DNA of 64,000 nt, taken from contig JAKQCT010000074.1 in assembly GCA_029559035.1 (NCBI GenBank), forward strand, positions 1 to 64,000, given 5' to 3'. Origin of the DNA: Acidobacteriota bacterium (GTDB lineage Bacteria > Acidobacteriota > UBA4820). A program made the position numbers and the translations under genes. The notes below the pieces were generated by a model. The model did not search any database, had not been told where the DNA came from, and saw only the letters and a list, made by a program, of their open reading frames with translations. Shown piece after piece: positions 1-64,000 of this stretch (positions are counted from its first letter, which is position 1; each line of letters starts with the position of its first letter).

Positions 1-1
1 A

Positions 2-133
2 TTGCAGAAAGATCTTGATAAATGGCTCAGATCTTACAACAACGAACGCTCACATCAGGGGTATAGGAACCTTGGAAAAAGACCCGTTGACACCGTCAAT
101 GAATTCTTGCAAAATGTCCGTGCAGATGGTTAG
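2..133 (+). pseudogene. C-terminal fragment of an IS481/rve-type transposase
   Basis: An open frame enters from the left edge and ends at a TAG at 131-133. It encodes 43 residues, including the motif YNNERSHQGY followed by GKRPVDTV. This is the usual C-terminal end of the DDE integrase core in IS481/IS3-like transposases, where the conserved Glu helix is followed by an N-x-x-R-x-H-x-G motif. Only the tail is visible, so I cannot tell whether the copy is intact outside the window. The stop overlaps the end of the convergent AT-rich gene that follows, which suggests this edge is a small mobile-element scar. Confidence 0.7.
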
Positions 134-663
134 TCATACAATCCATTGGATTGTGGATATTTGTCGAAAAACACTCTTTCACCATATGGGTTAGCCAAGA
201 ATATCTGCTCATATTCTCCTTTGTTCATCAAGTGATATTTCTTATTGATGTTCAGTTTATCTTCCAAAACAAGTGTTTCTTGATTCCTTTTTTTATAATC
301 GGTTATTAATTGATCTGGTAATTTTTCTTCAACGGCAGTCCTATCCAAATATACGCTGTTCCTTCTTCTTCTTGGGTACCTATCTTCATAATCTTCCATC
401 GTAAAACCAAGGACAATCAAGAATGGTACACTTTCATCGGGCCGTTGCATATTTTTTAAAGCCCTGTTATAAAGATATGGGATTGCCGCTTCATACACTG
501 CATACTCTTCTTGAGATGCGGAATGGCTGCATTTCTTGGGTGGAGATTCTTCACCAAAGACAGATGGATATTTCAACGGTCTCTGAGGCCAATAAAGCCA
601 CCCAAGAAATAATGCTGCTGAAACGAGGATAATAATGAAACTTAGCAGTAAAATTTTTTTCAT
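130..663 (-). CDS. Hypothetical membrane-anchored protein, AT-rich
   Basis: I do not recognise this protein. Starting at the ATG at 663 it has 177 residues: a Lys-Lys N-terminus, one hydrophobic segment (about residues 4-22) that looks like a signal anchor or uncleaved signal peptide, then a charged soluble part rich in Tyr, Arg and Lys. A second in-frame ATG at 693 has an AGGA sequence six bases upstream and is possible, but it would put ten non-hydrophobic residues before the membrane segment. Base composition is clearly more AT-rich than the genes from spoVG onward. It lies beside a transposase remnant, so horizontal acquisition is likely. The function is unknown. Confidence 0.5.
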   Translation of the reverse strand: MKKILLLSFIIILVSAALFLGWLYWPQRPLKYPSVFGEESPPKKCSHSASQEEYAVYEAAIPYLYNRALKNMQRPDESVPFLIVLGFTMEDYEDRYPRRRRNSVYLDRTAVEEKLPDQLITDYKKRNQETLVLEDKLNINKKYHLMNKGEYEQIFLANPYGERVFFDKYPQSNGLYD

Positions 664-771
664 TCCAATATAACCCCTAGATGAAGGTCCCATTTTAAAT
701 CCTGAAAGCAGAATCAGTCAATTCAAATAAGCGGAGTATGCATGAAACTCAATCCCGGCGGCGGAGCCGCC

Positions 772-805
772 GACGCATAGACGCCAATGGGTCAGAGGCA
801 AGGAA
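772..805 (+). repeat. Dispersed repeat, copy 1 of 2 (34 bp)
   Basis: These 34 bases match 58770-58803 with only two differences. They follow a GC-rich palindromic stretch (752-772) between the AT-rich gene and the tRNA terminator. The second copy continues into a longer structured element, and this one diverges after base 805. Confidence 0.75.
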
Positions 806-829
806 TGTGAAAGGCCCCCGCTTCAGCAA

Positions 830-863
830 TAAAAAGAAAAAGGCTGGCAGGAGTTTGCCAGCC
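830..863 (-). terminator. Rho-independent terminator after tRNA-Phe
   Basis: On the minus strand an 8-bp perfect stem (GGCTGGCA/TGCCAGCC, 842-849 with 856-863) and a 6-base loop are followed by a T-rich tract (complement of 831-841). It lies 10 bases after the 3' end of the tRNA gene and would end transcription of tRNA-Phe and of read-through from spoVG. Confidence 0.9.
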
Positions 864-873
864 CTTCTATTCG

Positions 874-949
874 TGGTGCCCCCGGCCGGAATTGAACCAG
901 CGACGCAGGGATTTTCAGTCCCTCGCTCTACCGACTGAGCTACAGGGGC
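874..949 (-). tRNA. tRNA-Phe (anticodon GAA)
   Basis: The 76-base reverse complement folds as a full cloverleaf: acceptor GCCCCTG/CGGGGGC with one G-U pair, D arm with the GTCGGTAGAGC block, anticodon stem AGGGA/TCCCT around loop CTGAAAA, T arm with TTCAATT, discriminator A, and an encoded CCA end. The anticodon read from the loop is GAA, which gives Phe. It lies 57 bases downstream of spoVG on the same strand and is followed at once by a strong terminator. Confidence 0.96.
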
Positions 950-1006
950 GGGGTAAAGCGAATGCGTATGATACCCCCAAACGGAGGAAAAAATCAACCG
1001 CCCCGG

Positions 1007-1303
1007 TCAGTTGGCCTCTTCCTCCGGAGCGGGCTGCGGTTCCTGCGGGGATTCCAGGGCCTTCTTGTACTCGTCTAGCACGGCGTCTTCCATGTATTTC
1101 CTGAAATCGGTGTTCAAAGGATGAGCGATGTCGCGGAATTTCCCGTCCCTCTTCTTCTTGCTGGGCATGGAGAGAAAGAGCCCCTTGGGCCCTTCGATGA
1201 CCTTGATGTCCGTGATAACGAAGCATTCGTCGAAAATAACGGAGGCGTAAGCTTTCAGTTTGTCGCTCGTCACGGTCCTGATGCGCACTTCGGTGATCTT
1301 CAT
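1007..1303 (-). CDS. spoVG: SpoVG family regulator
   Basis: 98-residue SpoVG protein, a small nucleic-acid-binding regulator known from Bacillus, Staphylococcus, Borrelia and many other lineages. Recognisable family blocks are MKITEVRIR at the start, LKAYASVIFD, FVITDIKVIEG and GLFLSMPSKK, then FRDIAHPLN. The start is the ATG at 1303, which has an AAGGAGA ribosome site 7 bases upstream; a longer upstream frame is not needed. The ATG overlaps the ispE stop (ATGA), so the two are translationally coupled. The ispE-spoVG association is also known in Firmicutes, where purR and yabJ lie between them. The C-terminal tail is rich in Glu and Pro. Confidence 0.96.
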   Translation of the reverse strand: MKITEVRIRTVTSDKLKAYASVIFDECFVITDIKVIEGPKGLFLSMPSKKKRDGKFRDIAHPLNTDFRKYMEDAVLDEYKKALESPQEPQPAPEEEAN

Positions 1304-2211
1304 CTGAGATTCTCCTTCTTGGAAGTCGGTGTGATGGAACGGAAAAACCCCCCTCTGTCGAGAGTAGGAACTATTGCCCACCTTTCGGAACGCTGAGAAA
1401 TTTTTTCGTGTATTGACTTGGCTTCGTCAAGGCTCCGCGTGTAAGCGAACCAAGACGATCCGGAGCCGGACAGCATGACCTTCCGCGCCCCGGCCTCAAG
1501 GAGGCGGTCCCTGTAAAGGAGTATCCCGTTGTCGCTTTCGAGGACTGTGCTGTCAAATCGGTTCAATAGATCATCCTCCGTGAAACTCCCCTCCGCTACT
1601 TTCGCGGCGGCAACCATCATTCTACGGGCAGATGCCCCCCCTGTCAACTGCGTGCCCGCTCTGGCGTAGGCTTCCCGGGTGGAGACGCCCTCTTCGGGGA
1701 AACCCAGGACCAGCCATGCGGGAGGAGCGTCCGGAAGAGGGTAGACCTCTTCGCCTCTGCCTACCCCGGCGGCAGTCCCCCCGGTGAGAAAGAAGGGAAG
1801 ATCGCTCCCTATCTCCGCGGCTATCGCGAGAAGTTCCTCCGGAGGAAGGCCGAGTTCCCAGATGATGTTCAGCGCGTAGAGAGCGCAGGCCCCGTCGGAG
1901 CTTCCGCCTCCCATCCCGCCTTTTTGCGGGATCCTTTTCTCGATGAAGATCTCTATCCCCTTTTTTTGCTTCGAACTTTCCAGAAGCGCGTTCGCCGCCT
2001 TGAAGACGGTGTTCGCTGAGTCCAGCGGAAGGGAAGGGTCGTCCGAAGAGAGGAATACACCCTTGGGGATTATCGTGAAACGGAGGGTGTCGAACAACGC
2101 TATCGACTGGAAGATGGTCCTTATCTCGTGATAGCCGTCCTCCCTTTTTCGGAGTATGTCCAGGAACAGGTTTATCTTGGCGGGAGCTTTCGAGCAGTAA
2201 TATTCCGGCAT
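1300..2211 (-). CDS. ispE: 4-diphosphocytidyl-2-C-methyl-D-erythritol kinase
   Basis: 303-residue GHMP kinase that phosphorylates CDP-methylerythritol in the MEP isoprenoid pathway. Visible family signatures are APAKINLFLDI near the N-terminus (substrate-binding Lys and Asn), the ATP-binding glycine loop IPQKGGMGGGSSDGA at about residues 90-105, GSDLPFF in the middle and MLSGSGSSWFA near the C-terminus. I chose the ATG at 2211 over the GTG at 2223 because the GTG would sit directly on the GGAG ribosome site and overlap the kinase stop. It lies in a run of overlapping genes between the Ser/Thr kinase and spoVG. Confidence 0.95.
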   Translation of the reverse strand: MPEYYCSKAPAKINLFLDILRKREDGYHEIRTIFQSIALFDTLRFTIIPKGVFLSSDDPSLPLDSANTVFKAANALLESSKQKKGIEIFIEKRIPQKGGMGGGSSDGACALYALNIIWELGLPPEELLAIAAEIGSDLPFFLTGGTAAGVGRGEEVYPLPDAPPAWLVLGFPEEGVSTREAYARAGTQLTGGASARRMMVAAAKVAEGSFTEDDLLNRFDSTVLESDNGILLYRDRLLEAGARKVMLSGSGSSWFAYTRSLDEAKSIHEKISQRSERWAIVPTLDRGGFFRSITPTSKKENLR

Positions 2212-2215
2212 AAGG

Positions 2216-3802
2216 TCAATCACTCCAGGTAAAAATCAGCTTTTTGGACAGCTTCTGTATCCGTACCTTCAGAGTGGTAGTTTTTCCGGCTATGAACTCG
2301 TGATCTTCTTCCGCGGTAGTGTCGACGCCCATGAGTTCGGTCCTGAGGTTCACCTTGACTTTGTGAACGCCTGCAGGCATTTCCACGGTGATGTTCCATA
2401 TGTTGTCCTGCAAAAGCCCTTTTTCGATCTTCTGTGTCTTGACGGGCTTGCCGTCTATGGTCAGGGAAACTTCTCCTTTTTTCGTCGCTCCCAGGTCGAA
2501 AGAAAGGGTCATCCTCGCCTTTTTTATAGCCTGAGGCTTGGGAGTATCAGGCTGCGGAGGCTGCACTTGCGGCTGAGGCTGCGGCCTCTGCTTCCTCGGG
2601 GTTTTCGGTTTCTGGTCCTGTCCCGCTGGAGGCTGCTCCGCGGAGGGGGGTTGTTCCGCGGTTTCGCCTGCCGGCGGCATTCCCGGGAAGAGCGGCGTAG
2701 GCTTATCCGCCTGTTCCCTGCTCCTTTCGATGTCGGCCGTGCTGTTCACGATGGGAGGTTCGTTCTCCCCCCCCGCTTTTCCATGGAAGAAAAGGTAATA
2801 GACGACGCTGCCCGCGCCGATGAAAACGAATAGAAGGACGACGCCCAGGACCAAAGCGGGCCGTGACGATCTCTCTTGCGGCGCCTTCGACTTCGGGACG
2901 TGTTTCTCTTCCAGCGGCGCGGCTGTCTTTTCGACGAGGTCCTGCGCGTAAGGAGGTAGGGCGCCGGCAAGGTACGCTTCGAGGTCCGCGACCAATTCCG
3001 ACGCGCTCGAGTATCTCTCCTCGGGGTTCTTCCTGAGCATCTTTTTTACTATCGCCCACGCCTCTTTCGTCACTTCCGGATCGAGCTCCCGGATATCCTT
3101 CGGCTCCTCGCTGACGATCTTGTGCAGGACCGTGGTGATCTCATCGCCGTCGAACGGCTTGCATCCGGTTATCATCTCGAATGCTACCGCCCCGAGTGAG
3201 AAGATATCGCACCTGCTGTCCACGGCCCTTCCCTGGACCTGCTCCGGGGACATGTAGGCCGGCGTGCCGAGGAACTGCCCCTCCCTCGTGAGCTCCGACG
3301 TGGGGACCTTCGCGATGCCGAAATCCATCAGCTTGGCGCGGCCGTCCTTGGTCTGGATTATGTTGCCCGGCTTTATATCCCGGTGGACCACGTTCGCGTT
3401 GTGAGCGTATTCCAGGGACGAGGCGACCTCTTTGAGCATGGGGAAGAGCTGGTCGGGCGTAAGCTTTTTCCCGCTCTTTATCATGTGGTTCCAGGTCTCG
3501 CCTTCGATGTACTCCATCGCTATGAACGGCGGCCTCCCGGGGCCTCCCTCGTCGGCCTCGTATATCGTTACGATGTTGGGGTGGCTCATCACGCCCGCAG
3601 CGCGGGCTTCCCTGAGGAACCTTTCCCTGAACTCCCTGAGCTTGTCCTCTTCAAGGCCCTGCGACAGATAGATGCACTTTACCGCAACGTTTCTGCCTAT
3701 GGTCGGGTCCTTGGCGAGATAGACGACGCCCATGGCCCCTTTCCCCAGGACTTTCTCGAGCTGATACTTGCCTACGTACCTCTTGGAGCCGTTGTCCGTC
3801 AT
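2216..3802 (-). CDS. Membrane Ser/Thr protein kinase (PknB type)
   Basis: 528 residues. The N-terminal Hanks-type kinase domain (about 10-280) has the glycine loop GKGAMG (20-25), ATP lysine K42, catalytic HRDIKPGN (D142), DFG (160-162) and the activation-segment ending GTPAYMSPEQ, so it should be active. A hydrophobic segment at about 316-340 is followed by a Pro/Gln-rich linker and a roughly 100-residue C-terminal beta-rich domain, predicted outside the inner membrane. PASTA repeats are not seen. The ATG overlaps the stop of the upstream deacetylase gene (ATGA). Its place in a murein-remodelling cluster suggests that it senses or controls wall metabolism, which is inference. Confidence 0.93.
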   Translation of the reverse strand: MTDNGSKRYVGKYQLEKVLGKGAMGVVYLAKDPTIGRNVAVKCIYLSQGLEEDKLREFRERFLREARAAGVMSHPNIVTIYEADEGGPGRPPFIAMEYIEGETWNHMIKSGKKLTPDQLFPMLKEVASSLEYAHNANVVHRDIKPGNIIQTKDGRAKLMDFGIAKVPTSELTREGQFLGTPAYMSPEQVQGRAVDSRCDIFSLGAVAFEMITGCKPFDGDEITTVLHKIVSEEPKDIRELDPEVTKEAWAIVKKMLRKNPEERYSSASELVADLEAYLAGALPPYAQDLVEKTAAPLEEKHVPKSKAPQERSSRPALVLGVVLLFVFIGAGSVVYYLFFHGKAGGENEPPIVNSTADIERSREQADKPTPLFPGMPPAGETAEQPPSAEQPPAGQDQKPKTPRKQRPQPQPQVQPPQPDTPKPQAIKKARMTLSFDLGATKKGEVSLTIDGKPVKTQKIEKGLLQDNIWNITVEMPAGVHKVKVNLRTELMGVDTTAEEDHEFIAGKTTTLKVRIQKLSKKLIFTWSD

Positions 3803-4857
3803 TCGACTGCTTCCCTCAGAGGGATGAACTCGATCTCCCTTCCCTGCCAGTAGGGGATCCTTTTCGAGAGCACTTTGATGGTCGCCGGACGGAGATGGCC
3901 GATCCCCACGGCTTTCTTTTCGTTCATGCCAGCCAGCGCAAGTTCATCCATCTTCAATAGAATACCACTTTCGATACTCTCGTCGTCAAGGAATACTTTT
4001 CTTTCCGCGGACCTGACCCCGCTTTTTTTCGAAACCGCGAAGGCTTCGGTCAGAGGCGTGGTCCTGCTGTCAAGGAAAAAGAGCTTTCTTCTTCTGAGCT
4101 CATCCATAACATATGACATCAGCACCGGGTCTTTCGTGGCGCGCGATCCTGTATGGTTGTTGAGCCCTTCGGCGTGGGGTACCGATGCGAACTGAAGGTC
4201 CAGAGTCCCGGCAACCTGCCTCCTGGTCATTCCCACACTGATGCAATCCCTGCACTTGGCGGGGTCCTCGGCCTGCATGGGCGAATGGAGTATCACTCCG
4301 AACCCCTCGGCGTGAAGCAGTTCGGCACTTTCCCTTGAATAGGGCTGGAAGGGGATGACAGCGAAGGTTACCGACCCGGGAAGGACGCGGAGCGCTTCTT
4401 TCAGCAGTTCCATGTTGCTTCCTACGTCGTCGATGACTATGGATACTCTTCCGGCGGCCTTTCCCTGTCCGCGGGCCGCCGTAACCGGGACAGGCTTCTG
4501 CGGAACGGGCTGAGACGAAACCGCAGGCTCAGGTTTTTTTTCAGTTTCGGGAACAGGCTTCGCCGGGGGTTCTTCCTTTTTGACCGGCTTTTCGGCGGCT
4601 TTTGCCTTCCTGGATGGTTCCATGTCCGGTTTTTTTTCTTCGTTCTTCCGGATCTCCCTCCCCGAATCCCCGACATTCTCTAGAACCGGCCGGGGGGGCT
4701 CAGGGCTGCTCAGGAGCACCGAAGCGGTCCGCCATACGACAAAAACTGCAAGCAGGCCGGCTATTGTCAGCATCGGCAGCTTTTTTTTGAGCGAGCTCTT
4801 TTTCATTCGCCGGGGAGCGGGTTTTCTCTGCGGCCTTTTCTTCTCGGGCACTGCCAT
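3799..4857 (-). CDS. Divergent polysaccharide deacetylase family protein (YibQ-like)
   Basis: 352 residues. A short basic N-terminus and one transmembrane segment (about 30-48) are followed by a Lys/Pro/Glu-rich linker (to about 135) and then the divergent polysaccharide deacetylase domain (DUF610/YibQ fold). Visible signatures are RVSIVIDDVG, FAVIPFQPYS, GFGVILHSPMQ and GLNNHTGS, followed by FFLDSRTT. In many diderms this family is encoded next to an EnvC-like activator and a CtpA-like protease, as here. The biochemical activity of the family is not well defined. The stop overlaps the kinase start; the gene begins one base after the S41-like gene. Confidence 0.88.
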   Translation of the reverse strand: MAVPEKKRPQRKPAPRRMKKSSLKKKLPMLTIAGLLAVFVVWRTASVLLSSPEPPRPVLENVGDSGREIRKNEEKKPDMEPSRKAKAAEKPVKKEEPPAKPVPETEKKPEPAVSSQPVPQKPVPVTAARGQGKAAGRVSIVIDDVGSNMELLKEALRVLPGSVTFAVIPFQPYSRESAELLHAEGFGVILHSPMQAEDPAKCRDCISVGMTRRQVAGTLDLQFASVPHAEGLNNHTGSRATKDPVLMSYVMDELRRRKLFFLDSRTTPLTEAFAVSKKSGVRSAERKVFLDDESIESGILLKMDELALAGMNEKKAVGIGHLRPATIKVLSKRIPYWQGREIEFIPLREAVE

Positions 4858-4858
4858 A

Positions 4859-5938
4859 TTATTCTTTGGCTGGATCTTTCGTGAGCGCCTTCATATAGTA
4901 ATCGTCTTTCCGGCTGTTATCTGAAATGTCGAAGGTTTTGTCGGGCTTAAGAGGATTGTCCTTGATCTCTTTCCCCTCCCCGTCAAGAAAGTAGCCCGTG
5001 AGTATCACGAGCGCGTCGCCGTTCTTGAGCGTTACCTTCTCGTGCATGGCGCAGAACCCGTAGGTCTCCCCGCCGATCAGATATCCGCCCGAGGACTTCG
5101 CGGCGAGCGCAAGGAGTTCCCCTCCCCGGGCCGTCGTGTTGTCGATGACGACCGTCACTTTCTTGCCTGAAGCCGCTCCTTCTCCCGAGTAACTTATATC
5201 CCTCATGCCGTTTTTCGTCGAGAGCTTCAGCGTCCCTTTCCCGAAAAGCATGCCGGCAACTGCCACTGCCCTTTCCTCGTCCGCCGAGGCGCAGCCTCTC
5301 AGGTCAATGACGAGCCTTCCCCTTGTTCCCGATATTTTATCAAGGAGGGTCTTTTCGATCTCCGCTTCCAGGCACGGGATCTCTACGGCGGCGCCCTTTT
5401 CCTTCAATTCGTGGAAAACAGGAGGAACTGGCTTCCTGATCGCGAGCTTCTTCTCGTAAGGCTTGAAAGTATCCTTCTTGATGAAGCCGCAGGAGACCTG
5501 TTCCCCTTCCTTTCCCTTCATTGCCGAGATCAGTTGCGGAAAGTTCATGTCGAAGACGCTTTTCCCGTTGATGAACCTTAACAGGTCGCCCTGTTCTATT
5601 TCCCCGTCCTCTCCGAGGAATGGGGCTATGACGCTGGCGAACCCTCCGTCCTTGGTGATGTAGAGGGGAAGGTAGCAGCGGTTCTTCTCGGCGGCTTCTG
5701 CCTCTTCCAGCTTGCTCCCGGGGATATAGCCGCACTCCGGTCCGGTGGCCCCCGCGAGGCCCTGGAGAGCGCCAGCAAGCAGCTGTTCCGGGGTTTTCGG
5801 CTCCACGTATGTATCAAGGATGAGCGAGTAAACGTCTTTGAAAAGATTCCAGTTCTCCGAGGTCGCCGCAGGTTCGCCCGGCGCCGCCGCGACGCACGGG
5901 ATGATAAAAAGAAGCGCCAGCCAGAAGATCCGTCTCAT
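4859..5938 (-). CDS. S41 (CtpA-like) protease homologue, probably catalytically dead
   Basis: 359 residues with a signal peptide (about 1-19), an N-terminal helical region, a PDZ-like part (GDLLRFINGKSVFDM at about 112-126) and a C-terminal S41 fold with RLVIDLRGCAS. In active carboxy-terminal proteases the Ser sits in an SASASE motif and the Lys in a TFGKG motif about 25 residues later. Here the matching stretches are TTARGGE (268-274) and TYGFC (292-296), so Thr269 and Phe295 replace Ser and Lys. I infer a periplasmic pseudoprotease, perhaps a scaffold. It lies between the EnvC-like and YibQ-like genes, the position of CtpA in this conserved cluster. Confidence 0.85.
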   Translation of the reverse strand: MRRIFWLALLFIIPCVAAAPGEPAATSENWNLFKDVYSLILDTYVEPKTPEQLLAGALQGLAGATGPECGYIPGSKLEEAEAAEKNRCYLPLYITKDGGFASVIAPFLGEDGEIEQGDLLRFINGKSVFDMNFPQLISAMKGKEGEQVSCGFIKKDTFKPYEKKLAIRKPVPPVFHELKEKGAAVEIPCLEAEIEKTLLDKISGTRGRLVIDLRGCASADEERAVAVAGMLFGKGTLKLSTKNGMRDISYSGEGAASGKKVTVVIDNTTARGGELLALAAKSSGGYLIGGETYGFCAMHEKVTLKNGDALVILTGYFLDGEGKEIKDNPLKPDKTFDISDNSRKDDYYMKALTKDPAKE

Positions 5939-8433
<2,495 letters not shown>

Positions 8434-9024
8434 TCAGACCCGCTCTCCGCCCTGCGCGCGTTCTTCGGCGACAGCGGCGATTATGTGAAGCACTATCGAA
8501 TGATACTCCTGGATCCTGGGGGTCTCTTTCGCTGGAAACACGATGGCCAGCTGGGCTTCCCTGGCGGCGTCCCCGCCGTCGCCGCCCGTCAGCGCGATGG
8601 TCCTCAATCCGGAGGCTGCCGCGGTTTTTAGCGCGGCGATGACGTTCGGCGAATTGCCGGACGTGGAGATGCCGATGAAAACGTCGCCTTCTCTTCCCAG
8701 AGCTTCTATCTGCCTCGAAAAGACCGAGACGAATCCGTAATCGTTCCCGATGGCAGTGAGGGCCGAAGTATCGGTCGTGAGCGCGACCGCCGCCAGCCCC
8801 TTTCTTTCCCTCCTGTACCGCCCGACCAGCTCCGCCGCGAAGTGCTGGGCGTCGGCGGCGCTTCCCCCGTTCCCCGCCAGCAGAACCTTGCCGCCGAGAT
8901 CGAGCGCCGCAGTTATCATCCGGCAGGCCTCTTCCAGGGATCCCCTGTCGGAATCGAGGGATCTCCTGACGATGTCGAGGTTCGCGGCGGCTGCCTCCAA
9001 CTCTTTTTTCAAAAGGCTGTCCAT
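8434..9024 (-). CDS. gmhA: Sedoheptulose-7-phosphate isomerase
   Basis: 196-residue SIS-domain protein of the GmhA/DiaA family. Visible motifs are LLAGNGGSAADAQHFAAE (phosphate-binding loop), ALTTDTSALTAIGNDYG, the second SIS motif GISTSGNSPNV and the C-terminal block IQEYHSIVLHIIA. GmhA makes D-glycero-D-manno-heptose 7-phosphate for LPS core heptose, which supports a diderm cell. DiaA, a DNA-replication factor, belongs to the same family, but the sequence reads as standard GmhA. It is the first gene of the minus operon; its start is 57 bases from the divergent aroDE start. Confidence 0.9.
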   Translation of the reverse strand: MDSLLKKELEAAAANLDIVRRSLDSDRGSLEEACRMITAALDLGGKVLLAGNGGSAADAQHFAAELVGRYRRERKGLAAVALTTDTSALTAIGNDYGFVSVFSRQIEALGREGDVFIGISTSGNSPNVIAALKTAAASGLRTIALTGGDGGDAAREAQLAIVFPAKETPRIQEYHSIVLHIIAAVAEERAQGGERV

Positions 9025-9045
9025 GGGACCTCCGAACTTGTGATT

Positions 9046-9074
9046 TTATCAGATTTGCGATGGTGGGGTAAAAT
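9046..9074 (+). promoter_or_regulatory. Likely promoter of aroDE giving a leaderless mRNA
   Basis: A -35-like TTATCA (9046-9051), a 17-base spacer and a -10-like TAAAAT (9069-9074) end just six bases before the aroDE ATG at 9081. Transcription should begin at or near the ATG. No Shine-Dalgarno sequence is visible. Confidence 0.5.
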
Positions 9075-9080
9075 GATCCC

Positions 9081-10475
9081 ATGAGCGGTTTCGGAAGAAT
9101 CGTTTCGACCGTGAGCGTCGAGTCCCCCCTCCTGGCTTCGGAAGAGACCGCGGCGTCCATCCGTTCGGGCGCCGACAGGGCGGAGATAAGGATAGACGCG
9201 TTCGCCGACCCCGTGAACGCTTCTTCCCTCACAGGGCTGGCCGGGAAACTCCCCCTTGTTTTCAGCGGGAACAGGGTCTCGCTCGCCCCGGGAGAAGAGA
9301 TAATACTCAGGGAAGCTTCCTCGCGGGGAGCGTGGATAGACATCCCTTTCGAAGAAGGGCGACCCCTCCCCGCCTGGGTTGACAGGAACAGGACGGTCCT
9401 GTCCTGCCACAGACGCCTGGAAAGCTTCAGCGAACTCAGATCCCTTTTTTCATCGATGAAGGAGAGTGCGCGCATTGTCAAGATCGTTTGTCCGGTGCGC
9501 GACATCGGGGAGGCGGCGGGATTCACCGAATGGACCCGTGAACTTGACAGTGCAGGTTCGCTGATCGCATTTCCTTCTGGAATCGAAAGCGGCCCGGCGC
9601 GCCTCATAGCGCTCGCGTCGGGATCCGCTGCGGTCTACGCCGCTTCCCCGGGATCCCCGCCTGCCGCGGAAGGACAGATGAAGCTGGGAGAACTTATGCG
9701 TTTCGATCCCGTCGGAATTACCGGAGACACGAGCTTCTACGGACTGCTCGGCCATCCCCTGGAATTCTCCCTGAGCCCCGGCCTCTGGAACTCCTGGTTC
9801 AGGCGGCTGGGAATGAATTCGCGGTTCCTGCTTTTCCCGTCTTCATCTCCCGAAGCCGCGCTCGAAGCTTTCTCGATGTGGAGCGTCCCGGGATTCGGGG
9901 TCACCGCGCCTTTCAAGGAAAAGATAATGGGGAGGCTCGACTCTATCTGCAACACGGCGAAGAGATGCGGCGCGGTGAACACGGTGAAATCCGATGGCGG
10001 GAAACTTCTGGGCGCCAACACCGATGTTTACGGTATAAGAAGGTCCCTGTCGGGCATTAATAAAGGCCTGAGGGTGCTTATTCTGGGAAGCGGGGGGGCG
10101 GCGAGGGCAGCCCTTTCCGTCATGAAAAACAGCCATCGCGCATTACTTTCCGCAAGGTCACCGGAAAAAGGAAGAAGAACCGCCGATGAATTCGGAGCGG
10201 TTTTCGTGGAATGGGGAAGAAAACACGAGGGGGTTTACGACATGGTGATCAACGCCACCTCCTGCGGAGCCGACGGGAAGGAGATGCCCTGGGAGCGGGA
10301 CCGTCGCCTGGGAGCGAAGGTACTCTTCGAGATGGTCACCCGCGGGGAAAGGACGCCCCTCGAAAGAAAAGCCGAGAAGGAAGGCCTCTCGGTCATACCG
10401 GGCGCGACGATGCTGGCCCACCAGGCGCGGCTCCAGTTCAGGATGCTGACCGGCGTCAAGCCGCCGAAGGAATGA
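9081..10475 (+). CDS. aroDE: Bifunctional 3-dehydroquinate dehydratase / shikimate dehydrogenase
   Basis: 464 residues, a fusion of two shikimate-pathway steps. The N-terminal part (about 1-210) is a divergent type I dehydroquinate dehydratase; it keeps the SCH catalytic-His context and the VKI Schiff-base Lys. The C-terminal part (about 215-464) is AroE: GLLGHPLEFSLSP (substrate site), FGVTAPFKEK (catalytic Lys), GAVNTV, GANTDVYG, the NADP-binding loop LGSGGAARAA and a late TMLAHQA block. Fusions of this order are common in plants and chlamydiae and occur in other bacteria. A leaderless start is likely (see the promoter entry). The superoxide dismutase gene follows after 44 bases. Confidence 0.93.
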   Translation: MSGFGRIVSTVSVESPLLASEETAASIRSGADRAEIRIDAFADPVNASSLTGLAGKLPLVFSGNRVSLAPGEEIILREASSRGAWIDIPFEEGRPLPAWVDRNRTVLSCHRRLESFSELRSLFSSMKESARIVKIVCPVRDIGEAAGFTEWTRELDSAGSLIAFPSGIESGPARLIALASGSAAVYAASPGSPPAAEGQMKLGELMRFDPVGITGDTSFYGLLGHPLEFSLSPGLWNSWFRRLGMNSRFLLFPSSSPEAALEAFSMWSVPGFGVTAPFKEKIMGRLDSICNTAKRCGAVNTVKSDGGKLLGANTDVYGIRRSLSGINKGLRVLILGSGGAARAALSVMKNSHRALLSARSPEKGRRTADEFGAVFVEWGRKHEGVYDMVINATSCGADGKEMPWERDRRLGAKVLFEMVTRGERTPLERKAEKEGLSVIPGATMLAHQARLQFRMLTGVKPPKE

Positions 10476-10519
10476 ATAAGGTTCTGATCGCGTTTTAATT
10501 TCTTTGAAAGGAGGAAGTT

Positions 10520-11137
10520 ATGGTCTATGAAGTGAGGAACGAGCTGAAACCGAAGGAACTCAAGGGGATCACCGAATCCCAGATCGCCCAGCACTGGAAG
10601 CTCTACGAGGGTTATGTAGCCCAGACGAACGCCCTGAAACAGGAACTCGCGGACCTCAGGAAGGACGGAAAGGTCGGCACCCCCCTGTACGCGGACAGGA
10701 GGAGAAGGTTCGGGTTCGAGATGAACGGAATGGTGCTCCACGAGTACTATTTCGGCAACCTGGCTGCCGGGCATCCCGGCCCGGACAAGAATTCGGAGCT
10801 ATTCAAAGCCCTCGAAATCGAATTCGGCAGTTTCGACGCCTGGAAGGAGGATTTCGCGAAAACAGGCGCCTCCAGGTCCATAGGCTGGGCGGCGCTTTAT
10901 ATCGATCCCCGCACCGGCTCGCTCACCAATCATTTCATCCAGCTTCACGAGGAGGGGAACGTCGCAGGGTTCGCGCCGGTCCTTCTAATGGATGTCTGGG
11001 AACACGCATACATGGTCGACTTCGGGGCGGGAGGCAGGCCCGACTACATCAAGACCTTCTTCGAGAACGTCAACTGGGACGCGGCGGTCAGGAGACACTC
11101 GGAAGCCAGGGATGGAAAGCTGGCTCCGAGGTTCTAA
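10520..11137 (+). CDS. Superoxide dismutase, Fe/Mn family (divergent)
   Basis: 205 residues. All four metal ligands of the Fe/Mn family can be placed: H25 (AQHWKLYEGYV), H74 (LHEYYFGNL), D158 and H162 (DVWEHAYMVDF). The C-terminal domain follows the normal SOD pattern. The N-terminal hairpin lacks the usual double His context, and the region around residue 67, where Fe and Mn enzymes carry a Gln, differs. I therefore leave metal choice and full activity open. It is a cytoplasmic protein with no signal peptide. An AAGGAGG ribosome site precedes the ATG. Its end overlaps the convergent phosphoesterase gene by four bases. Confidence 0.88.
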   Translation: MVYEVRNELKPKELKGITESQIAQHWKLYEGYVAQTNALKQELADLRKDGKVGTPLYADRRRRFGFEMNGMVLHEYYFGNLAAGHPGPDKNSELFKALEIEFGSFDAWKEDFAKTGASRSIGWAALYIDPRTGSLTNHFIQLHEEGNVAGFAPVLLMDVWEHAYMVDFGAGGRPDYIKTFFENVNWDAAVRRHSEARDGKLAPRF

Positions 11138-11991
11138 AGGAAAGTCACCAGGACCACTTCGGGGCGGGCGAAAACTCTCGCGGGAAGCCATACACACCCG
11201 ATCCCGCTCGTAACGTACATGGGGAGGAATCCATTTTCCTCCCCTTTATCGTAAAATCCGTAAGGAAATTGTTTTGAATACCGGTCCTTGAAAGGAAGCA
11301 GGGGGCGTCCGAAAGGCGGCGCGATCTGCCCCGCGTGCGTGTGGCCGAAGAACGCGAAATCGAAACCGGCGCAGCCTTCAAGGGACAAAGCCTCCGGCGA
11401 ATGAGAGAGCAGGAGCGCGACGCCTGTTCCGGTTCCCGGGGAGAGGCCTTTGAAAGAAGGGTCTCCCCACTCGACGTCATCGAGCCCGTAAAGGAGATGC
11501 CCGCTCCCGCCTTTTGAAAAGCGGGCTTCTTCGTTTACCAGGATGCGGACTCCTGCGCTCTCAAGCCGGTCACGGAGGGAGCCCCTGCCGATCCATCTGT
11601 CGTGGTTGCCCAGTACCCCGAACTTCCCGAAAGGAGGGGAAACTGCAGAAAGGGATTCGACGACGAGTCCCATTTCCTCGTCCTCCAGGAAAATGTAGTC
11701 TCCGCCGACAAGCAGAAGGTCGCATCTTATCTCTCCGAGGACCCTTCCCATCTCCCTGATCAGATCCGGATGAGTCATCTTTCCCGCGTGAATGTCTGAA
11801 ACGAAAGCCACTGTCAGGGATTCTTGCCCTCTTTTCCCGAGTCCGGCATCATAAGATATCGTCTTCAGAGCAGGCTTTGGCTGAAGTCCCGCGCATCGGG
11901 AAAGATTCCTTGCCCAGCAGCCGCGAAAAACCGCCTGCTCGATCCCTTTTCCGATTTTTCTTATAAAAGACGGCTTTTCGCGCCTTGCCAT
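11134..11991 (-). CDS. Calcineurin-like metallophosphoesterase (YaeI/YkuE type)
   Basis: 285 residues. The metal-binding signature of the family is complete: FVSDIHAG (Asp, His), VGGDYIF (GD), GNHDRW (GNHD), SHSPEA (His) and GHTHAGQ (GHxH). The best relatives are membrane-associated phosphodiesterases such as YaeI/YkuE and the UDP-2,3-diacylglucosamine hydrolase LpxG. A role in lipid A synthesis is possible in a diderm but not shown. No clear membrane segment is present; the N-terminus is basic and amphipathic. It is convergent with the superoxide dismutase gene. Confidence 0.88.
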   Translation of the reverse strand: MARREKPSFIRKIGKGIEQAVFRGCWARNLSRCAGLQPKPALKTISYDAGLGKRGQESLTVAFVSDIHAGKMTHPDLIREMGRVLGEIRCDLLLVGGDYIFLEDEEMGLVVESLSAVSPPFGKFGVLGNHDRWIGRGSLRDRLESAGVRILVNEEARFSKGGSGHLLYGLDDVEWGDPSFKGLSPGTGTGVALLLSHSPEALSLEGCAGFDFAFFGHTHAGQIAPPFGRPLLPFKDRYSKQFPYGFYDKGEENGFLPMYVTSGIGCVWLPARVFARPEVVLVTFL

Positions 11992-12402
11992 TTTTCTCCT
12001 GACCTAAACAAGGTAAAAGCGTCAGCCTTTTTTGTCAAGCAATCGCAGGCTATTTTAAGTGGGATAGAAATGATATTCTGTTACTTATAAGAAACCATCT
12101 GTATTGCCTACGTATCATTTTATTGATCGGTTATTCCAGAATGATAACTTCTTCACGCACCCAATTGTGACAGACATCACAATAAGCGGTATCCATAGAT
12201 TAACTATCTTCAAGATATACAAGAAGATGCTTTGGAAAACCAGCTAAAGCGCGTATATCTGGCATGCCGATTGCTTATACACGACCGAACCGCTGCGTAG
12301 GGAGACCTCGATACCTTATTTGCGGGGGCCCAGGGACCGGAAGCACCCCCTTCCGGTCCCGAACATTTTCAGGTTGTCTTTGTTCGTGATCTGTCCGTTA
12401 TA
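11992..12402. other. Intergenic region between purM and phosphoesterase genes, AT-rich
   Basis: About 410 bases without a convincing gene. It is AT-richer than the flanks. On the minus strand (about 12198-12133) a 21-codon frame encodes CDVCHNWV after an ATG, but nothing supports translation. The only clear structure is the hairpin listed separately at 12333-12360. Confidence 0.6.
12333..12360. repeat. Perfect 11-bp inverted repeat downstream of purM
   Basis: GGGACCGGAAG (12333-12343) and its exact complement (12350-12360) enclose a 6-base loop. It lies 42 bases after the purM stop. No U tract follows on the minus strand, so it is not a classical intrinsic terminator, but it could stabilise the purM 3' end. 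Confidence 0.8.
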
Positions 12403-13428
12403 TCAGGAGTAAACAACCCCTCTGGGGCCTTTTTCAAGAGTTCCGATGATGAAAGGCCTTTCTCCTTTGTCACGAAGATGTTCCATCGCCGTCTCCACTC
12501 CTTTCCGGTCTACGGAAAGGATCAGGCCGACGCCCATGTTGAACACCCTGAACATCTCTTCCTCATCGACTTGTCCTTCATTTCCGATGAACCTGAAGAT
12601 GGCCGGAACCTCCCAGCTTCCCCTGTTGATAAGGGCCGAGATATCTTCGGGCAGCACCCGGGGCAGGTTGTCGGTTATCCCCCCTCCTGTAATGTGTGCG
12701 ATACAGTGCAGTTCCTCTTTTCCTATCAAGTCCTTGACGGCGGGAAGATAGCTCTTGTGAACCTTGAGCAGGAGTTCGCCGATCACTCCGTCAAGCTCAT
12801 CGACCATATCCCCCGCCTTCAGGCCGAGTTTGTCAAAGAATAACTTCCTTGCCAGGGAATACCCGTTGGTATGAAGGCCGTCAGAAGGAAGGGCGATAAG
12901 GACATCGCCTTCGCCTACATTCCTCGGAAGAATGTCTTTCCGCGATACGAGCCCCACGATGAACCCTGCAAGGTCGAAATCTTCTCCGGTGTACAGGCCG
13001 GGCATCTCGGCGGTCTCTCCCCCCACGAGCGCGCAGCCGTTCTCCCTGCAGGCCTTGGAGAGCCCCTTCACAACTTCGACAAGGTTCCGGGGGACCAGTT
13101 TCCCGGCGGCATAATAATCCAGGAAGAACAACGGCGTCGCGCCCTGGGCCAATATGTCGTTGACACAGTGGTTGACGAGGTCCTGACCGATGGTGTCGTA
13201 CCGTTTCATCTCCATCGCGACCTTGAGTTTCGTGCCAACTCCGTCAGCCGAGGAGACGAGAACCCTGTCGTCGTCCTCGCCCAGAGAGAACAATCCTCCG
13301 AAAAGACCTATGTCAGAGACGACCCCGGGGGTGAAAGTGGTTTTTACAAGGCGCTTGATCTCTTTGAGAGCGTTGTCCTGCGCGTCGATGTCGACGCCCG
13401 AATCCTTATAAGACAATGGTTTTGTCAT
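12403..13428 (-). CDS. purM: Phosphoribosylformylglycinamidine cyclo-ligase (AIR synthetase)
   Basis: 341 residues, normal PurM length. It catalyses ATP-dependent ring closure of FGAM to AIR in purine synthesis. Recognisable blocks are YKDSGVDIDA at the N-terminus, SSADGVGTKLKVA, HCVNDILAQGATPLFFLDY, GGETAEMPG, HTNGYSLAR and AHITGGGITDNLPR. The gene begins eight bases after the stop of the large chemoreceptor gene, so both are probably co-transcribed. No other pur genes adjoin it; purA is 4 kb away in another operon. Confidence 0.97.
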   Translation of the reverse strand: MTKPLSYKDSGVDIDAQDNALKEIKRLVKTTFTPGVVSDIGLFGGLFSLGEDDDRVLVSSADGVGTKLKVAMEMKRYDTIGQDLVNHCVNDILAQGATPLFFLDYYAAGKLVPRNLVEVVKGLSKACRENGCALVGGETAEMPGLYTGEDFDLAGFIVGLVSRKDILPRNVGEGDVLIALPSDGLHTNGYSLARKLFFDKLGLKAGDMVDELDGVIGELLLKVHKSYLPAVKDLIGKEELHCIAHITGGGITDNLPRVLPEDISALINRGSWEVPAIFRFIGNEGQVDEEEMFRVFNMGVGLILSVDRKGVETAMEHLRDKGERPFIIGTLEKGPRGVVYS

Positions 13429-13436
13429 GCCGCACC

Positions 13437-15971
13437 CTAAAGCCTGAACTTTTTCATTTCTTCATTGAGAAGAGAAGCGCTCTGCTGCAGGGCCGTCGCG
13501 ACAGTTCCCAGCTCCTTGAAGGCCGAATCTATCTTCTGTGAGGCGTCCAGCAGTTCCTGTGAGTTCGAATAGAGAAGCGACGTTTCCCCCGCCTGCGCGG
13601 TCACCGCGTCGGAGCTGTTCTGGCTGTCGGCTGTTATCCTTACCATCGATTCCGAGATGACTTTCGCGCCCTTGGCCTGTTCCTGCGTGGCGTTCCTTAG
13701 CTGCATCGCGACCTCCCTCACCTTCTCCGATTCCTGGTGGAGGAGCCTCGTTGTTTTGGCCTGTTCTTCCGTAGCACGCGTTATACCTTCGATCATCTGG
13801 AAGATCCTGCTCACGCTCTCGGACGCAGTCAGCCCCCCGTGCGCGATCTCTTCCATAGCAAGGGATATCCTCTTGCTCAGCTCCTCCTGGGTGGACGCCG
13901 ATTCGAGGATCGTCTTCAAGGATTCGCCCGCCTTCCTGGAAAGGTCGGCGCTGGACTCCACCACCGTCTGGGTCTTGGAGATGGCTTCGGTCATCTCCTC
14001 CCCGCCCTGGATGAGGGCCTTGATGACCCGCCTTATCTCCTTCGCATGTCCCGCGGTCCTTGCGGAAAGCTCTCTGATCTGCGTCGCCACCACGGCGAAC
14101 GACTTGCCGTACTCGCCGGCACCGGCCGCTATGATGCTGGCGTTGAGGGCCAGCAGGTTCGTCTGCTCCGTCACCTCCTCGATGACGTCGACGATCTTCC
14201 CAATCTTCTCCATGCTCTGCTGGAGGCGGTCCAGGGCTTCGAGACTCTGACCGCTCGCCTTGCGGCTTCTCATGATCTCCTCTTCGACGGCCGCGACCGA
14301 GCTGAACCCGCCCTCGGCGTCCTGCGTCACCTTCAGCGAGGTCTCGTTGAGCACGGTTGCGTTCCTCATGGTCTCCTGAAGGGCCGCGTCGAGCTCGGTA
14401 AGGAACGAGACAGATTCCTGCGACGATTCCCTGAGAATGCCCGTAGAAGAGTTTATCTGTTCGGCCGTAGTGGACATCTCGTTCGTCGAGGAGACGGTCT
14501 TCTCCACCGATTTCATGAGAGTCTCCGAGTTGAGGGCGATCTCTTCGACGCTGGCCTGCATCTGAAGGACTATCGAAGAGACATCCTGGGTGGTTCCGAC
14601 GACCTGGCTCATCGCCTCCGCCACCTTCTGGATGCCTTTCTCGAGGACTTCCGTGGAACGGCCCGTCTCGGTGGCGATGTCGACCTGATGGCGGGCTTCT
14701 TCGGAGAGGGTGTGGGTGATGTGAACGGTCCTGTTGACCTCCTGGTCCACGATTACCGCGGCGTGGTCGAGCTCCCGTCCCATCCGCCTCAAACTGGCAT
14801 GGGATTCCCTGAGGTTGTCCCCGACCGCTCCCAGTTCGTCGTCCGACCACAAAGGAACGGACTCCCTCAGGTCGCCCGACGCTATCTTCTGGCTGAACAT
14901 GGAGATCCTTTTCACCGACCTGTGAATGTCCTTTCCAAGGAGTAGCATGAATCCCGCCAGCAAGCATATCATCACCAGGATGTAGAGGAATCCCACCTTC
15001 AAAAGCGAAACGACCTTCCACGGGGAAATGTGGCGGGGGTTGGTCATCACCACCAGAGTTCCCCTGCCTTGGATCGGCTGGACAAGGACCATTCCTGCGG
15101 CGGTGGAAAGCGTATGTTTCTTCGTAAGGTCAATGTTCTCCTTGACGAGCCTTTTTTCAAAGAACGCCTGGTCGCTCGAATAAACATTATTGCCCGAAGC
15201 GTCAAGGGTGCACAGGTAATAATATTCCGAGCTGTATCCCGCCAGAAGGCTTTTCCATTCGGAAGTATCCGCCGCGCTCATCTGCTCGACAACGGGCTTC
15301 AGTTCGACTTCCGCCCTTTTCATGTTCTCAATTTCGAGGGACTGCGATATCTTGGAGAACAGCAGAACGCCAAGGCAGAGGAAAGCCACGGTGTTGAGAG
15401 CGAAGATCGAAAAAATTATCTTGTTCCTGAAGCTTACCCTGTATCTTTCTACGTCGGGCACGCCCTCGAGCTGGAGTTGGATCTCCTCGAGCAGGGGCGC
15501 CACCTCGCTCTTGCTGATGAAATAGGAGAGGGACAGCGAAACCGTCGCCGTCATCACCCCCATGAAAGAAAAAGTCACTGCTGACAGTGCAGTGCTCATA
15601 AGGAAGAGCTGGTCGCAGATGACAAGAAAAATGGTCGCGAACACCCACAGCAGACCATTCAGGACCTGGGATTTCCAGGTGAAGGAAGCGAGGTGGACGT
15701 AAAGGTCGGCGAGCTTCTTGGAGCTTACGGTCCTTCCCTGCGCCTTCGCCCTCTTGTATTCTGCAATCGGCGGGATGAGGTATTTCTTGAAGTACCACAC
15801 CTTCGGGAACCTGGAGAGGAAAAGGAGAATTGCTCCGACCGTCGCAAGTCCCTTAAGGTAAGGGCCCAGCCCCCTCAATACCATCGAGCAGTAGATTATT
15901 GAAAAGAAGACCCCGAGGGCGGGAGGAATGATGTCTTTTACGAAATACGGAATCTTGTACGTTCTAGACAT
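13437..15971 (-). CDS. Large methyl-accepting chemotaxis-like protein with altered tip
   Basis: 844 residues. The N-terminal half holds several hydrophobic segments (about 15-60, 115-165, 190-215) and a roughly 120-residue extracytoplasmic stretch before a final membrane segment near 330-347. A HAMP domain (about 348-400) and a long coiled-coil MCP signalling domain follow. The hairpin tip reads EQTNLLALNASIIAAGAGE, where canonical receptors have [11 protein letters not shown]; the Glu and Arg used for trimer contacts (E385 and R388 in E. coli Tsr) are Ile and Gly. The gene is isolated from the chemotaxis operon and lies with purM. It may signal to a partner other than CheA; this is inference. 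Confidence 0.88.
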   Translation of the reverse strand: MSRTYKIPYFVKDIIPPALGVFFSIIYCSMVLRGLGPYLKGLATVGAILLFLSRFPKVWYFKKYLIPPIAEYKRAKAQGRTVSSKKLADLYVHLASFTWKSQVLNGLLWVFATIFLVICDQLFLMSTALSAVTFSFMGVMTATVSLSLSYFISKSEVAPLLEEIQLQLEGVPDVERYRVSFRNKIIFSIFALNTVAFLCLGVLLFSKISQSLEIENMKRAEVELKPVVEQMSAADTSEWKSLLAGYSSEYYYLCTLDASGNNVYSSDQAFFEKRLVKENIDLTKKHTLSTAAGMVLVQPIQGRGTLVVMTNPRHISPWKVVSLLKVGFLYILVMICLLAGFMLLLGKDIHRSVKRISMFSQKIASGDLRESVPLWSDDELGAVGDNLRESHASLRRMGRELDHAAVIVDQEVNRTVHITHTLSEEARHQVDIATETGRSTEVLEKGIQKVAEAMSQVVGTTQDVSSIVLQMQASVEEIALNSETLMKSVEKTVSSTNEMSTTAEQINSSTGILRESSQESVSFLTELDAALQETMRNATVLNETSLKVTQDAEGGFSSVAAVEEEIMRSRKASGQSLEALDRLQQSMEKIGKIVDVIEEVTEQTNLLALNASIIAAGAGEYGKSFAVVATQIRELSARTAGHAKEIRRVIKALIQGGEEMTEAISKTQTVVESSADLSRKAGESLKTILESASTQEELSKRISLAMEEIAHGGLTASESVSRIFQMIEGITRATEEQAKTTRLLHQESEKVREVAMQLRNATQEQAKGAKVISESMVRITADSQNSSDAVTAQAGETSLLYSNSQELLDASQKIDSAFKELGTVATALQQSASLLNEEMKKFRL

Positions 15972-16034
15972 TGCCTCTCCTTATCCGGAACCAAGCCCCA
16001 GTATAATCCAAAAACAGCCCCGCCGGAAAAGAAG

Positions 16035-17678
16035 TCACCGCTTGTAGGTTATGGTCCCCGCAGAGCCGTCCGGGTTGACGACCATGATCTTAACGGTGCT
16101 TCCTATGCGGAATTTCTTTTTCAGCTTCTTCCCTTTCTCGAGAGTTATCGATCCGTTCTGGAAGCTTGCGGTGGGCCAGTAAGCGCTGTCCGTCCCGATC
16201 ACCGCCTTCGCGCCTTCCTGGATCCCCGTTCCAGATACGACAAGCCTGAAGGGGTTCTTGAGCTTCTGGACGGAGGTCAGCGTAACGGCCGAAGATGGCA
16301 GCGACAGGGAACAGCCGATCGTGTCTCCGGCTTCAGTGATGGAATCCATCTGAATCCCGCTGGGGAGAGAACTGTACCTGGAACTGGAAGGCGCGGTCTG
16401 GGGGCCGATCGAATAGCCTTCGGTGTAGAAATCCCCGCCGTCCGCCCATTTGTTCTGTTCGATCTCCTCGAGCCCGTCCGCTTCCATAAGCCTGAGCAGT
16501 TTATGGCTCGAATAGGAATTGTCGTAAAGGAAATCATATCCCCCGGTGTCGGTCCTGGCGTCGACATGCCATACGATTAGCCCGTCGTTGGGATACACGA
16601 CGTCGTTCTCCGTGGTCCTTCTGTACTGGATCATGTAATACTCGGCGAACTGTTCCCCGGCCTTCGCCTCGGGCATGACCAGGAGCGCTTCGGGAGCCTC
16701 GCTCGTAGGCGAGAGCACGGGAGAGGAGAAGCCGGTCGTGACGACCTGGGGCGTCAGCCACTCGAGGAGCATCTTCGAGAAGCAGTTGTGGTCCCCCCAG
16801 TTGCCGTCCATCTGGTCGAGGCCGCCTACTCCGCCGCTCGGCCCGGTCCAGTCGTCGTAATCGTAATAATCGGGAAGCCCGAGCGCGTGGCCTGTCTCGT
16901 GTATCACCACTCTCGCGGAGAATTTTCCGCCCTCGGGGTTTGACTCCCACTGCCAGGAGTAGCCTCCGAGCCTCTTTCCGTCGAGCTTGAACGAGCTGTC
17001 CTGGAAGGAGGTCATGTAGCCCCACCAGAAGTTCGCCCACCCGTTGTCGGGGCCCGTCCAGATAACGACGAGGTAGTCGATCGTCCCGTCCCCGTCGTTG
17101 TCGTACTGCGAGAAATCGTGACCCATTTCGTCGTAGTGGTTAAGGACCTCCTTTATGAGGGATTCCCTTCCGGTCGTAGATTCCTGGACGGAGGAACGTG
17201 GATACGGCGTGACGTACCATCCGAGGGCGTCCCCGGAGAATTCCAGGAGCCCGTAGGATGAACGGAAGTAAAAATTCCTGAGGCTTTCGTAAGGGAACGT
17301 TCCCGGGCCGTCGCCGAACATCCTTCCATAGACAAGTTCGGTATCTGTGTTCGGGGGATAATCGTTGAAACCTATCATGATGGCGAGGATCTTGACGTTG
17401 CCCGTAGTCGGCATGCCCTGCCAGCCGAGAGGGGGAGCCATCGACGCCTCGCCGTTCAGCCGGCCGTCCAGCCTGAAGGCAAGGTTGTTCGAAACCTTGT
17501 GGTTGCGGAGGCTCTTGGCGAACTCGATCCTCTGCTGCAGGGTCCCGTCAGACCGGTATTTTTCGATTTCTCCCGGCCTCGGGGGCTCCAGGGCGAAAAG
17601 CCCCGCCTGGAACAGAGCTATCAAGACGATGCCCGCCAAGAAAGATCTTGCAGATTTTAAAGACATTATTCGGCACAT
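16035..17678 (-). CDS. Secreted M6-family metalloprotease with C-terminal IPT-like module
   Basis: 547 residues: a signal peptide (about 10-30), then an immune-inhibitor-A type M6 peptidase domain with the zinc motif HETGHALGLPDYYD (near residue 259), preceded by a DNDGDGTIDYLV calcium-binding-like stretch. The last about 85 residues form an IPT/TIG-like beta module (NPFRLVVSGTG ... VVNPDGSAG ... YKR). The same module, with matching ends, closes the 1291-residue secreted protein at 41288-45163. The start at 17678 has an AGGGAGG ribosome site at good spacing. It is a single-gene unit with no sorting LPXTG motif. Confidence 0.92.
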   Translation of the reverse strand: MCRIMSLKSARSFLAGIVLIALFQAGLFALEPPRPGEIEKYRSDGTLQQRIEFAKSLRNHKVSNNLAFRLDGRLNGEASMAPPLGWQGMPTTGNVKILAIMIGFNDYPPNTDTELVYGRMFGDGPGTFPYESLRNFYFRSSYGLLEFSGDALGWYVTPYPRSSVQESTTGRESLIKEVLNHYDEMGHDFSQYDNDGDGTIDYLVVIWTGPDNGWANFWWGYMTSFQDSSFKLDGKRLGGYSWQWESNPEGGKFSARVVIHETGHALGLPDYYDYDDWTGPSGGVGGLDQMDGNWGDHNCFSKMLLEWLTPQVVTTGFSSPVLSPTSEAPEALLVMPEAKAGEQFAEYYMIQYRRTTENDVVYPNDGLIVWHVDARTDTGGYDFLYDNSYSSHKLLRLMEADGLEEIEQNKWADGGDFYTEGYSIGPQTAPSSSRYSSLPSGIQMDSITEAGDTIGCSLSLPSSAVTLTSVQKLKNPFRLVVSGTGIQEGAKAVIGTDSAYWPTASFQNGSITLEKGKKLKKKFRIGSTVKIMVVNPDGSAGTITYKR

Positions 17679-17824
17679 GAAAACCTCCCTAACAACCTTT
17701 AACTTTACCTTTTTTGCTTCATTTATTCAAGCTTTACCGCAACGATACACTTACGCGAACCGCGTCGAGAACAACTATATTCCGGGCTGTGTCATCCTTC
17801 CTAGAACGAACCGCGAAAAAGAGT

Positions 17825-17830
17825 TATAAT
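17825..17830 (+). promoter_or_regulatory. Candidate -10 box for the PLP-enzyme/chemotaxis operon
   Basis: A perfect TATAAT lies 23 bases before the ATG at 17854. A weak -35-like TAGAAC is 17 bases upstream. A GGAGGG ribosome site (17840-17845) precedes the start. This is the only promoter-like element seen ahead of the tightly packed plus-strand genes that run to 26.3 kb. Confidence 0.45.
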
Positions 17831-17853
17831 CCATCTGCTGGAGGGCCAGGCCG

Positions 17854-19152
17854 ATGAGCAAGAAAAGATCCCGCGACAACTATCACAATGAAACGAAATT
17901 CATCCACGGCGACTTCTACTCGCCCCACTGGAATTACAAGGACCACATGACTCCTCCCATTTCGAGCTCGGCCGCCTTCAGGCTGGAGAGCGCCGAGAGA
18001 GGCGCGGAAGGATTCATCCAGTTCGCCAACCCTGATTTTGACCGCCACGGGAAATCACCGATCCTCATTTACGAGAGGCTCGACGAACCGTCCCGGTCCA
18101 TGCTCGAAGAGAACCTCGCCGTCGCGGAAGGCGGCGAATGCGCCGTCGCCTTCACCACCGGAATGGCGGCGATAACGGCTTCCATCCTGTCGTTCGTAAA
18201 AGCCGGCGAATCGATAATAGCCCACCCCACACTTTACGGCTGCACTTTCTCTCTCTTCTCGCTCTGGCTGCCCAGGTTCGGGGTCAACGTGAAATGGGTG
18301 GACCTCAAGGACGAAAAGGCCCTGGAGAAGTCCCTGGATCCGACGGTCCGGGCGGTTTACACGGAGACTCCTTCCAATCCGATCCTGGAGATCATAGATC
18401 TGGGAAAAGTGAGGAAGGCCATCGACAGGTCGAAACTGAAGGAAAAACCTCTCCTCATTGTCGACAACACCTTCGCGACTCCTTTCTGCCAGAGGCCTCT
18501 TTCGCTCGGAGCGGATGTGGTTGTCCACTCTCTCACGAAGAACATCGGCGGGTTCGGCACGGACATGGGAGGCATGTGGGTCGGACCGAAGAAGCTTGAG
18601 AACGTCTTGTTGATGTTCAGGAAGGACTTCGGAGCTCCGCTGAGCGCCAAGTCAAGCTGGCAGCCACTCGTTTACGGACTGCCCACGCTCCACATAAGGA
18701 TGAAAAGGCAGATGGAGACGGCCATGAAACTGGCCTCTTTCCTTGAAAAGCACCCGCTCGTCGAGAGGGTTTCTTTCCCGGGTCTTAAAAGCCACCCGCA
18801 GTTCGATATCGCGAAGAGGCAGATGAAAGACCCCGACGGCGGTTTCGCTCCCGGCTCGATGATCTACTTCGTGCTCAAAGGAAAGCTTGAAAAAGCCCAG
18901 AAATCCGGGCGCCTGATGATGAACCATCTTGCGGAACACGCTTTGGCCCTGACCCTGGCCGTATCTCTGGGCAACGTCAGGACGCTGATCGAGCATCCTT
19001 CCTCGATGACCCACGCGCCGCTTCCGCTGGACGCGCAGGTAAAAGCCGGGATAGACCCCGGTGGCATAAGGATAAGCGTGGGGCTCGAGAAAGCCGACGA
19101 TATCCTGAGGGATCTCCAGGAAGCTTTCGACTGCGCCAAAAAAGGAGGCTGA
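17854..19152 (+). CDS. Cys/Met metabolism PLP-dependent enzyme (cystathionine/homoserine sulfhydrylase class)
   Basis: 432 residues of the trans-sulfuration family (fold type I). Seen: YERLDEPSRSMLEENLAVAEGGE, the FTTGMAAITA block, ETPSNPILEIID, the VDNTFATPFCQRP block, and the PLP Lys context VVHSLTKNIGGFG. This family includes cystathionine gamma-lyase and beta-lyase, O-acetylhomoserine sulfhydrylase and methionine gamma-lyase; motifs alone do not choose between them. Methionine supply feeds S-adenosylmethionine, the substrate of CheR two genes downstream, but that link is speculative. The amidohydrolase start lies nine bases after this stop. Confidence 0.9.
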   Translation: MSKKRSRDNYHNETKFIHGDFYSPHWNYKDHMTPPISSSAAFRLESAERGAEGFIQFANPDFDRHGKSPILIYERLDEPSRSMLEENLAVAEGGECAVAFTTGMAAITASILSFVKAGESIIAHPTLYGCTFSLFSLWLPRFGVNVKWVDLKDEKALEKSLDPTVRAVYTETPSNPILEIIDLGKVRKAIDRSKLKEKPLLIVDNTFATPFCQRPLSLGADVVVHSLTKNIGGFGTDMGGMWVGPKKLENVLLMFRKDFGAPLSAKSSWQPLVYGLPTLHIRMKRQMETAMKLASFLEKHPLVERVSFPGLKSHPQFDIAKRQMKDPDGGFAPGSMIYFVLKGKLEKAQKSGRLMMNHLAEHALALTLAVSLGNVRTLIEHPSSMTHAPLPLDAQVKAGIDPGGIRISVGLEKADDILRDLQEAFDCAKKGG

Positions 19153-19160
19153 CAGGCCTC

Positions 19161-20486
19161 TTGAAAACTGCGCGGCAGGGTCGCGACAAGGGGATGCTCC
19201 TTCCGCCGCTGTGGGACCACCACGGCCACATCGGCGCTCTTGGAGCGCTCTCCGATGTGCTCGACTTCCGTGACGCCGCCTCCCCAGACGCTCTTTTGAA
19301 GCTGCTCGAAGATGACGAAAGGAAAAGGGAGCCCGGAGAATGGATCACCGGCTTCGGCTGGGACCAGAACCTCTGGAACGGCCTTTTGCCCTCGCTGGAA
19401 CAACTTGATACAGCTTCCCGCGGGAGGCCTCTCTTCCTGAAAAGGATCGACTGCCACGCGGCGATGGTCAACTCCCGGGCCATGGAGATGGCCGGGCTGA
19501 AAACCGATTCGGCCATCCCCGGCGGTGAGTTCGTTTCTATCAGGGGTAAATGGACGGGGATAGTGCTGGACAACGCCATGAACCCGTTCTTCCGGGCGAT
19601 GCCGCCCCCTGCGAAAAAGGTCGTGCGGCGCAGGATACGCGCGGCTCTGAAGACGCTCGCCGCTTCGGGCCTTTCCGGCGCGACAGACATGCAGCTCATG
19701 GAGATCGACGTAGAGACCTTGTCCGAAATGGACGGGAACGGCGACCTGGAACTACCTGTAGCGGGTTACCTGGAATGGACACCGGGGATGGCTCTTCCCG
19801 CCCGCCTTTGCAAAGGAAGGATGTTCGCCCTCGAGGGGATCAAGGTCTTTCTCGACGGAGCCCTTGGATCGAGGGGCGCGGCCCTGAGGAAGCCCTACTC
19901 AGACGATAAAGCCACCCGCGGGATTCTGATTCTCGACCGCAAAGAGATCAAGGAACTGCTTGAAGAAGCCGGTTCAAGGAAGATCCCCGTCGCGTTCCAC
20001 GCGATCGGAGACAGGGCGCTCGAAACCTTCCTCTCAGCTTACGAAACCATCAGGCGGCCGGCCCCCAAGATAAGGCTCGAACATCTTCAGGTGACACCCT
20101 CTCCGCTCCTGACACGCCTCCTCGCCGCCGATGTCACCGTGTCGCTCCAGCCCTGCCACCTGCTGAGCGACCGTGGCTGGGCAGGAGAAAGGCTCGGCCC
20201 CGCGAGGATCAAGCGCTCTTACCTGCTCGGGTCGCTCATAAGAGGAAAGAGATACCTCCTCGGGACCGACTTCCCCATCGAGCCTCCCGATCCCGCCAGG
20301 ACGATAGCGGGATGTTTCGATAGGCCCGACGGCGAACGCATAACGCTGAGGGAGGCTCTCAAGGGAATGGCTTGCCCCGCCCGCTTCGAGAAATACGGAC
20401 GCGGAGCCGTCCTTTACGGGATGACCCCTGAACTTCTGCGAGGAGAGACCGAAGCGAACAGCCTGATGGTGACCCCTGATGGATGA
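19161..20486 (+). CDS. Amidohydrolase family 3 (YtcJ-like), short N-terminus
   Basis: 441 residues from a TTG at 19161, with GGAGG about 12 bases upstream; an ATG at 19194 is the alternative, with its ribosome site too close. The TIM-barrel of the YtcJ/exoenzyme-regulatory family is recognisable: DHHGH (HxH metal motif), ITGFGWDQNLW, HAIGDRALE, LEHLQV and the TDFPIEPPDP block. The usual roughly 50-residue N-terminal beta-sandwich half before the HxH motif is absent, and the C-terminal half is short. Substrate is unknown. The end overlaps the cheR start by eight bases. Confidence 0.82.
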   Translation: MKTARQGRDKGMLLPPLWDHHGHIGALGALSDVLDFRDAASPDALLKLLEDDERKREPGEWITGFGWDQNLWNGLLPSLEQLDTASRGRPLFLKRIDCHAAMVNSRAMEMAGLKTDSAIPGGEFVSIRGKWTGIVLDNAMNPFFRAMPPPAKKVVRRRIRAALKTLAASGLSGATDMQLMEIDVETLSEMDGNGDLELPVAGYLEWTPGMALPARLCKGRMFALEGIKVFLDGALGSRGAALRKPYSDDKATRGILILDRKEIKELLEEAGSRKIPVAFHAIGDRALETFLSAYETIRRPAPKIRLEHLQVTPSPLLTRLLAADVTVSLQPCHLLSDRGWAGERLGPARIKRSYLLGSLIRGKRYLLGTDFPIEPPDPARTIAGCFDRPDGERITLREALKGMACPARFEKYGRGAVLYGMTPELLRGETEANSLMVTPDG

Positions 20487-21285
20487 ACGACCAGCGACGT
20501 TAAAAGAAGGAGAACTCAGGGAACTTGCCGGCTGGTTCAGGCGCGAGATGGGCGCGGACATCTCGATGTACCGGCCTGAATTCCTTTCGAGGCGCTTCAT
20601 GCCAAGGATCTCCGCCCTCGGGTTCAGGGATCTGAACGAATACCTCGCCTTCGCGGGACGCAACGACAACGAAAGAAGGGCGGCGAGGAGAAGGCTGCTG
20701 GTCCCGACCACCGAGTTCTTCAGGAACAGGGACGTATTCGAGGCTTTCTTCGGCATCCTGAAAAAACCGCCGTTCTCTGAAAGGAAGAAGCTGACCATCC
20801 TCAGCGCTCCGTGTTCTACCGGCGAAGAGGCTGCGAGCCTCGCGATCTCGTGCTTTCAAAACTCGATAGACGCGAGGATCGTCGCCCTCGACAGGAGCCT
20901 TCCCTCGCTCAGGCTGGCCGCGTCCGGGAAATACAGCAAGAAAGCCTTGTCAAAGCTGGACAAAAACGAAATAAAGCGTTACTTTAAGGAGGATGGGCCG
21001 CACAGGACCCTGGAGGACGGGATATTGAAAAATGTTTTTCCCCTCTGCTGCGACCTGGGATCGGAGTTGCCGCTGAAAACGGTCGACGCCGTTTTCATGA
21101 GGAACTTTTTCATATACCTGACCGACGACGCGCAGAAGGCGGTCATCGGCAAAGTGAAGAAAGTGCTGGCCGACTGCGGCCTCCTGGTTCTCGGGAAGGT
21201 CGAGAGGCTCAGGATGGACCCGGCGGAGTGGAAGACCGTGGACCTTGAATCAAGGATCTACATGTTCAGAAGGGGCGGAAGATGA
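20479..21285 (+). CDS. cheR: Chemotaxis protein methyltransferase
   Basis: 268 residues. An all-helical N-terminal CheR domain with [13 protein letters not shown] (TxFFR motif) is followed by a SAM-binding Rossmann domain: [14 protein letters not shown] (motif I), [10 protein letters not shown] in place of the common FCRNVLIYF motif, and a C-terminal GLLVLGKVE. It would methylate receptor glutamates with S-adenosylmethionine. No cheB methylesterase is found in the window. The end overlaps the following receptor gene (ATGA). Confidence 0.93.
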
Positions 21286-22526
21286 ATATGAAAACGAAAC
21301 TGGCGATAGCTTTCATTCTCGCGGTGTTCATACCGATCATAATCGGGATAATAGTCGACGCCGCGACCAGCTTCAGCGTGCTCTGGAACAACATCCTCAG
21401 GGTCTTCGTGGGGCTTCTGGTATCCGCGCTCTTCGCGCTGATAATCTCCTCGGTGCTCACAAGGAACCTCAGGGGCCTCGCCGAAGCGGGGGGCGCCGTC
21501 GCCGAAGGGGATCTCACCAAGGCCATAGCCGTTTCCAGCGAGGACGAGGTGGGCAACCTTGCCGAATCGATGAGGACCATGATAAGAAACCTCAGGGAGA
21601 TCGTCGGCCAGGTGCAGAAGAGCACATCCTCGATGTACGAGGCGATACGGAACCTCTCGGTCTCCACCTCCGAGGTCCTCACCGCCGCGTCGGAAGTCGC
21701 AGCCAACGTCCAGAACACGGCGAGAGGCGCCGAGATTCAGGCGCAGAACGTGGAGAAATCGCTCGCGGTCAGCAACAGCCTTTCCTCTTCCACCAGCGCG
21801 ATAGCCGAGCAGAGCGGCGGTTCCGAAGCGGAGGCCCAGAACGCGGAGGCCAGCGCACAGGAAGGTTCCCGCTCCGCGTACGAAGCCCACAAGGTGATGG
21901 GCGAGATCCTCAAGCAGGTGGAAGAGACCGCTTCGCAGATAGAGACTTTCAAGATGCACTCGATGGAGATAAACACCCTCGTCGAGGGAATTACCATGGT
22001 GAGCCACCAGACCCACATCCTCGCGCTGAACGCCGCCATAGAAGCGGCGAGGGCAGGGGAAGCAGGCAGGGGCTTCGCCGTGGTGGCCGAGGAAGTGAGG
22101 CGCCTGGCGGAGAACACGAAGGACCTCGCGGAGCAGATCTCCAGGCTTTCGTCGGGGATCTCGCAGAAGACCGAGGATGTCTCCAAGTACATGAACCTGA
22201 CGAGGGCCGCCGCCAGGAACGGGCAGGACAGCGTCGAAGCGGTCGTCTCCGCTTTCGACCAGATAAACAGGGGGACGGCTTCCACGAAGGATGCGGTCAA
22301 GGTGATTTCGAGGGAAGCGGGAGAGCAGGCTTCCGCCGCCGCGAAGCTTCTCAAGGCGATGGAGGAGATCCAGGAGATCGCCACCGAGAACGCGGCGGGA
22401 AGCCAGGAGATATCCGCGGCAACGGAAGAGATATCCGCGAGCATGGAAGAGATCAACAAGGAGGCCAAGTCGCTCCTCGAAGAAGCCGACCGCCTCAGGA
22501 CCATAGTGGATAAGTTCAGGATATGA
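21282..22526 (+). CDS. Methyl-accepting chemotaxis protein without sensory domain
   Basis: 414 residues: two closely spaced membrane helices (about 6-27 and 37-59) with only a short loop between, a HAMP domain (about 60-115) and the full MCP signalling hairpin. The tip is canonical: [16 protein letters not shown] followed by [16 protein letters not shown]. There is no periplasmic ligand-binding domain, so input may come through the membrane, the HAMP domain or a partner. It lies in the middle of the che operon, between cheR and cheW, and starts within the cheR stop. Confidence 0.95.
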
Positions 22527-22527
22527 G

Positions 22528-22971
22528 ATGTCCAAGCTGATCATCGGAAACATAGGCGGAGAGTTCATCGGCATAGCCTCGAAGGATGTCCTCGAGGTCG
22601 TCGAGCTCCCGCGTTCCTTCCCGGTGCCTTTTTCGCTTTCGCACCTGAGGGGCGTGGCCTTCTGGAGAGGCGCACTGCTGACGGTCGTGTCGCTATACGG
22701 GCTGGTTTCGCCGAAGGCTTCGGAGAGCAAACCCTCCATCTTCGTCAGGTCGCTGAAGCCCAGGGACAACATCCTTGTCGGCCTGGACAAGATAGAGGAC
22801 GTCACGCCCTTCAACGACCTCAGCATGCGCGAAGAAGGGGCCGGCTCGGTCTGGAAGGGGATCTACCCGTGGAACGACGCCTGGGTGACGGTGCTCAACT
22901 TCGAGCGGCTCATTTCGCTACTGGAGGAGGAAGTGATAAATACTCTGCGTTTGGGAAACAGCGGGAGGTAA
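22528..22971 (+). CDS. cheW: CheW-like coupling protein
   Basis: 147 residues with a CheW/SH3-like fold pattern: an IGNIGGEFIGIASKDVLEVVE opening, HLRGVAFWRGALLTVVSLYG (the GxxxxRGxxxPVxxL block of CheW, divergent), and a C-terminal helix LNFERLISLLEEEV. It links the receptor to CheA. The start ATG lies one base after the receptor stop and the cheY start follows one base after its own stop, so strong translational coupling is expected. Confidence 0.85.
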   Translation: MSKLIIGNIGGEFIGIASKDVLEVVELPRSFPVPFSLSHLRGVAFWRGALLTVVSLYGLVSPKASESKPSIFVRSLKPRDNILVGLDKIEDVTPFNDLSMREEGAGSVWKGIYPWNDAWVTVLNFERLISLLEEEVINTLRLGNSGR

Positions 22972-22972
22972 C

Positions 22973-23344
22973 ATGCCATACAAAGTTCTGATAGTCGACG
23001 ATGCCATGTTCATGCGCGCCATGATCCGTGACATCCTCGTAAATTCGGGGAGGTACGAGGTCGTAGGCGAGGCCGCGAACGGGGAGGACGCCATACAGCA
23101 GTACTCGGCCCTTTCCCCCCACCTTGTAACGATGGATATCGTCATGCCCCAGATGGACGGGATCGAGGCCTGCAAGGAGATCATCAAGCTGGACCCGAAG
23201 GCCCGGGTCGTCATGTGCTCCGCCCTCGGGCAGGAAGCTCTCGTGATCGAATCGATCGCCGCGGGCGCGAAGGATTTCATGGTCAAGCCTTTCTCGGCGG
23301 AAAAGGTCCTCAAGGTGATCGACGCCGTCATGGCTTCCTCGTAG
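22973..23344 (+). CDS. cheY: Response regulator CheY
   Basis: 123-residue single receiver domain. Acidic residues D9 and D10, the phospho-acceptor D55 (VTMDIVMPQMDG), the conserved Ser in MCSALGQ and the Lys in FMVKPF are all present. There is no output domain, so it is a CheY-type shuttle. Given no flagellar genes here, its motor (flagellum or type IV pili) cannot be inferred. It is followed by cheA after 21 bases. Confidence 0.95.
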   Translation: MPYKVLIVDDAMFMRAMIRDILVNSGRYEVVGEAANGEDAIQQYSALSPHLVTMDIVMPQMDGIEACKEIIKLDPKARVVMCSALGQEALVIESIAAGAKDFMVKPFSAEKVLKVIDAVMASS

Positions 23345-23365
23345 AGGTCCCCTTCCGAGGGGAAG

Positions 23366-25252
23366 ATGGACCAGAACAAATATATCGAACTATATTTCAG
23401 CGAAGGTCTGGAGCACCTTTCCACGCTGACAAGAGGCCTCGCGCCCGATGACGGGCTTACCAAAGAATCGGTGTCGGAACTTTTCAGGAGCGCCCATTCG
23501 CTGAAGGGAATGGCCGCCGCCATGGGTTTCGATTCGACATCACGGCTGGCCCACGGCCTGGAGAACATACTGGGCGCGTGGCGCGGGGGAGCAGTCCCGA
23601 GTGGGGAAGAGAGAGAGATGGCCCTTAGGGCGACAGACCTCCTTCACCGCCTTTTCGAACTGGTGCGGTCCTCCGGGAACGATTCCGGGCTGGAAGAAGA
23701 GGTTTCGGCGTGGCTTTCGTCGAACGGCGGCACAGAAGGTATTCCTGCTACGCGGGAAACTCCCTTCCAGGCGGCGGAGCCTGAGCCTCCCGCTCCCGCG
23801 TCGCCGTCGAAGCTGGGCGCCGTGAGGATCAAGGTTTCTATAGACCCGGAATCCCAGCTCCCCGCGGCGCGCCTCCTCGTTGTTTTCCAGAAGGTCAAGT
23901 CGGTATTCCCTGATTGCGACATATCTCCTTCGCTGGCCGAGATCCAGAAATCAGGTGTAAAATCCGCCGAATTCGGCGTTTCGGAACATCCGGAGCTCAA
24001 GAACCTAGCGAGGCAGATCCAGTCGCTTCCCGAAGTCGCCCACGTGGAGATCACATCGGAAGAGGCCGCCGAATCGAAAGGCTCGCTCGTGTCCACCCTG
24101 CGCCTGCCCGCTTCGACGCTGGACGACATGCTGGTCAGGATCTCGCACATGCTCTACCACATGACCAACCTCGAGCAGGCGCTTCCCGAAGCCGAGCGGA
24201 GAAGGCAGAAGTTCTGGCTGGAAAGCCACAGAAGCCAGCTTCACCAGCTCTACAACGAGATACTCGAGGCGAGGCTCGTCTCCTTCGACAGCCTGATCGA
24301 AAGGCTCGAACGCGCCGTCAGAGACCTTTCCTCGAGGACAGGCAAGCCGCTCAGGTTCAGGGTTGAAGGGAAGGGCGAGAAAGTCGACAAGCTCCTTCTC
24401 GAAAAACTGCTCGATCCCCTGATGCACCTCGTGAGGAACGGCGCCGACCACGGGATCGAATCTCCCGCGGAGCGGAAGTCGACGGGCAAACCTTCCGAAG
24501 GGGCCCTGCTTCTGACGATCAAGAGGGAAGGCGAGAAGCTGACGATCATCTTCGAAGATGACGGAAAAGGGCTGGACGTGGACAGCATCAGGGAAAGCGC
24601 CGTTAAGAGAGGCATCATCAGCCAGGACCGGTCGGAAAACCTCTCAAAAAGGCAGATCCTCGAGCTCATCACGCTTCCGTCGTTCTCCACCAAGACCGAG
24701 GTCACCCAGATCTCGGGACGCGGGGTCGGCCTCGATGTCGTCCGCTCAGCTGTCGAATCGCTGGGTGGGACCCTCGAGCTGGAAAGCGAGAAGGGAAAAG
24801 GCTCGAAGTTCTTCCTGATATTCCCGAGCGCCGTCACGCTCACGGAAGTCCTCGTCTTTTCGTGGGGCCCGGAATTCAACTTCGCGATCCCCGCCTCACA
24901 AGTGACGAAGCTCTACCCGCTTTCGCAGTACCAGATCGCCTGGGTCGAGGGTACGAAAAAACTCAGGATCGACGACACATTCCTCGAGATCCTCGATTTC
25001 AGGTTGTCGCCTGTCGGAAAGAGCGGGATCGCCGTCGGCCTCGACCTCGGGTCCCGGGAGACCGTCCTTCTCGTGTCCGAGGTCAAGCAGACCGAAAAGG
25101 TTGTCATCCTTCCGTGGGGTCCGCCCCTGGAGAGGATACCGCACCTGATAGGAGGCGCTCTCCTTTCGACCGGAGAAATAGTCTACATACTTGACGGAGT
25201 GACCCTCGCGAGAGAGGAAACGGAGGCCATCAATGTTTTCCAGGCTAAATGA
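23366..25252 (+). CDS. cheA: Chemotaxis histidine kinase CheA
   Basis: 628 residues in the standard P1-P5 order. P1/Hpt has H44 in FRSAHSLKGMAAAMGF. A Pro/Ala-rich linker leads to a P2-like domain (about 150-235). P3 dimerisation helices follow (about 245-310). P4 has the HATPase motifs HLVRNGADHGIE (N box), EDDGKGLD (G1) and SGRGVGLDVV (G2). P5 is the CheW-like regulatory domain (about 480-628). All catalytic motifs look intact. Its 3' end overlaps cheC by 20 bases. Confidence 0.96.
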   Translation: MDQNKYIELYFSEGLEHLSTLTRGLAPDDGLTKESVSELFRSAHSLKGMAAAMGFDSTSRLAHGLENILGAWRGGAVPSGEEREMALRATDLLHRLFELVRSSGNDSGLEEEVSAWLSSNGGTEGIPATRETPFQAAEPEPPAPASPSKLGAVRIKVSIDPESQLPAARLLVVFQKVKSVFPDCDISPSLAEIQKSGVKSAEFGVSEHPELKNLARQIQSLPEVAHVEITSEEAAESKGSLVSTLRLPASTLDDMLVRISHMLYHMTNLEQALPEAERRRQKFWLESHRSQLHQLYNEILEARLVSFDSLIERLERAVRDLSSRTGKPLRFRVEGKGEKVDKLLLEKLLDPLMHLVRNGADHGIESPAERKSTGKPSEGALLLTIKREGEKLTIIFEDDGKGLDVDSIRESAVKRGIISQDRSENLSKRQILELITLPSFSTKTEVTQISGRGVGLDVVRSAVESLGGTLELESEKGKGSKFFLIFPSAVTLTEVLVFSWGPEFNFAIPASQVTKLYPLSQYQIAWVEGTKKLRIDDTFLEILDFRLSPVGKSGIAVGLDLGSRETVLLVSEVKQTEKVVILPWGPPLERIPHLIGGALLSTGEIVYILDGVTLAREETEAINVFQAK

Positions 25253-25835
25253 AGGGCAGTTCGACGCTCTCAGGGAAGTAAGCAACATCGGCGCCGGGCA
25301 CGCGGTCACAGCCCTCAACCAGATGACGCAGAAGGTCGTCATGCTCGAGGTCCCCGAAGTGACCCTGGTCCCCTTCAAGGAGGTCGTGTCGAGGCTCGGC
25401 GGCCCCGAAGAGGAGGTGGTCGGACTTTTCTTCAGGGTGTTCGGCGAGGCGAGGGGGAACATGCTGATCGCCATGCCCAAGACCTCCGCGGCCCAGCTCG
25501 TGAAACTTCTCTTCGGACACGAGCCCTCCAGTTTCGGCGACATGGAAATAAGCGCCCTCAAGGAGATAGGCAACATCCTATCCTCTTCCTACCTCAACGC
25601 CATGGGGTCGCTCCTCAAGAGGACCTTCATCCCCTCGATCCCCGCCTTTTCCCTCGACATGGCGCAGGCGGTCGTGGACCTCCTTCTGATCGAACTCGCG
25701 GAAGTCACTAACGAGGCCCTCGTCATCGAGACCTTCTTCAGGTCGCGCGACCAGTCTTTCGACGGCCATTTCTTCCTCCTCCCGAACCCGCACTCGATCG
25801 ACTTCCTCCTTGAAGCGATAGACAAGGGAAGGTAA
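25233..25835 (+). CDS. cheC: CheY-P phosphatase CheC
   Basis: 200 residues with the two pseudo-symmetric CheC/FliY/CheX active sites: E15 and N18 (LREVSNIGAGHA) and E111 and N114 (LKEIGNILSSSY), each in the family E-x-x-N pattern. It should remove phosphate from CheY. In Bacillus and Thermotoga CheC works with the deamidase CheD, but no cheD is seen in this window. The start lies inside the cheA 3' end. Confidence 0.93.
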   Translation: MFSRLNEGQFDALREVSNIGAGHAVTALNQMTQKVVMLEVPEVTLVPFKEVVSRLGGPEEEVVGLFFRVFGEARGNMLIAMPKTSAAQLVKLLFGHEPSSFGDMEISALKEIGNILSSSYLNAMGSLLKRTFIPSIPAFSLDMAQAVVDLLLIELAEVTNEALVIETFFRSRDQSFDGHFFLLPNPHSIDFLLEAIDKGR

Positions 25836-25844
25836 AGTCTCCGT

Positions 25845-26282
25845 ATGGCGGAAGAAAGGCCATCACCGGGTTTTTCCGTTATCGACCGCCTCGGATACCT
25901 GCTCCTCTTCTCGGCCTTTCCCGTCATCCTCTTCCTCGCCCGTCTCGTCAGCCCCAGCGGGGAAGGACTCGGGACCCACACCGGCCTGGGCCTCCCGCCG
26001 TGCGGGTTCTACACGATGTTCCACAGACCCTGCCCTTCGTGCGGGATGACGACCTGCTTTTCGCTCATCATGCACGGAGAATTCATCGAAGCCATCAAAG
26101 CCCAGCCCGCGGGCGTGTTCCTCTTCCTGACGACCCTTTTCGTGTGGGGCACCCTCCCCTACTATTATTTCGCGAAGAAGAAAAAGCTGTTCGATCTTCT
26201 CGAACTGCCGTTCCTCCTGCCCATCCTGATCGCGAACATTGTCGTCATCATGACCGTGTGGATCATCAGGCTGGCGCTGTAG
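25845..26282 (+). CDS. DUF2752 membrane protein
   Basis: 145 residues with three hydrophobic segments (about 15-35, 85-107 and 120-142). The DUF2752 core is clear: PPCGFYTMFHRPCPSCGMTT, with paired Cys residues in PCPSCGMT. The family's function is unknown. The gene starts nine bases after cheC and is probably the last gene of the operon; no terminator is seen after it. Confidence 0.85.
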   Translation: MAEERPSPGFSVIDRLGYLLLFSAFPVILFLARLVSPSGEGLGTHTGLGLPPCGFYTMFHRPCPSCGMTTCFSLIMHGEFIEAIKAQPAGVFLFLTTLFVWGTLPYYYFAKKKKLFDLLELPFLLPILIANIVVIMTVWIIRLAL

Positions 26283-26684
26283 AACATACGAATGACAAGG
26301 GATTATCAGAAAGTGCGGAAAATAGTGTAGGTTATCTTTCGATCCTGGCTGAAGGCTGAAGTTCAATAGGGAATTGATTCCACAATTTTTCACTTTTCAA
26401 TCTTCATTTTTCTATTTTCAATGCAGGCGAAACCTGCCGGGCTGATGGCTGAAGGATCATCCGTAGGGGCGATTCACGAATCGCCCGCAAGATCTCCGTA
26501 ATAGCTGGCTGTCCATATTTGCCCGGGGCAATACGTTTCCAGCTTGCCAAGAATTAAGTATTGTGTCCCCGGAAATCGCCCTTCTAGCATAAAGGGTTCC
26601 AGAAATGTGCGAAAAATAGTGTACGTTATCGTACGTTATCTCTTGACAACGACCAGCTAGTGGGTGACCCCGACTGATTGCTAA
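26283..26684. repeat. Repeat-rich intergenic segment with 24-bp direct repeats
   Basis: No gene is seen in these 402 bases. They contain a 24-bp direct repeat with two differences (26313-26336 and 26607-26630). The second copy ends in a tandem GTACGTTATC doublet (26621-26640). Between them are a GCTGAAG array with an AT-rich tail (26347-26422) related to 57148-57239, and a perfect 9-bp palindrome with a 2-base loop (26467-26486). The arrangement looks like scars of mobile DNA beside the AT-rich gene at 26685. Confidence 0.7.
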
Positions 26685-27551
26685 TTAACTAAAAATATTG
26701 GAGTCTATAAATTGATCCATCGTTTTCTGAATAATCTCAATGTCTTTTGTGTTTAATTTGATTTTCATCTTTTCAATCGATTGTATGGCATAATTCTTAT
26801 CCTTTGCTACCAAGAGAATAAAATCAGCGGGAACTTTTTTCTCCAGATCAATCTTTTCAAGGATATGTAGAATTTTGTCAACCTGATCATTTGAAAGATT
26901 TTCTTTAAGGCGCCAATTCATAACGGCAAACCAATCAAGACAATTGTGATCGAAATACATTCCATAATCACCATCAATGAGAGCCCATGCGTCATCATTG
27001 GCGCTCTTATACGGCGCCGCAGCCATACAATAAAAGATGGTGCCATAGATGTTTGAAAGCTTATATGCACTCAATTTTTGTTGTTTTCCAGATTCTCTTA
27101 ATAGTGAATATGCCTTCTGAGCAAAATAGGAGGCAATCGGGTCATCCATGCAAGATTTGTTTGTATGCCATGATACGATAGCCGCACAATATAAAACAGC
27201 TTGTTCTAAATCTCTTTTGGATCTTTCTTCTACAAGGTACTTTAATGCACCAAAAGAGCACACCCATCCAACCATTATTTGTGGTCGCAAATCATGCTTA
27301 TCCTCCAAAGCCAACGTGCTTTTAATCATATTGATTTGGTAATCTGCATGTTCACATCTCAGAGGTTCATTAAGACGGGAATATTGCCATATCTTCTGGA
27401 TCTCCTCAGATATGGCCAGATCTTGCAAGTCTTTTCTTGTTTCCAAGTCATTAAGCCTTGATAGAGCATTTTTTTCATCCGCTCTGAAACCGGGTGATAA
27501 AACGAAGGCAATAACAAATATGGGTATCATAGCAATTTTTTGAAGACACAT
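26685..27551 (-). CDS. Hypothetical secreted helical protein, AT-rich
   Basis: 288 residues from the ATG at 27551, which has a GGAGG ribosome site five bases upstream; the in-frame ATG at 27563 would place that site inside the gene. An N-terminal hydrophobic segment (about 5-22) followed by a probable cleavage site suggests export. The rest is mainly helical with many Lys, Asp and Leu, and no domain I recognise. Codon use is AT-rich, unlike the che genes upstream, and the gene lies between repeat-rich intergenic regions, so recent acquisition is likely. Confidence 0.65.
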   Translation of the reverse strand: MCLQKIAMIPIFVIAFVLSPGFRADEKNALSRLNDLETRKDLQDLAISEEIQKIWQYSRLNEPLRCEHADYQINMIKSTLALEDKHDLRPQIMVGWVCSFGALKYLVEERSKRDLEQAVLYCAAIVSWHTNKSCMDDPIASYFAQKAYSLLRESGKQQKLSAYKLSNIYGTIFYCMAAAPYKSANDDAWALIDGDYGMYFDHNCLDWFAVMNWRLKENLSNDQVDKILHILEKIDLEKKVPADFILLVAKDKNYAIQSIEKMKIKLNTKDIEIIQKTMDQFIDSNIFS

Positions 27552-27571
27552 TAATTCCTCCATGTGTTAAT

Positions 27572-27766
27572 TTAGAATCCGCCGACAGCCTTTTGTATGA
27601 TTTTCTTATGTTCATTCGTAAAACGAAATTCAAATGGCAATCCAGGTCTCTTCCAGCCATCTGGCAAATGGACCCCGTTCATCAAGTTGGTGGGAAATCC
27701 GGGGACACAATACTTATTTCCCAATATCATCTGCCGGCCTGCCTTTACGCATCTCCACTTTATCAC
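27572..27766 (-). CDS. Possible small ORF or gene remnant (64 aa)
   Basis: A 64-codon frame ends 20 bases before the AT-rich secreted gene on the same strand. The translation has a plausible globular composition (CVPGFPTNLMNGVHLPDG) but matches nothing I know. No good ribosome site is seen. It may be a real small gene or a remnant. The remaining bases of the 27564-27948 interval show nothing else clear apart from a TATAAT-like box at 27909. Confidence 0.25.
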   Translation of the reverse strand: MIKWRCVKAGRQMILGNKYCVPGFPTNLMNGVHLPDGWKRPGLPFEFRFTNEHKKIIQKAVGGF

Positions 27767-27948
27767 CTCATCATCATTCTAGTGCAGTCACAAGAGGAAT
27801 TCAATCCTGGGGTAACGGAAAAGCGCGACGCGTGAAACGTATCAGGAAATAGGGATTATGATCCATGATCGCTTTTCCCGTGCGCGCACCATCCACCCAC
27901 TCCTGTGCTATAATTCAGGGGTGAGCTGTCTTCCAGGGAGGGTCCGCG

Positions 27949-28311
27949 ATGGCCGACGAGAACAATGAGAACCAGCCTCAGCCCGAGGTAAGGGAAGAGA
28001 AGGTCGAGACCTTCCAGGCGGAGGTAGTCGGCGCGCCTCCGGACAAGGCCAGCACATTCGCTCTTATGGCCCTGATACTGGGGATCCTCAGCTTCTGCTG
28101 CTGCGGCATCCTCGCGGGGATCCCGGCGATAGTCATCGGCTGGCTGGAGAACAGCAACATCAAGGCCGGGAAATCCTCGGAGAAGGGCAAGTGGATGGCG
28201 CTCGTCGGGTTGATCCTCGGCATCGTTTCGATCGGGCTCTCGTGCCTCTGGGTCGGCTGGTATTTCTTCTACGGCGGAATGGCGATCATGAGCGCCTTCC
28301 ATCCGTGGTGA
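27949..28311 (+). CDS. DUF4190 small membrane protein
   Basis: 120 residues: an acidic, Asn/Gln/Glu-rich N-terminal tail of about 35 residues, then two hydrophobic helices (about 36-65 and 80-110) with Gly/Ile/Leu content and the ALILGILSFCCCGILAGIPA pattern typical of DUF4190 proteins. These proteins often accompany Ser/Thr kinases or zinc-ribbon proteins; a kinase gene lies 0.3 kb downstream. A GGGAGGG ribosome site precedes the ATG. The function is unknown. Confidence 0.8.
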   Translation: MADENNENQPQPEVREEKVETFQAEVVGAPPDKASTFALMALILGILSFCCCGILAGIPAIVIGWLENSNIKAGKSSEKGKWMALVGLILGIVSIGLSCLWVGWYFFYGGMAIMSAFHPW

Positions 28312-28318
28312 GGATGAG

Positions 28319-28588
28319 ATGATGAAAGTCACCGTCGAAAAAGCTGCCGAAGAGAAGGTCAAAGGCCTCGGCGCGAAGTCGTGGCCCATCTGGACCTGCG
28401 AAGCCGGCGAGTTCGACTGGCACTACGACGAGAAGGAGACCTGCCTCATCCTTGAAGGCGAAGTAGAGGTCTCTTTCGAGGGAGGCAATGTCCGTTTTCA
28501 GAAAGGCGACATCGTCGTCTTCCCGGAAGGGCTCTCCTGCAGGTGGAAAGTGCTTAGAGCGGTCAAGAAACATTACAAGTTCGGATGA
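28319..28588 (+). CDS. Cupin-domain protein (DUF861/EutQ-like)
   Basis: 89-residue single-domain cupin of the DUF861 type: WPIWTCEAGEFDWHYDEKET, LILEGEVEV and KGDIVVFPEGLSCRWKV are hallmark stretches. It is a small cytoplasmic barrel; members of this family are found as stand-alone proteins of unknown substrate. The start could be either of two adjacent ATGs (28319 or 28322). It follows the DUF4190 gene by seven bases and is probably co-transcribed with it. Confidence 0.88.
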   Translation: MMKVTVEKAAEEKVKGLGAKSWPIWTCEAGEFDWHYDEKETCLILEGEVEVSFEGGNVRFQKGDIVVFPEGLSCRWKVLRAVKKHYKFG

Positions 28589-28592
28589 GACA

Positions 28593-28620
28593 AGCGCTGA
28601 AGGCTGAAGAGCTGAAGCGG
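28593..28620 (+). repeat. GCTGAAG array between cupin and kinase genes
   Basis: Several consecutive GCTGAAG-type heptads (GCGCTGAAGGCTGAAGAGC and onward) fill the space before the kinase. The same unit recurs in other intergenic gaps at 26347, 29769, 30500 (inverted) and 57148. Confidence 0.6.
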
Positions 28621-28640
28621 CAGGCAGGGAAGAAGGCATA

Positions 28641-29591
28641 ATGTTCCTTAAAGACCAGCTGGTCGGCAAGTACAAGATAATCAAGGCGCTCGGGACGGGC
28701 GGGTTCGGCTCGGTCTATCTCGCCGAGGACACCTTCATCGGAAAGCTGGTCGCCCTGAAAGTCCCGCACAGGCAGAACCAGGAGAAGGAGAAGCTGGCCG
28801 ACGAGGCGAAGCTGATGGCTCCGCTGAACCATCCCAACATCGTCTCGGTGCTCACAGCGGAGAACGACGCCGGGAGCGACCTCTTCTTCATAGTGATGGA
28901 ATACGTGGACGGCGAATCGCTTTCGGACAGGCTCGCGAAAGTGAGCAGCATCCCCGAGAGCCAGGCCCTGACTTTCGCGGTCGAGATCGCCGACGCCGTC
29001 GCCTACGCACACACGCTCAACATCATCCACAGGGACCTGAGGCCGTCGAACGTCCTTTTGACGAAGGACGACGTCGTGAAGGTGACCGACTTCTCCATTT
29101 CGAGGCTCCTTAAAGACAAGGACGCCTACGCCTCGACGAGGATCGGCTCGCCGCCCTACATGGCCCCCGAGCATTTCCAGGGAAGGGCCACCCTCGCTTC
29201 CGACGTCTATTCGATAGGCGTGATGCTCTACGAGATGGTGACCGGGGCTCTTCCGTTCTTCGACATCAGCCCCCAGAAGATCGAGGAACTGGTCGCCCTG
29301 GGCCGCTTCACACCGCCCAACCTGAAGAACAGGTCGCTCAGCAAGGGGTTCAACGACGTGATCATGAAGGCGATGTCGAGGGACCTCAGCCAGCGTTACA
29401 GGAACGGGGGCGAGCTCTTGGACGACCTGAAGCGCCTGAAGCACACGCCGATCAAGGAACGCGAACTGAGCGACATCCGCGAGCGCATCCGCTACCGCGA
29501 GTCGGCCAAGGAATCGTTCTGCTTCAACTGCCGGAGGCCCCTTCCGAAGCGAGCGCTCACCTGCCCGAACTGCGGGCAGAAGCAGGACTGA
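28641..29591 (+). CDS. Atypical Ser/Thr kinase with DFS motif and C-terminal zinc ribbon
   Basis: 316 residues. The kinase domain (about 10-265) has the glycine loop GTGGFG (18-23), ATP lysine K40, alphaC-Glu E55 and catalytic HRDLRPSN (D132). The usual Lys two residues after the catalytic Asp is Arg134, and the metal-binding DFG is DFS (150-152). GSPPYMAPEH closes the activation segment. A C-terminal zinc ribbon (CFNCRRPLPKRALTCPNC) ends the protein. There is no membrane segment. Activity may be reduced or altered, but the key Lys, Glu and both Asp residues remain. It follows the cupin gene and a GCTGAAG array. Confidence 0.9.
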   Translation: MFLKDQLVGKYKIIKALGTGGFGSVYLAEDTFIGKLVALKVPHRQNQEKEKLADEAKLMAPLNHPNIVSVLTAENDAGSDLFFIVMEYVDGESLSDRLAKVSSIPESQALTFAVEIADAVAYAHTLNIIHRDLRPSNVLLTKDDVVKVTDFSISRLLKDKDAYASTRIGSPPYMAPEHFQGRATLASDVYSIGVMLYEMVTGALPFFDISPQKIEELVALGRFTPPNLKNRSLSKGFNDVIMKAMSRDLSQRYRNGGELLDDLKRLKHTPIKERELSDIRERIRYRESAKESFCFNCRRPLPKRALTCPNCGQKQD

Positions 29592-29808
29592 CGCGAATAC
29601 GCGTTCGCGCATTCGCTTTCCGAAGAAGGGGGCGCTCCGCTCCCTCCTTAGACGCGGGCTCGCTAATGCTCACCACGCTGATTCACCCCCGGATAGGAAG
29701 CGCCTTAGCGCAAAGTAAATTTGTCGCACGGCGCGATATCTTATACAATATTATTGAAAGGATTAAAGAGCGGAAGAGCTGAAGATGCAGATATTGTTAC
29801 TTCGGTAA

Positions 29809-30384
29809 ATGAAACCTTATATGGTTTGGCAAGATAACAACAAGTTTCTTTACTTTGGATTATTACCCATATTTGTTGTTCTGATGGGAGCTCTTTCTTT
29901 ACCTATTCTTGTCTTCCTGTCAAACAATGATAAGATCGATCCGCCTGTAATTAAGGATGATGCTCAATCATGGTTAATAAATGTTTCGGAAGGAAGCAAT
30001 TTTATGGAAGCCGCTTCGGCAATGGCAGAGGTTGACTGCAGCTCTCACCTCCGGATCATGTCCGATGGTAAATTCTTAATCACCGAGCCTGGAATTCCTC
30101 CTCCGATATTGATTCACGATGTTTTGCCAAAGCACCCTGAAGAAGCTATAAAAAACCATATTGGCGGACACGTAGCTGTTGAAGTATTGGTTAATGAGCA
30201 GGGTATTGTTGAAACGGCAAGGATAATGAAATCAGACAACGAACTTTTTAATGAGGCAGCTCTTAAAGCGGCAAAACAATGGCGTTTCATTCCCCCAAAA
30301 GACGCATGCGGCAACCCGGTTGCTTGTTATTATTTACAAAAGCTCGTTTTTTCACCAACTACAGAAAAAAGAACAGGCTCTTAA
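29809..30384 (+). CDS. TonB C-terminal-domain protein, AT-rich
   Basis: 191 residues: an N-terminal membrane segment (about 14-38) and a C-terminal TonB-like domain: GHVAVEVLVNEQGIVETARI followed by LFNEAALKAAKQWRFIPPK, the usual final strand-helix-strand of energy-transducing TonB proteins. It lacks a long Pro-rich linker. Base composition is AT-rich, unlike the second TonB-type gene at 51027. No Shine-Dalgarno sequence is clear. It is flanked by repeats on both sides and is probably acquired DNA. No exbB or exbD lies nearby. Confidence 0.82.
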   Translation: MKPYMVWQDNNKFLYFGLLPIFVVLMGALSLPILVFLSNNDKIDPPVIKDDAQSWLINVSEGSNFMEAASAMAEVDCSSHLRIMSDGKFLITEPGIPPPILIHDVLPKHPEEAIKNHIGGHVAVEVLVNEQGIVETARIMKSDNELFNEAALKAAKQWRFIPPKDACGNPVACYYLQKLVFSPTTEKRTGS

Positions 30385-30458
30385 AAAGCTAGCTTTTGAA
30401 AAAGCCTGTGATCTTCCGAAAGAAAATGTGACCACATTATCTGGGCCGCATTTGCGAT
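30383..30458 (+). repeat. Structured intergenic repeat, copy 1 (partner at 58981-59055)
   Basis: Starting at the stop of the TonB-domain gene, this 76-base stretch shares with 58981-59055 the order AGCT-A/T-GCTTTTGAAA, AGAAAATG, CATT and a final GCATTTGCGAT/ACATTTGCGAT. Short hairpins are formed by GAAAATG with CATT. Confidence 0.55.
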
Positions 30459-30461
30459 AAA

Positions 30462-30489
30462 GAAAAAAGGGCGGCCGGTTGGCCGTCCC
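30462..30489 (-). terminator. Rho-independent terminator after hepT
   Basis: On the minus strand the stem GGACGGCC/GGCCGCCC (one G-T pair) with a 4-base loop is followed by TTTTTTCTTT. It lies about 65 bases beyond the hepT stop and may also work in the plus direction for the TonB-domain gene. Confidence 0.85.
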
Positions 30490-30499
30490 TCAATTTTAC

Positions 30500-30538
30500 T
30501 GCTTCCGCACTTCGGCGCTTCTGCACTTCAGCGCTTGT
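30500..30538 (-). repeat. GCTGAAG/GCGGAAG array, inverted copy
   Basis: Read on the minus strand this is a run of degenerate heptads: GCGCTGAAGTGCAGAAGCGC and onward. It lies between the hepT stop and its terminator. Confidence 0.55.
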
Positions 30539-30553
30539 TCGTGACGGTTATTT

Positions 30554-30877
30554 TCACTTCCCGACGTCTTTCAGCATCTCTTCAAACAGCGGCTTTATTT
30601 CTGGCAATCTCTCCCGGATGGTCTTCCAAACGACCTGTTCATCAATGCCGAAATAGTCGTGGACAAGAATGTCCCTCATTCCGGCTATTTGTTTCCATGG
30701 AATATTGGGGTACTGCAACCTCGTCTCGTCGGGGATATGCTTTATCGCCTCCCCCATTATTTCAAGGGCTCTCACGCAGGCATAGACTGTGATCTCGCTT
30801 TTTCTGAAGTCTTCATACCCGGTAATCACAGACGTAAAATCCTCGATCCTTTTGATTTGCTGAGAGACATCCTCCAT
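30554..30877 (-). CDS. hepT: HepT-type toxin (DUF86 / HEPN RNase)
   Basis: 107 residues of the HEPN superfamily. The family's RX4-6HXY active motif is present as RDILVHDYFG (Arg, His, Tyr), with the preceding VRALEIMGEAIKHIP helix. HepT proteins are toxic RNases or enzymes silenced by AMPylation of the HXY tyrosine by their MntA partner (type VII toxin-antitoxin). Its start is 21 bases after the mntA stop on the same strand, and the pair ends in a strong terminator. Confidence 0.92.
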   Translation of the reverse strand: MEDVSQQIKRIEDFTSVITGYEDFRKSEITVYACVRALEIMGEAIKHIPDETRLQYPNIPWKQIAGMRDILVHDYFGIDEQVVWKTIRERLPEIKPLFEEMLKDVGK

Positions 30878-30898
30878 GTAATCGGTGATATCCCCTTT

Positions 30899-31192
30899 TC
30901 ATACGAACACCGTTTCTGCCAATATTCGCTTTCCTATCCTAGGTTTCAGGCTTGTTTTCATGACAAGATCGACCTTTACTCCCAGTTTCTCGGATAGATA
31001 CTCCTTTATCTCGCATAGCTTGAACAGGTCGGGGGTTACATCGAACTTCACGAGCACGTCCAGGTCGCTCTTCTCGTTCTGTTCTCCCCGAACATAGGAG
31101 CCGAAAAGGCCTATCTCACCGATCTTGAATTCCTGCTTAAGGATCGGCTCAAGTTCCCTGAGCTTATTCTTGATCTCTTCAAGGCTTTTCAT
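30899..31192 (-). CDS. mntA: MntA-type nucleotidyltransferase antitoxin
   Basis: 97 residues. The minimal nucleotidyltransferase signature GSX10DXD is seen as FGSYVRGEQNEKSDLDVLV, followed by VDLVMKTSLKP. In HepT-MntA systems this protein AMPylates the toxin's Tyr and so neutralises it. It begins eight bases after the lipoprotein gene stop, with a GAGGAG sequence upstream, so it may be read from the lipoprotein promoter as well as its own. Confidence 0.93.
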   Translation of the reverse strand: MKSLEEIKNKLRELEPILKQEFKIGEIGLFGSYVRGEQNEKSDLDVLVKFDVTPDLFKLCEIKEYLSEKLGVKVDLVMKTSLKPRIGKRILAETVFV

Positions 31193-31200
31193 TGAACCGC

Positions 31201-31758
31201 CTACTCCTCGTCCTCCGGCAGCGGGGCCATCTGCGGCTCGTCCTCGGGGTCTATCGGCCTCTGGGCGTTGGGGATCGGATTCGGGGCGGGCGGAGCGTCC
31301 TTGGGCGCCCTTCTCACCCTCATCTTTCCGTCACCCGTCTTAAGCACTTCGACCCTGTCGCCGGACTGGAGATTCTCCTTTTTGGAGACCTCCTGGACTA
31401 TTATCATCGTCCTGCCGTCGTCGAGCCTGACCGTGATCTCCTCCGCCTGCCTCCTGTTGGCCGCCCTGTCGGCCGCGGAGCCGGCAATCGCCCCTATGAC
31501 GACGCCGAGTATGGTCGCGAGCGCCTGGCCTTTCCCGTCGCCTATCGCGGAACCGGCGACGCCGCCCGCGTAAGCCCCGGTCATCCCGCCGAAGCCGCTC
31601 TCTCCCTGGTTTATCTCGGCGGGACGGACGTTCTCGACCTCGCCCTTCTGGACCGTTATCGGCGTCCCGACATCCGCCGGATCGTAGCCCGAGCTCCTGT
31701 AATGGGGGGCGCATCCTATCATCAGCGCGAGGATCAGCAATATTGACAGCGTTCTCAT
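31201..31758 (-). CDS. Glycine-zipper outer-membrane lipoprotein
   Basis: 185 residues from the ATG at 31758, which has a GGAGGAAAG ribosome site upstream; 17 in-frame codons further upstream are ignored because they lack signal features. The lipoprotein signal peptide ends ALMIGC (lipobox Cys). A Gly/Ala-rich glycine-zipper segment (about 58-100) contains GVAGSAIGDG and VVIGAIAGSAADRAA, as in SlyB/RcsF-associated 2TM lipoproteins. After it comes a short beta domain and a Pro/Glu-rich C-terminal tail. It is probably an outer-membrane structural lipoprotein and is divergent from the large kinase gene. Confidence 0.85.
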   Translation of the reverse strand: MRTLSILLILALMIGCAPHYRSSGYDPADVGTPITVQKGEVENVRPAEINQGESGFGGMTGAYAGGVAGSAIGDGKGQALATILGVVIGAIAGSAADRAANRRQAEEITVRLDDGRTMIIVQEVSKKENLQSGDRVEVLKTGDGKMRVRRAPKDAPPAPNPIPNAQRPIDPEDEPQMAPLPEDEE

Positions 31759-31841
31759 TTTTCTTTCCTCCGGAGTCAATTCTAGCACAAAGCCCGCAAA
31801 GAAAATCAAGGTTATGATAGAATTTCCGGGGAGCCTTTTTA

Positions 31842-34800
31842 ATGATCGAGTTCCGGTTCTGCGAAGAGTGCGAGAAGATATTCGGGGGCGGCGCCAAATG
31901 CCCCCACTGCGGCTCGCGGCTCGAGCTGAAGGAACCGGCCTTTTTCATCGGCCAGTCTTTCGGAAAATACAGCGTCGAGGGGATACTGGGCCACGGCGGG
32001 ATGGGAATGGTCTATCTCGCCCGCCATTCAGTCCTCGGGCGGCTTGCGGCCCTCAAGATAATCCTTCCCGAGCTCGGCGAAGAAGGCGACACTTTCCTCG
32101 CGAGGTTCCTCAGGGAAGCCCAGCTGCTCGCCCAGCTCAAGCACCGCGGGATAGTCGACATCTACGACTTCGACGTGAGCCACTGGGGCCTTCCCTACTA
32201 CGCGATGGAATTCGTCGAGGGGATCAGCCTGAGGAACCTCCTGGTCCAGTACGGAAAGCTATTCGCCCTCGACGATTACTCCGACATATTCAAGGATATA
32301 GCTTCCGCGCTCGATTACGCCCACGAGAAGGGCGTGGTCCACAGGGACCTGAAGCCCGAGAACATCATCATCGCTCTTTCGGAAGGAAAGCCCGCGGCGA
32401 AGATCCTCGATTTCGGGATAGCCAAGATAATGGCCGAAGGCGAGGCCGGCAAGACTCTCACGGGAGAGGGCAACGTCATCGGGACGCTGAACTACATCGC
32501 CCCCGAACAGGTGCTCGGAGGAAAGATCTCGCCCCGGACCGACCAGTACGCCTTCGCCCTTATAGTCGCCGAGATTTTGTCGGGAAAAGCCGTCAGGGAG
32601 GGCAAGACCCTGGGCGAAATTTGCGCGACCGAGATCCAGGCTTCCCTCAAGGCTGAAAGGCTGCCGGAATCGGCGCCGGAGAGCGTCAGGGACGCCATAA
32701 GGAAAGCGACGGAAAAGGACCCGGAACAACGGTTCGGCAAGGTTTCCGATTTCGTCTCCGCTCTGGGTCTGAAGGCGCCTGAGAAATCCGAGAAGCTGGT
32801 TTCCATTATCCAGAGGGAGACGGCCGGGTGCTCGCCGACGATCACGCCGATACCGAGCAAGGCCGTCATCTCAAAGCTTACTCCCGGCAAGGTTTCGAAG
32901 AAAACAAAGGTATCTGAGGAAAAAGAGCCGTCTCCGCCGGAGAAGAAAAAAAAGGGATGGCTTAAATACGCCGTTCTCGGGACAGCTGCGTTCGCGGTTC
33001 TGGGGATGAGCTGGATCCTATTCTTCAACAAACCGAAGAAAGCCGCAGAACCTCAAAAGAAAGAGCTGGCCGTGTGCGAGAAGACCGGTGAATGGAGCAT
33101 TCCCCCTGATTCCTCGGCCGTGATCTCCTGCGTGGACGGCAGGACGGCCCTTCTCAAGGGCGGACGGTCGCTATACCTGGTCAACCTTTCATCGAACCAG
33201 ATGCCCACGATGGTACCGCTCGCCGCGGGCGAGGAGGTTCTCGGAACGGCTCCTGCCGGGGACCCGGTCATTTACAAGCCGGCAGCGAACGGGGCAGAGA
33301 TCGTGGAGCGGTCGGTATCCGAGAGCAAGGAAAAGCTCCTCTTCAGTTTTGCTAGCGCCCGGCCGGGCTCGGTGATGATCTCCCGCTCGCTGAGGACCGC
33401 GGCGCTCCACACCGGGACGAGGGTAGCCACCTACTCGCAGTTCATGGACAAGCTGACACCGCTTGCCGCCATAGACAACCCCGAGGCCTCTTCGGAAGGC
33501 GGTATCTGCGCCCTGAGTGATAGTTACTTCGCCGCCTACTGGAACGACAGGCTGTTCGTCTATGACGCGAGGACGGGAGCGAACCTCTTCAGGAAGGATC
33601 TCAAAGAAAAGGTTTACGGGCTCTACATCGACGACGCCTCGGGAAAGCTCGCCCTCTGGGGATGGTTCGACAGGATCAACATCTATTCTCTTCCCGACGG
33701 CGCCGTCTCGGAGATCAAGGTCGCGGGCGAGACCAAGGATGTGATCGTGATACCCGACAGGCCGACCCTCGCCGCTGCGGGCAACTACGGCGTAAAGTTC
33801 TGGGACCTCGCGACGTCGAAACTGCTTTTCGAATCGTCCGCTGAAGAATCATACAGCTCGCTTCTCTTTTCGCCCACGGGGATTTTCGCCGTCAGCGCCG
33901 GAAAGGGGACGATGTCAAAGTATGCCCTCAGGTCCGTCTTCCCTGCAAGGACTGCGAAAGTCTGCGACAAGGAGCTCTGGTCGCTGGCGGACGACCCGAA
34001 GGAAAAAAAGGTCTTCGCCGGTGGCGCGGACGGAAAGATATATATCATCCCGGAGAGCGGAGATGTTACATCCAAGGAACTTCACACGCTCGGAGTGACA
34101 TCCATAGTACTGAGCGGCGACACGATGATATCCGCCTCCGACGACAAGACGATCGCGGTCTTCAAGATGCCCTCGCTGGAACTTCAGTACCGCAGCACGG
34201 CTCACACCTTCCTTATCAACCACCTTCTCCTGTCCGGTTCGCCCGCCAGGCTCTGGTCCTCCTCCTCCGACGGTTCCCTGAAATCCTGGACCCTGCCCAA
34301 CCTGCAGGAACAGTTCAGCGTCTCCATCACCGAACTGCTCGGCAAGAAACACTCTCTCCACGGATTCTGGATCTCCCCGGAAGCTGACAGGATGGTGATA
34401 GGGACCTGGAACAACGAGCTCGTTTACCTGAAAAAAGAGGGTACGGGAGGGTTCAAGCCGCGGGTGTTCGACATCGCATCGAGAGCCGGCATCTGCGTTT
34501 CAGAGATAAAGGGAAGGGACCTCATTGCAATCGCCGGGGTGAACGACAGGTCGGCAATCTACATTTTCGATCTCCGCACGGAAGAACTCTACCTGCTTCC
34601 CGAGATTACCGGCTCTCCCTACACGTTCTCCGTCTTCCCTTCGGGCGAAGACGGAACGGTACTGCTCTGCCCCTTCGGAGAGATCGCGCGGCTGAGGTTC
34701 GACAGGGGGGCAGACGGCAGAATATCGTACTCGTCAAGCCTCTGGGTTTCACCTGAGATCGCCTGCACGGGGATCGCCGTGCTTTCGTCCGACGGAAATT

Positions 34801-34916
34801 CCGTCATCACCGCGACCGATACGGGCGAGATCCTCTGGATCGGCCTGAAAAGCCTCGGCGCCGCGAACGAGTCGAAAGGTTTCCTGGCCGAGAGGATAAC
34901 TCCCCGGGCCGATTAG
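31842..34916 (+). CDS. Ser/Thr kinase with zinc ribbon, membrane helix and beta-propeller
   Basis: 1024 residues. An N-terminal zinc ribbon has C7, C10, C20 and C23. The kinase domain (about 40-300) has GHGGMG, ATP lysine K72, HRDLKPEN, a normal DFG (LDFGIAK) and [11 protein letters not shown] Lys/Pro/Glu-rich linker leads to one membrane helix (about 369-388). The remaining roughly 630 residues form WD40/PQQ-like repeats ([53 protein letters not shown]), predicted as a propeller outside the membrane. It looks like a sensor kinase. It is a single gene, convergent with ribBA with a four-base overlap. Confidence 0.93.
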
Positions 34917-36115
34917 ACCTTCTTGAGCCGGTGCCCCATCTTTTCTTTTTTCGTTTTCAGGTATCTGCGGTTGATCTTGTTCGGAGCTATTTCGATGGAT
35001 TCCGAGCCGGTGATCTCGATACCGAACCCCGACAGGGCGTGCAGTTTCTTCGGATTGTTGGTGAGGAGCCTAGCCTTCGAGATGCCGAGGTCCCTCAGGA
35101 TCTGCGCCCCGATGCCGTAATCCCGCTCGTCGGGCTTGAACCCGAGAGCCTCGTTGGCTTCCACCGTGTCCATGCCTCCGTCCTGAAGCTCGTACGCCTT
35201 GATCTTGTGAAGAAGACCGATGCCTCTTCCCTCCTGCCTCAGGTAGACAACAGCGCCTCTTCCCTCATCGGAGATCCTCTTCATCGCCGCTTCCAGCTGG
35301 GGGCCGCAGTCGCACCTGAGAGAGAAGAAAGCGTCTCCCGTGAGGCATTCCGAGTGCATCCTCACGAGCACTTCCTCGCCTTCTTTCCATGTTCCTTTCA
35401 CCAGGGCCACATTGGTTTTTTCCGATAGTTCGGATTGGTATGCGATGATCGTGAAGTCTCCGAACTTCGTGGGAAGCTTGGGCTGGGCGTATCTCCTGAC
35501 GAGGCTTTCCCGCTGGAGGCGGTACTTGATCAGGTCGGCGATGAGGACTATGTGGATGCCGTGTTTCTTCGAGAATTTTTCGAGGTCCGGCAGCCTCGCC
35601 ATGGTCCCGTCGTCCTTCATGATCTCGCAGATGACCCCCGCGGGATAGAGGCCGGCGAGCCTGCACAGGTCCACCGAAGCCTCGGTCTGGCCGGGCCTCC
35701 TGATGACACCGCCGTCCTTCGCCCTCAGGGGGAATATGTGGCCGGGGCGCGCGATGTCGGAAGGCCTGGCCTTCCTGTCGATGGCGGTCAGGATCGTCGC
35801 CGCCCTGTCGTGGGCGGAGATGCCCGTGGTGGTCTTGTGCTTAGCCTCGATGGAAACGCAGAACGCCGTCTGGAAGCTTGAAGTGTTGTTCTCGACCATA
35901 AGCGGGATCTCGAGCTCGTCGAGCCTTTCACCGGTCATCGAAAGGCAGATGAGCCCCCTGCCGTGGGTCGCCATGAAGGCGATGGCCTTGGCGGTGGTCT
36001 TCTGCGCGGGGACGAAGAGGTCTCCCTCGTTCTCGCGGTTCTCGTCATCCACGATTATGAGCATCCTGCCTTTTTTTATCTCTTCTATCGCTTTATCGAT
36101 CGAAACTATCGCCAT
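34913..36115 (-). CDS. ribBA: Bifunctional DHBP synthase / GTP cyclohydrolase II
   Basis: 400 residues. RibB (about 1-200): [41 protein letters not shown] and [10 protein letters not shown]. RibA (about 205-400): the zinc cysteines in [20 protein letters not shown] (split across the motif), [10 protein letters not shown] and the NNPKK block near the C-terminus. It supplies both the 4-carbon and the pyrimidine branches of riboflavin synthesis. It is followed on its 5' side by ribE and ribD; ribH is not in the window. Confidence 0.97.
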
Positions 36116-36130
36116 CGTACCGTCTCCGAT

Positions 36131-36760
36131 TCAAAAGCCTTCGTCCTCGAGCTTGCGGACCGTGAGGCTCTTCTGTTTTTTAAGAAAAGAGAGGACCTGC
36201 CTCGCGATGATGTCCGTCTCTATGTTGACCCGCGACGAGCGTTTCATTTCCTTGAGTGTCGTGGTTTCCAGCGTGTGAGGGACGACAGCCGTCGTTATCA
36301 CGTTCCCTTTTATCTCCGCCACGGTGAGGCTAACTCCCGACACTGCTATCGATCCCTTTTCCGCGACGGCGGACATCAGGCTTTCCGGAAGCCTTACCTT
36401 CAGGAATGCTTCTTCGCCTTTATTTTCGAGAGAAACGACCGTTCCCACTCCCTCGGCGTGTCCCTGGACGAAGTGGCCGCCGAGCTGGTCCCCGATTTTT
36501 AAGGATGGTTCTATGTTCACCTGTTGGCCGGCCCTTGCAGAACCGAGAGTCGATCTGGCCGCGGTCTCGCTGCTGACATACCCGTCGAACCCGTCGGGGT
36601 TCAGCTGCTCGACAGTCAGGCAGACGCCGTCCACCGCGACGCTGTCCCCTATTTTCAGGCCATTGCGTGTCTCCGGCGCGGCGACGGTTATGCCGAGCCC
36701 CGCCTTCCTTTTGTTCAACGACCTTATCCTGCCGATTTCCCTGATCAGTCCCGTAAACAT
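36131..36760 (-). CDS. ribE: Riboflavin synthase, alpha subunit
   Basis: 209 residues with the two repeated lumazine-binding halves: MFTGLI at the N-terminus, DSVAVDGVCLTVE in the first half, GHFVQGHAEGVG between, and GSIAVSGVSLTV in the second half. It converts two 6,7-dimethyl-8-ribityllumazines to riboflavin. The start overlaps the end of ribD by 16 bases, which suggests translational coupling within the rib operon. Confidence 0.97.
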   Translation of the reverse strand: MFTGLIREIGRIRSLNKRKAGLGITVAAPETRNGLKIGDSVAVDGVCLTVEQLNPDGFDGYVSSETAARSTLGSARAGQQVNIEPSLKIGDQLGGHFVQGHAEGVGTVVSLENKGEEAFLKVRLPESLMSAVAEKGSIAVSGVSLTVAEIKGNVITTAVVPHTLETTTLKEMKRSSRVNIETDIIARQVLSFLKKQKSLTVRKLEDEGF

Positions 36761-37854
36761 TTTCCCTCCAGGTCGACCTCGTAGACCCTGTCTTTTCCCG
36801 GGGACATCTCTCGGGCGCGGATAAGCGATACCCTTTTCGCCAGGGGACTTGGAACCGGCACCGGGGCGGAGCCTTTTCCAAGAACGAAGGGCGCTACATG
36901 AATGGTCAGCTTGTCCACGAAGCCCGAGTTAAGCAGAGCCGTTGCGAATTCGCCCACGGCCTCCACGTAAAGGGAGATCAGGCGCTTTTTTCTCAGGAAG
37001 ATCAACATTTCCGGCACAAAGCCCTCCAGGTCGCCCTTTACGTCAAGATCGAAGACTTTAACCCCTTCTCCCACCGGCTTCGCGCCGCCGAATCTTGAAG
37101 TCCTTAAAACCCATATCTCGCCGAAGGCGGGGGCGGTTTTTTTCAGTCCCGCGGGAAGGTCCTTGAGCCCATGCCTGTCCACGACCACCCTCACAAGCTT
37201 CTTCCTTTTCATCCCCGGCAGGCGGACCGTCAGCTTCGGTTCGTCCCTCAGGACGGTACCCGAGGTGACGACTATCGCGTCGGAAAAGAACCTGTCCTCA
37301 TGGACCAGTCTTCGCGCTTCAGCTCCCGTAATGTAGCCTCCCCCGGCATCAGCGGTCGCGCCGTCGATACTCTGCGCCCACTTCAGGGTAACGGAGGGTC
37401 TGTTTTTTTTATAGAAGCGGTGATATGAAGCGTCCACGGCGACCGCTTCGCATTCCAGGAAATCGCTGACGACCTGCACTCCGTTCCTTTTAAGGACAGA
37501 CAATCCCCCGCCGTTGACAGCCGGGTTCGGATCGCTGGTCCCCGCAATGACGCGACCCACGCCGGCCGAGATGATGGCATCGGTGCAGGGAGGGGTCCTT
37601 CCGTAAGTGGGACACGGCTCAAGCGTTACGTAAAGGTCTGCCCCCTCGGCTTTTCTTCCGGCTTCCCGGAGAGCCACAACCTCGGCATGAGGAGTCCCGG
37701 GGCCTTCGTGCCAGCCCATGCCCACGACCTTGCCGTTCCGGACGACGACGGCGCCGACAGCGGGATTCGGATGGGTCCTTCCCGCCCCGTTCAACGCGAG
37801 ACTGGCAGCCATCCCCATCCACTTTTCAGAAGGCGCCTCTCTCCTGGCGGACAT
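36745..37854 (-). CDS. ribD: Bifunctional riboflavin deaminase/reductase
   Basis: 369 residues. The N-terminal deaminase has the zinc motifs THPNPAVGAVVV, TPHAEVVAL and EPCPTYGRTPPC; the C-terminal reductase (about 150-369) begins PSVTLKWAQSIDG. It carries out the second and third steps of riboflavin synthesis. The ATG immediately follows the ftsY stop (TGAATG), so no space remains for an FMN riboswitch. It is coupled to ribE. Confidence 0.96.
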   Translation of the reverse strand: MSARREAPSEKWMGMAASLALNGAGRTHPNPAVGAVVVRNGKVVGMGWHEGPGTPHAEVVALREAGRKAEGADLYVTLEPCPTYGRTPPCTDAIISAGVGRVIAGTSDPNPAVNGGGLSVLKRNGVQVVSDFLECEAVAVDASYHRFYKKNRPSVTLKWAQSIDGATADAGGGYITGAEARRLVHEDRFFSDAIVVTSGTVLRDEPKLTVRLPGMKRKKLVRVVVDRHGLKDLPAGLKKTAPAFGEIWVLRTSRFGGAKPVGEGVKVFDLDVKGDLEGFVPEMLIFLRKKRLISLYVEAVGEFATALLNSGFVDKLTIHVAPFVLGKGSAPVPVPSPLAKRVSLIRAREMSPGKDRVYEVDLEGKCLRD

Positions 37855-38724
37855 TCAGGAGAACAACCCCAGGGTGTATTCCCTGCTGTCAAAAGGAACG
37901 AGGTCCTCGACGCTCTCGCCGACGCCCACGTAGCTTATCGGCAGCCTGAGCTCATCGGCGATCGAAAGCGCAATGCCGCCCTTGGCGCTGCCGTCGAGCT
38001 TCGTGAGCACGAGGTCTGTCACCCTGGTCCTCGCCAGGAACTCCCTCGCCTGGGCGAGGCCGTTCTGACCCGTGGTCGCGTCAAGCACCAGGCTCACCTG
38101 GTGGGGCGCTCCATCGACAGCCTTTCCGACGACCCGGGTTATCTTCTGGAGTTCCTCCATCAGGTTGTGCTTGACGTGAAGGCGCCCCGCGGTATCGATG
38201 AAGCAAAAATCGTAGTTCCTCGAGAGCGCTTTCGAGACGGCGTCGAACGCCACTGCGGCAGGGTCGGAACCTTCGCTCTGGCGGACAAGTTCGGCGCCGC
38301 TCCTTTCAGCCCATACCTCAAGCTGCTCGATGGCCGCCGCCCTGAAAGTGTCGCAGGCGGCGATCACCCCCTTCTGGCCGGAGCCGGTCCTTTTTTTCGC
38401 GAGTTTGCCTATGGTGGTCGTCTTGCCGACCCCGTTAACCCCGACAAACACATGGACCCATGGTTTCGACCCGTCAGGTTCGGAAAGTCCGGCGGGCCAG
38501 ATCCTCATGATCCTTTCGACGAGGACCGTTTTCGGGTCTTCCTCTTTCTTCAGGCCCGCGACAAGCTTTTCCATCGTAGGCACGCCCACGTCCGCAAGGA
38601 TGAGCGCCTCTTCCAGCTCCTCGATCAGGAGCGCCGAATCCTTTCCTCCGCCCAGCATCCCCTGGAGGTGCTGAGACAGGGCTTCCCTTGTCTTTTTCAA
38701 TCCTTCCCTGATTTTTCCGAACAT
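37855..38724 (-). CDS. ftsY: Signal recognition particle receptor FtsY
   Basis: 289 residues, the short form without the long acidic A domain. The NG domain is complete: the GVNGVGKTTTIGKLA P-loop, ACDTFRAAAIEQL, VFIDTAGR-type Walker B (CFIDTAGRLHV), LTKLDGSAKGG and the YVGVGE end. It targets SRP-ribosome complexes to the membrane. It lies within what appears to be one minus-strand transcript running from the cyclase gene at 41.2 kb to ribBA. Confidence 0.96.
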   Translation of the reverse strand: MFGKIREGLKKTREALSQHLQGMLGGGKDSALLIEELEEALILADVGVPTMEKLVAGLKKEEDPKTVLVERIMRIWPAGLSEPDGSKPWVHVFVGVNGVGKTTTIGKLAKKRTGSGQKGVIAACDTFRAAAIEQLEVWAERSGAELVRQSEGSDPAAVAFDAVSKALSRNYDFCFIDTAGRLHVKHNLMEELQKITRVVGKAVDGAPHQVSLVLDATTGQNGLAQAREFLARTRVTDLVLTKLDGSAKGGIALSIADELRLPISYVGVGESVEDLVPFDSREYTLGLFS

Positions 38725-38730
38725 TTTTCC

Positions 38731-39588
38731 CTACACTGGCGGCAGCTTGGAAAGTATCTCTTTGGCCCTGAGCCCGTACTGTCCCTCGGGGGAGATCTTT
38801 ATGACCCTCAGAAGAGCCGCTCTGGCATCCCCCGTATGTTGTTGTTTCAAAAGTGTTTCACCGAGATGGAAATAGATCTCGGGCCCGTCGCTTTGAAGCG
38901 CGCTGAAAACGGCCTCGACGAGGTCCGCCGCCTTCTGGTAGTTCCCGTAAGCCGAGTCGAGATCCCCCCTGCCGAGAGCTATCTTACCCAGCTTCATGTA
39001 GACGCGGTAGTCGTTCTGGTTCTCCTCCGCGGCTTTCCTGAAAACCGACTCGGCGTCACTCTGGTTGTTCTCCTCCAGGTAGATCATGCCAAGGTTGTAA
39101 TACGCGTTAAACCTGCTTATCATCCCTTCGGTGTTGATGATCGTACGGAACTTTGCCTTGGCCTCCTCGTACCTCCTGAGCTGCATGAGCGCGATTCCCT
39201 GGGCGTTCCAGATATCCAGCTTAGCCTGAAGCTCAGAAGGGTTCTCCCTGAAGCTCCTGTCAAGCCAGGCGAGGGCCCTCTCGAAGCGCTTCTCGCCGAG
39301 ATAGAAGATCCCCTTTGTATAGGAATACTTCGCGTGGCTCTCCAGTTTTATCGCGAGGTCTATGTAGTGATGGGCCGCCTGCATGTTCCTCCCGCCGGCA
39401 TACTCCAGGGCGAGGTTGTACGCGACCTCGCTGCTCTTAATGTTCTCGTCCCCCGGAAGGCTCCTGAAAGGCTCGTCGGACTGTGCCGGGGACGAGGAAA
39501 GTGCGGAACCGTCCGGAACTCGGGTATCGCCGGTCGCGCAGGAAACGAGCAGCAGGGAAACCGACAGCATCAGGAGAAACCTTTTCAT
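38731..39588 (-). CDS. TPR-repeat lipoprotein
   Basis: 285 residues. A lipoprotein signal peptide ends LLLVSC (lipobox Cys at about 17). The mature part is a string of tetratricopeptide repeats, seen as recurring A-x-x-Y/F-N-L-G and A-x-x-x-A-L/Y pairs (YNLGMIYLEENNQSDAESVF is one unit). It is probably a periplasmic scaffold at the inner face of the outer membrane. The start overlaps the stop of the cyclase gene by four bases, and ftsY follows. Confidence 0.9.
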   Translation of the reverse strand: MKRFLLMLSVSLLLVSCATGDTRVPDGSALSSSPAQSDEPFRSLPGDENIKSSEVAYNLALEYAGGRNMQAAHHYIDLAIKLESHAKYSYTKGIFYLGEKRFERALAWLDRSFRENPSELQAKLDIWNAQGIALMQLRRYEEAKAKFRTIINTEGMISRFNAYYNLGMIYLEENNQSDAESVFRKAAEENQNDYRVYMKLGKIALGRGDLDSAYGNYQKAADLVEAVFSALQSDGPEIYFHLGETLLKQQHTGDARAALLRVIKISPEGQYGLRAKEILSKLPPV

Positions 39589-41174
39589 TCGACCACCTCG
39601 TAAGCGGTAAGGGTTTTCGAAATGCCCTTGACCTGAACATCCTTGATCTCGTTCATTTTGAATTTCCCCCTGGCGGATTCGTAGGTCTTCTGCCCCACGA
39701 CTATCTGCCCGGGTTTCGCCACGGATGACTGGAGTCGGGAGGATACGTTGACGACCTCTCCCAGCACGGTGTATTCCATTCGGCGCGTGCTCCCTATGTC
39801 ACCCGCCACTATCCTTCCGGTGTTGATACCCACCCTGAAGTTCAGCTCGGCGGCTCCCTCTGCTTGTTCGTTGTACTCCCACAGCGCCTTCCGCATGTCA
39901 AGCGCGCAGGCGATCGCCTTTTCAGCGTGGTCCTCGGTGGAGACGGGTGCCCCGAAGAACGCCATCACGCAGTCTCCGATGAATTTGTCGAGCGTGCCCT
40001 CGTGCTTGAATATGACATCCGTCATTCTCGACAGGAAGCCGTTGAGCATGTGGGCCACCTTGCTGGGTTCCATGTTCTCGCTCATCGACGTGAACCCGCA
40101 GAGGTCCGCGAAGAGGATGGTCGCCTCCAATTCCCTTGCTTCGAGAGAGGCTTCCTGCTTGCTGGATTCGAGGATCCTCTTTACTACGCTCGGGGAATGG
40201 TATCTCTGCAGCCTGCTGGTCGCGATCTTCTCGGCTTCAAGCTTGGTCCTGAGTTCCGCCTGATGGATGGCGATGGCGCAAAGCCCCGAAAGCGCGGACA
40301 CCAGGTCCAGCTCAAAATCACCATAAGCTTTGACTCTGAGAGGAGTGTCCACGTATATCAGCCCTATCACCTTGTCTTCCACCATCAGGGGTACGCAAAG
40401 GGCCGAGCGGATTCCGAGCAGCCTTATAGACGCCCCCGCCTGGAACCTCTCATCCGTCTGGGCGTCGTGGCAGAGGATGGAAACTCCGTCATTGAAGGCT
40501 TTTCTTGCTATGGTCTGGCTTATCCTTATCTTCTCGTCTATCCCTTCCGCCTGCCTGACGACTTTCGGCGTCAGTTCCCCGGTCTGTTCTTCAGCTAGCA
40601 GTATCACTCCGCGCTGGGCGCTCGTGTGCTCGAATATTATCTCCATCACCCTGTTCAGGACTTCGTCGTATGTCGTCGCTTCGATCAGTTTTTTTGAAAC
40701 GTCCGCGAGGAGACCGAGGATCCGCTGGTTCCTCTGCAGCTTGCTCAGTTCGAGAGTCGGAGCCTTTGGCGTGGCATCCGGCTTCAGATCGGCCCTGAGC
40801 ATCTCCCGTACTTCCTTCAGCGACCTCATTATCGTTCCCTCGGCCAGCGAAGGATCGGACGGACCTTCTGCAATCATGACGCTGGAGCCTGCGTCCTCCC
40901 TGTAAGACAACGGGAAGCTTCCGACCTTGATTTCGTCGCCGTCCTTCAGCAGGGACTCCGATATTTTATCGCCGTTAAGGAAAAGGCCGTTCCTGGAACC
41001 AAGGTCTTTGACCCTGAATCCTATATCCGTTTTCTCAACTTCGGCGTGTTTCCTGGAGACCGTCGGGTCGAATATTATGAGGTCGTTGCCCTCCATCCTC
41101 CCGATGGATATCTTTCCCTCTTTCAGTTCGAAGCGGTGCTCTTCGCCCTCTATCCTGTATACGAGACTGGGCAT
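39585..41174 (-). CDS. FHA-GAF class III adenylate cyclase
   Basis: 529 residues. An N-terminal FHA domain (about 1-100; GRMEGNDLIIFDPTVSRKHA) binds phosphothreonine. A linker and GAF domain (about 160-315) follow, then a class III nucleotide cyclase (about 345-529). Metal Asp residues are seen in ILFADLCGF and FIGDCVMAF; the Lys in LDKFIGD favours ATP as substrate, though the second purine-specifying position is Glu (LGEVVN) where Asp is common. It would link Hanks-kinase output (pThr) to cyclic AMP. Three such kinases and two CNB-fold proteins are encoded in the window. Confidence 0.92.
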   Translation of the reverse strand: MPSLVYRIEGEEHRFELKEGKISIGRMEGNDLIIFDPTVSRKHAEVEKTDIGFRVKDLGSRNGLFLNGDKISESLLKDGDEIKVGSFPLSYREDAGSSVMIAEGPSDPSLAEGTIMRSLKEVREMLRADLKPDATPKAPTLELSKLQRNQRILGLLADVSKKLIEATTYDEVLNRVMEIIFEHTSAQRGVILLAEEQTGELTPKVVRQAEGIDEKIRISQTIARKAFNDGVSILCHDAQTDERFQAGASIRLLGIRSALCVPLMVEDKVIGLIYVDTPLRVKAYGDFELDLVSALSGLCAIAIHQAELRTKLEAEKIATSRLQRYHSPSVVKRILESSKQEASLEARELEATILFADLCGFTSMSENMEPSKVAHMLNGFLSRMTDVIFKHEGTLDKFIGDCVMAFFGAPVSTEDHAEKAIACALDMRKALWEYNEQAEGAAELNFRVGINTGRIVAGDIGSTRRMEYTVLGEVVNVSSRLQSSVAKPGQIVVGQKTYESARGKFKMNEIKDVQVKGISKTLTAYEVVE

Positions 41175-41235
41175 TTCCGAACCTCCATCTGCCGATTATA
41201 TCACAACCTTCGACACAAGGATTTCTCCCCCCTCA

Positions 41236-41267
41236 ATAAAAAAAGGGCGGCCTTTCGGCCGCCCTTT
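41236..41267 (-). terminator. Rho-independent terminator after the 1291-residue gene
   Basis: On the minus strand a perfect 11-bp stem (AAAGGGCGGCC/GGCCGCCCTTT) with a GAAA tetraloop is followed by a run of Ts (complement of 41238-41244). It lies about 20 bases after the stop and isolates the large secreted gene from the cyclase gene downstream. Confidence 0.95.
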
Positions 41268-41287
41268 CAGCGAAGATGGTCTTATGT

Positions 41288-44200
41288 TTAACGCGTGTAG
41301 GGGAATGAAGCCGAGACACAGCCATCGGGGTTGGTCACTGTAACCTGTACCGTGACGCCCTTCGGGCAGAGGGCCTTCAGAGCGGCGCCTCTCTTCGCAA
41401 CTACGAACCCGCTGTTCTTCCAGGTGGTGGCGTAAGGAGCAGGGGTTCCGTTGATCTTCACGACGCAACCGGGCTGGAATCCCGTGCCATAGACCTTCAG
41501 GCGGAAAGGATTGGTTCCCTTCGTGACCTGGGTGACCGTCGGAGGTGTGCAGGCTGGAGCTGTTACAGTGATGACGACGCTGCCGGACGCGGTGGCGCCG
41601 GTGTTGTCGCTGACCGTGCAGGTGGCGGTGTAAGAACCGGCCGCGGTGTAGGAGTGGGACAGGACCTGTCCGCTGCCCGTTCCGCCGTCGCCGAGCGTCC
41701 AGGTGTAGGTGTAAGGAGCCTGTCCGCCGACAACGTTAGCGGTGAAGACAGTGGCGAGGGGAGCCTGGCCGCTGGTCGGGGCTGCCGTCACGCTGACCGT
41801 CATTGCCGCATAGCTCACCAGGTTGAAGGAAACGAGCGGTGTGCGGTAAGGACCGCAGCTGCAGACGTCGTCTTCCCAGATGACCGCGACGAGGATGTGG
41901 TCGCCGTAAGGAACAGCGGTGGCATCCCACAGGAAGGAGAACTCGCCGTTCTCGTCCTTCGTGGTGGACTGGCCGATGTAGGTACCGGTGGCGATGATCT
42001 GACCGGGAGTCGTCGTGTCGGTGGAATCGAGGTACCACCTTACAAGGCTGACCGGACGGGCGGCCATTTCGTTGTGCATCTTCGCGGCAACGCGGATGTC
42101 GGCGCCCCTAACCAGGTCGCCGGCCATGGGCGCGGTGATGGTGCCCTGAGGGCCGTCGTTGTCGACGAGGAACGTGAAAGAGCTGCGTCCGAAGCTGTCT
42201 TCGAATCCCTGCAGGGTGCAGTCGTCGGTGATCCTGACCGTAAGGGTGTGGGAGCCGTCGGCAAGCAGAGTGGTGTCGATGCAGACCGGCAGCGGGTTGG
42301 GGCCGTCGGTCGGGATGTCGACCAGCGTCCATGCGCCGCCGTCGATCGCGTAGGCGATTTGGCTGACGTCGTCAGGAGAGCCGTCGGACACGATGTTCAG
42401 GGGGTTGGTGTATCCCCAGATGGTGAAGCAGAGGTTTCCGCAGACGACCCACGCGCTGGCGGGGTTGCAGAGTCCGCCGAGAGGCATGTCGTTGCAGCCG
42501 GCTGCCCAGACGATGTCGTACCAGGGAAGCGTGTTGATGTGATAAAGGTCAGGCGTCTGGAAGTAGGTCACGTTGCAGCCTGAATCCTCGACCTGGACGC
42601 GGATAGGTCCGTTTCCTACACCGTAGGCCCACTTCGTGGTGTCCCAGGCGTAGGTGTAGGTGCCGACCTGGCCGGCAGGGGTGCTGTTGGTCTTTTCGAC
42701 TATCCTGCGCCACGCTGAGCCGTCCCAGAACTCGAACCTGACCCTGGTGATGGCGCTGGTGTCATCCGTTACGGAAACGCTCAGGTTGACGGTCTTCTGG
42801 ATGTAGAGCAGGCCGCCGCTGTTGTAGTAGATGGGCGAAACGCCGATCCCCGGAGGATCCACGACCATGGGCATGTCATAGTCGGGTTCGAGCGTGAAAG
42901 CGCCGATCCCGAAGTAGTCGGTGGCGTAATAGACCATGCCGCCAAAGGTGGTGAGGCCCGTGAGCATGTCGAAAGGATACATGCCGGACTGGCCCGCGGG
43001 AAGAAGGACAGGTGCAAGCGGGCTTGCGATGCTGACGAGGAACACGGCGGGATAGCCTCCGGCCGTATGGTCGCCGCTTGCCGCGAGGAAGGAGTCCGTC
43101 ACCTTTGTGACATAGGTAGGCATAGGTGCCCAACTCCAACCGATCGTGAGGGGCGTCGTGCCGGCGGTCGAAAGGTTGAAGTGGATCGCGGGCGACTGGG
43201 AGATCATGCTGATCGGGTAGATGGTGGCAGTGTCGTCAATCACATAGGCGATATCGTTCACGATGGCGAGATCGAAGAGGTTGGCGAAGATCGCGCCGGT
43301 GTCGCCGGTGTCGGTGAAGACTCCGCCCGTGAAGCGGTAGGTGTAATAAGTGTCGGGGCTGACCGCGCCGATGAACACCTGGTCGGGATAGGCGGGATGC
43401 TCAAAGGTCTTGACGCTCCAGCAGGTGCCGCTCAGGGTCCTGAAATCGAGCAGCGACGGAGACTGCGGATAAGTGACGTCCACGAGCTCCAGCTCGCCGG
43501 AGGTGCCGATGACGAGGTAATCGCCGGCGAATGTCATCGAATAGACATCGAGGGCGTTGTCGGTGACATAGGGAGTTCCGCAGTTCATCACTACCGGGTG
43601 ATACTTGTCCGTAACGTTGACGGTCCAGACATTCGGAGTGCCGTCGGAAACGAAGAGGTAATTGCCGTCCGGAGAAACAGCCGCGTACCAGACCGCGTCG
43701 AAGCAGGCGTCCGTCTCAACGAAGGATGCCGTCACCGGCCAGGTGGGATCGCTGTTGTCTAGGATGGCGACGCCGCCGCCGCCGCTCGGAACGAAGATCC
43801 AGTCTCCGCTGCCGATGACGCCGTTGGCGTATCCGCCGGTCCAGTAATGCGCCGTCTCGACGAGGTCGGTGCCGAAGAACCTTGCGCCCCTGACTCCGTT
43901 CGCCGCGACGCCGCCGACCTGTGAATTGTAGCCGGCGTCAAAGATCATCCTGTCGGTCATGAAGTCCCAGGGGAGGCCGAAGTAGCCGGCAGCGATCAGG
44001 TTCGACAGCTGGGCTTCAGCGTGCCACACCCTGCCCTGCAGGTTCGCGATGACGATGTCGGTCCCGGGGAGTCCCTGGGGCGTGACGGTCTGCGCGTCCT
44101 TCATGGAGACCACGTCGTAGATGTCTTCGTACTCTTTAATGTGATAGTGGTTGTCGGGATTGTGAACGTCGGGGAGGTGGTAAACGCTCACCCAGCATGC

Positions 44201-45163
44201 ATCGTCCCAACTCGGGCCGAAGAAATAGGGTCCGATCCAGCCGTTGTAGTACTGCCACGGCTCATAGTTGCCGTATAGGTAGGGATACTTGTAGAGGATG
44301 TTGCCCGTGTCGTAGGCGCCGCCGGGATATGCGGTCGTCGCGTTGAAAATCTGGCCGATGAATGCGGGAGGAGAGCACGCCAGGTCGTCGATCAGCCAGA
44401 AGTCGTAGTAGCTCAACCCATAGTCACCTACGATGAGGACTTCGCCCTTGCTGACCGAATCTTCCGGGATGTACATCGGGATGTAGAAGCCGCCGATCGG
44501 GCTCGAGAAGATCCAGGTGAGTTCCCAGTTCGCGATGTTCCAGACATAGCCGTCGCCCCAGAAAAGATCGGTAAAGATAAGGTAATTGTCGTCGGGGGTT
44601 GGTATCGCATCGTTTAGCGCGTAATCGAAACCGGGGGCGTAAGCGAGGAACGAGGGGTTCACCGGGTCGGAAACGTCAAAGACGTAGGTGTAGAAATAGC
44701 TGAAAACATAAGCCATGCCGTTGTGGATGCGGATACGGAGCGGTATGTCGCCCCACCACATCTCGAGGGCGTTGGTAGGATCGCTGGCGCTCGAGAAGTA
44801 GAGGTTGCCGCCGGCGCCCCAGACGACCGCGTTGCCGTCGGTGTCCGAAGTCCAAGTTTCGCCGCCCATCCAGTAATAGCCGGGGTCACAGAGGCTTTCC
44901 GTGTTCTTTCCGGCTTTCTTGAAATGGTTGCGGATCTGTTCAAAGGCGGGACGCTCGAACATGTCCGTGCCCTTGAAGTCCCTGATGTTGAGCTCAGGAA
45001 GCATGCTGTCGAAGCCGTGTTTCTTGGCGTTCTCCAGGCGCTGCTGAGCATTGTCCTTGCTCGGGTGCTGCGACCTCTTTTCGGCCGCGAAGGTCATCCC
45101 GGCAAAGAGAAGGGCCAGAATCACTATGACCCCTAAAAACCAGTACCTTCTCATCTGTTTCAT
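41288..45163 (-). CDS. Giant secreted LVIVD/PKD protein with C-terminal IPT-like module
   Basis: 1291 residues with a signal peptide (about 6-27). Most of the length is a series of LVIVD-type beta-propeller repeats (AYVFSYFYTYVFDVSDPVNP and similar units; GDYLVIGTSGELELVDVTYP). A PKD domain follows near 1120-1205 (APLATVFTANVVGG ... YTYTWTLGDGG). The C-terminus is an IPT-like module (NPFRLKVYGTGFQPG ... VTNPDGC ... YTR) nearly the same as that of the M6 protease at 16035-17678. It has its own promoter and terminator and a GGAGG site before the ATG. A surface or adhesive role is likely. Confidence 0.88.
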   Translation of the reverse strand: MKQMRRYWFLGVIVILALLFAGMTFAAEKRSQHPSKDNAQQRLENAKKHGFDSMLPELNIRDFKGTDMFERPAFEQIRNHFKKAGKNTESLCDPGYYWMGGETWTSDTDGNAVVWGAGGNLYFSSASDPTNALEMWWGDIPLRIRIHNGMAYVFSYFYTYVFDVSDPVNPSFLAYAPGFDYALNDAIPTPDDNYLIFTDLFWGDGYVWNIANWELTWIFSSPIGGFYIPMYIPEDSVSKGEVLIVGDYGLSYYDFWLIDDLACSPPAFIGQIFNATTAYPGGAYDTGNILYKYPYLYGNYEPWQYYNGWIGPYFFGPSWDDACWVSVYHLPDVHNPDNHYHIKEYEDIYDVVSMKDAQTVTPQGLPGTDIVIANLQGRVWHAEAQLSNLIAAGYFGLPWDFMTDRMIFDAGYNSQVGGVAANGVRGARFFGTDLVETAHYWTGGYANGVIGSGDWIFVPSGGGGVAILDNSDPTWPVTASFVETDACFDAVWYAAVSPDGNYLFVSDGTPNVWTVNVTDKYHPVVMNCGTPYVTDNALDVYSMTFAGDYLVIGTSGELELVDVTYPQSPSLLDFRTLSGTCWSVKTFEHPAYPDQVFIGAVSPDTYYTYRFTGGVFTDTGDTGAIFANLFDLAIVNDIAYVIDDTATIYPISMISQSPAIHFNLSTAGTTPLTIGWSWAPMPTYVTKVTDSFLAASGDHTAGGYPAVFLVSIASPLAPVLLPAGQSGMYPFDMLTGLTTFGGMVYYATDYFGIGAFTLEPDYDMPMVVDPPGIGVSPIYYNSGGLLYIQKTVNLSVSVTDDTSAITRVRFEFWDGSAWRRIVEKTNSTPAGQVGTYTYAWDTTKWAYGVGNGPIRVQVEDSGCNVTYFQTPDLYHINTLPWYDIVWAAGCNDMPLGGLCNPASAWVVCGNLCFTIWGYTNPLNIVSDGSPDDVSQIAYAIDGGAWTLVDIPTDGPNPLPVCIDTTLLADGSHTLTVRITDDCTLQGFEDSFGRSSFTFLVDNDGPQGTITAPMAGDLVRGADIRVAAKMHNEMAARPVSLVRWYLDSTDTTTPGQIIATGTYIGQSTTKDENGEFSFLWDATAVPYGDHILVAVIWEDDVCSCGPYRTPLVSFNLVSYAAMTVSVTAAPTSGQAPLATVFTANVVGGQAPYTYTWTLGDGGTGSGQVLSHSYTAAGSYTATCTVSDNTGATASGSVVITVTAPACTPPTVTQVTKGTNPFRLKVYGTGFQPGCVVKINGTPAPYATTWKNSGFVVAKRGAALKALCPKGVTVQVTVTNPDGCVSASFPYTR

Positions 45164-45344
45164 CTCTTTACCTCCTTCATTTCAAACAAATCACACAAGA
45201 CCAACTTCGCGTTAAATTTTTCTATTCCTCCCGGATCTCCTCTCACTCTCGGCCAACTCCTGACCGTCCTTTCCCCGTTTGTCTTATTCCTCGCCATTCT
45301 CATCCCTCCTCCAAAAAAGGGACAATACTTTTCTTACCCGTTAC

Positions 45345-45373
45345 ATTTTACCCGCGACAAAGGCAATTGTCAA
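45345..45373 (-). promoter_or_regulatory. Sigma70-type promoter for the giant secreted gene
   Basis: On the minus strand a perfect -35 TTGACA (45373-45368), a 17-base spacer and a -10 TAAAAT (45350-45345; five of six consensus bases) precede the gene by about 180 bases. This is the best promoter match in the window, and it predicts a 5' leader of roughly 175 bases. Confidence 0.82.
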
Positions 45374-45669
45374 GTGCTCCTGTGTTTCCGTCTCGCTTCT
45401 GGAACAAGCGCCTCCTTTCCGTCCGGTCTTCTCAAAGCATACTCCGAAACCCGCCGGATTGTCAATTCCTCAAAGACAGTTCCCCCGTTTCCGCGACAAA
45501 CTGCCATCCCGCTTTCTGGCGCTCTTCCCGCGGCCATGACGGTTCCTCTCCTCGTTCTTTAACAATGTGTCCTTTTCTCCGGAAGCGCAAGTTCAAGACC
45601 TAGTACTCTGATATTCTTGGAAATAGGCTGCTCCTCGTTTCTTCTATTCCACCCCCCGGAGAGCAATCA

Positions 45670-45699
45670 TTGACCGAAAGCACCTTTATGGAATACACT
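45670..45699 (+). promoter_or_regulatory. Possible promoter for the TPR-CNB gene
   Basis: TTGACC (45670-45675), an 18-base spacer and TACACT (45694-45699) lie just before the GGGAGGAG ribosome site and GTG start at 45719. The leader would be very short. The rest of the 555-base gap (45164-45718) contains the opposite-strand promoter and no gene. Confidence 0.4.
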
Positions 45700-45718
45700 T
45701 TTTTACGGGAGGAGCATC

Positions 45719-47500
45719 GTGGAAAAGATCGAAAAGAACAAAAGAAATGCCGAGGGTTTTGACCTGACAACCGAAGATTTCTGCGAGATCGCCAACCAGT
45801 TCGCCGCTCAGGGCCGATACGAGGAAGCCATCAAGCTTTACGAAAGAGCCATCAAGATATACCCCGAGAGCCTCGCCCTGAAGATAAGCCTCGGCAAGAC
45901 CAGGAACCTTCTCAAGGAGAAGGATGAAGAGGAAAAGACAAAGCTCCTGGAGAAGTTCAAGGACGAGAGGGCGAGGAGGGACCTCCTCAGCTCCCAGTTC
46001 ACCTCCATGGGGCTGATATTCCTCAACAAGAACCAGGAGCAGAAGGCCCAGGAATGCTTCCGCCTTTCGCTTTTCCACAATCCCAACCATATCGGCAGCA
46101 GGCTGGAACTCGCGAAAAGCTATTACAAGAACAACGATTTTCCGAGCTGCGTGAAGGAGCTGAAACACCTCATATCGGTCGATCCGTTCGTCCCGGAGGT
46201 CCACGCTCTGCTGGGAAGAGCCCTTTTCTACCTGAAGAACTACAAATCGGCCCTCAATTCCATCGTTGACTCGATGATCCTTGACAACGCCGCGCACAGG
46301 TCGACCCCGTCCGAGATCCACGAGAAGTTCAAGTACCTCCTCGAGAAGCTGGGCATCCATAACAGGGTGGAAAGGAACGATCTCGTCAAATCGAGGCTCG
46401 ACCTCTTCAACCAGTGCGTCCAGAAGCTAGACCTGGAAAAGGAGGCGGTGCTGGGCAAAGTGGGCATAAGGGGCATGAAGGACCTGATGAAGCCCAAGGT
46501 CGACGATTCCATCCGGCAGGACCTTCTCAAACTGGCCCTGCGACTGAAAGTGTTCCCTCTCCTCAAGGAGCTCAACGACGAGAACCTGTTCACGATCGCC
46601 AAAAAGGTCCGGGAGATAACGCTGAAGCCCGGCGAAATGGTGTTCGACGAGAACGACGAGGGAGACGACCTCTACCTTCTGGAAAAAGGCTCCATAAAGA
46701 TAAAAAAGGAAACACCTTTCGGCGAGCAGGCCCTGTCGCGGATAACGGCGGGGGACTTTTTCGGGGAGATGAACTTCATCGATCCCGCTTCCAGGAGCGC
46801 GGACGCGGTCTGCGAGGAGGACGTGAGCCTCTTTTCCGTGAAGCGCAGCGAACTGGAGGTCCTTTTCGAACAGAGCAAGGAAGTGGCTGTCCAGTTCTAC
46901 TGGCAGTTCTGGAAATCCCTCTCCAGGAGGACGAGGGAGGCCAACAACATGCTCAAGACGTTCTTCGAGGGAAGCGCGGGCGGCCCCAAGGCGGCGATGA
47001 GCCAGGAAGAGGTCTCGAGGTCCAAGAACATTTCCATCGAACTGGACAGGAAGATCCAGCTCCTGCAGGACAGGGGCTTGTCCGCGAAAGAGCTGAGGCT
47101 TCTCGCGGCGTTCTCGAAGGAAGAGCTTTACAACCGCGAGGACCTGATATTCAGGGAAGGGGACGAGGGAGACAAGCTTTACATCATCCTCGACGGCAAG
47201 GTCAGGATAACCAAGCACATACCCGGGGCGGGAGAGGAAGCTCTCGCGATCCTGGAAAAAGGCGACTTCTTCGGAGAGATGGCGCTGATCGACAACCAGC
47301 CCCGCTCGGCAGACGCGAAGGCCCACACCAACGGCACGACCGTCCTTACGATCTCGAGGCAGGTGCTGAACGAGATCCTCTCGGTGGACATCGAAAGCGC
47401 CCACCAGTTCCTTTCGATACTGTGCAGGATACTTACCCAGAGGCTCAGAGAGATAAACCTCAAGATAATACAGTGGAGGCTCATGTCGGGAGGTTTCTGA
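45719..47500 (+). CDS. TPR protein with two cyclic-nucleotide-binding domains
   Basis: 593 residues from a GTG at 45719 with GGGAGGAG upstream. TPR-like helices occupy about 15-165. Two CNB domains follow: one near 285-400 with FFGEMNFIDPASRSADAV and one near 465-585 with FFGEMALIDNQPRSADAK. Both have the phosphate-binding cassette core, including the key Arg (RSA), so both should bind cAMP or cGMP. There is no DNA-binding or enzymatic domain, so output must be through protein contacts. A cyclase gene lies 4.5 kb away. The following nnrD gene starts 23 bases after its stop. Confidence 0.93.
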   Translation: MEKIEKNKRNAEGFDLTTEDFCEIANQFAAQGRYEEAIKLYERAIKIYPESLALKISLGKTRNLLKEKDEEEKTKLLEKFKDERARRDLLSSQFTSMGLIFLNKNQEQKAQECFRLSLFHNPNHIGSRLELAKSYYKNNDFPSCVKELKHLISVDPFVPEVHALLGRALFYLKNYKSALNSIVDSMILDNAAHRSTPSEIHEKFKYLLEKLGIHNRVERNDLVKSRLDLFNQCVQKLDLEKEAVLGKVGIRGMKDLMKPKVDDSIRQDLLKLALRLKVFPLLKELNDENLFTIAKKVREITLKPGEMVFDENDEGDDLYLLEKGSIKIKKETPFGEQALSRITAGDFFGEMNFIDPASRSADAVCEEDVSLFSVKRSELEVLFEQSKEVAVQFYWQFWKSLSRRTREANNMLKTFFEGSAGGPKAAMSQEEVSRSKNISIELDRKIQLLQDRGLSAKELRLLAAFSKEELYNREDLIFREGDEGDKLYIILDGKVRITKHIPGAGEEALAILEKGDFFGEMALIDNQPRSADAKAHTNGTTVLTISRQVLNEILSVDIESAHQFLSILCRILTQRLREINLKIIQWRLMSGGF

Positions 47501-47523
47501 GCGGCCGGAGCCGGAGGCAGCCC

Positions 47524-49074
47524 GTGAAGGTCTTGTCCTCTTCTGAAATGAGGAAAGCTGACAGGACGGCCATCGAAAAGATGGGGATCCCTTCGCTCGC
47601 CCTGATGGAAAACGCCGCCAAGGGGATCGTTTCGGCGATCATGGCCGAATTTCCGGCACCGCTCCTTCACAGGGGGATAACGATCGCCGCCGGCAGGGGG
47701 AACAACGGCGGGGACGCGATTGCCGCCGCCAGGATCCTGAGATGCCTCGGCTTCCGTCCCGACGTTTTCGTCTTCGGAAGCGCGCCCGACCTGTCGGAGG
47801 ACGCTCTCTTCCAGGTGAAAGGATATTCCGATCACGGGAATGTCTTCTTCGAAACTCGGGATGGCTTTTCCCGGCTCTTCGAAAAATCACTCGGAAGATC
47901 GGGGATAGTGATCGACGGGCTCCTGGGCACCGGCACGCGCGGGGGCGTCAAAGGCTCCCTGGCCGAAGCCATCCGGTTGATCAACGGAAGCCGGAGGCCT
48001 GTCGTATCGATCGACATCCCTTCAGGCCTTTCGGGAGATCTTTTCACCATGCAGGAACCCTGCGTGAAGGCTAACCTTACTGTCACGCTGGGAGCCGCCA
48101 AGCCCCCGCTTGTTTCGCCGGAATGCGAGGACGCGGTAGGCAGGCTCGAGGTGGTGGACATAGGGCTTCCAGTCGGGGCGACCGACGCGGCCTCAGCCAA
48201 GGGAGAAGCGCTGGACATGTCCTGGGCCTCGTTCTTTTTCCGCGACCGGGAGAAAACCAGCCACAAGGGAAAACAGGGACACATGCTTGTGGTCGCGGGC
48301 AGCCGCGGGAAATCCGGTGCGGCGGTGCTCTGCGCGGCGGGAGCCCTCAGGGCGGGAGCGGGCCTCGTCACCGTCGCGTGCCCTGAAGGATGCGCCGCCT
48401 CCCTCTGCTCGTGCCTGCCGGAAGCGATGACTCTGCCTCTTCCCGAGACGGCGGCAGGCGCACTTTCAAAAGAAGCCCTTCCCGCGCTGGCCGACTTCGC
48501 GGGCAGATCAGACGCCCTTGCCCTGGGACCGGGCCTCGGAACCGGCGAGGAGACCGCGGGACTCGTCAGGGAGCTATACCGCCTCTGCGGGAACCCCATG
48601 GCGGTCGACGCGGACGGGATCAACGCTTTCGAGGGACAGGAAGACCTGCTCCGCTCTCACGGAGCGCCCCGCGTCCTTACCCCCCATCCCGGAGAGCTGG
48701 GAAGGCTTCTGAGGATGCCCGCAGGAGAGGTCGTGAAGCAGAGATACCGGCTGGCAGGAGAGAAAGCTTCCGAATGGGATGTCGGCCTCCTCGTGAAAGG
48801 TTACAGGAGCTTCATGGCCGATCAAGGCGGGAGATGGAGGATCAACCTGTCCGGAGGCCCGCACATGGCGGCGCCGGGGGTAGGAGACGTCCTGACCGGC
48901 ATCGTCGGGGCGCTTCTCGCCCGGGGGATGGAACCTTTCGACGCTCTCGCGCTCGGCGCGTTCTGGCACGGAGCTGCGGCGGACGAAGCCTTCGCGAAGA
49001 GCGGCTACGGCATCCTCGCGACGGAGATCGCCGCGAACCTCCCCGCGGTGGAATCGATAGGCAGAAAATTTTGA
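47524..49074 (+). CDS. nnrD: Bifunctional NAD(P)H-hydrate epimerase/dehydratase
   Basis: 516 residues. The true start is the GTG at 47524 with GGAGG six bases upstream; the frame stays open far upstream over the TPR-CNB gene but that part is a shadow. The N-terminal YjeF_N epimerase has MENAAKG, GRGNNGGDA and GLLGTGTRG; the C-terminal dehydratase has GSRGKSGAA, GPGLGTGE, TPHPGELGRL and GVGDVLTG. It repairs hydrated NADH and NADPH. The stop overlaps the tsaE start. Confidence 0.95.
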   Translation: MKVLSSSEMRKADRTAIEKMGIPSLALMENAAKGIVSAIMAEFPAPLLHRGITIAAGRGNNGGDAIAAARILRCLGFRPDVFVFGSAPDLSEDALFQVKGYSDHGNVFFETRDGFSRLFEKSLGRSGIVIDGLLGTGTRGGVKGSLAEAIRLINGSRRPVVSIDIPSGLSGDLFTMQEPCVKANLTVTLGAAKPPLVSPECEDAVGRLEVVDIGLPVGATDAASAKGEALDMSWASFFFRDREKTSHKGKQGHMLVVAGSRGKSGAAVLCAAGALRAGAGLVTVACPEGCAASLCSCLPEAMTLPLPETAAGALSKEALPALADFAGRSDALALGPGLGTGEETAGLVRELYRLCGNPMAVDADGINAFEGQEDLLRSHGAPRVLTPHPGELGRLLRMPAGEVVKQRYRLAGEKASEWDVGLLVKGYRSFMADQGGRWRINLSGGPHMAAPGVGDVLTGIVGALLARGMEPFDALALGAFWHGAAADEAFAKSGYGILATEIAANLPAVESIGRKF

Positions 49075-49520
49075 AGCTCGAGCTGAAGACCATCGCGGCC
49101 ACGAAAAAGGCGGCCAGGGAACTGGCGCGCGGCCTTTCAGGCAATGAACTCCTGCTGCTATCAGGAGAGCTTGCCAGCGGAAAAACTACCTTCACGAAGT
49201 TCCTCGCCGAAGCGCTCGGGTTCAATCCTGACGAAGTTTCCAGTCCGTCGTTCACGATCGTCAACCGCTACTCTTCAGCCAAAAAGCCCCTCGGTATTTA
49301 CCATCTGGATTTATACAGGCTCGCAAACGGTTCAAGCCTGGAACCCCTTGGCCTCGAACATATCCTCGGATCGGACGATCTCGTGGCCGTCGAATGGCCG
49401 GAAGCCGGGGCGAAGATCTTCGAAAGGTCTCCCCGCAACACTCTGCTTCTGAGGTTCGAGCTTAGCGGGGGGAAGCGGTTCCTCACCGTGGAAAGGCTGA
49501 AGAGACACCCTTCAATTTGA
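49071..49520 (+). CDS. tsaE: tRNA t6A biosynthesis ATPase TsaE
   Basis: 149 residues from a TTG at 49071 that overlaps the nnrD stop (TTGA); no ATG fits. The P-loop GELASGKTTFTKFLAEALG, SPSFTIVNRY, IYHLDLYRL and VAVEWPE are typical of TsaE (YjeE). It works with TsaB, TsaC and TsaD in making t6A at tRNA position 37. The nnrD-tsaE neighbourhood is common in bacteria; tsaB is not beside it here. Confidence 0.94.
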   Translation: MKLELKTIAATKKAARELARGLSGNELLLLSGELASGKTTFTKFLAEALGFNPDEVSSPSFTIVNRYSSAKKPLGIYHLDLYRLANGSSLEPLGLEHILGSDDLVAVEWPEAGAKIFERSPRNTLLLRFELSGGKRFLTVERLKRHPSI

Positions 49521-49567
49521 CATGACGGCCTTTTTGTTCCATATTTTTTAGGCTGGAGGTGAGATTA

Positions 49568-50377
49568 TTGGCTGAAGGGCCGACGCTCAGGATCGACAAC
49601 CTGCCGCTGGAGGATTTCTTCACCATCCTTTCGCAGCACGAGAGGGACGTGAGGATCGGATACCTTCCGAAACCTTCCTTTCTCAAAGAAGTCAAGCTGG
49701 AATTCCTCTGGCAGGGCGAAGCCCTCGGCGCGCCGGTGCACATAACGCTTTACTGCATGGAAGAGACCGACCCCCTGAGCGAGATCACGGAAGCTTTCGT
49801 CATAATGGCTACCAGGAGCGAAGCTGCCAGGGCGGTGATTCCACTTTCGAAGAAGCTTCGGGAGTGTCTCGCCTCTATAAAGGAGCCCTCCCTTTTCAGG
49901 GTGGACCCGAAGTACGGGATCGTCCACGGATCATGCGTCGAACCCGTCGATCCGTCCATCCGCTGGGACAGGCCCGGGGTTTATACGGCCTTGTACCTTA
50001 CTACCGACCCGTCTTCTCCTTCTCTGGCCGTCCTTGAATACGTGCCTCCCGACCAGGAGAAAAAATTCACACAGATCTTCGAGAAGTACAACGGGGTCGC
50101 GCCGAAGAAGCCCTCGCTTCTCACTTCGGCCTGGAACAGGTTCACGCGCAAAGCCCCGCCTTCGACTGAGACGAGGACGAACAAGATAAACTACAAGCTG
50201 ATCCGCGCGCTCTCCCAGTTCCTCCAGAGAGAGCACGCGATGTCGGCGACGGTATCGCTCATCTTCAAGAACATAGAACCCGAGGACGTCCCGAAGCTGA
50301 TGGTAGACCCGGTCTTCGTGGTGGCGGCGAAAAGCGGCAACGACAGGTTCTTCGGCACCCTTTCGGAACTGACATGA
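49568..50377 (+). CDS. Unrecognised conserved-looking cytoplasmic protein
   Basis: 269 residues from the TTG at 49568, which lies eight bases after GGAGG; the GTG at 49559 would overlap that site. I recognise no domain. The protein is soluble, with balanced charge and alternating beta-like stretches (VKLEFLWQG; YTALYLTTD; MSATVSLIFKNI) and no signal peptide or membrane helix. It is coupled to the lytic transglycosylase gene (ATGA), so a part in wall turnover is possible but unproved. Confidence 0.65.
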   Translation: MAEGPTLRIDNLPLEDFFTILSQHERDVRIGYLPKPSFLKEVKLEFLWQGEALGAPVHITLYCMEETDPLSEITEAFVIMATRSEAARAVIPLSKKLRECLASIKEPSLFRVDPKYGIVHGSCVEPVDPSIRWDRPGVYTALYLTTDPSSPSLAVLEYVPPDQEKKFTQIFEKYNGVAPKKPSLLTSAWNRFTRKAPPSTETRTNKINYKLIRALSQFLQREHAMSATVSLIFKNIEPEDVPKLMVDPVFVVAAKSGNDRFFGTLSELT

Positions 50378-51003
50378 AAAAGAGCCTTCTTTTCCTATTC
50401 TCGGCGGTGCTGGCAGTTTCTCCCTCGTTCGCCATGGAACTCGTCGTTTTCACTTCGGAAAAAACCATCGTCGCCGAAAGATTGGAGATAGAGGGCGACA
50501 TCGCCACGCTCTACCTGCCGGGGGGGAACGTCTTCGGATGCCCTCGCGGCCTCATCATGAAATCCTATCCGGGTTACATCCCTCCGCCCGAGGAAAAGGA
50601 ACCGGAAAAGGCCATCCCGGCGGACGTGCCTTTCAGGGAGATCATAGCGAAGGAGTGCCAGAAGACAGGCCTTGACGTGAAGCTTGTCATCGCCGTGATC
50701 AAGGTGGAATCCAATTTCAACCCCAGAGCCGTTTCCCCTAAAGGCGCGAAGGGGCTTATGCAGCTCATGCCCTCCGTCGAAAAGGACGAGGGCGTCACGA
50801 GGGTGTTCGACCCCAAGGAGAACATCGCCGCAGGAGTTAGGTACCTCAAGAGACTGATAGACGCCTGCGAAGGAGACCTCGGGCTGGCGCTGGCGGCCTA
50901 CAACGCAGGCCTTAAAAGGGTGAGGGACGCTGAAGGGCTGCCGAACATAAGCGAGACCAGAAGCTACGTGGCGAAGATACTCGCGATGTACCCGACGTTC
51001 TGA
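50374..51003 (+). CDS. Lytic transglycosylase (SLT domain)
   Basis: 209 residues: a signal peptide (about 1-20), a short linker, then an SLT domain. The catalytic Glu is in VIKVESNFNP; SPKGAKGLMQLMP, the AAGVRYLKRL block and ALAAYNAG complete the signature. It cleaves peptidoglycan glycan strands in the periplasm. The start ATG overlaps the stop of the unknown gene. The end is convergent with the TonB-type gene. Confidence 0.94.
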   Translation: MKKSLLFLFSAVLAVSPSFAMELVVFTSEKTIVAERLEIEGDIATLYLPGGNVFGCPRGLIMKSYPGYIPPPEEKEPEKAIPADVPFREIIAKECQKTGLDVKLVIAVIKVESNFNPRAVSPKGAKGLMQLMPSVEKDEGVTRVFDPKENIAAGVRYLKRLIDACEGDLGLALAAYNAGLKRVRDAEGLPNISETRSYVAKILAMYPTF

Positions 51004-51026
51004 CAGGGCGGAACCAGGATGAAAAC

Positions 51027-51755
51027 CTATTTTTCTCCGGGCTCGAGCTCGAAAGTGTAAAGTACTCCGAGCGAGGGCGATGTGTACATCGGAGGGAATT
51101 TCGGGAAAGGCTGGGAATCGTACACCGCCTTGACCACCGACTTGTCGAACTCGACCACCCCGCTGGACTTTACGATCTGGACTTCCTTCACGAAGCCGGA
51201 AGCTTCGATGACGAAATGGACGCTCGACGTGTATTTCTTCTTTGAATAGGGCTTTCTCCAGTTGGCCTTCAGGGCGTTCTCCAGCCTCGCCTTGTACCAC
51301 TCGTATTCGAAATCCTCGGCGTCGAGGAGAAGTCCCCTGCCCTTTCCACCGAGCCCCGCCTTTCCGGATCCTCCGAGCCCCACGGCCTTGCCTTCCGGAT
51401 CGGGGTTCTTCACCGGGCTTTTTCCCGGTTCCGCAGTTTTCTTTTCATCCGGAAGCGTGGTTTTCGGAGGTTCTTTCGCGTTTTTCTTCTCCGGTTCCGA
51501 CAGGCTTTCCGTTCTGCCGCCCGGTGTTCCCGAAAGCGCGCCGCCGAACCCTTCCGGGAGTTCGACGATCCTTACCATCACCGGCACAGGCTTGGCGGGA
51601 GTTATCGTGAAGAATCCCTGGTGCGCGAGGATGACGAACGCCGCGAAGTGGATCAGCGTGGATGCGATCACAGAGAACGGCAGTATCGCGTGGTAGGGGT
51701 TGTCATGGCTTCCGCCGTTCCTCGGTTTTTGTGGGGCCCATGCAGCCGCCGGCAT
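51027..51755 (-). CDS. TonB/TolA-type energy transducer
   Basis: 242 residues: a cytoplasmic N-terminus, one membrane segment (about 25-47), a Pro/Lys/Gly/Glu-rich periplasmic linker (about 70-140) and a C-terminal TonB-like domain (ENALKANWRKPYSKKKY, VHFVIEASGFVKEVQIV). It would span the periplasm and pass proton-motive force from an ExbB/ExbD pair to the outer membrane. The exbD gene is immediately upstream with a six-base gap; an exbB/tolQ gene is not found next to it. Confidence 0.88.
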   Translation of the reverse strand: MPAAAWAPQKPRNGGSHDNPYHAILPFSVIASTLIHFAAFVILAHQGFFTITPAKPVPVMVRIVELPEGFGGALSGTPGGRTESLSEPEKKNAKEPPKTTLPDEKKTAEPGKSPVKNPDPEGKAVGLGGSGKAGLGGKGRGLLLDAEDFEYEWYKARLENALKANWRKPYSKKKYTSSVHFVIEASGFVKEVQIVKSSGVVEFDKSVVKAVYDSQPFPKFPPMYTSPSLGVLYTFELEPGEK

Positions 51756-51761
51756 CCGGGC

Positions 51762-52178
51762 CTACTTGTTCGGGGGAGGTTCCGTCGCGAGCCCGACCGT
51801 CTCTATCCCCGCGAGCTTCACCTCGTCGATGATGGACATCACGCTGCCGTAAGGAACGTTCCTGTCGGCGAAGAGATAGATCGTCTTGTCCTGCCTTCCC
51901 GAAAAGATCTGCTCGAGGTAGCCCTTCATCAGGTTCCTGTTCACCGGCTGAGAATTGAAATAGACGTAGTTCTTGTCCTTGGGGATCGTGAGGATGATCC
52001 TCTCCGCTCCGCTTATGTTGCTCGTCGCCGATTGGGGAAGGTTCACGTCTATCCCTCTCTCGAAGAGGGGGGTCGTTATCATGAAGATTATCAAAAGGAC
52101 CAGCATCACGTCGACGAGAGGGGTGACGTTGATGTCGGAAACGGGAGCGCCCTCTTCCCTGAAAGTCTGGAACGCCAT
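51762..52178 (-). CDS. exbD: ExbD/TolR biopolymer transport protein
   Basis: 138 residues. INVTPLVDVMLVLLIIFMI is the ExbD signature with the proton-relay Asp in the membrane helix; the periplasmic domain ends GIETVGLATEPP. It works with ExbB and TonB. Its partner exbB is absent from the immediate operon, where an AmrS gene takes that place. Confidence 0.95.
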   Translation of the reverse strand: MAFQTFREEGAPVSDINVTPLVDVMLVLLIIFMITTPLFERGIDVNLPQSATSNISGAERIILTIPKDKNYVYFNSQPVNRNLMKGYLEQIFSGRQDKTIYLFADRNVPYGSVMSIIDEVKLAGIETVGLATEPPPNK

Positions 52179-52192
52179 CTTCTATCCTCCAA

Positions 52193-53194
52193 CTATCCGA
52201 AACAGCCGGGCAGCTCGTTCCCGCAGGCTTCGCAGCGTCCGCCGTCAAGCGCGACGGAAAGAACGGAGAATCCCAGCCGCTCAATGACCATTTTCCCACA
52301 TTTCGGGCAAATTGTATTCTCCCCTTTCCCGGCGATGTTCCCTGTATAAATGAACACGAGGCCCGCGGCTTCCCCCGCGCGCCTCGCCCGGTCGAGAGAA
52401 TCGACCGGCGTGGTCGGCCTGTCGAGCATCCTGTGGTCCGGATGGAAGCGGGATACGTGCCAGGGGATATCTTTCGATCTCGACGCGATGTGCTTGGCAA
52501 TCGCTCCAAGCTCTTCATCCGAATCGTTGAGCCCGGGGATGACGAGAGTGGTTATCTCCACCCAGACCCCCGCTTCAAGAAGATTGTCCATGCCTTCGAG
52601 GACCCCGTTCAACCTCGCTCCGCAGAACTTCCCGTAGGTGTCGTCGCTGAAAGATTTCAGGTCCACGTTCGCCGCGTCGAGGAATTCCTTCGTGTCACGG
52701 GCGGCTTCCTTGGTGATGTATCCGTTGGTCACGAAAATGTTCCTGAGCCCCTTGCTCCTCGCCGTCACTCCGGTTTCGAAGGCCGTCTCGAAAAACACCA
52801 CCGGCTCGGTATACGTGTAGGAAATGGACCTGCACCCGCTTTCGAGAGCCGCCCCGACGACCTTCGAGGGTTCCACTTCCACCCCGGGGACATCCCCCCG
52901 CCCGAGCTGGCTTATCGAATGGTTCTGGCAGAAGGAGCACCTGAAATTGCACCCGGCGGTCGCTATCGACATCGACATCGTCCCCGGAAGGAAATGGAAC
53001 AGCGGTTTTTTCTCGACCGGGTCCACGTTCGCGGCGACCAGCCTGTTCCTTACCAGGCTGAAAAGCTTCCCTTTCCGGTTCTCCCTGGCCGAGCACACTC
53101 CGCGCTTCCCTTCGGCGATAACGCACCTGTGATGGCAGAGGCAACACCTGACTTCTGAGTTTTCTAGGCTTTCGTAATGGGAAGCTTCGAGCAT
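52193..53194 (-). CDS. amrS: AmmeMemoRadiSam system radical SAM enzyme
   Basis: 333 residues. An N-terminal Cys cluster (CCLCHHRCVIAEGKRGVC) is followed by the radical-SAM motif CNFRCSFCQN, then IATAGCNFRC context, YTYTEPVVFFE and HVSRFHPDHRM. A C-terminal CPKCG/CEACG pair may be a zinc ribbon. The family is usually encoded near AMMECR1 and MEMO genes, but neither is in the window. Its substrate is not established. Stop and start spacing suggests one transcript with PBP1A and exbD. Confidence 0.93.
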   Translation of the reverse strand: MLEASHYESLENSEVRCCLCHHRCVIAEGKRGVCSARENRKGKLFSLVRNRLVAANVDPVEKKPLFHFLPGTMSMSIATAGCNFRCSFCQNHSISQLGRGDVPGVEVEPSKVVGAALESGCRSISYTYTEPVVFFETAFETGVTARSKGLRNIFVTNGYITKEAARDTKEFLDAANVDLKSFSDDTYGKFCGARLNGVLEGMDNLLEAGVWVEITTLVIPGLNDSDEELGAIAKHIASRSKDIPWHVSRFHPDHRMLDRPTTPVDSLDRARRAGEAAGLVFIYTGNIAGKGENTICPKCGKMVIERLGFSVLSVALDGGRCEACGNELPGCFG

Positions 53195-53195
53195 C

Positions 53196-55724
53196 TCAGT
53201 CTTTGGACCTGATGTACTCGACCACCGCCCCGCACCTTATGGAGCCGTCCTTCGGAAGTTCGCTGTAAGCGCCCTCGGCGGCCTGCCCAGGCTCTTCCTG
53301 AGGATCGACCTCGACGGTCCTCGCCTCGCCGTTCCAGGTGATCTGGAGCTGCTCCCTTCCCGTCCTCGAAAGGACCGACGGATGGAGCGAGATGAGCGCG
53401 TCCAGGTCGTCAGGCGGGATGTCCAGCCTGCCTCCCTTGAAATGGTACTGCTGCATGAAATAGGGCAGCCTTAGCCTCTCGTGCGCTTCCGCGCTGCATA
53501 CCATCTGGGGCTCCCTGCCTTTTATGAATGGTTCCTCCACCATGCTCCTGCAGGGAGAGTCCATTCCCGCCCTCATGCCCGTGTCGGCGCACACGGGAAG
53601 ATAGATTATGTTCCTGGGCACCTGCCAGTTCGCGCTCTCCTGGCCCGCCGCGGCCACCTCCATGTACTTCCTCCAGATTGGCAGCGCTGTTCTGGATCCC
53701 GTCTCCATCGAGCCCAGGGATTTGTGGTCGTCCCTTCCCGTCCAGACCCCCGTCACGATGTTCGGATTGAACCCCATGAACCACGCGTCGGTGTAGTCGT
53801 CCGTCGTGCCGGTCTTCCCCGCGAAGAATCCCTTCATGTCCGAGCAGCTCCCGGCGGTTCCCCTCTTCACCACCCCTTTCATCGCGTCCACCAGGATGTA
53901 AGCCACCTCTGGTTCCAGGACCGGTTCGTAAACGGCCCTGTGTTCCTCTATCGTGTTGCCGTTCCTGTCCTCTATTTTCTGGATGTAGTAGGGGCTTATG
54001 TAGACGCCGTTGTTCGCGAACGCTCCGTAGGCTCCTGTAAGTTCCCACAGCGTTATCTCGAAGGCGCCGAGCCCCATGGACGGGTAAGGCTTCAGGTCGG
54101 CCGTGATGTGCAGTTTCCTCATCAGCTCGATGACCCTTGAGTAGCCCGTTCGGTTAAGGACCCGGACCGCGCAGATGTTTACCGAATGTTCTATGGCGCG
54201 CCTCAGCGTTATCGTTCCCCTGAACCCCTTGTCGAAATCGCGGGGCATGTACCCCTGGCTGCAGAGGGCGCCCGGGCTCTCCGACCCATACAGGAACAGG
54301 GTGGGCTGGTCGATCACGGTGTCGGAGACGTTGTAGTGATCCCTGAACGCGGTGGCGTAAATGAGAGGCTTGACGGCCGAACCGGTCTGCCTCTTCGCCT
54401 GCATGACCCTGTTGAACATCGTCGTCTCGAAATCTGAACCGCCCACGAGCGCGGCGATCTCCCCCGTTTTCGCGTTCATGGAGAGGAGCGCCGCCTGCGC
54501 TTCCGAAGGATCGTCAAGCTGAAGTTCCAATGGATTGAGGCTCGCCACATTGACGAGGATCCTGTCGCCCTCCTTGAAAACGATCCCGGGAGTCACGCTC
54601 GGGTACCATTTGAAATTCTGTTTAACCATATCGTATGTTCCGCCGCCCAGGGAGACAGTCAGCTCTGACGGGCCCGCGCCCACAACCGTCGCCCAGTAAC
54701 TCTCCCCGGCCCTGAGGTCGTCATCCTGATGTTCGGCGGGAGCGCCTTCCCCTCTTTTCGGCCCCCTGTAAGGACGCCTGTGCTGATAATCGCTCAGGCC
54801 GCTTCTTACCGCGCGGGCGGCGACTGCCTGCAGCCTCGCATCGATCGTGGTGTGCACTTTCAGGCCTTTTTCATATATTTGCGTCTCCCCGTATTTCCCC
54901 TCGAGGTAGATCCTTATCCGTTCCGACGCGTATGCGCCCGTTCCTTTTTCCACTTTGCTCTCGGCAAGGACCACTTTCCTTGCGGCGAGCTCTTCGTAAC
55001 GATCCCGCGAAAGCTTTCCGGTCTTCTGCATCCTTAGAAGGACCCAATCGCGCCTCTCTTTGGCGCGTTCGGGATTCTTCCTCGGCGACCAATGGGTAGG
55101 TCTCTGGATCAGGCCGGCGAGCAGGGCCGCCTCCTCGACGTTCAGCTGGATCGCCTTCTTGCCGAAATAGAACCTCGCGGCGGATTCGACCCCGTAGTGG
55201 CCGTGGCCGAAGCAGACCTTGTTCGCGTACATCTCGAGGATCTGCTGTTTGGAATAGTGCCTTTCAATGTTGAGGGCCAGGATCATCTCCTTCAGCTTCC
55301 TCGTGAAGGTTTTTTCCGGCGTGAGGAAATACTGCCTCGCGAGTTGCATGGTAAGGGTCGAGCCGCCCTGTCCGGCCTTTCTCTCGAGAAGGTCCCTGAG
55401 GACAGCCCTCATAATGCCCCTCATCGAAATTCCGTGATGTTTGTAGAAATTGGCGTCCTCGACGGCGATGAGCGCCTCAAAGAAAACGGGGCTTATCTCC
55501 GTGTAGGGGACGAGTATCCTTTTCTCCGCGCCGTATTCCTGGAGAAGGGTCCCGTCCTTGGCGTAGACCTTTGTGGTTTCCATCGGCTGGCTGAAGGCCA
55601 GGCTGTTCACCTCGGGGATCCCCCTGGTCATGAAAAAGGCGGACACCGCTCCAGCGATCAACCCCGCGACAAGCAGCACCGCGGCTGCCGCCGCGAGGAT
55701 GGAACCCTTTTCTTTACGGCCCAT
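53196..55724 (-). CDS. mrcA: Penicillin-binding protein 1A
   Basis: 842 residues, class A PBP. A membrane helix (about 8-30) is followed by the glycosyltransferase domain (about 50-230) with VEDANFYKHHGI and QGGSTLTMQLARQ, an OB-like insert, and the transpeptidase domain with SxxK in RQTGSAVKPLIYA, SVN in EHSVNIC and KTG in FAGKTGTTDDY. All catalytic residues are in place. The start overlaps the stop of the CNB-fold gene by 11 bases, so the two are translationally coupled, an unusual pairing. Confidence 0.96.
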   Translation of the reverse strand: MGRKEKGSILAAAAAVLLVAGLIAGAVSAFFMTRGIPEVNSLAFSQPMETTKVYAKDGTLLQEYGAEKRILVPYTEISPVFFEALIAVEDANFYKHHGISMRGIMRAVLRDLLERKAGQGGSTLTMQLARQYFLTPEKTFTRKLKEMILALNIERHYSKQQILEMYANKVCFGHGHYGVESAARFYFGKKAIQLNVEEAALLAGLIQRPTHWSPRKNPERAKERRDWVLLRMQKTGKLSRDRYEELAARKVVLAESKVEKGTGAYASERIRIYLEGKYGETQIYEKGLKVHTTIDARLQAVAARAVRSGLSDYQHRRPYRGPKRGEGAPAEHQDDDLRAGESYWATVVGAGPSELTVSLGGGTYDMVKQNFKWYPSVTPGIVFKEGDRILVNVASLNPLELQLDDPSEAQAALLSMNAKTGEIAALVGGSDFETTMFNRVMQAKRQTGSAVKPLIYATAFRDHYNVSDTVIDQPTLFLYGSESPGALCSQGYMPRDFDKGFRGTITLRRAIEHSVNICAVRVLNRTGYSRVIELMRKLHITADLKPYPSMGLGAFEITLWELTGAYGAFANNGVYISPYYIQKIEDRNGNTIEEHRAVYEPVLEPEVAYILVDAMKGVVKRGTAGSCSDMKGFFAGKTGTTDDYTDAWFMGFNPNIVTGVWTGRDDHKSLGSMETGSRTALPIWRKYMEVAAAGQESANWQVPRNIIYLPVCADTGMRAGMDSPCRSMVEEPFIKGREPQMVCSAEAHERLRLPYFMQQYHFKGGRLDIPPDDLDALISLHPSVLSRTGREQLQITWNGEARTVEVDPQEEPGQAAEGAYSELPKDGSIRCGAVVEYIRSKD

Positions 55725-56223
55725 ATTTTTTATAGAACTCCATGAACTGCGGGTTTTCGCACAGTGCCTGGTTGAGGGAGAATATGTCCTGGAGCTGGTT
55801 GGTCGTTCTTCTCAGCCTCCTGCAAAGCTCGAAACCGAGGTTCCTCCAGATAATGGAACCGATCAGCGGAGATTCGTCGAGGATCGAGAGGAATACGTCC
55901 CTCTCGATCGCCAGCACCACGACCTTCGACACGGTTTCCACCGTCGCGCTTGCCGGCCCGCCGTCTATGACCCCCAATTCTCCGAATATGTGGGGAGGGC
56001 CGAAGGTGGCGATGGTTATCTCCCTGCCAGCTATGTTGCGCACAACCTTTACTTCTCCCTCCTGCAGGAGGTAAAGCTTGGGAACGCTGTATCCTTCGAC
56101 CAGTATCTGGCTTCCGACCGGATGCTTCTCCATCGAGAAGGCGCCCATCAGCTTGGCGAACTCGTCAGCCTCCAGGTCCTGGAAAAGATAAATGTCGTGA
56201 GGTTTCTGTTCTTCCGCCGCCAT
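55714..56223 (-). CDS. Cyclic-nucleotide-binding-fold protein coupled to PBP1A
   Basis: 169 residues with one CNB/CRP N-terminal domain (about 12-125) and a helical tail, no HTH domain. The phosphate-binding cassette reads FGELGVIDGGPASATVE (80-96): the Glu (E82) is kept but the Arg that contacts the cyclic phosphate in CRP is Ala91. It may therefore bind another ligand or none. It is the first gene of the minus operon with PBP1A, AmrS, ExbD and TonB. I infer a regulatory link to wall synthesis. Confidence 0.88.
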   Translation of the reverse strand: MAAEEQKPHDIYLFQDLEADEFAKLMGAFSMEKHPVGSQILVEGYSVPKLYLLQEGEVKVVRNIAGREITIATFGPPHIFGELGVIDGGPASATVETVSKVVVLAIERDVFLSILDESPLIGSIIWRNLGFELCRRLRRTTNQLQDIFSLNQALCENPQFMEFYKKYGP

Positions 56224-56315
56224 AGCGAACCTCCTAACTGGAAATGTTATCCGTTTTCACGAGGTTAGTCAACAAAAGCGGGGAACAGCGAGAAGCCCTG
56301 GACCGCTTCATGTCG

Positions 56316-56321
56316 TATAAT
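56316..56321 (+). promoter_or_regulatory. TATAAT box six bases before the DUF1848 start
   Basis: A perfect -10 hexamer is followed by six bases and the ATG at 56328. No Shine-Dalgarno site is seen and the -35 region is weak. The spacing matches that at aroDE and suggests a leaderless transcript. Confidence 0.4.
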
Positions 56322-56327
56322 GACTGC

Positions 56328-57143
56328 ATGATAATAAGCGTGAGCAGGCGGACCGACATATTGCGCTTTCACGGCGAATGGTTCGGGAAAGCCGTGCGGC
56401 GGGGCTTTACCAAGGTGGTCAATCCCTGCAATCCGAAGCAGACGAGGATGGTCTCGCTCGAAAAGGAAGATGCCGAAGCCTTCGTTTTCTGGACGAGAGA
56501 CCCCCGCCCCTCGCTGGGCATCATGAAACGGCTGGACAAGGCGGGTTATCCTTTCTGCATGATGATCTCCTTCACCAACTATCCGGAGGCACTGGAGAGC
56601 GACGTGCCGGAATTGGAGACCGCGCTCAGTATCTTCAGGGAAGCGAACGGAACTTTCGGCTCCGAAAGGGTGATCCTGAGATACGATCCCATACTCTTGT
56701 CGAACTTCACGACGCCCGAATTCCACCTCAAGAACTTCGAGCTCATATGCACGACCTTCTCCCCTTTCACCAGAAGGATCATCACCAGCCTGTTCGACCC
56801 GTACAAGTTCGCGATCAAGAGGCTGGTAAAGGTCGAAAAGTTCGAGTTCCTTGAACCACGCGACGAAGAGATCATAGAACTTCTTTCCAGGATGAAGGGG
56901 ATCGCCGAAGGAAGTTCGCTGGAACTGCGAAGCTGCTGCGAAGGTGAGATCTTCGGCAAGGCCGGGATAAAAAAAGGCGCGTGCATAGACGTCGATCTGC
57001 TCAACAGCCTTTTCTGCCTGGATCTGCGATACGAGAAAGACAGGAGCCAGCGCGAAAACTGCCTCTGCTCGAAGAGCGTCGATATCGGCAGCTACGACAC
57101 TTGCCCCGCCGGCTGCGCATACTGTTACGCAAACAGAAGATGA
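56328..57143 (+). CDS. DUF1848 family protein
   Basis: 271 residues. The family start MIISVSRRTDI, NPCNPKQTRMVSLEKED, FVFWTRDPRP, the ERVILRYDPI block and the Cys-rich C-terminus (CLCSKSVDIGSYDTCPAGC ending CYANRR) identify DUF1848. The clustered Cys residues suggest an iron-sulfur or zinc site; some workers group the family with radical-SAM-like enzymes, but the activity is unknown. The upstream in-frame ATGs at 56244 and 56310 lie before the conserved start and are ignored. Confidence 0.88.
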   Translation: MIISVSRRTDILRFHGEWFGKAVRRGFTKVVNPCNPKQTRMVSLEKEDAEAFVFWTRDPRPSLGIMKRLDKAGYPFCMMISFTNYPEALESDVPELETALSIFREANGTFGSERVILRYDPILLSNFTTPEFHLKNFELICTTFSPFTRRIITSLFDPYKFAIKRLVKVEKFEFLEPRDEEIIELLSRMKGIAEGSSLELRSCCEGEIFGKAGIKKGACIDVDLLNSLFCLDLRYEKDRSQRENCLCSKSVDIGSYDTCPAGCAYCYANRR

Positions 57144-57147
57144 TCAA

Positions 57148-57239
57148 AGCTGAAGGCTTGAGGCGGAAGCGCTGAAGATTAACAGGGAGGGAAATCCCAC
57201 ATTTTTTCACTTTTCATTTTTCAATCTTCAATTTTCAAT
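57148..57239 (+). repeat. GCTGAAG array with AT-rich tail, copy 2
   Basis: Degenerate GCTGAAG/GCGGAAG heptads (57148-57178) lead into an AT-rich tail (57181-57239) with repeated TTTTCA and CAATCTTCA units. The same two-part layout occurs at 26347-26422. Confidence 0.6.
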
Positions 57240-57306
57240 TGATGAGAAGCTTTGGCGCTGACCGCTCCAAAAGCTCATTCATCACTTATCACACCGTGCG
57301 GCACTC

Positions 57307-57867
57307 CTATTTCAGCGAGCTCTGTTTCTTCATTCCCGGAATGTAGCCTTCCTTCACCTGCCTCACATCTTCGATCGTGTAGAAGCCCGTCGGGTTGTTA
57401 ATCTTCAGCGTCCTGATGAAATCGGCCGCCTGCCCTCTCCTGATAGTCGAAAAGATCATCCTGACGGGTCCTTCAACCCCCAAGGCGTCGACCGAGGTAA
57501 GCCTGTATCCCTTTTCTTTAAGTATCCTCACCGACTCGTCGGAGTTTTTTTGAAACACTACGCGAACCATGACGAATCCGATAGAAAGCCTCTTCTCTAT
57601 GAACAGCCCGACCACGTTGCCCGTGGCGAACCCCGCCGCGAAGACGACATAGTAGAAGACGTTGTCCATCTGGCCCATGATCTGCCTGATGGCCAGAAGC
57701 CAGATGAACGACTCGAAGATCGCGCAGACGAAGGTCAGCAAGATGAAACCCTTCGTGGCGAATATGATCCGCATGATCCCCAGCGACTGGTCGAAGATCC
57801 TCGCGCAGAAGATCAGCAGAGGCAGTATCACGTACCCGAAAAGGTCCGTATTTTCAAAGAGGTTCAT
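57307..57867 (-). CDS. UPF0316 membrane protein (DUF5698/DUF2179)
   Basis: 186 residues with three membrane helices (about 10-30, 40-60 and 66-88) including FCARIFDQSLGIMRIIFATKG, typical of UPF0316, and a C-terminal DUF2179 alpha/beta domain (about 100-175) with FSTIRRGQAADFIRTL and GFYTIEDVRQVKEG. Family members are thought to be small inner-membrane proteins of unknown role; DUF2179 is found at the end of YitT-type proteins. The gene stands alone. Confidence 0.9.
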   Translation of the reverse strand: MNLFENTDLFGYVILPLLIFCARIFDQSLGIMRIIFATKGFILLTFVCAIFESFIWLLAIRQIMGQMDNVFYYVVFAAGFATGNVVGLFIEKRLSIGFVMVRVVFQKNSDESVRILKEKGYRLTSVDALGVEGPVRMIFSTIRRGQAADFIRTLKINNPTGFYTIEDVRQVKEGYIPGMKKQSSLK

Positions 57868-57931
57868 TTAACTATTCTCCTCCACGGCAGAACTCCAAGT
57901 TTTAACCACGGTGCCAGGCAGTATGACTTTT

Positions 57932-58663
57932 TTATCTTTCTTTCAACTCAACCTCACGGATTCTTTCTTTATAATCTTTGCTTATATCATTATCGTTGAT
58001 AACCGACCACGAAAACCCAGGCATGGAATCACTGTCGGCGAACCCCCAATAAATTTGACCTTCCTCAGGAAAGCGTCCGTGAGTTTTAGAGCCTATCCGG
58101 AAATAAGAAATAGCCGCGACGGTTGCTGTCGGATGAGAATGGCGAGGAAGCGAACGAAGGCCGATGTCTGGCGCATCGGATGAGCGAGCTGACAAAGCCA
58201 GGCGCGCTGTCAGCCCCGTCCCGAAGGGCGCGGACGCCGGGCTTCGCATAACTGTGTTGTCCTCCTTTGAAAGGCAGACCAGCCTTACTTCAGTCGGCCG
58301 CCTTGTTCTGCTCGCCCGGCGTCTCGCGCGCGACTGTGTCCTATTTCCGGATAGGCTCTTAACCTTCCTAAGAAAAATATCCCCAACCTTGAATCCAAGC
58401 TTTTCCGCTTTGCCGCCCGGTTTGACTGACGCGACCGCAAAGCAGGTGACTTCGCGGTCGTATTCCGGCCAATGGATTTTTATTTCTCTTATCGTTAAAC
58501 CATATTCTTTCTGAACGCGGTCCCGATATTTAACAACTTGCCACCAATCATAAAATGGTGAATGGACTGGTTTATCTAGTATTGAATATGCCACTAGTAA
58601 CGCCAGTCCCAGGACGAACAATGCTATTAAGAATATTTTCGTGTCCAGCTTCTTTATCTCCAC
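57932..58663 (-). CDS. Membrane PDZ-like protein interrupted in frame by a MITE
   Basis: The frame runs 243 codons from a GTG at 58663. It has an N-terminal membrane helix (about 10-28) and a PDZ-like stretch (KPGGKAEKLGFKVGDIFLRKVK). The next 91 codons come from the 270-bp MITE and its 3-bp target duplication. They are Arg/Ser-rich and unrelated to the rest. Removing the insert restores KVKTHGRFPEEG without a frame change, giving a 152-residue ancestral protein. Whether the present gene makes a stable product is unknown. A start with no ribosome site and AT-rich flanks add doubt. Confidence 0.6.
   Translation of the reverse strand: MEIKKLDTKIFLIALFVLGLALLVAYSILDKPVHSPFYDWWQVVKYRDRVQKEYGLTIREIKIHWPEYDREVTCFAVASVKPGGKAEKLGFKVGDIFLRKVKSLSGNRTQSRARRRASRTRRPTEVRLVCLSKEDNTVMRSPASAPFGTGLTARLALSARSSDAPDIGLRSLPRHSHPTATVAAISYFRIGSKTHGRFPEEGQIYWGFADSDSMPGFSWSVINDNDISKDYKERIREVELKER
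58089..58358. mobile_element. 270-bp MITE with TTA target-site duplication
   Basis: The ends GAGCCTATCCGGAAATA (58089-58105) and their exact complement (58342-58358) form terminal inverted repeats; one more A/T pair outside extends the perfect match to 18 bp. Both ends are flanked by TTA (58086-58088 and 58359-58361), a 3-bp target duplication. The GAGCCT ends and TNA target resemble IS5-family (IS1031-like) elements. It has no transposase gene. It lies inside a PDZ-like gene. Confidence 0.9.
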
Positions 58664-58769
58664 ATGGTTATTTTACTGCATTTTATCTGATACCTTAAAA
58701 TCAAGATCAAAAGGATTTTTTATAAGTATGGCTACGCTTGAGACCGTTGCCCAGCAAACGAAGTGCGCT

Positions 58770-58908
58770 GACGCATAGACGCCGATGGGCCAGAGGCAAG
58801 GAAGGCGAGGGTTTCAAACCGGAGGCGTACTTGTGTACGTTGAGGATTTGAAAATCCCGAAGGCTGACACAGCATATGGCACGTCGCCGTCGGCGTATGG
58901 TCGATAAG
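58770..58908 (+). repeat. Structured dispersed repeat, copy 2 (about 140 bp)
   Basis: The first 34 bases match 772-805 with two differences. The rest forms a long imperfect hairpin centred on CGTACTTGTGTACG (near 58827-58840), with GGGTTTCAAACC pairing against GGATTTGAAAATCC. It lies between the PDZ-like gene and gltX. Confidence 0.65.
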
Positions 58909-58928
58909 GGGGGGATGGATACTTATTG

Positions 58929-59055
58929 GCAAATGTCGGGAGGAAAGACACAGGCTTTCAACTAGCAAAGACCGGACTCTGAGAAAGCTTGCTTTTGAAA
59001 GAGACCGGGATTTGCAGAGAAAATGCAAACGCATTTTCAACCCGACATTTGCGAT
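58929..59055. repeat. Structured repeat with 12-bp terminal inverted repeats
   Basis: GCAAATGTCGGG (58929-58940) is repeated exactly in inverse at 59041-59052. The inner part (58981-59055) aligns with 30383-30458. A hairpin GAAAATGC/GCATTTTC lies near the right end. Size and structure fit a small non-autonomous element. Confidence 0.65.
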
Positions 59056-59063
59056 GTTTGAGC

Positions 59064-59115
59064 AATGAAGATCGCTTCGTCTGAATTCATTTGAAGAAAG
59101 CCTCGCAATGACGCG
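59064..59115 (-). repeat. REP-like TCATTGCGAGG element
   Basis: On the minus strand the order GCGTCATTGCGAGG, a short spacer, then GACGAAGCGATCTTC matches a REP-like unit that is widespread in bacterial intergenic DNA. It lies just after the gltX stop. The 474-base gap 58664-59137 holds only this and the two preceding repeats. Confidence 0.6.
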
Positions 59116-59137
59116 AAGCGTCGGACCGCACGAATTG

Positions 59138-60643
59138 CTAGATCTTGTATCCCTGCTCCCTAAGATAGGCCACGAACTTCCAGGCGCGCTTCGACGGGCT
59201 CATTATCTTCGACGGCAGGCCGAGCCTTGAGCCCAGTTCCATCACGGGAACGAGCAGGTCGAGGTCCGGCCCCGAAGCCGCCCCGGTCACGCAGAGCCTC
59301 AGAGGATGGTAGAGGTTTTTCCCCTTCACCTTCAGCTCGTTCTTGATCACGTTTATCAGCTCTAGGTAACTCTCTCTCGTCGTAAGGTCGTGACTCTCCG
59401 CCTTCTCCGCAAACGCGAGGACGACCCTCAGAGCGTCGTCCGATTCAAGCATCGCCTTCGATTCATCGTCCATGGATGACGGATCGAACGAGAATACAGA
59501 CGCCGCGGCTTCGACCGCCTCCGGAAGAAGATGTATCCGTTTCTGAACAAGCTCCGCAAGCTTGAGGAGCCAGCCGTCGTAATCAGCGCCCTGCGACTTC
59601 TTCGGAAGCAGTCCCTTATCAGCAAAGTAAGGAGATATCTTTTCCGCGAATCGGTTCGACGGCATCGCCATGATGTGTTCCTTGTTCAGGTGCCTGAACT
59701 TGTTCTCGTCATAGACGGCAGCTGACTTGTTGACTCTTCCGATGTCGAAACGCTGTTTCAACTCCTCGGGCGTCAGCACTTCCTTCTCCTCGGCATCCGA
59801 CCAGCCGAGGAGGGCAAGCCCGTTGAGCAGGCCCTCGGGAAGGAACCCTTTTTCCCTGAAAGCCTGCAGAGAAACATCCCCGTGCCTCTTGGAGAGCTTG
59901 CCGCCGTCGGGCCCCAGGATCATCGAAAGATGCGCGAAATTCGGCTTCGAATAACCGAAGGCTTCATAGAGAAGTATCTGTTTCGGGGTGTTCGGAAGGT
60001 GGTCCTCCCCTCTTATCACGTCGCTCACTTCCATGAGCGAATCGTCTATCACCACCGCGAAATTGTATGTCGGCGAGAGGTCGGGCCTTACTATGATAAA
60101 GTCGCCGAACAGAGATGTGTGGATCGAGACGTCGCCCCTGATGAGATCCTTGAACTCGACGTTCCGGTCACCGGCCCTGAGCCTGAATGAAGGTTTGAGG
60201 CCCGCCGCCTCTTTCTCTTTTCTCTGATCTTCCGAGAGGTTCCTGCATGTTCCCGGGTAGATGTAGTTGTGCCCCCCGGCCCTCGCCTCCTCGCGCTGGC
60301 TGCTGAGCGTCTCCTGGGAACAATAACAGGGATAAGCTTTCCCTTCCTTGAGAAGCCTGTCGAGATGTTCCGCGTAGATATGGTAGCGCTCTGTCTGCCT
60401 GTAGGGTCCATGAGATCCTCCGGCCTCGGGGCCTTCGTCCCAGTCGATCCCCAGCCATCTGAGGTCGTCGATCACGCCCCTGATGCTCTCGTCGGTCGAG
60501 CGTTCCGCGTCGGTGTCCTCTATCCTAAGGATGAAGGCGCCGCCGTTCCTCCTCGCGTAAAGCCAGTTGTAGATGGCAGTCCTGACGTTGCCGAGATGGA
60601 GCTTTCCCGTGGGCGATGGGGCGAACCTTACTCTGAGGCTCAT
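59138..60643 (-). CDS. gltX: Glutamyl-tRNA synthetase
   Basis: 501 residues, class I synthetase. The HIGH motif is in APSPTGKLHLGNVRTA and the KMSKS motif is KLSKRHGDVS; LRIEDTDAERS is the usual glutamate-site block. The N-terminal half binds ATP and Glu and the C-terminal half the anticodon. Length is standard. The gene starts seven bases after the M1 aminopeptidase stop, so both are probably on one minus-strand transcript. Confidence 0.97.
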   Translation of the reverse strand: MSLRVRFAPSPTGKLHLGNVRTAIYNWLYARRNGGAFILRIEDTDAERSTDESIRGVIDDLRWLGIDWDEGPEAGGSHGPYRQTERYHIYAEHLDRLLKEGKAYPCYCSQETLSSQREEARAGGHNYIYPGTCRNLSEDQRKEKEAAGLKPSFRLRAGDRNVEFKDLIRGDVSIHTSLFGDFIIVRPDLSPTYNFAVVIDDSLMEVSDVIRGEDHLPNTPKQILLYEAFGYSKPNFAHLSMILGPDGGKLSKRHGDVSLQAFREKGFLPEGLLNGLALLGWSDAEEKEVLTPEELKQRFDIGRVNKSAAVYDENKFRHLNKEHIMAMPSNRFAEKISPYFADKGLLPKKSQGADYDGWLLKLAELVQKRIHLLPEAVEAAASVFSFDPSSMDDESKAMLESDDALRVVLAFAEKAESHDLTTRESYLELINVIKNELKVKGKNLYHPLRLCVTGAASGPDLDLLVPVMELGSRLGLPSKIMSPSKRAWKFVAYLREQGYKI

Positions 60644-60650
60644 GGGGTTA

Positions 60651-62435
60651 TCAACCCTTTCCGTACTTTTCTATTTCCTGGCCGATCACGTTGGCGGACA
60701 GCTGGTGCAGGCTGTCCTTCGTCGCCGAGTATATCTCCGAGGCCAGCGCCCTTGTCCTTTCGCTGTTCGCCATCGCCTTGTAGATCGGGCGCAGGTATTT
60801 CATCCTGCCCACCTCGGAAAGGAAAGCCCTGATCTTCGGGAAAGCAGGCTCGTAGTCCGAAGAGGCGGCAATGGTGAGCCATTCGCAGAGGATCTCCGAG
60901 TTGGAGACGCTCTTCAGCTCGAAGTTCGTCTCGAGCCACGCGCACTCCTCGCGACTGAGCGGCCTGCCAAGTCCGTGCAGATAGACAAGCTTCTCGCTCG
61001 TGTTCATCGCGGAGATCTCAGCAGAAGAGGGGTATGTGCCGTGCTTGAAAGCGGCCGACAGGTTGCTGATGAATTCGAGGCGCTGGGACTGGACCTGCGG
61101 ACAGTTCCCCGGGATTCCGGGAGACAGGAGCCATTCGTCCCCGCCTACCTTTTCCATGATTCCCGGGAAATGTTTCTCGATGAAGCTTCTCAGCTCCGCA
61201 GTCTCTATCGAGGTGAACCTGTACTTCTCGATATAGGCTCTTATGAAGCGGTCCCATGAAGGCCTCGAAACTGTATCCTCGAGAAGCCTGAGGAAAAGAC
61301 AGCCCTTTTCGTAGGGGACTTCCGAAAAGACGTCGTCCGGACTCACGCCTTCCAGCCTCGTAACGAGACAGGTGAAGGGTGAATCCGCCCCGAAGCGGTC
61401 GAGCGCCCCCCTGAGGGAACTAAACCCCTGCGCGTAGGACATTACCGCCGCCTCGCTCCCGTAAAGCTTCTCGAGGATCCTTCTTTCCGCCCAGACGGTG
61501 AACCCTTCGTTTATCCAGAAATGCTCGGCGTTCGCGTTCGTCACGAGGTTGCCGGTCCATGAATGGGCAAGTTCGTGAACGACCACCGCCACGAGCGAGC
61601 GGTCGCCCGCGATGAGCGTCGGCGTCAGGAAAGTGAGCCTGGGGTTCTCCATTCCTCCGTAGGGGAAGGACGGCGGGAGGACCAGCAGGTCGAACCTCTC
61701 CCATTCGTAAGGACCGAAGAGGGCTTCCGCTTCCCTGATCATGTTCTCCGTCTCTTCGAACTCATAGGCGGCCTTGTCGAGGACCTCCGGCTCCGCCCAA
61801 ACACGGGTGCGGGGGCCTACTTCCTTGGCGGCTATCCTTCCCGCGGCGAAAGCGAACAGGTAAGGAGGGATCGGCTGGGGCATCTTGAAGAAGTGGGTTT
61901 TTTCGCCCTTGACCGGATCTTCGCTGGTCCCGGCGCTTCCAGCCGCCATGACGGCCGTCAGCGCGGCAGGGACGGTTATCGACGCCGTGTAGGTGACCCT
62001 AACCGCCGGAGAATCCTGCAGAGGCACGAGGGAACGGGCGTGAATGGCCTGGCACTGGCTGAAAAGGAACGGTTGGGACTTGCCTTTCGTCTGCGAGGGG
62101 TTCAGCCACTGAAGGGCGGAAGCGTTCTCCGGCACCTCGTACTCGACCACGACGTTTTTCGAGGGCGAGTCGAATTCTATCTCGAAAAGGCTTCCCAGCA
62201 CGGGATCTTTCGGATGAAGCTTGTATTTCAATTGCGTCCCGTCCTCGAGGCTCACGTTATTGATCTTGAGATCCCTCGAATCGAGGTGCAGGACGCCTTT
62301 GACCTCGGATTCGAGAGAAAGCTTCACTTTCGCCGCCAGTCTTTTCTTGCCGAAATCGACGCGGAATTCCAGATCGAACGACGCGATCTTTGGCTGTGCG
62401 TCATCATAGTAGGAATGAGGATCTCTTCTTGCCAT
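60651..62435 (-). CDS. M1-family zinc aminopeptidase
   Basis: 594 residues. The catalytic zinc motif HELAHSW is followed 18 residues later by the Glu in INEGFTVWAE, and the exopeptidase motif GGMENP precedes them. The N-terminal beta-saddle (about 1-200) and a C-terminal helical domain resemble the leukotriene A4 hydrolase/ColAP branch. There is no signal peptide, so it is probably cytoplasmic. The start ATG has AAGGAAAGGA upstream and is 136 bases from the divergent tolC-like start. Confidence 0.95.
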   Translation of the reverse strand: MARRDPHSYYDDAQPKIASFDLEFRVDFGKKRLAAKVKLSLESEVKGVLHLDSRDLKINNVSLEDGTQLKYKLHPKDPVLGSLFEIEFDSPSKNVVVEYEVPENASALQWLNPSQTKGKSQPFLFSQCQAIHARSLVPLQDSPAVRVTYTASITVPAALTAVMAAGSAGTSEDPVKGEKTHFFKMPQPIPPYLFAFAAGRIAAKEVGPRTRVWAEPEVLDKAAYEFEETENMIREAEALFGPYEWERFDLLVLPPSFPYGGMENPRLTFLTPTLIAGDRSLVAVVVHELAHSWTGNLVTNANAEHFWINEGFTVWAERRILEKLYGSEAAVMSYAQGFSSLRGALDRFGADSPFTCLVTRLEGVSPDDVFSEVPYEKGCLFLRLLEDTVSRPSWDRFIRAYIEKYRFTSIETAELRSFIEKHFPGIMEKVGGDEWLLSPGIPGNCPQVQSQRLEFISNLSAAFKHGTYPSSAEISAMNTSEKLVYLHGLGRPLSREECAWLETNFELKSVSNSEILCEWLTIAASSDYEPAFPKIRAFLSEVGRMKYLRPIYKAMANSERTRALASEIYSATKDSLHQLSANVIGQEIEKYGKG

Positions 62436-62571
62436 GCTGTTTCCTTTCCTTAACGCACCATCAAAAAGGTAATAATACTTTAAAGGAAAGCTCCGCGCAA
62501 CCCGGAAGCCGGAAAAGTGCTAAACTTAACATTGGTGTTTTCCGTAGAACGTTTTTTGGAGGAGGTACCGC

Positions 62572-64000
62572 ATGTTCAGAAAGGTCTTGTTGGCAGCAGC
62601 AGTCATAGCACTCTCTTTCAATTCCGTATCCTCCGAGGAGCCCTCCCGGCTGGAACTTTCCCTGCAGGAGGCTCTCGGGTTCGCGATGCAGAACAACTTC
62701 GACATAAGCCTGAGCCGCATACAGCACCAGGAAAGCGAGTTCTCTCTGAAAAGCGCTCGGGGTATTTACGATCCCTCGTTGTCGTTCACTCTGAACTCGG
62801 CCGTGGACCGTCAGCCGACAACCAGCGTCCTTCAGGCGGGAGGCGGCCTTTCGACCTACATGTCGCGCCAGGATCGCTACGGCCTCGGGCTTTACCAGCT
62901 CTCGCCGTGGGGGCAGACCTTCTCCCTCGACTGGAGCAGCACCAGGTCCAGGACCAATTCCAGCTATTCTCTCTACAACCCCACATATTCCTCCGACCTC
63001 ACTCTTGGCACTTCCGTTCCACTCCTCAAGGGATTCGGGGTCACTCCCACCAACAGGTACCTCCTGAAGGCGAAACTGGACAGGCAGGCGGCCGATTCCA
63101 CCTATTCGAGGCTCCTGAGGGACTCGCTCAGCGATGTCGAGAGCTCATACTGGAACCTCGTCTACGCAAGGGAACAGCTCCTGGTGACAAGCAAGGCGCT
63201 GGAGATCGCGAAGGAGTTCCAGAAGGAGACGGCCGCGAGGATATCGGTGGGCACACTGGCGCCGATAGAAAAAGTCTCCGCTGACGCCCAGGTCGCCTCC
63301 AGGGAAGAAGACCTGATCTCGGCCCAGAGCCTTGTCGAGAACTCCGAGGACATACTCAAGGTGGTCCTCGGCATCAGGAAAGACAATCCCGAGTGGAACA
63401 TGACCATCGTGCCCACGAACCTGCCCAGCGTCGCGGAAGCGGACACCGAGGAGGATGCCGCCATTGAAGCCGCCCTTGGAAAGAGGGACGAGATCAAGGA
63501 ACTCGAACTTGCCCTCGAAAAAAGCAAGGTGGACACCAAGTCCGCCAAGAGCGACATGCTCCCGACGCTTACCCTTGACGGAATGCTGAAGTACAACGGC
63601 TCGGCGGGAGACTACTACATGGACCACCCGGTCTTCTTCGTCGACCAGGATTTCCACGACGCCTGGGACCAGGTGACAGACAGGGATTACAAGTCGTGGG
63701 CGGTGGGATTAAATTTCCGGATCCCGATCGGGAACAGGACCCAGCGCTTCATCTATCAGAACTACCGCCTCGCGCAGAACGCCGCAGAGATCTCGCTTGA
63801 AAAAACGAGACAGAACATCATCAGCGAAGTGAGAAGCGCGCTCAGGAACGTGAGGAACGCCGAGAAGAGGATAGCCGCCGCGGAAGCGAACCTCAGGCTC
63901 CAGAAGGAAAAGCTCGACGCCGAGAAGAAGAAGTACGACAACGGCCTCTCGACCTCTTTCAATGTCCTCTCGTACCAGAACGACATGCTGGCGGCCGAGA
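62572..64000 (+). CDS. TolC-like outer-membrane efflux protein (5' part)
   Basis: At least 476 residues; it continues past the window end. A signal peptide (about 1-21) is followed by two TolC halves: LSLQEALGFAMQNNFDISLS is the opening helix, with ISVGTLAPIEKVSADAQVAS and later LQKEKLDAEKKKYDNGLSTS matching the repeated outer-membrane efflux family pattern. The ATG at 62572 has a GGAGGAGG ribosome site. It would form an outer-membrane channel for efflux or type I secretion; partner genes should lie beyond the window. Confidence 0.95.
   Translation, partial: MFRKVLLAAAVIALSFNSVSSEEPSRLELSLQEALGFAMQNNFDISLSRIQHQESEFSLKSARGIYDPSLSFTLNSAVDRQPTTSVLQAGGGLSTYMSRQDRYGLGLYQLSPWGQTFSLDWSSTRSRTNSSYSLYNPTYSSDLTLGTSVPLLKGFGVTPTNRYLLKAKLDRQAADSTYSRLLRDSLSDVESSYWNLVYAREQLLVTSKALEIAKEFQKETAARISVGTLAPIEKVSADAQVASREEDLISAQSLVENSEDILKVVLGIRKDNPEWNMTIVPTNLPSVAEADTEEDAAIEAALGKRDEIKELELALEKSKVDTKSAKSDMLPTLTLDGMLKYNGSAGDYYMDHPVFFVDQDFHDAWDQVTDRDYKSWAVGLNFRIPIGNRTQRFIYQNYRLAQNAAEISLEKTRQNIISEVRSALRNVRNAEKRIAAAEANLRLQKEKLDAEKKKYDNGLSTSFNVLSYQNDMLAAE

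Follow-up and report, generated by a model that had tools for sequence, protein, structure and literature searches.

A CNB-fold gene overlapping and apparently coupled to the gene for PBP1A in one order of Acidobacteriota

The locus considered here lies in a 64,000-nucleotide stretch of DNA (the window) from an Acidobacteriota genome of 2.86 Mb in 99 contigs (95% complete, 11 CNB-domain matches). Five genes on the reverse strand form a compact block. At its head stands a gene for a 169-aa CNB-fold protein (55714-56223, -), followed by PBP1A, a class A PBP of 842 aa combining transglycosylase and transpeptidase (53196-55724, -); amrS, for the radical SAM enzyme of the AmmeMemoRadiSam system (52193-53194, -; TIGR04337, 340 bits, cut-off 220); a gene for an ExbD/TolR-like protein (51762-52178, -; PF02472); and one for a TonB/TolA-like protein (51027-51755, -; PF13103, 55.1 bits; PF03544, 27.7 bits). 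PBP1A carries both expected Pfam domains (PF00912 and PF00905) and matches the NCBIfam 'PBP1A family' TIGR02074 with 578.6 bits, above the cut-off of 508.75. The CNB and PBP1A genes overlap by 11 bases (55714-55724, -), the ATG of PBP1A lying within the final codons and stop of the CNB gene, and the further gaps amount to 1 base (PBP1A-amrS), 14 bases (amrS-ExbD) and 6 bases (ExbD-TonB). These distances and profile matches bear out an earlier, sequence-only reading of this DNA, which had placed the CNB gene first in the block with an 11-base overlap and amrS, exbD and tonB in the same operon. The ExbD and TonB proteins (51027-52178, -) score nearest TolR and TolA, and an ExbB-type protein without ExbD is encoded elsewhere (G000:C6). 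Both NCBIfam cut-offs were missed: the best NCBIfam match of ExbD, TIGR02801 (tolR), reached 114.6 bits against a cut-off of 127.3, and the TonB protein 31.9 bits against 59.45 for TIGR02794 (TolA).

The CNB gene is preceded by the Shine-Dalgarno sequence AGGAGG (56230-56235, -; position from sequence), with a duplex energy of -10.9 kcal/mol. Strong duplexes with the anti-Shine-Dalgarno core (-7.4 to -11.1 kcal/mol) precede the CNB gene in all 11 sequences compared, and the values for the PBP1A starts (+0.4 to -5.9 kcal/mol) lie within what random 17-mers give (mean -3.0, sd 2.9). A strong signal for the first gene and no clear signal for the second is what would be expected under translational coupling. 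Weak signals also occur at amrS (-3.2) and gltX (-4.6) of the same genome, that of ExbD being good (-9.3); a weak signal alone is thus not special, and the pattern supports coupling without being decisive. The translational coupling proposed earlier is accordingly supported by the predicted start signals, and termination-reinitiation would be the simplest route by which PBP1A translation starts.

The arrangement is conserved in related genomes. A search of 60 genomes, the window's own included, covered 12 relatives of the same family or order, and an orthologue of the CNB gene was found in 10 of them, with 43-81% identity (76-81% within the family). In all 10, which span two families and five genera besides the window's own, PBP1A directly follows on the same strand; amrS-ExbD-TonB come next in nine, and the contig of the tenth ends past PBP1A. 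An overlap of 1-11 bases is present in nine: 11 bases in G001, as in the window, 8 in G002, 10 in three genomes, 4 in one genome (with a GTG start) and 1 in three. In the remaining relative (G010) the nearest PBP1A start lies 33 bases downstream of the CNB stop. In these counts the PBP1A start nearest the CNB stop was taken, the start codons being predicted and of our choosing. The five different lengths (11, 8, 10, 4 and 1) indicate that the arrangement persists although its details vary. The sequence-only reading had suggested looking for the overlap in related genomes; the results, 10 of 10 for the pair and 9 of 10 for the overlap, rule out a pairing confined to the window's genome. The two relatives without an orthologue were rejected as counter-examples. 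In G003 (88% complete) the C-terminal tail described below, amrS and a close PBP1A orthologue were all not found, so that a true absence of the CNB gene there looks no different from a gap in the assembly. The contig of G011 (64% complete) opens within the 3′ end of PBP1A and continues with amrS-ExbD-TonB. No PBP1A-amrS block lacking the CNB gene was seen in other Acidobacteriota at 12 amrS loci outside the order (L204-L213, L215, L216), none of which had a PBP1A match on the stretch fetched, some being short contigs.

The CNB domain was recognized by PF00027 (63.5 bits, cut-off 27.5, residues 35-117), in agreement with the fold match, and no second Pfam match, hence no HTH match, was found in the protein. 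In the AlphaFold model (12-row alignment; pLDDT 83.1, pTM 0.71) the beta roll is followed by two helices, the first spanning residues 119-156 and the second, a short one, 158-167, with no DNA-binding domain beyond, the geometry being uncertain from residue 131 on, where mean pLDDT over ten-residue blocks is 61-75. A transcription factor is ruled out, since there is no C-terminal HTH by Pfam and the model ends in two helices. By sequence and model the protein is thus predicted to be cytosolic, in line with the soluble role suggested earlier, and free of a DNA-binding domain. The long helix forms the dimer in CRP; because the long helix of the CNB protein corresponds to it, the latter is probably dimeric as well. 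Where CRP would have its HTH, the C-terminal helix and tail (55717-55848, -) carry the motif LNxALxENxxFxxFYK, in which N151, L154, N157, F160 and Y164 are invariant in all 15 homologues.

A second distinctive feature is the phosphate-binding cassette, FGELGVIDGGPASATVET (55933-55986, -), where Ala91 replaces the phosphate-binding Arg, and Glu82 and Ser92 are kept. Alignment of FGELGVIDGGPASATV places Ala91 opposite the Arg of solved CNB domains such as those of PKG, confirming the replacement first noted from the window alone; all 15 homologues have A, I, S or T at this position, so that the Arg is lost across the subfamily. Elsewhere in the cassette all 15 share the Gly, 14 have the Glu (Asp in L049), the next Ser is invariant, and the ribose-binding Gly-Glu is kept within the order. 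Since the loss extends to the whole subfamily, the protein is probably not a receptor for cAMP or cGMP, and probably binds either no ligand or one that has no cyclic phosphate. Within the same genome, five other CNB domains have the Arg (L001, L002, L003, L004 and L007), as judged by cassette pattern; the check covered L001-L007, L006 giving the same motif as L003 and L005 giving none. The window also encodes a 593-aa protein (45719-47500, +) that combines TPR repeats with two CNB domains, both having the cassette Arg (the second by pattern, the first by eye); in G002 an orthologue is located close to the block (L040).

A 44-position profile of the tail detected the family in 18 of 396 Acidobacteriota genomes, namely the window's own, the 10 relatives and 7 others (8 loci). 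One more locus, in G404 (L063), was reached through a named locus; among the 10 genomes reached through loci, the family was found in one, a Thermoanaerobaculia genome. In three other phyla it was found in 0 of 297, 0 of 24 and 0 of 377 genomes (0 of 698), where the profile had no positive control. According to the sequence-only reading, CNB genes beside unrelated genes in close relatives would argue against the pairing. Within the order this is not so, the neighbour being PBP1A in 10 of 10; outside the order the neighbours are mostly different, which indicates that the subfamily is not PBP1A-specific everywhere. PBP1A is close at only one of nine outside loci (G036), about 0.9 kb downstream of the CNB gene, with an antisense PP2C phosphatase gene between. 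An SLT lytic transglycosylase gene lies downstream in G039 and G404, and in G051 past an antisense MazG gene. Other neighbours are a TPR-AIM24 gene in G074 and genes for an M20 peptidase and a VWA-FHA protein at two G071 loci; the G021 locus has no recognized neighbour. A peptidoglycan enzyme is thus encoded near four of the nine loci, several of which come from related genomes and are not independent. A 13-base overlap between the CNB homologue of G253 and a TonB-like ORF (L064, 8474-8836; L155, 475-837) is a second case of CNB overlap with an envelope gene. The tail family was also seen near a TPR gene with AIM24-like sequence at L051, L052, L063 and L154 (the Pfam check for AIM24 covering L154); in three of the four, an SLT lytic transglycosylase gene intervenes.

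What might such a protein do beside PBP1A? The transglycosylase domain coupled to the CNB gene has the top score of two or three class A matches in 9 of 11 genomes (the window's own included) and is the sole class A match in the other two. The predicted cytoplasmic segment of PBP1A comprises 7-18 residues in the order, with a net charge of +1 to +6 (MGRKEKGS in the window); this basic charge also fits the positive-inside rule. The CNB protein is acidic overall (net charge -4 to -10 in the order). Given the small size of the cytoplasmic part, the CNB protein would have to contact this very short basic peptide, the segment in the membrane or some third protein. Co-translation alone does not prove that the two proteins interact. 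An adaptor or switch of PBP1A would fit co-translation, stoichiometry and a CNB protein that is cytosolic, probably a dimer, and has neither the Arg nor a DNA-binding domain. Ribosomes would load at the strong Shine-Dalgarno sequence of the CNB gene, and PBP1A would be translated mainly by ribosomes that have just completed it, tying the amounts of the two proteins. The CNB protein would dimerize through its long helix, at the equivalent of the CRP dimer interface, and may present an acidic CNB body and a conserved tail at the position of the DNA-binding domain of CRP. Acting at the membrane, it might engage the short basic N-terminus of PBP1A or a shared partner. We tentatively favour the view, at slightly less than an even chance, that the CNB protein is a dedicated, stoichiometric and non-cAMP cytosolic adaptor or regulator of the main PBP1A of this lineage. 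A bolder version, in which a CNB switch senses a non-cyclic cytosolic ligand, such as a nucleoside or a wall precursor linked to a nucleotide, and gates its co-translated class A PBP directly from the cytosol, in an operon with a Tol-like energized pair, appears unlikely. The locus itself holds a real gene pair, conserved and coupled, whose CNB member belongs to an unstudied subfamily; its function we infer.

The most serious alternative, somewhat unlikely in our estimate, is that the CNB protein has its target elsewhere in the envelope, be it the Tol-like ExbD/TonB pair, AmrS or something unrelated, and that the block is a single envelope operon whose products are needed together. Indeed, conservation extends beyond the pair to all five genes, and the outside loci, three of nine with SLT downstream and one with an overlapping TonB-like ORF, suggest that the common thread may be the envelope. 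In the order, two MotA/ExbB-type proteins are encoded in 10 of 11 genomes and one in G002. One adjoins its own ExbDs in the window's genome (two ExbDs, L235) and in G004; the second has, on the stretch read, no ExbD in the window's genome (L236) or in G001. The lone ExbB is a possible partner for the ExbD of the block, and with the ExbD/TonB pair it possibly forms a split Tol-like system tied to PBP1A. Against action elsewhere in the envelope, the sole gene overlapping the CNB gene is PBP1A, and ExbD has a good start signal of its own.

The contrasting start signals would suit a leader cistron that merely sets PBP1A output, its protein having no role at PBP1A. This we consider decidedly unlikely. 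Two divergent, unsaturated pairs of the six CNB pairs compared gave dN/dS of about 0.16 (L041-L044) and 0.20 (L045-L048); the nearest pairs, L041-L042 and L046-L047, differ by few changes and gave about 0.19 and 0.08; and the two pairs from the window's family had saturated dS, with dN 0.15. By these substitution patterns purifying selection acts on the CNB gene, the tail beyond the overlap included; a mere leader would need neither this nor the high identity within the family.

An ordinary cAMP or cGMP receptor reporting the cyclic-nucleotide level to wall synthesis is still harder to uphold and is, in our judgement, very unlikely. In its favour, class III cyclase-type domains occur in 11 of 11 genomes of the order examined (eight matches in G000), and members of the order retain the ribose-binding Gly-Glu. 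However, the phosphate-binding Arg is replaced in all 15 homologues, which disfavours a canonical cAMP receptor, and is retained in the resolved paralogues of the same genome. As cyclase-type domains are present there, the loss of the Arg does not reflect loss of cyclic-nucleotide signalling as such. One domain of this class (PF00211) lies in the window itself (39600-40127, -), in a 536-aa open frame.

The flanks of the block are variable: upstream, DUF1848 is found in the window and G001 and other genes elsewhere, with differences even between two members of one genus; downstream, the SLT gene and the gene at 49559 accompany the block in 1 of 10 relatives, several contigs ending soon after TonB. 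The gene adjoining SLT (49559-50377, +) encodes a 272-aa protein without Pfam or NCBIfam match, with 61% identity to its counterpart in G002. Inherited synteny without functional meaning, to which conservation within a single order and varied neighbours outside it could point, is hardly credible, since the block stays while its flanks rearrange between and within genera, which argues against mere slow rearrangement, and since differing overlap geometries are maintained across two families.

In Gram-negative bacteria, the class A PBP regulators known so far (LpoA, LpoB, CpoB) work mostly from the periplasm or the outer membrane. A conserved, co-translated cytosolic partner, if true, would provide a route from the cytosolic state to a major wall synthase and a role for an Arg-less CNB subfamily. 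As a small soluble pair, it should be testable in vitro though the hosts are uncultured. Among the papers accessible to our literature search, none was found that connects a class A PBP with a CNB protein; in the available part of one report, CNB domains are fused to VanZ and not to PBPs (PMC12419801).

The fold search, which compares folds only and covers the families listed by it, identified Thermus CAP and mycobacterial CRP as the nearest folds to the CNB model (4ev0: Z 18.9 over 153 residues, rmsd 5.0; CRP/FNR-type Foldseek E 2.8e-13). CRP/FNR-type receptors (Thermus CAP 4ev0, M. tuberculosis CRP, GlxR) share with our protein the CNB fold and the long helix C; unlike them, it has no HTH, no cassette Arg, a C-terminal tail of its own and a gene linked to that of PBP1A. 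Size and fold are similar in stand-alone bacterial CNB domains of unknown role, namely 3gyd from Methylobacillus (Z 17.7, 148 residues, rmsd 2.8) and 3mdp from Geobacter (Z 17.5, 128 residues, rmsd 2.4). For the block as a whole, coordination of Tol, CpoB and PBP1B in E. coli connects a TolA-type energized system to a class A PBP, as described in the available part of PMC4458516; by comparison, no CpoB was seen in the block, and its ExbD and TonB remain under the TolR and TolA cut-offs.

A precedent for an Arg-less CNB domain with a different ligand is provided by the PKA regulatory subunits of kinetoplastids (trypanosomatids), which, in the accessible portion of the report, are gated by nucleosides, have the phosphate-binding Arg replaced, bind a ligand that is not cyclic and have an extra helix after helix C that matters (PMC10959531). 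The second ribose-binding Glu of those proteins, two residues past Gly-Glu (same portion of PMC10959531), is Gly, Ser or Ala in our 15 homologues. A nucleoside receptor of kinetoplastid type was therefore rejected, the missing Glu offering no direct support for such binding. GpsB, for its part, differs from the CNB protein in having an unrelated fold and in being Gram-positive. To our knowledge, it is not an operon partner of its PBP. It is a cytosolic adaptor of class A PBPs and, according to the available part of PMC6335420, binds the first 16 residues of PBP1, a basic segment near the membrane; 16 residues can thus suffice, and a short, basic, membrane-near segment of a PBP can be recognized by a cytosolic adaptor.
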